Below the pieces are notes generated by a model. That model was not told where the DNA came from. It made no database searches and saw only the letters and a list, made by a program, of their open reading frames with translations. Shown in pieces: positions 1-20,937 of a stretch of DNA of 20,937 nucleotides. Source of the DNA: a virus; the IMG/VR virus record IMGVR_UViG_3300007539_000284, positions 1 to 20,937 of that record. One strand, given 5' to 3'. Every line of letters begins with the position of its first letter. Position 1 is the stretch's first letter. A program made the translations under genes and the position numbers.

Positions 1-620
1 ACAATCTCTGAGACATTGTTTGAATCCAGTTTTATCCTCTTGAATCTCTCAAACGATCCTACACTAATTGTTTCTACGTTAAACACGCCTGACACAATCC
101 TTCCGTAAGACCTGATCGCGTAATGAGTTGGCAGGCCGGTAGAACTATCGGTTCTTGCAGCAACAATCTCATTTGAGGGGTCGTCAAAGCGCACTTCTTC
201 GTCCAACATGAAAGTATTTCCAGAAGTAGAAGAAAGTTGTGTCCCCTTTCTCAACAGCGGTAGATAGGAAGTATCTGGTCCAAGACCAGATGTAGAGGCT
301 GGTACGATAACGTAAATTGCGACTGAACCGTAGGAAGACGGGTTGGCTTGATACTTGTACCCCATCTGCCTAGAGAGCCTAATGACATTGTTGTACTCAA
401 TTGCAGAATCCAAGTAAGACTCATTAACTTGGTAGTCCAGGTAAAACGATAGTATGTCGCCTATGTATGCAACTGTGTCCAACATCAAAGCTCCGAAAGA
501 AGCCTCGTTGAAATCTTTAAATGTATCCGGATAGTACCTCTTTGCGTGTTCTATCAGATCATTCTTTATACTATCGAACTCTCTACTCGTATACTTAATT
601 GGAGTCTTACGTGCTGGCAT
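1..620 (-). CDS. 6: Baseplate wedge protein, T4 gp6-like (partial, C-terminus off the left edge)
   Basis: I translated the minus strand from ATG at 620 and found an open frame of 206 residues with no stop before the edge. The start MPARKTPIKYTSREFDSIK, then ALMLDTVAYIGDILSFYLDYQVNE and the stretch around SAIEYNNVIRLSRQMGYK, is the classic N-terminus of T4 gp6 and baseplate J-like wedge proteins. Gp6 dimers form the ring that joins wedges into the hexagonal baseplate. T4 gp6 is about 660 residues, so roughly two thirds should lie beyond the window. An AGGAG lies 7 bases before the ATG, which supports this start. It is the last gene of the baseplate run seen here, 37 bases after gp25. The family call is from recognised sequence pattern, not a search. 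Confidence 0.9.
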   Translation of the reverse strand, partial: MPARKTPIKYTSREFDSIKNDLIEHAKRYYPDTFKDFNEASFGALMLDTVAYIGDILSFYLDYQVNESYLDSAIEYNNVIRLSRQMGYKYQANPSSYGSVAIYVIVPASTSGLGPDTSYLPLLRKGTQLSSTSGNTFMLDEEVRFDDPSNEIVAARTDSSTGLPTHYAIRSYGRIVSGVFNVETISVGSFERFKRIKLDSNNVSEI

Positions 621-657
621 TAAACTACTCCTGATCTCTATTAAATAGTATTGTTAT

Positions 658-1041
658 TTAATTTAATGGGATTTCTAGAGAATCGGCAACTGCCAATCTC
701 CTTATTATATAAGAGATCCTTACGCTAAGAAAGTTCTCAGATATATTTGGGTTAGTTTCGGTATTCCCAAAGCTAATTTGATCTATCTGAATGTACGGTA
801 GATACTTTTGGGTTTGCTCCCTAATTCTAGCCTCTATCTGTCCGTATGTGGATGGACCGTTGTTTTCAAAAAGGTAAGAGCGGATACCAACTCCAAACTC
901 TGGGTCCATAATTCTTTCCCCAGGACTAGTCAGAATTAGATGCTTGAAGTTTTGTTTTGCAACTTCTTTCAAGCTTTTTGTTAAAGCATACCCGTCATCC
1001 GGATCTAGACTCAGTGGCAGCTTTGGCGAAAACCCTGACAT
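658..1041 (-). CDS. 25: Baseplate wedge subunit, gp25-like (GPW_gp25 family)
   Basis: This 127-residue protein has the length of T4 gp25 (about 132). The central block GERIMDPEFGVGIRSYLFEN, followed by an amphipathic stretch ending in YLPYIQIDQI and a final beta strand VRISYIIRR, is the signature of the GPW/gp25 family. Members form the sheath-attachment part of the wedge in phage tails, and the family also includes the T6SS TssE protein. It starts 2 bases after the stop of the 2411-residue gene and is followed by gp6, so it sits in a translationally coupled baseplate operon. Family membership is clear; the exact assembly role is by analogy to T4. Confidence 0.93.
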   Translation of the reverse strand: MSGFSPKLPLSLDPDDGYALTKSLKEVAKQNFKHLILTSPGERIMDPEFGVGIRSYLFENNGPSTYGQIEARIREQTQKYLPYIQIDQISFGNTETNPNISENFLSVRISYIIRRLAVADSLEIPLN

Positions 1042-1043
1042 TG

Positions 1044-4000
1044 CTAGTCATCTCCATTCTTACAAGGTGCAGGTCTCAAGGAACTCCATTGCCACCACTT
1101 AAGCCCTGGGTTCAGGTCTGAATTAGAGCCTAAGTTGTCAATGTAAACCTCAGATGGATTCATGTAGTCCTTATCCCTGTAATCGTAACTAGTATAACAA
1201 GCAGCTTCTAATGTCTGTCTGGCCACTAATTTTGTATTTTTGAAGGAGTTTCTCATCCCCTCGTTACCACGCCAAGTGTTCATACCTCCATTCTTCCCTA
1301 GGCCGATCCAGCGACCACCACCTCTTTGGTTGTCGTTTGCCGTCGCAGCCCACCCATCTTCGACTCTGGCAAGGGAGGGCACAAATGTGTTCGCGCAGTA
1401 AAGAGCGAGTAAGTCCATGTATTTCGGCATGGGATAACAATGCTCAAACAAGGTTCTGTATTCTGGCGTTTCAACTAACAAGCATACCAAATCTTGTAAA
1501 TAATCATTATAAAGGCCCGCCTCGTAAGCATCGGCTGTTAACTGTATCTCTGCCGATGCCAATGGAATTACATTCTTATATATATCGCTAAATGCCTTGT
1601 GGGTGTAGCCAGTTTCATTTGGTACATCTGACAGAGCATCCGACATCTTGTCTGTAAGGCTTGAAACCCTAGCTGCACTTGGAACAAAGCTGATTCTTAA
1701 TCCAAAGTATACCTCGTCTTCTGCTAGAACTTCGCCTGTGTAAGCTGTCTGGGCGTCGAAGATATTGGAGACAAACCCGAAAAGCTTGAAAGTATTAGCC
1801 GTGTCTGTGGAGCCCTTGGAAACTAGGTACCTCTCAAGAACGAATGGGGCATTGGAATTGCCAATTAAAATGCTTGGTAAATCATATGGATGGATAGCAG
1901 CAGACACATCAGCGGCAAGAGACTCATAATAAGCAGCATTTGGCACGTCATACGGGCCTTCTTCTGTCGTTCCAATAGAACCACGAACAATGGTTGGGCT
2001 CTTCAAAATAACATCGTTAATATCACTGAATTCAGGATTGATGCTTTCTGAGAATATTTCTGTTGTCCTTGCATACTCGTCACGAATGTAGCGTCTAAGT
2101 ATAGTCTTGCAGCGCGATATAACAGGCGACTCGATAGCTTCTGGTAAACCAGTAGTCGGATTAATCCCGGTTGTGCTTTCAAAAATACTATCCCAGTTTT
2201 CTTTCCTACGCTTAGCAAGCCTTCTTGCAGAGCTTAAACCAGTAACCAACCCAGGAGGAATGTAAACCCAGTTATCCTCTACAAACTGGTTAATAAAATC
2301 TAGGGCTTCTTGCTCCTCAGGTGTAACATCTGTTATAATACCTTGATTAACTTTTATACCAAAGTTTTGAACAACTTGCTCTAAGAACAGCCACCAATAA
2401 TCTTCGTATTTTGGAACAAAGCGTTTGCCACGACCCACGTCTTTCATACCCTGCTCCATCTTGTCTATCACAAATTCAGATAACATATCGCCATAGTTAA
2501 ATTCTGATAGCGCCAGGTATTGCAAAACTGGGAGACTCTTCATTAAAACTTCGACAACATAAGTTCTTATTGTAGCGTATATTGTGCCTTCAATTATACC
2601 TAGAGAAGCCTTCGAAAGGTGCCTATCAAAAGGTAGTTCTCTGCCTTCGCTTACACCCTTGACCTTAAGGCCAGCCCTTTCATCCATGGGAATTTGAGAA
2701 CTAAATTCAGAACATACAGATTTTAGTGACGAGAAGTCTGGGAATGTGACGACATCGTTGCTGTCCTCGCAGGGGTTAAACTCAGGAATAATTTTCTGTG
2801 CTATTCTTAGATAGCCCTTGTTCATCGGCTGCTTAAGATAGAAAGGAGGATTTCCTTCAGAGCCACCGTATCTTTCAACGGCAGCCCCAATATCACCGCC
2901 AAACTCCTCTTCGTGGAAGTATTTTATAATCGGTGGTTTAGTGGCGTCAAAGCCATAGACAAACGGAGAGTCATCACTGTCCTCCGCAGCAACCAGTTCG
3001 GCCAAGCCCTCTAGAATTCTCTGGCTTGTCTTTTCAAACCCGGTAACCATAGGAGCCTCAACAGAGCCGTATCTTGTTTCAAATTCAGGTGTTCCAGCCG
3101 CGTCACCCCTAGGTGTATCTGGCTGCCCCAAGGTAGTATAAACACTATTCTGGACAAGAGCTTGGAAAGTAGAATCTGGACTAGATGAACCATCAATGTA
3201 ATACTCACTCAATATGTTGCTCTTAAAGTCTGAGACTGTATCGTCTACGGAGGACACAACGTTGAAAAATGCTATTACTTCCTCGTATGGGTCGCCACCT
3301 TCGTCTTTCCAGTTTTCGTTCTTCATATTTATTCTTAATCTATGCCCGTCCCAAGAATGTAGTTGTCCCTCAGGTGGGGTCGTCCAATAATCAAAACTAA
3401 ATGTAAATTGCATGGTATCTGGGTTGTCATAATCAAACCAGAATAAGTTAGTAGTATATCCTGAGTCCACGCTGTAAGGGGCGCTTAGCGTTATCAGGCT
3501 ATCTTGTAAATGCCCTGCAACCTTATCTGGTAGGCCGCCTAATGCTGGTGCCCTACCAGAAATTTCGTCTCCATCAGAATTGTTTCCGGTATTTTCTTCT
3601 GTTTCGCCGTCGCCTGTTGAGGATAGAGGGTTAAATAAGAATGGTAGCTTCCACAAATTACCTTCTGTAAATTCTCTTGGCCCTGTTACCCAACTATTGT
3701 GGTCCTTGGGGGATCCTGCGCCGTCTCCCCACTCATCTCTCGGTGGATAAGCTCTGGTGCCACGAGAGCCATATATATTTAGAACGGATGGCCCCAGGAT
3801 AGAATTCTGGAATCCTAGGTGCTGTCTATATCCTCTGCCTCTAGAGTCAGCCAGAACCATGTTTAAAAACCCTCTTTTACCAATAATATCCTCGGTAAAA
3901 GACAGGGACATTGTATCAAAAACGTTATTGTATATATTCTCTAGTGCGATTGTGTCCATCGGCATTTCGGAGGGTAGAAGACCTGGCTTGTCACTAGTTG

Positions 4001-7000
4001 GGTCCTTCATGATATCCGGAAGCACACTGTTGAAGATGCCAGCTTGTAGCAAGCTCATGAGGTCTTCTAGGTCGGCTACAGTCTGATCTCTTAGCACGCA
4101 TAGCTGATCCTCGATGCATCCCTCATCAACTCCCTTAGCGCGTAACGCTTCTGCTCTCGTAGCACGGAATACGTTAAGGAGGCCCAGATTATCACAAACT
4201 TCTCTAGAAACAGGTAGGTTTGTTGGGTTCTGGATACAAAGCTGCTCAAGATCGACAAAGACACCTATCGCTTTGAAGAATTCATGTACCGAATCTCTGT
4301 CAAATAGGCATTCTGTTAGTGTTGCTGTAACGGGATCAGTTCTAACAATTTCCACTATAAGGTCGTAAAGGTTGTCAGATCCCTCTCCGTTTATAAGATC
4401 AACAAGCTCACACTGTGTTACCACAGCCGCTACATTGTCCACTAAGCGGCCCATAGCGACCGCATCGGTGTAGCACCCCCTATTGGCTAGAAGATCTGTC
4501 AGAGCGCCGTCTACAAGCTCAGGGTCGATATCAGCATTGCCACATAGATTAGCCTTTAGGGCGTCTCGCAGGTTGAGGGGATCTGGTCCTCTCCTAGTCT
4601 TACAAAGTTCTTCTGCTATAATTTCCAATATTTTCTTTAGGATAAGGATGAGCAGGCGAATAAGAAGCTCCTCTAGAACCCTTAACGCATTATCAATTAG
4701 TGTTTTAGAAATACTATTGAACCTTATCTTAGGCAAGACAGGGATTGTAATGGAAGCCTGAAGTTCGCAGAAATCTATATTAACCCCAGGTAATTTAATG
4801 AATTCTTTTAGCGGTGGGTAAAAGAGCGGAGGCGCAATACAGAACTTATCTATCTTCTGCAAGATGTTGATTGCAATTCCAGCACCAGGAAGGTTGTTCA
4901 AGACATTTAATATTTCATCTAGATTTAACAAGTCGTTGACAACAAGATCATAGATTACATCTTTTAGTTGTCCATAGTCTTGCGGAGTTGCTGCTCTTTG
5001 TTCTCTACCCAATGATCCAACTTGGGCAGGTGGATCACTTAAAGATAACTCAGTCGTTACAGACCCTGGCGTTCTTGTTACACCAACAACAGCCTGGTCT
5101 CCCAAAGAGCCTAGTGGAACGTCTTTACTAGTGTAGCTGCTCTGCCTGTCGTATACTGGCTCTATGACGGCCCCGCCATCATCTAGGACCGTGACAGTGA
5201 CAAAGCCGGCCAAGAAAGGAAGCAGCTGCGGCGCGACTTCATTTATGGAAGCTATAATTACTTCCTGCGCCTCGGGTGATAAATTATTAATAAACTTTCC
5301 TATAAATTCATCATCCATACCCTTTACTGCTGCACCAACAATTAATGTAATTGCGTCGTCATACCCAAGAGCGTTTAAGATACAATCAACTGCAGCCTTG
5401 ATAAGATCAATCAAGCCACACATTCCTAGATTGTTTAGCATCCCTCCGTATAAATCACTTAACTCTTTATATCGCCCTCTTACCAAAAGCTCTGGTAAGT
5501 CATTGATAAACCTGTCGCTTGTTAGATATTCCTTTAGGGTCATATCTGTGATTTGAAGAGCGAAATCCGTCCTACCCTGATGCTCTAAAATCTTTCCATC
5601 AACAAGGGCACATGGGTTTGAGCTAAACTGAGATAGTAGTGCTCCCTTAATGTCGTTAATTTGGCTCTCCGCCCACTTCTGTCTTTGAATTGAGCTTCCA
5701 AATAGATTTGGTTCAAACACTCCGCTCGATAGCCCAGAAGCGCAGATCTCCTGCTCCAATTGCTTTATTGACTCGTTGCCATCTGCTACTGGTGAAGAGT
5801 TGTCTAGACCGTAAGTCTCTTCAATCTCTGGAAATCTGTACTTGTTTAGGATATCATACCAAGATACAGCTTCCCTAATCATCAAGTCGTTTTTCATGTT
5901 AGGTAGCTGTGATACATAAGCAGCAGTTGTCTTGTCGTTCATGGGAGAACGATTTATAAATGAATTAAAGCCCTTTTCTATCTGGATTGGAGAAGAGTTT
6001 TCTTTTTGCACTTTTATGTATTCGACTGCAAACTCTGGGCTAAAGCCAATCTCAATCCACTCTAGGTCTCTAATATCGTAACCCGACTCTCTCAGCAGAA
6101 GGTCAGTCTCCTTAAAGAAGCTCTCAATCCTCTTGGATTCTGTTGAAAAGTTTAAGCCCTTTATAGTCTTTCCTGTGTCGAGATGCCATTGGGCATAAAA
6201 CCTATCGTAAAGCCCAAATGCATAACTAACTTTATCAAATATATCTTCCATCTCTTGTGCCTTAAAGACTACAAAAGAGCGTTCCCCGGAGGAATAAGCA
6301 GGGGTAGGAGTACCCTCTTCAACCTTTGGCTGCCTCTCTGGTATCCTGTTGAATTCTTCAGCAGACACCGTAATCAAAACTTTTGTTTTTGCCTTTGGCC
6401 TAGGGGGGATATAGAATGTCTTCACCTTTGCGGTTCCAACAAAAGCGAGTCCGTCAAGGTACAGACCTTCACTGCCATTCGTTAGGGCGTCTCTAGATGA
6501 TAACGTTCTTTGGAATCCAGTTGTAATATTTGTAAATTCAGAATTAACTTCCTTGTTGTAGTAGTCAAGTAGCTTATTCAAAGCGTCTGGGATAAAAGTA
6601 TTGAAGTATTCTTCACTGCAGCTTGGAGGATCCGCCAGCATAACTATAGAATATTCACAAGTCTTCTGGTTTAAAAATGGCTCATCTTCTGATTGGTTTA
6701 GCCAGTTTGGGACTACAGCATCTGGATTTGGTATACAGCTCTGGTACGTCTCGACAAATACTTCCTCTCCGTCACCTAAGTCTCTGCACTGTCCGGGGTT
6801 AGCGTTACCAGGCCCAAGAGTAGGCAGCTCAGAATCTAACTCCACTGCCTCGCAGCCATAGCCGTCAGCCCCCCTAAGCAGTATCGCTTCGTTAAGCGCC
6901 TCGGTAGAGAGGGAGATAGAAGTGCTATGAGCCTCAAGAAAAGAATTCCAGTAGTTGGTTACCGTATAATCCAGAGTATCCACAAGAGGGTTTTCGTCAA

Positions 7001-8279
7001 AATAAAGCCTGTCTGCCATGGCTCTAAATATTTTTATATTACATTCGTTTGTTGTAAGTTCAGCGTCCGTGAAAGATCCGCCGTAAGGGGGGCTTCCGCT
7101 ACAAGCGTCCACGGATGTAGGGGAGCGGCCTGCGCCGGAAAAAACTTCAGATATAAATTCACTTCCGTCAACCGGCCCTAAACCTGCAGAATCTAAGATT
7201 TCAAGAGCCTTTTTCAGCCAGAATAAAAAGGCGTTGTAATCGGCATTCTCTATTTTAACAGAATGGCCAGACGGAGCATAGTGCAGTATCTGGAACGCTG
7301 TTGAACTTATAGCGCCACCAGATTGGCCATCGCCATCAAGGTTTTTTCCTCTAGGTTGTATAAAATCTACCTCATCATCAATAGAACTAACTGTATGGCC
7401 TACACCACCAACTGGCATGTACCTCACTCTGGCTGGGGATGAGGGGGGATTAAGGGCCCCGTTCCAAACGGAGTTATCTCCCGTATCTGAGCCTGCCCCT
7501 GACAGAGAATTGCTAGATCCTAAGCCAAGTTGTGTTCTTTCGCCATGACCCTCCGACCCTAATAGATCGTTTACCTCATACCCGTACCAGAACATTTGGT
7601 TCCACGTAAATGGATCCATGTCTGGCTTGAGAAACTCTCCTCCCTTTTCATCATGAATATGCAAGAACCCAGCTAAAACTTCTAGTATAAAGCCAAATTG
7701 CAAATATCCTTCTAACAACAAGGCAGTATCTTTAAGTTCTAGTTTTCCCGATGTCCAGTTAGTCCATGGGTTATCCCTTCTAGGGATGTCTCCTCTATCC
7801 TGCTCAGTGTACCTAGTTTCTCTTAGTTGAAGCATCGGATGAACTATTAGCCCACCTGCTATGTCAAGCCAACCATCGTTAGCCCCCGTAGTATTCTTCC
7901 AATGTCCAGTTTGATAATCGTCAAAGGCATCCCATTTTGGCCCTTTTATATAAAAAGGGAGAGCCGTATCCCAATTTGTTATATTCCTGGCGTGATCGAC
8001 GTTAAGATTATTCCATGCATCTCCACCTTTCCATATTCCTATTTTCGGGTCTACGTTGCTTACTGCTCTGTTTTGACCGTCATCCACAGAGTTCCAGCTT
8101 CTACTTCCCGTACTGCTATTTCCGCCACCTTGTGTCCCATCTTCAAAAGGATTTTTATCTCCGCTAGGTCTAGAGAGATTCTCTGTTCCATACTTTGACT
8201 TAAAAGAATGGATTAAGTTTCTAGCATAAAAGATAAATGGATCACCTTCAAATATTGCAATTTCTGGACATGTTGGCAT
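1044..8279 (-). CDS. Giant virion structural protein candidate (2411 aa), baseplate-associated
   Basis: A single uninterrupted frame of 2411 residues, ATG at 8279 preceded by AGGA about 7 bases upstream. I do not recognise a catalytic domain. The N-terminal 300 residues are rich in Gly, Ser, Asn, Asp and Trp, as in surface-exposed beta-rich virion proteins. Residues about 950-1040 and 1190-1225 are hydrophobic and helical; the latter includes RLLILILKKILEIIAEEL. The C-terminal half returns to polar, aromatic-rich sequence. I count about 30 cysteines spread along the chain, many for a protein made in the cytoplasm. It lies between the spike gene and gp25, so a role in the baseplate or its periphery is inferred. 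T4-like marine phages carry large virion proteins near gp6 and gp25, some annotated VrlC; I cannot confirm homology. A tape-measure role is less likely because the chain is not a long coiled coil. Confidence 0.75.
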   Translation of the reverse strand: MPTCPEIAIFEGDPFIFYARNLIHSFKSKYGTENLSRPSGDKNPFEDGTQGGGNSSTGSRSWNSVDDGQNRAVSNVDPKIGIWKGGDAWNNLNVDHARNITNWDTALPFYIKGPKWDAFDDYQTGHWKNTTGANDGWLDIAGGLIVHPMLQLRETRYTEQDRGDIPRRDNPWTNWTSGKLELKDTALLLEGYLQFGFILEVLAGFLHIHDEKGGEFLKPDMDPFTWNQMFWYGYEVNDLLGSEGHGERTQLGLGSSNSLSGAGSDTGDNSVWNGALNPPSSPARVRYMPVGGVGHTVSSIDDEVDFIQPRGKNLDGDGQSGGAISSTAFQILHYAPSGHSVKIENADYNAFLFWLKKALEILDSAGLGPVDGSEFISEVFSGAGRSPTSVDACSGSPPYGGSFTDAELTTNECNIKIFRAMADRLYFDENPLVDTLDYTVTNYWNSFLEAHSTSISLSTEALNEAILLRGADGYGCEAVELDSELPTLGPGNANPGQCRDLGDGEEVFVETYQSCIPNPDAVVPNWLNQSEDEPFLNQKTCEYSIVMLADPPSCSEEYFNTFIPDALNKLLDYYNKEVNSEFTNITTGFQRTLSSRDALTNGSEGLYLDGLAFVGTAKVKTFYIPPRPKAKTKVLITVSAEEFNRIPERQPKVEEGTPTPAYSSGERSFVVFKAQEMEDIFDKVSYAFGLYDRFYAQWHLDTGKTIKGLNFSTESKRIESFFKETDLLLRESGYDIRDLEWIEIGFSPEFAVEYIKVQKENSSPIQIEKGFNSFINRSPMNDKTTAAYVSQLPNMKNDLMIREAVSWYDILNKYRFPEIEETYGLDNSSPVADGNESIKQLEQEICASGLSSGVFEPNLFGSSIQRQKWAESQINDIKGALLSQFSSNPCALVDGKILEHQGRTDFALQITDMTLKEYLTSDRFINDLPELLVRGRYKELSDLYGGMLNNLGMCGLIDLIKAAVDCILNALGYDDAITLIVGAAVKGMDDEFIGKFINNLSPEAQEVIIASINEVAPQLLPFLAGFVTVTVLDDGGAVIEPVYDRQSSYTSKDVPLGSLGDQAVVGVTRTPGSVTTELSLSDPPAQVGSLGREQRAATPQDYGQLKDVIYDLVVNDLLNLDEILNVLNNLPGAGIAINILQKIDKFCIAPPLFYPPLKEFIKLPGVNIDFCELQASITIPVLPKIRFNSISKTLIDNALRVLEELLIRLLILILKKILEIIAEELCKTRRGPDPLNLRDALKANLCGNADIDPELVDGALTDLLANRGCYTDAVAMGRLVDNVAAVVTQCELVDLINGEGSDNLYDLIVEIVRTDPVTATLTECLFDRDSVHEFFKAIGVFVDLEQLCIQNPTNLPVSREVCDNLGLLNVFRATRAEALRAKGVDEGCIEDQLCVLRDQTVADLEDLMSLLQAGIFNSVLPDIMKDPTSDKPGLLPSEMPMDTIALENIYNNVFDTMSLSFTEDIIGKRGFLNMVLADSRGRGYRQHLGFQNSILGPSVLNIYGSRGTRAYPPRDEWGDGAGSPKDHNSWVTGPREFTEGNLWKLPFLFNPLSSTGDGETEENTGNNSDGDEISGRAPALGGLPDKVAGHLQDSLITLSAPYSVDSGYTTNLFWFDYDNPDTMQFTFSFDYWTTPPEGQLHSWDGHRLRINMKNENWKDEGGDPYEEVIAFFNVVSSVDDTVSDFKSNILSEYYIDGSSSPDSTFQALVQNSVYTTLGQPDTPRGDAAGTPEFETRYGSVEAPMVTGFEKTSQRILEGLAELVAAEDSDDSPFVYGFDATKPPIIKYFHEEEFGGDIGAAVERYGGSEGNPPFYLKQPMNKGYLRIAQKIIPEFNPCEDSNDVVTFPDFSSLKSVCSEFSSQIPMDERAGLKVKGVSEGRELPFDRHLSKASLGIIEGTIYATIRTYVVEVLMKSLPVLQYLALSEFNYGDMLSEFVIDKMEQGMKDVGRGKRFVPKYEDYWWLFLEQVVQNFGIKVNQGIITDVTPEEQEALDFINQFVEDNWVYIPPGLVTGLSSARRLAKRRKENWDSIFESTTGINPTTGLPEAIESPVISRCKTILRRYIRDEYARTTEIFSESINPEFSDINDVILKSPTIVRGSIGTTEEGPYDVPNAAYYESLAADVSAAIHPYDLPSILIGNSNAPFVLERYLVSKGSTDTANTFKLFGFVSNIFDAQTAYTGEVLAEDEVYFGLRISFVPSAARVSSLTDKMSDALSDVPNETGYTHKAFSDIYKNVIPLASAEIQLTADAYEAGLYNDYLQDLVCLLVETPEYRTLFEHCYPMPKYMDLLALYCANTFVPSLARVEDGWAATANDNQRGGGRWIGLGKNGGMNTWRGNEGMRNSFKNTKLVARQTLEAACYTSYDYRDKDYMNPSEVYIDNLGSNSDLNPGLKWWQWSSLRPAPCKNGDD

Positions 8280-8288
8280 ATTCTGTTC

Positions 8289-9344
8289 CTAGTTTGTTTT
8301 ATTATACCTTGATAGGATGTAAATGGGGCTAGTAGGCTTTAACCAGTTATAGTTAGTTTGTATTTTAGTTTGTATTTCACCTAAAACAGTCTTAACCGTT
8401 GTGTCTTGAGTTGTACCTATAATATTTTTTATTGCTTGTGGAGTTAACGATTTGAAGTCTGGCAAGGCAACTGCGGGCGCGGCAGTGGCAACCTCGTGTG
8501 TATGTGTTGCCACACTTGCATTAAATTGCATCTGATAATTGGCGAATGACACGACGGCGTTCTGCAAATTCTGTATTTCCTCAAGTAGGTCTTCTAAAAA
8601 TCCCACAAGAAAATCTCCCTTAACAAGTGGCTGTACTTTGTTGTAGCCAGAGCCTATCTGTGCGGGTGTTGCTGCCCCTGAAAAGCCTGAGGGATCGACA
8701 GTGCCTACATCCATATTCGCAATAAGGTGAATACCACTTTTTGATTGGATATCCCCTCCCTGCGAGTTTGTCTCAGATTGCTTGCCAGAATTAGAAGTCC
8801 TAGCATTTGTATAAATCCTTACTCCCTCTCTACCAACAATTCTGACCGCGTCTGCCTTAATGCCTATGGCAGATCTGTTTTCTGAGGGCAGTATTGCATT
8901 CGGAATATCTTCCGGGAGATTAAAGTATCTATCTATATCTCCACGCTGCGTAAGATAAATTCTTGCTGCATCAGTAAAGAAGTTGGGACCAACAATCTGT
9001 CCGTGTTTAGGCTCTGGGCCACCACTGCCAACAACTATATCTATAGACCCTGCTGCGGTTGCTCCACGGCCCCCATAGCCACTAAGGCCCTCTCTCGTGT
9101 GTCTATCTCTGCCAAATACGATTCTATGTCTTCCCCAGTGAGTTGCTTTCCTTGGTAGTACCACTTCAACCTCTGTAGGTTCATATGCAACAAGAGGCTC
9201 CTCTAGTTCAGTGCCTCCCTGACCAGGTAATAAAACTTTTTCACCAGAAGCCATTCTTGCTAGTATTTCTTCGTCTAGCTGTTCTAGTTGTTTCTTTTTA
9301 GAGGCAGGAAAGCCTTTAAAACTTCTTGCCTTATTTTTAGCCAT
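8289..9344 (-). CDS. Baseplate spike-like protein with beta-helix and HxH tip motif
   Basis: This protein of 351 residues starts at ATG 9344, which has AGGAGGTGG 5 bases upstream; a longer frame exists to 9380 but lacks such support and would lengthen the overlap with the upstream gene from 8 to 44 bases. Residues 1-80 are basic and polar. Residues 115-235 hold repeated short beta strands such as GIKADAVRIVGREGVRIYT and SKSGIHLIAN, typical of trimeric beta-helical spikes. Residues 240-275 look like a helical coiled segment. An HTH triplet at 281-283 (THTHEVATAAP) resembles the HxH motif that binds iron at the tip of P2 gpV-type spikes. It lies directly after the OB-fold candidate gene, so the pair may share the job of T4 gp5. 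No lysozyme domain is visible. The role is inferred from architecture and location. Confidence 0.65.
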   Translation of the reverse strand: MAKNKARSFKGFPASKKKQLEQLDEEILARMASGEKVLLPGQGGTELEEPLVAYEPTEVEVVLPRKATHWGRHRIVFGRDRHTREGLSGYGGRGATAAGSIDIVVGSGGPEPKHGQIVGPNFFTDAARIYLTQRGDIDRYFNLPEDIPNAILPSENRSAIGIKADAVRIVGREGVRIYTNARTSNSGKQSETNSQGGDIQSKSGIHLIANMDVGTVDPSGFSGAATPAQIGSGYNKVQPLVKGDFLVGFLEDLLEEIQNLQNAVVSFANYQMQFNASVATHTHEVATAAPAVALPDFKSLTPQAIKNIIGTTQDTTVKTVLGEIQTKIQTNYNWLKPTSPIYILSRYNKTN

Positions 9345-9930
9345 TAGAACCACCTCCTGCGGGGTTACTAACTTCCGCATTTGTTACAACAGGGGATTCA
9401 GGAGACTCCATTGCTTCTCTAGCAGATGTTTGTGCTTTTAACGCTGCTATCTGTTTTGGATCTAATATACCAAGATATTCACCGTATTGTCCTTGCCCAT
9501 TAGTAAAGAACTTTACTTTTACGCGGTTACCGGGCTGGGGGATGGTATTATTGTTCTGCAAGCTATAAAATATTGGATGCATAGCGATAGCAAGATTCCT
9601 GTTAGACTCACAAAATTCTCTATCTGGCTTTGGCAGACTAGCATGTAATTTTGGTACCCTTGCGTGTACCTTTACTAAAAATTTATTTTCATCTGTTTCC
9701 TCGACACCAGGGATTTCACCAGTCGGATCTGCAATTGCGGCCAAGCATATTGCTTCGTAATCAGTTTGACCATCATCGGTCAGGGCATCAGAATAAATCT
9801 TTCCAATTGCCTCAGCAACAGATTCAAAAGTTCCCTCTGTGTAACGGTTCTTCTTCAATACGAATCTTGAGTTCGTATTGTCGTTGAGTGCATTGATCTG
9901 AGCTTTCTGTAGGATTTCTTCTAGAGTCAT
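9337..9930 (-). CDS. Baseplate hub/OB-fold-like protein
   Basis: The protein has 197 residues. ATG at 9930 shares its A with the TAA of the preceding gene (TAATG), indicating coupling. Residues 1-75 are helical and polar. The centre, KFLVKVHARVPKLHASLPKP and later NTIPQPGNRVKVKFF followed by GQGQYGEYLGIL, reads like the strands of an OB fold as in gp5/VgrG hub proteins, where a short basic barrel carries the spike. The last 45 residues are low complexity, Ala/Ser/Pro/Gly-rich, suggesting a flexible tail. It overlaps the spike gene by 8 bases. The OB-fold call is a judgement from strand pattern and context; it could also be another small baseplate protein. Confidence 0.55.
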   Translation of the reverse strand: MTLEEILQKAQINALNDNTNSRFVLKKNRYTEGTFESVAEAIGKIYSDALTDDGQTDYEAICLAAIADPTGEIPGVEETDENKFLVKVHARVPKLHASLPKPDREFCESNRNLAIAMHPIFYSLQNNNTIPQPGNRVKVKFFTNGQGQYGEYLGILDPKQIAALKAQTSAREAMESPESPVVTNAEVSNPAGGGSNG

Positions 9931-10214
9931 TACTTATCACCCTGGATCATGCTAAATATATCTTCCTTGTCCTCGTCAGATAGCCCAACATCTTTAGATT
10001 GGTTTTTCTGGATTAGGCCAGCTATCTTTACAAGCTGTTCATTTGATCTCTGTAGCGTCTCAACATACTTCGATGCGGTTAAACCCACTTCTCTGTGTCT
10101 AGACTCGTCCTTGCTCAAATAACGTACAACATCATCGAGCAAGTCTCTTGTTATCTTTCTGTCGTCTTCGATATTTGATATAGCTTTTTCTAAGTAGTGA
10201 TCTAGCTTTTTCAA
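9930..10214 (-). CDS. Small helical protein coupled to the sigma factor gene (unknown function)
   Basis: The open frame can begin at GTG 10232, but the better start is TTG at 10214: it has GAGGGG 5 bases upstream and overlaps the TGA of the gp55-like gene as TTGA. That gives 94 residues, starting (M)KKLDHYLEKAISNIEDDRK. The protein is almost entirely helical with heptad-like spacing over residues 5-70, and is strongly charged. The C-terminus, GLSDEDKEDIFSMIQGDK, is acidic with a short hydrophobic cluster. I do not recognise the family. Its place directly behind the late sigma factor suggests a partner in late transcription or a baseplate/assembly helper, but neither is shown by the sequence. 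Confidence 0.8.
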   Translation of the reverse strand: MKKLDHYLEKAISNIEDDRKITRDLLDDVVRYLSKDESRHREVGLTASKYVETLQRSNEQLVKIAGLIQKNQSKDVGLSDEDKEDIFSMIQGDK

Positions 10215-10906
10215 ATTTGCCCCTCGTCCCACCTGTGCCTAAAGACTTTATACTTTGTTCTTAATTTGTTAAGGTTGTTAACAACTTGCTTAGTGTTTAG
10301 GCCCGTGAGTTCTCTAATATATAAATAAATAGCCTTTTTGTTAAAAATTAGATTAGGATTATCTTTATCTTCCAGTAAAATCTTAATTGCTTGAAGGACC
10401 TTTCTTTCGCTGTCCTTGAGTCTGGTGTCCTCCCAGACTCTTATTTCTTCCCATAGTAGGTTCCAAAATTCTTCTTTTTGCCTTTCCTCATCGTACTTGA
10501 TAGTAGTTGATGCAAACTGCAATTGGTTTTCTGCTGTGAGGTCTTCAAGGTCAATTTGTCTCTTAGATTCTTTATTGGTCTTCTTGACTTTATGGATAAA
10601 CCAGTTCTTGGTAATGACGCTAAAATAAGAAAAAGCTTTAGACCCCTTTGCAGGATCATACTTGCCTAATATGGTAGTAAGATATATTTTACACTCGTCT
10701 CTGAGATCGTCTATATTTGGAAGAGACGTAAACTTGTATGTGAATACAATTTTATCAACCATCTCGTTAAAAGCTGGCTGTATAAAAGTACGGTACAATA
10801 GGGCTCTTTCTCTAGAGTCTGTTGTATTGTTATAAGCTATGATTGCATTTTCATGCTCTTTTGTAAAATATAAATTTTTTGTACGCTTACGCCTCTTCCT
10901 CGCCAT
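10211..10906 (-). CDS. 55: RNA polymerase sigma factor for late transcription, gp55-like
   Basis: A 231-residue protein with the gp55 pattern: basic N-terminus, then QPAFNEMVDKIVFTYKFTSLP, a stretch matching sigma region 2 (NIDDLRDECKIYLTTILGKYDP) and KAFSYFSVITKNWFIHKVKK, which recalls the -10 recognition helix of region 2.3-2.4. Gp55 replaces the host sigma factor on RNA polymerase and recognises TATAAATA late promoters in T4. T4 gp55 is 185 residues; this one is longer, with a C-terminal extension (about 150-231) rich in Lys and Asn. The C-terminus does not show the short hydrophobic clamp-binding tail of T4 gp55. GGAGGAG lies 5 bases before ATG 10906. The gene overlaps its upstream neighbour by 20 bases. 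Assignment is confident at family level. Confidence 0.9.
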   Translation of the reverse strand: MARKRRKRTKNLYFTKEHENAIIAYNNTTDSRERALLYRTFIQPAFNEMVDKIVFTYKFTSLPNIDDLRDECKIYLTTILGKYDPAKGSKAFSYFSVITKNWFIHKVKKTNKESKRQIDLEDLTAENQLQFASTTIKYDEERQKEEFWNLLWEEIRVWEDTRLKDSERKVLQAIKILLEDKDNPNLIFNKKAIYLYIRELTGLNTKQVVNNLNKLRTKYKVFRHRWDEGQI

Positions 10907-11201
10907 CTGACTCCTCCTGTGTTTCTTCTTCTATAGGTTCTGTCAGGAGGAAGATCTCTTCGTACTGCTCTAGTACCTGTTTAAGAGCGTTAGCATGCTC
11001 TAGAAGGTTCCCAAGTGTCTGATCACCATAGAACCTCTCTAGCTCATACACAGCCTGTAGGTGGTTTGCAAAATCGTCCACAAGCTCATACAGAGAGCCA
11101 AGATTTTCAGATAGGTATAGAAGATTGCTTAAAGTATTCCTAGTGTACCAAAATAATAGTATATTTATTATCAGAGATAACGCCAATATTGCTTCAATCA
11201 T
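10887..11201 (-). CDS. Membrane-anchored acidic protein (104 aa), unknown function
   Basis: Residues 3-20 (EAILALSLIINILLFWYT) form one hydrophobic span right at the N-terminus, without a signal-peptidase site that I can see, so a signal anchor is likely. The rest, about 80 residues, is helical with regular leucines and should lie in the cytoplasm or periplasm. The last 18 residues are almost all Glu, Asp and Ser. AGGAGT precedes ATG 11201 by 4 bases, and the gene overlaps the zinc-ribbon gene by 8 bases and the gp55 gene by 20. Its place next to the late sigma factor is the only functional hint. I do not recognise a named family. Confidence 0.85.
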   Translation of the reverse strand: MIEAILALSLIINILLFWYTRNTLSNLLYLSENLGSLYELVDDFANHLQAVYELERFYGDQTLGNLLEHANALKQVLEQYEEIFLLTEPIEEETQEESDGEEEA

Positions 11202-11436
11202 GGTACTCCTCGGTTAATCTTCTTTTTTCTTCTCTTACTTCTCTCTTTGTCTCTTCAATGTGCTCTTTGACAAGTGCCCCTGCCTTGTTAGGGTTTGCAG
11301 AAGCAAAGAAAGAACTAGGCTTTCTAGTTATTTCAGATGCTCCACATACAGTGCATCGCTCTATGGTTTCAAACATAGAGTGATATACTTCAAAATCATT
11401 CCCGCATTCAGAACAACTATAATTATACTTCGGCAT
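11194..11436 (-). CDS. FmdB-type zinc ribbon protein
   Basis: Starting at ATG 11436 the protein has 80 residues. Two CxxC pairs, C8-C11 and C28-C31 (YSCSECGNDFEVYHSMFE, then ERCTVCG), separated by 16 residues, match the FmdB/CxxC_CxxC_SSSS zinc ribbon family. The following EITRKPSSFFA segment also fits. The C-terminal 35 residues are a charged helix (VKEHIEETKREVREEKRRL). FmdB-like proteins are thought to be small regulators; their biochemical role is not settled. The codons before the ATG are TTG and GTG, so a start up to 6 bases earlier is possible. The gene overlaps the upstream 66-residue gene by 14 bases. Close linkage with a sigma factor makes a transcription or polymerase-binding role plausible, as an inference. 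Confidence 0.87.
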   Translation of the reverse strand: MPKYNYSCSECGNDFEVYHSMFETIERCTVCGASEITRKPSSFFASANPNKAGALVKEHIEETKREVREEKRRLTEEYHD

Positions 11437-11623
11437 CACCAAAGTCCTGATTTAATTTGACTGTTGGTGGATTCATAACCATCAAGCCAGTCTCACTAAG
11501 CCGGAACTTGAAACCCTTTAGGACGGGTACTATATCAGATTGCTCTAGAAGGGACTTCTGTAGAGCCATCATTAAGGCACCCATAGCCTGGTCGCTAAGG
11601 TGCATGTTCTTATCTTCACTCAT
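11423..11623 (-). CDS. Small conserved-looking protein (66 aa), unknown function
   Basis: ATG 11623 shares its A with the TAA of the glycosyltransferase before it (TAATG). The first 40 residues, including LSDQAMGALMMALQKSLLEQ, form a likely amphipathic helix, followed by FKFRLSETGLMVMNPPTV, two short strands ending in a proline-rich loop. This layout looks like a compact folded domain rather than a chance frame. I have the impression that similar short proteins occur near gp55 in T4-like marine phages, but I cannot name a family. No function is proposed. Confidence 0.8.
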   Translation of the reverse strand: MSEDKNMHLSDQAMGALMMALQKSLLEQSDIVPVLKGFKFRLSETGLMVMNPPTVKLNQDFGDAEV

Positions 11624-12336
11624 TATTCTTCTCCTTCATCATCAAAATTATCAATAAATTCTTGGAGCTTTTCAGCATCCCTTACTCTCTCAGAACGCAA
11701 AGAGCGGTAAAGCTCATCTACGTTATCGTTTCTATGACGTATCAATCTGTCTCTATGTGTTTCATCAATCTCGCTCTTATTAACAACAAAGTGCATATGT
11801 TCTGTTATAATAGGAACATAGAAATGCCTCATAATCATGTCAGACACCTCGTTTAGCCATGTATCGTTATAATCACTTGAAAAATAAGGAGGCACAAAGT
11901 AGCCAACTGTATCAGTCCAGTTCTTGTGAATAAAACCATGCGTACCAAATCCTGGGAAGGGGTGATAGAGGTCGTTACCATGAACAAACATAATATGGTC
12001 TTCGTATTGGTTAAACTTATTCACAACTTGCGTGTCCCACCCCTGAGTTCTCATTATGATATCGTCCCCGCAGTGAAAATAAATTTCTCCCTTGGCAACC
12101 TTCCAACACTCATTCCACATCTGACTTAGTACGATTCTTTCTCCGGAAACGTAGCTTATGTTTTCATACTTGCTATCCAGCAGATCGAACATAGATACTG
12201 ATTGCTCATCATCACTATCTATGTAAAAAATTAGTTCAATCTGTTGGGGGTTATCAGCAGTATCATACAGTGAGCTACAAAGCTTGTGCATATTTTGTGG
12301 TCTTTTTCTTGTTGGACATAGCACAGAAATCTTCAT
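11623..12336 (-). CDS. GT-A glycosyltransferase, GT2-like
   Basis: A protein of 237 residues. The N-terminus MKISVLCPTRKRPQNM is the first strand and loop of GT2 enzymes, which bind the nucleotide of a UDP- or GDP-sugar. ELIFYIDSDDEQ follows as the next strand, and EIYFHCGDDIIM (D91, D92) sits where the DxD metal-binding motif is expected. HGNDLYHPFPGFGTHGFIH and residues 150-180 would form the acceptor side. It starts 2 bases after the stop of the dehydrogenase gene. The donor sugar and the acceptor cannot be told from sequence. Being last in the cassette, it may add a sugar to a product of the GT4-like enzymes. Confidence 0.85.
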   Translation of the reverse strand: MKISVLCPTRKRPQNMHKLCSSLYDTADNPQQIELIFYIDSDDEQSVSMFDLLDSKYENISYVSGERIVLSQMWNECWKVAKGEIYFHCGDDIIMRTQGWDTQVVNKFNQYEDHIMFVHGNDLYHPFPGFGTHGFIHKNWTDTVGYFVPPYFSSDYNDTWLNEVSDMIMRHFYVPIITEHMHFVVNKSEIDETHRDRLIRHRNDNVDELYRSLRSERVRDAEKLQEFIDNFDDEGEE

Positions 12337-12338
12337 AA

Positions 12339-13583
12339 CTAGCCCCTTCCTACTGCGATATACGTAACATCTGGAGCGCTAGGAATGTCCATACCCCAAG
12401 GATCAATCACCACTGAATTCGGAGGGAATACGTAGTCCTTAAAAACATCATGATTCGTGCCTATAAAGAATACGGCTGGGCTCTGTAGTGGCGGGTTTCC
12501 AGAGTCAACCCAGGGATCATACATCTCTACAGGGAAGCGGCCTTCTGTTAAGATGTTCTTGAGCAGAATTGAGGGGCTACCTACAGTTAGGTTTGTCTCT
12601 TTCTTGAAGCACTTCCCTAGAATTACTATTGGAAGATCAGTTCTGCCGTGAGCATCGATTACAAGCTCAGCCAACCAATCTGTTTGTCTTTCGCGACAAA
12701 TCATCAAGTTCTCATACCAATCGTAAGAAAGATCAATCTCCCTAGCTAGCCAACTAAGAGCAATGTTGTCTCTTGGGTGGCAGCCACCGCCATCACCCAT
12801 CCCGCCTAGGAGGTACTTTGTGCTAATCAGCCTCTCGTTTGCCATGAAAAGACCTCTCATGACGTTATCACAGTTGATGTTGTCCATCTTATGCGATACT
12901 TCCATAATGGTATTGGCAAGACAAATCTTCATAGTAATGTACGTGTTGTAAGAAACCTTTATCATCTCAGCTTCTTCTATTGTACACTTATACACTGGCC
13001 TGTCATGAATTGTAGAATAAAACTTTGAAGCTGTCTCGTATGCCTTTTCGTCATCCATGCCGAAAAGGACGAACTCTGGACTGGTAAAATCCTTGATTGT
13101 TGTACCCATTGCGATAAAGAATGGATTATAACAAAGCTTGACATGCTTGCTTAGAAGTGGTTTTATCTCTCTTCTTATCGTACCAGGAAGAACAGTAGAG
13201 ATAATAACTACAATCTTGTCCTGCCCTTGGCGTTCTATCTCTTCAGACAGAGTTCTGATACCAGACTTTAGCCATTCATAATCAAAGTCCACCCGCTCCT
13301 CTGGGAGTCTGGTTACACCCTCATACTTTGGGTTGTGCGGCGTCTGGATTGGAACAAATATGATTTCCGAGTTTCTTACCAACTCTGGGACATCGGACCA
13401 TTGTATATTGTGGTTGTCCAGTAGCTCTTGCGCTCCCTCTTCTCTATAGGGAAGAGCTTTGGTATCAAGTATGTTTTTTACCTCTTCACTTATGTCAAAT
13501 CCATAAATTGTATGCCCTGCTCTTTCAGCAGCCAGAGCACATGGCAGGCCAAGCTTACCAAGGCCCATAAATCCAATATTCAT
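12339..13583 (-). CDS. UDP-glucose/GDP-mannose dehydrogenase family enzyme
   Basis: A 414-residue protein, the usual length for this family. The N-terminal NAD-binding Rossmann motif GLGKLG is at 7-12, with D30 at the end of the second strand. ISTVLPGT at 129-135 is the conserved central loop. The catalytic block GGGCHPRDNIAL has its cysteine at 268 and aspartate at 272; K209 and N213 in MIKVSYNTY match the family's active-site Lys and Asn. The C-terminal UDP-binding domain has GKCFKKETNLTVGSPS. Such enzymes oxidise C6 of a nucleotide sugar twice, giving a uronic acid donor. The family usually has GxAFKxxTxDxRxSP here; NLTVGSP departs from it, so the substrate may differ. AGGAGA precedes ATG 13583. 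It probably supplies a sugar for the neighbouring transferases. Confidence 0.92.
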   Translation of the reverse strand: MNIGFMGLGKLGLPCALAAERAGHTIYGFDISEEVKNILDTKALPYREEGAQELLDNHNIQWSDVPELVRNSEIIFVPIQTPHNPKYEGVTRLPEERVDFDYEWLKSGIRTLSEEIERQGQDKIVVIISTVLPGTIRREIKPLLSKHVKLCYNPFFIAMGTTIKDFTSPEFVLFGMDDEKAYETASKFYSTIHDRPVYKCTIEEAEMIKVSYNTYITMKICLANTIMEVSHKMDNINCDNVMRGLFMANERLISTKYLLGGMGDGGGCHPRDNIALSWLAREIDLSYDWYENLMICRERQTDWLAELVIDAHGRTDLPIVILGKCFKKETNLTVGSPSILLKNILTEGRFPVEMYDPWVDSGNPPLQSPAVFFIGTNHDVFKDYVFPPNSVVIDPWGMDIPSAPDVTYIAVGRG

Positions 13584-13591
13584 AAAATCTC

Positions 13592-14431
13592 CTAGTTATC
13601 TAAATAAGATAAAGTATTTTTTACTATTTCTTCTTGCTTATAACGCATATAGTCAATTAAGTCAAGACCTTTTTTCGAAAACCACTCTTCATGGATAGCT
13701 CCTATATTATTTGTGGTCTTTGTACCCATCCCCATCATCCTAGCCTCTACGACGACCCTAGACAGCGTCTCAGGGGTCCCAGGAAAGAAGACTAGTGTAG
13801 AGCGAGCGCCAAGCTCCCTAAGGAACGTAGAGGGCTCTAAAGGTGGTATCACATCATATTCCAAACCAAGAGTTCTACAATAGTCAATAGCTCTCGCAGT
13901 ATTCTTGTGCTTAGTATTCGACATTATTACTGCATGTCTGTTTTGTCTTTGCGGATTTCTGCAGATTTCCTCTAAGATAGACAAATGGTCATCGGACCAC
14001 AGATTACCGCCTAAACTTACAATATTATCTAGTTCAAGATTTTTTCTTGCTATGCTTGCATGAAACTGGCTCTGGCACAGAACGGCCTTCGCATTTGCAT
14101 AAAATTGTCTATTGATAATATGTTCTTTAGGGGCATGGTACTCTGGGTAAATGCCTGGGTTCCTACCAGGGAGATACTTGTGATCGTGCTCATAAATGAT
14201 ATAGTTTCTATTTTGTAGATCTTTTTTGTTTTCTTCAGAGAGATTAACAAAATTTGAAACAATAATGTTCTCATTGTATAGCAAATCCATGTGTGTAACG
14301 AGGTGGCTATTAAATCTACGAACAGTGTGGCCACGCTTATAAAGCTTCTCTATCAAAACTTTGTTATTTAACTCTCCCCCTCCAGGCACCTGGTCTGCAA
14401 AGAAGTCCGCTATGAATAGTATATTACTCAT
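13592..14431 (-). CDS. GT-B glycosyltransferase, short GT4-like
   Basis: The frame extends upstream to 14608, but ATG 14431 begins MSNILFIADFFADQVPGGGELN, the N-terminal strand and glycine loop of GT4 enzymes, and leaves only an 8-base overlap with the preceding gene. The extra 59 residues would be a basic, arginine-rich out-of-place leader. The 279-residue product is short for a GT-B enzyme (usual 350-400). The C-terminal donor-site motif is visible as FPGTPETLSRVVVEARMMGM, with E221 and E229 spaced as the family's E-x7-E. HDHKYLPGRNPG is a plausible acceptor loop. Donor and acceptor are unknown. It lies in the same run as the two other GT4-like genes. Confidence 0.82.
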   Translation of the reverse strand: MSNILFIADFFADQVPGGGELNNKVLIEKLYKRGHTVRRFNSHLVTHMDLLYNENIIVSNFVNLSEENKKDLQNRNYIIYEHDHKYLPGRNPGIYPEYHAPKEHIINRQFYANAKAVLCQSQFHASIARKNLELDNIVSLGGNLWSDDHLSILEEICRNPQRQNRHAVIMSNTKHKNTARAIDYCRTLGLEYDVIPPLEPSTFLRELGARSTLVFFPGTPETLSRVVVEARMMGMGTKTTNNIGAIHEEWFSKKGLDLIDYMRYKQEEIVKNTLSYLDN

Positions 14432-15659
14432 TGACAACAACTTGTGGGGGCACAAATTCAGGCATTGCAACAGAATCCGCAAAAAGCTTATGCTGCTTGT
14501 CAGAATCAAACTGCTGTAGAATCCACCTCTGTAGCTCCTTCGCTTTCTTCTTCCATTTGGCCCAACTCTTTCTAGTCTGTCGTAAGCGCATCTTGTAATG
14601 TCCCTCATGTGGGTAACACCACATACTGTCTCTCTGGACTACCCCGTCCCATACGGCTGCTTCGTGAACAGGCGCTATGTCGTAGTTTACATCAGCAAAC
14701 ATGGCCTTTCTCTTGCCATTGGGATATGTAATGTACAAGAAGTCGCACTGCCCAGACCAAGAAGGGGCAATAACGGGAAGTCCGTGTCGTGCTGCGTCGA
14801 ACATAGGCAGGCCAAAGCCCTCACCATGACTAAGGTTAATCAGAGCCTTGATTTGCTTATGGACGTAGACAGACTGCATCTGGTCCTCGGAAAGGTCTCC
14901 GTGAATAAGGTAAACTTTACACTTTGCCCCTTCTGGCCTGCATGCGTTTAATAGCTTAGACAGGTTATTGCTAACGTGCTCTCTATCCATAATAGAGTTG
15001 TTCTTTTGGGATGTTTTTATAATCAGCCCAACTTCTTGATCCCAGTTCTCTTCTACCCACCACTTGATTGCGTTCTCAATATTCTTTCTGGGCCCCCATT
15101 GAGAGACAAGAAGATAGTTGAAGTCATAATCTAACTCGATACCTAGGTCTGCATGCTCAACAGTCTTAACAGGGTAGTGGACAATCTCAATTGGAGTCTC
15201 GCACTTTAGTGTCATTGGTTGTTGAGTCATTTTATTGATGCCCTGATAGGACGTATTTTCAAAGACGCTCTTAGCGTGCTCAGATATAGTAATGACCTTG
15301 TCCATTTGATTTGCTTTCTCAAGCCAAATAGGGGCAACCTTGGTTGTTTCAATGCCAGCAGTTACACCAACATTATAAGGTGCTAGTCTCTCCCATTCAT
15401 TAGGGATGGAGACTTGTATTGACATGTCAAACTGACCACCGGATTGCACGTACTGATGAGTTTTCATGACAAGAGAATCCATCCATCGGCGCTCCTCAGT
15501 GTTCTCTGAAAGCCATCCCGTTTGGCCCCAATTCAGAGCTATGAGATATACGTCAAACTGTTCTGGCTGTCCCCTTAGGGCTCTAAGCAAAAATCTTGTG
15601 TGCTCGCCGTAGCCTGACTGCGTTAGTGCTGGTCCTCTAACTAAAACTTTCTTAATCAT
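14424..15659 (-). CDS. GT-B glycosyltransferase, GT4-like (second of the cassette)
   Basis: A 411-residue protein. N-terminal GPALTQSGYGEHTRFLLRAL fits the GT4 acceptor-side loop. VSQWGPRKNIENAI at 185-198 is the usual inter-domain start of the donor domain, and INLSHGEGFGLPMFDAARHGLPVIAP holds the donor motif with E280 and D288 (E-x7-D, slightly off the common E-x7-E). Residues 364-395 are very basic and aromatic (KMRLRQTRKSWAKWKKKAKE), which could bind nucleic acid or an acidic polymer. The ATG overlaps the TGA of the preceding transferase as ATGA, so the two are probably coupled. The sugar and target are not known. Confidence 0.88.
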   Translation of the reverse strand: MIKKVLVRGPALTQSGYGEHTRFLLRALRGQPEQFDVYLIALNWGQTGWLSENTEERRWMDSLVMKTHQYVQSGGQFDMSIQVSIPNEWERLAPYNVGVTAGIETTKVAPIWLEKANQMDKVITISEHAKSVFENTSYQGINKMTQQPMTLKCETPIEIVHYPVKTVEHADLGIELDYDFNYLLVSQWGPRKNIENAIKWWVEENWDQEVGLIIKTSQKNNSIMDREHVSNNLSKLLNACRPEGAKCKVYLIHGDLSEDQMQSVYVHKQIKALINLSHGEGFGLPMFDAARHGLPVIAPSWSGQCDFLYITYPNGKRKAMFADVNYDIAPVHEAAVWDGVVQRDSMWCYPHEGHYKMRLRQTRKSWAKWKKKAKELQRWILQQFDSDKQHKLFADSVAMPEFVPPQVVVNE

Positions 15660-16912
15660 ACTATCTCCCTAAAGTCCCAAGATTTATACCCTTCGCGCTC
15701 TTCCCAAGAGCCATGCTGCTCATATGCCTCTAGCATAATATCAACCCAGCCCTGACAATACTTCTCAAAACTGTAGTTTTTCTCTACGTGCTCCCTTCCC
15801 TTGAGCCCAAGCTGCTTTCTTTCAGAGCTTGACATCTCGTAGATACGGTCTAGGGCAACATGGAAGTCCTCCTTACTAATCCTGTCTTCGTAGATGTATG
15901 GAACTTGCTGGGAGCCGATGACTGCCTTAGAGGCAGGCTGTATGCCTACGCCGAACCAGTCCTCCCCATCTGTCACCTGCTCCTGCAGCCCTCCTGTCAT
16001 GTTGACAATGATTGGAGTCCCGCAAGAAAGAGACTCAAGTGTTGCTAGTCCAAACCCCTCAGCGTCTGAAATATTTATAGTACAGTCAACCATGTTATAC
16101 ATACTGGCTAAGATTTCTGGTGGGACTTTCTTATTTGACAATAGGATTGTACCGTCGTTGCCAAGACGCTCTATAAGGTGCTCTAGGGGTTGTCCATGGA
16201 CATCATGCGGGTCTGTATGCATGATGAGGCACACCTTGTCTCTACCAACCTTCTCGGCCCACTCGTTGAACCAGAAAACAAGAGAACCACTCTGCTTTCT
16301 TCTTGCGTTCCTATTGTTCCAGAAAAACACTACCTTATCTTTATTGCCCTGTAGGTTCTTTTCCCTCATGGAGTCTATCTCCTCCTGAGAAACTGGCTTA
16401 AATATAGCAGGATCAACCGCATGGGGGTGGTAAATGTTCGCCACTTCTGGCGCAGCTTCCGATACAATTTCATGTGTAACCTTTGAAATGGAGACAATTA
16501 AGTCGTTTGATAAATAAAATGGCCTATTGAAAAAGGGTGCTGGATGATTGTCCCACACATGGTAATAAACCATAGGCATGATGGGGCGCACCTCATTCTC
16601 AATAAACCATAGCCACTCGTAAAATCGTGGGTCAGTCATAAACCATAGGATATCTGGCTTCTCATTCCTGATGATTGACCTGATCTTTTGGGCATCACCA
16701 TAGCCGTCAATCGGTATGACCGTCCAATCTTCTTCATATGGCGCTATCTTCTGTGGAGTGTAGTCTTTATGCTTTACCGCTCCTCCAAGACATATAAACT
16801 GAAACTTGCCAGTCTTCAGAAGTGCCTCAATAAAATATTTTGTTTGAGTGCCAACTCCGGAAGGTGACATAGGATGATCCGATAAAGTTAGGATCTTAAT
16901 TTTCTTTGTCAT
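15656..16912 (-). CDS. GT-B glycosyltransferase, GT4-like (first of the cassette)
   Basis: A 418-residue protein with an ordinary GT4 layout. The N-terminal strand KIKILTLSDHPMSPSGVGTQTKYF has the glycine-rich loop; the mid-protein FFWNNRNARRKQ stands at the start of the donor domain; NISDAEGFGLATLESLSCGTP carries E285 and E293 in the E-x7-E donor motif; and TGGLQEQV follows. The start ATG 16912 is preceded by TGAGGTTT, in which the stop codon of the nuclease gene forms part of the ribosome-binding site. It opens the run of five sugar genes. Donor and acceptor are unknown. Confidence 0.9.
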   Translation of the reverse strand: MTKKIKILTLSDHPMSPSGVGTQTKYFIEALLKTGKFQFICLGGAVKHKDYTPQKIAPYEEDWTVIPIDGYGDAQKIRSIIRNEKPDILWFMTDPRFYEWLWFIENEVRPIMPMVYYHVWDNHPAPFFNRPFYLSNDLIVSISKVTHEIVSEAAPEVANIYHPHAVDPAIFKPVSQEEIDSMREKNLQGNKDKVVFFWNNRNARRKQSGSLVFWFNEWAEKVGRDKVCLIMHTDPHDVHGQPLEHLIERLGNDGTILLSNKKVPPEILASMYNMVDCTINISDAEGFGLATLESLSCGTPIIVNMTGGLQEQVTDGEDWFGVGIQPASKAVIGSQQVPYIYEDRISKEDFHVALDRIYEMSSSERKQLGLKGREHVEKNYSFEKYCQGWVDIMLEAYEQHGSWEEREGYKSWDFREIV

Positions 16913-16919
16913 CTAAACC

Positions 16920-17693
16920 TCAGGAACAATGCTCCGTTTCATGAAACGGACAATATTTACAAGATAATCTGTTCTTAAGATATCTTTGATTAGTTATGTT
17001 ATATAACGCCATGTCTAGAAAGTCAAGTGAATTTTTCGTTTTTCTTTCTCCACTTGTGACTCTAAACAACTCAACTCTATTTTTCTTAGCAGTTCTCTTA
17101 AGAAGTCCAAAGTGTGTTGACACTGCTCTCGGATTTAAGCCTAGCTTCTTTGAGTAATAATGCTTGTAAAGGACTAACTGCCTGACGACAAGAGAGTCAC
17201 TCTTTTTTCGTGCATTCCACCCCCATGAGCAGGTTTTCCAATCAATAACGTGGTAGTGACCTTTGCCATCTTTCAGAACAAGATCAATAAAGCCCTTAAA
17301 ATTAAAGTCCTTTATCTTAGTTTCTGTGATAGCTTCCATCAGAGGCTCTTCGGTGGACACAAGTGACCAACCGCCTTTGTCACTAAAGTAGTCATCCAGA
17401 GAAGGGACAACAGCTTCAAAAATACCATTCACTTGATCTCTCATTTGAGATGCCAGTTCTGAATCTTCTTCCATTCCGATTTCAGACAGCTCTTTTGTAA
17501 ATGTCTCATGAAAATGTTTATAAGGCTCCTGTATCTTACCCAGGAGCATGTTTTCAATTGTTTCGTGGACAGCAGTACCAAAACACGTATGCTCTGTCCC
17601 CTGAAATGTTTCAATCTTATCGAGGTACATCAGCTTGTGTCGCCAAGAACACTCTGTCCAATTTCTTAACTCAGAATACGAAATATGCGCCAA
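16920..17693 (-). CDS. PD-(D/E)XK nuclease, RecB/Cas4-like, with probable 4Fe-4S cluster
   Basis: The best start is TTG 17693, giving 257 residues: GAGGT lies 5 bases upstream, only one base separates it from the TAA of the preceding gene, and the protein then begins (M)AHISYSELRNWTEC as RecB-family domains do. The frame itself is open to ATG 17732. Active-site residues fit PD-(D/E)XK: H43 in FGTAVHETIE, D137 in FKGFIDLVL, D151 and K153 in VIDWKT, and Q172 in QLVLYK. Cys15 upstream plus Cys245, Cys248 and Cys256 (CKYCPFHETEHC) reproduce the one-plus-three layout that holds an iron-sulfur cluster in Cas4, AddB and Dna2. These enzymes cut or trim DNA ends; here a role in phage recombination, replication or host DNA breakdown is likely. 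No Cas genes are nearby. Confidence 0.88.
   Translation of the reverse strand: MAHISYSELRNWTECSWRHKLMYLDKIETFQGTEHTCFGTAVHETIENMLLGKIQEPYKHFHETFTKELSEIGMEEDSELASQMRDQVNGIFEAVVPSLDDYFSDKGGWSLVSTEEPLMEAITETKIKDFNFKGFIDLVLKDGKGHYHVIDWKTCSWGWNARKKSDSLVVRQLVLYKHYYSKKLGLNPRAVSTHFGLLKRTAKKNRVELFRVTSGERKTKNSLDFLDMALYNITNQRYLKNRLSCKYCPFHETEHCS
16933..16950. repeat. 18-base perfect palindrome
   Basis: TCCGTTTCATGAAACGGA is a perfect 18-base palindrome in the final codons of the nuclease gene (encoding part of CPFHETEH), about 20 bases before the first glycosyltransferase start. As RNA it could form a 7-base stem with a CATG loop; as DNA it could be a dimeric protein site. No T-run follows on either strand, so it is not an intrinsic terminator. 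It may simply reflect codon choice. Confidence 0.5.
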
Positions 17694-17694
17694 A

Positions 17695-18387
17695 TTACAC
17701 CTCGTCAGAACAAACCAACATAACCTTATCATAGGCTATGGGGCTTAACTTCTTAACATATTCTCCATCACCAAGCAAGCATTCTTCAAATGCTGTTGCA
17801 AAATATTCACGGATACTAGTCACAGCATAAGGTCTTGTGAATAGGCCCATACAAAAGTTTTCTAACTTATCATACCCAATATCATTGTACAAGAAATCAT
17901 CTAGCTCTTTAGTAAACTCTAGTTCTTGAAAGGAAACATCTGTCCCACTAAGGTATTCATACTGGTCTAAAGTATCTCTTAGTCTCTTTCTCTTACCTAA
18001 GAATTCAGACTGAATCTTGTTGTCTCCGTAGATTTCTCTTGCGTATATGTCTTCAGCAGCGTGAGCAAACTCGTGGATAATGTCATCTATCATATCATCA
18101 TTGTCGTCTTGATCACTAGAAATATAGATAGTGCCGTCCTTGTACATCGCATTAACTTGCTTTTCTTCAAACTCCTTGAAGTTACCAACGTATATTCCTT
18201 CTGTTTTTTGAGCTATGTGAGGTGGAATAATTTTCTCTACCTTCTCAATGACAGTTAGGACATCAACGTTTTTTGGTAAAGGATTGATTATGTACATATC
18301 AACTGTACCAAACAAGATATGGTGATTTGAATTTCTTCTTGAGTTCAAGGAAGAATCCTTAACAAAGTTAGCCATCTTATCAGACAT
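17695..18387 (-). CDS. Putative zinc metallopeptidase (HEFAH), gluzincin-like
   Basis: A 230-residue protein. HEFAH at 105-109 inside DDIIHEFAHAAEDIY is an HExxH zinc site in a helix. REYFATAFEECLL at 193-205 supplies the glutamate expected as the third ligand in gluzincin-type folds, as in the anthrax-lethal-factor-like domain family with its EYFAEAFE pattern. Before the active site, INAMYKDGTIYIS-like strands (about 77-90) would form the edge strand. There is no signal peptide, so it acts in the infected cell or travels in the virion. ATG 18387 shares its A with the previous TAA. Its target is unknown; it is not the usual prohead protease (gp21) fold. Confidence 0.75.
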   Translation of the reverse strand: MSDKMANFVKDSSLNSRRNSNHHILFGTVDMYIINPLPKNVDVLTVIEKVEKIIPPHIAQKTEGIYVGNFKEFEEKQVNAMYKDGTIYISSDQDDNDDMIDDIIHEFAHAAEDIYAREIYGDNKIQSEFLGKRKRLRDTLDQYEYLSGTDVSFQELEFTKELDDFLYNDIGYDKLENFCMGLFTRPYAVTSIREYFATAFEECLLGDGEYVKKLSPIAYDKVMLVCSDEV

Positions 18388-18587
18388 TACTCTTCACCAT
18401 CAAAAAACTTTAGATCTTCAAGGCCCTGCTCATATCCTCTTATCCAATTCTCTTCGGCCATTAAAAGAACAATCTCAGGAAACTCTTTAGCTAATACCTC
18501 GACAACCATCTCAGCCGTTACTTCTTCGCTTTCAGGCGCAAGCCTACTGCCGACATACTCAACGATATAGTTTTTTAAGTCACTCAT
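18387..18587 (-). CDS. Small acidic protein (66 aa), unknown function
   Basis: ATG 18587 has GGAG 7 bases upstream. The chain is mostly helical and acidic; the middle VTAEMVVEVLAKEFPEIVLLMAEENWIRGYEQGLEDL looks like two packed helices. I do not recognise a named family, although short proteins with an EENWxRGYxQ ending seem familiar from T4-like marine phages. It is the first gene after the promoter described at 18605-18632 and is coupled by TAATG to the metallopeptidase gene, which makes it the head of the operon. Confidence 0.82.
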   Translation of the reverse strand: MSDLKNYIVEYVGSRLAPESEEVTAEMVVEVLAKEFPEIVLLMAEENWIRGYEQGLEDLKFFDGEE

Positions 18588-18604
18588 TTCTCATCTCCAA
18601 GCAC

Positions 18605-18632
18605 AATATAACACAAGACTCAATAATGTCAA
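18605..18632 (-). promoter_or_regulatory. Sigma70-type promoter (early-type)
   Basis: On the minus strand TTGACA (18632-18627) is followed after 16 bases by TATATT (18610-18605), a perfect -35 and a 5 of 6 -10. It lies in the 48-base gap between the phoH stop and the 66-residue gene. Transcription would begin near 18598, just ahead of the GGAG ribosome-binding site, leaving a leader of about 10 bases. I looked for other TTGACA boxes on this strand and found none with a matching -10. It probably starts an operon running through the peptidase, nuclease and sugar genes. Confidence 0.65.
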
Positions 18633-18635
18633 TTG

Positions 18636-19991
18636 CTAAAGCACCTTAGCCGCTAATGTAGCAACCTCAGATCTCTCACCCTTTCTGAGGGTAATGTGTC
18701 CTGTTATACTGTGGAATTTCATTTTCTCTACGGCGTGAGTGAGGCCAGAAGACATTTCGTTGATATAGATATTATCGATCTGCTCAATGTCGCCAGTCAA
18801 AACAATCTTTGTACCTTCTCCGACTCTTGTCAGGATTGTCTTAACTTCGTGGGCCGTAAGGTTCTGTGCTTCGTCAATGACAATGAAGGCATTGGCAATA
18901 GAGCGACCACGAATGTAAGTTAGTGCTTCCATTTCGATGATGCCGCGCTGCATGTACTCATCAAGAGTTGTTTGGTCATCCCCTGTGAGAAACTTCAAGT
19001 TATCCTGTACTGGGGCTAGCCAAGGGGCCATCTTCTCTTCCATCGTGCCAGGGAGAAAACCTATGTCCTTACCCATGGGCATAACGGGCCTAGAGACGAC
19101 AAGCCTCTTGTAGGTAACATCACTGGAACTCGCCTCCTTGAGGCCATACTTCACATCAGCAGAGGCCATTACCTGCTCTAAGCCAGCAGCAATAGCTATA
19201 AGGGTCTTACCAGAGCCAGCCTTGCCTACTAGGGACACAACCTGCACCTCTGGATCCATAAGGAGGTCTATGGCGAACATCTGCTCCTTGTTCCTTGGAC
19301 TGACGCCCCACAAGCCATTCTTGAACTGAACAACTGGTAGTAGTGGGAACATGTAATCCGTGAAACGGCAGAGGGCCGTTTTCTTTTCGCTAGAGCTTGA
19401 CACCAACATTAAAAATTCATTTGGGCACAGACGTGGATTCTCTTCTTCCGAGATCTTTATCTTATCTCCAGCGTAGAACTGATCGATTGTTTGATCATCT
19501 ACAAGAATAGTAGAAAATCCATTGTAAAGTTCTGATTCTCTCTTTATGATTTCATTTTCAGTATAGTCTTCACTGATAATACCTAAAGAGTCACAGATGA
19601 CTCTCATGTTTATATCACGACTTACAAGTATAGTCTTTCTTGAGCCGTTGAGAATATCCTCATTTAGGGCTGTAGAGATTATTTCATGGTCCGGGACTCT
19701 AAAGTCTAAGTCCTTTGGCAGGCACTTTGGATCGCCACCAGAGACCTTTAGTATGCCCTTGCCCTTAGCAATTCTGAGCCCCTTTTGTAGGGATCCCTTT
19801 GCCCTTAGCTCATCAAGAGAGCGGATAATCATTCTAGCATTTATCCCTACGCTATCTTGCCTTTTCTTATGCTTATCAATTTCTTCTAGAACTTTTAAAG
19901 GTAAAACAATATCATTGTTTCCATAATTGAAGATGCAATCAGCATCGGTCAAGCACACACTCGTGTCAAGCACGTAGGTTCTTTTCGCCAT
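18636..19991 (-). CDS. phoH: PIN-PhoH fusion protein (PhoH2-like ATPase)
   Basis: A 451-residue protein with two domains. Residues 1-140 are a PIN nuclease domain: D9 in YVLDTSV, E36/E37 in LEEIDKHKKR, and D126 in LVSRDINMR supply the acidic site. Residues 230-451 are the PhoH ATPase: Walker A GKAGSGKT at 256-263, the family block RPVMPMGKDIGFLPGTMEEKM at 301-321, Walker B FIVIDEAQN at 369-377, and LTGDIEQID. PhoH2-type proteins have been described as RNA helicase/ribonucleases. Many marine phages carry only the PhoH half; the full fusion is less usual. AAAGGAAA precedes ATG 19991 by about 7 bases. It may act on host or phage RNA during infection. The link to phosphate starvation implied by the name is not supported by anything visible here. 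Confidence 0.95.
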   Translation of the reverse strand: MAKRTYVLDTSVCLTDADCIFNYGNNDIVLPLKVLEEIDKHKKRQDSVGINARMIIRSLDELRAKGSLQKGLRIAKGKGILKVSGGDPKCLPKDLDFRVPDHEIISTALNEDILNGSRKTILVSRDINMRVICDSLGIISEDYTENEIIKRESELYNGFSTILVDDQTIDQFYAGDKIKISEEENPRLCPNEFLMLVSSSSEKKTALCRFTDYMFPLLPVVQFKNGLWGVSPRNKEQMFAIDLLMDPEVQVVSLVGKAGSGKTLIAIAAGLEQVMASADVKYGLKEASSSDVTYKRLVVSRPVMPMGKDIGFLPGTMEEKMAPWLAPVQDNLKFLTGDDQTTLDEYMQRGIIEMEALTYIRGRSIANAFIVIDEAQNLTAHEVKTILTRVGEGTKIVLTGDIEQIDNIYINEMSSGLTHAVEKMKFHSITGHITLRKGERSEVATLAAKVL

Positions 19992-20025
19992 TAAATTAGT
20001 TTCCTTTATAGCTACAAGTAAGTAG

Positions 20026-20286
20026 TTAATACTTCTCTATATCTTCTCTAGATACCCATACTACAACACAATCTTCGTACTCTACAGCGTCCCCTTTCAC
20101 AAAGCCCTTTGGAGCTTTAACGGGCACAAAATCATTATGCTCCATCCAAGAATTTCTGTGCACCACACAGTCTGAAACAAATTGACACTCCTTATCTTGA
20201 TCAGGGTAGAAAAAGTTGTAGTACCCAAGTGAACTGCCATACGCGACTGTTCCTTCTTTGACCATCATTGTTCTTTTATCATACAT
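20026..20286 (-). CDS. Small protein (86 aa), unknown function
   Basis: ATG 20286 is preceded by GAGGAA and overlaps the TGA of the 57-residue gene by 8 bases. The protein is aromatic-rich, with several valine-rich strands (FVKGDAVEYEDCVVVWVSRED), suggesting a small beta barrel or SH3-like fold. I do not recognise a family. The overlap suggests it is made together with the membrane protein upstream. Confidence 0.75.
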   Translation of the reverse strand: MYDKRTMMVKEGTVAYGSSLGYYNFFYPDQDKECQFVSDCVVHRNSWMEHNDFVPVKAPKGFVKGDAVEYEDCVVVWVSREDIEKY

Positions 20287-20452
20287 CTAATTTTTCCTCT
20301 AACTTAGTTTGTAGACAATCTTGTAAAAAGTCAAGATCTTGCACTTGCATACCAAAAGCTTGAAATGCGAAGGCACATACTGCCGACGATATAACCGAAC
20401 CAATTAAAGTTCCTACCAGTAATCCAAACTGAAAGTTCATAAACTTTTTCAT
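20279..20452 (-). CDS. Small single-span membrane protein (57 aa)
   Basis: I found this frame by translating the stretch between the HNH gene and the 86-residue gene. It reads MKKFMNFQFGLLVGTLIGSV then ISSAVCAFAFQAFGMQ and ends QTKLEEKLDV. Residues 9-32 form one hydrophobic span after a basic N-terminus, and the C-terminal 24 residues are polar and helical. AAGGAG lies 9 bases before ATG 20452. It could be a signal-anchored protein; the sequence before its cysteine (SAVC) does not match a lipoprotein box well. Small membrane proteins of phages may act on the envelope or exclude other phages; nothing here decides between these. Confidence 0.75.
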   Translation of the reverse strand: MKKFMNFQFGLLVGTLIGSVISSAVCAFAFQAFGMQVQDLDFLQDCLQTKLEEKLDV

Positions 20453-20466
20453 TTTTAGGTGCTCCT

Positions 20467-20763
20467 TTACTGATTTGTAAAAAATTCATTTAAGAGCCTA
20501 TTGGTATAATGGTTTTGATCCACAGCAGTCTTCTTTCTGTGACAGTTAGCACATCTAACTTCACACTTTGCAGCTTCTTTTAGAATTGAATCCCAAGAGT
20601 ATTCTTTTCTCAAAAGCGTACTTATATTGTGCTTTTTGTTGTTGATGTGATCGAAGTCCAGAACTCTAGGGTCCGTTTCCCCACAATCAACACATGGATG
20701 CTCTTTATAGAACTCCATCATTTTTCTTTTAATATTCTCTCTTCTTTCGGCGCGTCTTTCCAT
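20467..20763 (-). CDS. HNH endonuclease, free-standing
   Basis: The 98-residue product starts at ATG 20763, with AAGGGG 10 bases upstream; a TTG at 20820 lies too close to the only GGAGGT (which belongs to a hairpin) to be preferred. Residues 1-22 are basic and helical. The HNH core is complete: C24-C27 (CVDCGET), D38-H39 (LDFDHINNK), N46, and C71-C74-H75 (VRCANCHRKK). The two CxxC pairs bind structural zinc and the DH plus final H form the metal site. Such genes are common in T4-like phages as homing endonucleases next to tRNA genes. Here it follows the tmRNA end. It is followed 14 bases later by the membrane protein gene. Confidence 0.92.
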   Translation of the reverse strand: MERRAERRENIKRKMMEFYKEHPCVDCGETDPRVLDFDHINNKKHNISTLLRKEYSWDSILKEAAKCEVRCANCHRKKTAVDQNHYTNRLLNEFFTNQ

Positions 20764-20818
20764 TACATAAGTTCCCCTTAAGGTAGACTTATCTGTTTTG
20801 ACACTATCCGTCAAGATC

Positions 20819-20860
20819 AAAACCTCCGTGCTCTATTGGTAAATAGTAAGCTACGGAGGT
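20819..20860 (-). terminator. Terminator-like hairpin after the tmRNA
   Basis: An 8-base outer stem (ACCTCCGT/ACGGAGGT, 20822-20829 with 20853-20860) encloses a GCT/AGC step and an inner CTATT/AATAG stem. On the minus strand the hairpin is followed by only four T residues (20822-20819), so it is a weak intrinsic terminator or a processing or protection hairpin. It separates the tmRNA from the HNH gene. The stem contains GGAGGT, which could be mistaken for a ribosome-binding site. Confidence 0.5.
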
Positions 20861-20902
20861 ACTCATGACCTATTTTCTAGTTTCTTAGAGTAATTTTAAG
20901 GA

Positions 20903-20937
20903 TGGAGATGTCGGGAGTCGAACCCGAGTCCAAAGCA
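20903..20937 (-). ncRNA. ssrA: tmRNA (ssrA), 3' end only; 5' part off the right edge
   Basis: On the minus strand the edge reads GGAC, then a T-arm with 5-base stem TCGGG/CCCGA and loop TTCGACT, then CATCTCC A. The acceptor half CATCTCC would pair with the GGGGATG-type 5' end usual for tmRNA, and the sequence before the T-arm (TTTGGAC) is the common tmRNA pattern. The 3' CCA is not encoded: TCC follows the discriminator A. The T-arm is a universal tRNA feature, so an ordinary tRNA is possible, but the GGACxCGGGTTCGACTCCCG form favours tmRNA. tmRNA rescues stalled ribosomes. The rest of the gene is outside the window. Confidence 0.8.

Follow-up and report, generated by a model that had tools for sequence, protein, structure and literature searches.

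What gene ends at the right edge of this viral DNA, and what would a phage gain by carrying it? The window, meaning the whole stretch of DNA analysed, spans 20,937 bases and makes up one complete IMG/VR record. A preliminary description had seen a tmRNA-like 3' end with no encoded CCA at 20903-20937. With relaxed thresholds, the tmRNA family RF00023 matches window positions 20900-20937 on the minus strand (model positions 337-374, 37.0 bits, E 2.6e-13). The match stays under the 47-bit gathering score because the window contains just about one-tenth of the gene, and for the same reason no tmRNA was listed in the window by ARAGORN or by Rfam at its gathering threshold. From 20937 to 20903, the minus strand is composed of a tmRNA T-arm (T-stem TCGGG/CCCGA, loop TTCGACT), the 3' strand of the acceptor stem (CATCTCC) with U70, and the discriminator A (A73). 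TCC follows at 20902-20900, where an encoded CCA tail would be. The same 35 bases end a complete tmRNA in L005, the corresponding locus of a near-identical contig, and there too they are followed by TCC; the 5' part of the one-piece gene lies beyond our record. An exact 32-mer from the fragment occurs in five viral (IMG/VR) stretches, 5/5 inside tmRNA genes (four standard and one permuted), and a 29-mer occurs in four bacterial stretches, 4/4 inside tmRNA genes. The RF00023 match and these nine exact-match stretches confirm that the last 35 bases of the window are the 3' end of a tmRNA gene, and the absence of an encoded CCA holds as well.

The 5' nine-tenths of the gene, beyond the window, were taken from that near-identical phage. 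Its contig G005 (70,814 bases) aligns over 20,937 of 20,937 window bases with 99.861% identity, 29 mismatches, and no gaps. Past the window end it runs on into a complete standard one-piece tmRNA (110 bits, cutoff 47, model positions 1-374), which according to ARAGORN has 351 bases up to the discriminator (L005 7915-8265). The sequence to the right, which the preliminary description had proposed to obtain and search, could therefore be read from this contig, and the predicted tag is ANNNNYELALAA, a normal tag with a hydrophobic, AA-type end, whose frame lies outside the window. The GGGGATG of the G005 tmRNA pairs with CATCTCC at seven of seven positions, and G3 is present. The T-stem, U70, and A73 are present in the window itself. 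The G3-U70 pair and A73 are alanine identity elements.

Since the gene in G005 is complete and in one piece, the window fragment is not a piece of a tRNA, of a permuted gene, or of an attachment site, and each of these readings meets further evidence of its own. A T-arm and an acceptor stem alone are common to tRNAs, and an ordinary tRNA gene with a cloverleaf of about 75 bases had been named beforehand as the outcome that would speak against a tmRNA; however, every viral and bacterial exact match lies in a tmRNA gene, and ARAGORN, run on all of G005, called the 351-nt tmRNA alone and not a single tRNA. The tRNA reading is refuted provided that the two phages do not diverge past the window edge, and we put its probability close to nil. 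The fragment might instead belong to a permuted tmRNA in two pieces, as is reported of the marine phage Melnitz; it would then be the 3' half, and the 5' half would lie downstream in the window. A weak match to the permuted model RF04321 at 20808-20933 (19.9 bits, E 0.052) and the permuted gene in L002, which has the same 32-mer, speak for this reading, but the match is far below the 47-bit cutoff, what would be its 5' half coincides with the downstream hairpin and the HNH ORF, and the gene of G005 has standard order with a fully paired GGGGATG/CATCTCC stem, which leaves a permuted gene very improbable. Equally slight is the chance that the fragment is a piece of host ssrA, kept as attP or gained by faulty excision. 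Integration into ssrA genes is known, and prophages can contain ssrA fragments, according to the available text of PMC9004378 and PMC11915505. Against this stand the completeness of the gene in G005, its conserved slot, and its co-inheritance with PhoH, as described below. In addition, a phage integrase was found in neither the window nor G005 and in one of 51 records, many of them fragments; that record is the one with the permuted L002 gene and was not found through PhoH. The integrase search, like those for SmpB, the CCA-adding enzyme, and gp23, covered 50 or 51 records, a set apart from the 33 surveyed last.

The tmRNA is followed downstream by a hairpin, an HNH ORF, and a phoH gene, all on the minus strand. 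The hairpin ACCTCCGT...ACGGAGGT at 20822-20860 is a possible terminator or processing stop; the fold of 20810-20937, taken whole, has a z score of -3.27, with 0/200 shuffles equally stable. The HNH endonuclease noted earlier as a neighbour is real (20467-20820, PHROG 2255, E 1.5e-25, no Pfam match), though its true start may be an internal ATG. Close relatives of this ORF, sought by tblastn at E<=1e-3, are found in 3/80 PhoH loci (L013, L010, and L015), and L015 has no tmRNA match. Judged by these close relatives, the HNH gene is hence not tied to the tmRNA, and we rejected it as a homing partner. The PhoH-like ATPase with a PIN domain at 18636-19991 (PF02562, E 2.9e-50; PF13638, E 2.3e-25) serves as the syntenic anchor. 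The T4-like assignment of the genome is upheld by baseplate families of gp6 and gp25 type and a weak late-sigma match (E 1.2e-4) within the window, together with a gp23-type capsid in 10/51 records, including the relatives G010 and G013; gp23 was not found in the window or G005, both of which are fragments. The T4 late promoter TATAAATA was sought in the 90 bases that precede the tmRNA and was seen in 0/38 phage loci. Elsewhere on the minus strand of the window, a single ORF of 2,411 aa occupies 1044-8279 in the baseplate region, and a UDP-glucose/GDP-mannose dehydrogenase and a glycosyltransferase, possible sugar-modifying genes, lie at 12339-16912.

We then inspected how widely the gene occurs among related phages. 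A PhoH search yielded 401 loci, of which the best 80 were kept, and with three records found via the 32-mer alone the survey comprised 83 distinct records, all searched whole with RF00023. Matches over the cutoff occur in 32/50 and 10/33 records, or 42/83 in total, and many records are short, so that absence there means little. Among the PhoH-found records the count is 40/80, which omits the three tmRNA-selected ones: G001 and G003, both over the cutoff, and the permuted G002, under it. At E<=0.001, under-cutoff matches add four records in the 50-set and seven in the 33-set; those of G019, G045, and G047 are tRNA genes and that of G002 is the permuted gene. Hence tmRNA, which the preliminary description had called uncommon in phages, is not rare in this group. 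Nor is it essential to the group, as half of the 80 records have none over the cutoff and some of these are long; RF00023 matches nothing in G014 (163 kb) or G017 (128 kb).

The position of the gene is also conserved. ARAGORN found a tmRNA in 27 of the 80 PhoH loci, 27/27 in the same orientation as phoH and at a distance of 912 to 4,742 bases upstream of it; three genes found by Rfam only (L009, L047, and L074) bring the in-locus cases to 30. Within 6 kb of phoH, the tmRNA is always upstream and on the same strand. The remaining tmRNAs are mostly 7-12 kb upstream on the same strand, and that of G044 is about 61 kb away. In 30/30 in-locus cases, a homologue of one conserved gene of about 120 aa lies upstream of the tmRNA, with a gap from the tblastn match end to the tmRNA of -5 to 485 bases (n=29; about 50 in L074). 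The G005 copy of this gene has no PHROG or Pfam match, and the L044 copy has a sub-threshold winged-helix match. The same gene is found without an in-locus tmRNA in 15 further loci, ten with no RF00023 match at all (L011, L012, L015, L017, L018, L031, L076, L078, L084, and L085) and five with under-cutoff matches only (L060, L061, L063, L081, and L082). The tmRNA thus resembles a module that is gained or lost at a fixed slot, and its presence or absence there offers a clean setting in which to ask how ribosome rescue of its own benefits a virus. In a set of 30 distinct tmRNA genes that could be paired with a PhoH, tmRNA distances correlate with PhoH distances (r 0.67, 0/9,999 permutations as high), which argues that the gene mostly descends with the phage. 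The one-piece tmRNA is therefore a common, mostly vertically inherited gene across a broad, metagenome-known T4-like group, and not a stray host fragment.

The anatomy of the gene was compared across 30 distinct ARAGORN phage tmRNAs, a set that includes L001 and L003 and excludes the permuted L002. This stem, tag, and CCA set and the overlap set leave out L009 and L047, the PhoH-tree and distance sets leave out L001 and L003, and the tmRNAs of L072, L074, L079, and L083 are in none of them, nor in the wider overlap count given below. The acceptor stem pairs in 210/210 cells (shuffle mean 194.8, maximum 202, 0/10,000 as high), a result partly built in because ARAGORN selects genes with good stems and tags. 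Acceptor pairs 5 and 6 show G-C/A-T swaps, and four of the five T-stem pairs vary with pairing always kept. G3-U70 is found in 30/30 genes and the discriminator A in every row listed. The predicted tags end in AA in 30/30 and in LAA in 26/30, and start with AN in 28/30. The Rfam-only genes of L009 and L047, which ARAGORN missed, also pair fully (7+5), and their tags, read by eye, end in ALAA. The tmRNA at L001 4032-4431 has an unusual predicted tag, GNSHRNIISLYNERKAA.

The missing CCA named in the preliminary description is common in tmRNA genes. An encoded CCA is present in 15 and absent in 15 of the 30 distinct phage genes, and the distance set likewise gives 15/30; among bacterial control tmRNA genes it is encoded in 10/34 and absent in 24/34. 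These 34 controls are the 30 best-scoring of 61 genomes from one phylum plus the four genomes with the 29-mer. On the PhoH tree the CCA state changes three times, compared with a mean of 10.3 and a minimum of 6 in 1,000 shuffles, and on the tmRNA tree six times; in the PhoH-tree clade of the window, CCA is absent in 9/9 tmRNA-bearing rows. G010, whose tmRNA has no CCA, encodes it in 2/5 tRNA genes. The missing CCA is thus ordinary and says little about the host. The family of the CCA-adding enzyme (PolyA_pol) was found in 0/50 related records, many of which are fragments, and with no CCA encoded, host enzymes would therefore finish the tmRNA, in line with the earlier proposal. Comparison with bacterial tmRNAs, which had been expected to name the host, did not do so through either the 3' end or the tag. 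The 29-mer matches fall in one Chlorobiaceae MAG, two Mycoplasmopsis, and one Patescibacteria genome, which are too scattered, so we claim no host; the tag ANNNNYELALAA occurs in 0/34 bacterial control genes.

Taken together, a T4-like phage very probably carries a complete standard ssrA that would be matured and charged by the host and would tag via ANNNNYELALAA, and the window ends in the 3' end of this gene. Identity of the gene, its anatomy in the near-identical contig, its synteny, and its inheritance, largely with the phage backbone, are directly supported; expression, processing, charging, and tagging are what we infer from sequence. tmRNA is the bacterial RNA that frees stuck ribosomes. 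RNase P cuts it, alanine is attached to it, and it moves into ribosomes that have stalled (PMC3985003, available text). For the phage gene, host RNase P would cut the 5' end of the transcript, the host would trim the RNA and its nucleotidyltransferase would add CCA, and host AlaRS, recognizing G3-U70 and A73, would charge it with alanine. Host SmpB and EF-Tu would then bring it into ribosomes stalled on broken mRNA, where it would add the degradation tag ANNNNYELALAA. The SmpB family was found in 0/50 related records, many of them fragments, and host SmpB would therefore be needed for the predicted trans-translation. The phage probably has a lytic life, and the benefit would most likely be that ribosomes are kept in service while mRNA degrades during infection. 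Stable, abundant transcripts of T4-infected E. coli include host SsrA, which in the speculation of the authors keeps ribosomes available (PMC9697503, in part); the Melnitz authors suggest upkeep of the hijacked machinery or tagging of host proteins (PMC9004378, in part). Alternatively, the phage tmRNA might mainly counteract host tmRNA, either as a decoy or as a dominant inhibitor, for example by titrating SmpB; a molecule like the tmRNA of phage DS6A, which consists of the tRNA-like domain only, reportedly inhibits tmRNA, perhaps in this way (excerpts of PMC4131195 and PMC11915505). A decoy, however, needs neither full length, nor conserved tag frames, nor alanine identity elements, all of which these genes have, and we regard it as unlikely.

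The start of the tmRNA has a feature of its own. In G005, a DUF2061-type ORF (73 aa, E 2.5e-7, L005 7729-7950) has its stop codon ending at tmRNA base 36, and in L010 the homologous ORF stops 218 bases short of the tmRNA. Counting G005, 12 of 30 distinct ARAGORN phage tmRNA genes are entered by an upstream ORF with a length of at least 50 aa. In 11/12 the stop codon ends at +27 to +41; the overlap in L027, with the stop at +99, is probably spurious. Among these upstream ORFs, at least three different proteins can be told apart by eye. Another case is the Rfam-only gene of L009 (region L094), and a wider count gives 13/36 rows, of which four are bacterial with 0/4 running in. In L006 and L016, the upstream stop codon ends at the base just before the tmRNA. 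Among tRNA genes not preceded by another RNA gene, the frequency is 3/51 (5/68 in all), and the Fisher's p of 0.0002 for 12/30 versus 3/51 overstates the case because the phage loci are related by descent. An open ORF of at least 50 aa also runs into 3/34 bacterial control tmRNAs and into one of three isolate-phage tmRNAs (Kumao, with no gene annotated there).

As the upstream ORF ends inside the tmRNA, RNase P maturation could strip its stop codon and leave a nonstop mRNA that the same tmRNA would tag, a self-coupled loop that would require the ORF and the tmRNA on one transcript. The main rival is simple gene crowding in a compact genome. The overlap cases share descent in part, and we hold the loop to be rather unlikely. 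In E. coli arfA, RNase cleavage removes the stop codon of the mRNA and tmRNA then handles the product (PMC3985003 and PMC10107115, available text). Different from arfA, which is cut internally by RNase III, the putative cut here would be made by RNase P as it matures the tmRNA, and we found no description of such an arrangement in the titles and abstract openings of the papers listed by a literature search. If the loop exists, the upstream protein would be low while trans-translation works and would accumulate once rescue reaches saturation. That upstream genes overlap the tmRNA start repeatedly suggests a regulatory loop that can be tested cheaply.

Phage tmRNA as such is already known, and the present gene joins these cases. 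In the available text, PMC9004378 counts 402 of 18,146 phage genomes with tmRNA, and PMC4131195 lists mycobacteriophages, Bxz1 and Wildcat being named, and Bacillus phage G. Mycobacterium phage Kumao and Streptomyces phages Jay2Jay and Tomas have the same one-piece standard order as our gene and likewise no encoded CCA (3/3); the tag frames read ANSNVAFALAA in Jay2Jay and DNSNVAFALAA in Tomas. Whereas the one-piece tmRNAs named above belong to phages of actinobacteria and Bacillus, the gene described here occupies its own conserved slot in a T4-like group. It shares all model parts of RF00023, the alanine identity, and the LAA-type tag with bacterial ssrA, but is virus-borne. Methylophilales phage Melnitz and Pelagibacter phage Mosig are, as here, tailed phages with T4-type features and a viral tmRNA, according to the accessible parts of PMC9004378. 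There, however, the Melnitz tmRNA is reported as two-piece (permuted), whereas ours is one-piece, and both phages are reported with a glutamine riboswitch, whereas no riboswitch family exceeds the Rfam cutoff in L001-L005 (stretches of about 9-14 kb). No tmRNA is reported for the T4-like phage pf16 in the available text of PMC5587285, and PMC10132071 and PMC3037559, as far as accessible, mention tmRNA just in methods or references. PMC phrase searches found no report of tmRNA in this phage group, although a report worded differently could have escaped them; how broadly one-piece tmRNA occurs in the T4-like group, and the overlap pattern, may be new.

Permuted tmRNAs were also met along the way. 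L002, in record G002, has a permuted gene whose 32-base 3' end is the same as that of the window, and the record carries an integrase. Others, over the Rfam cutoff and at places with no annotated tmRNA, lie in three isolated phages, S-CRM01 (L117, 2465-2686), Alcaligenes phage vB_Af_QDWS595 (L118, 1437-1784), and Acinetobacter phage BUCT628 (L119, 1418-1722).
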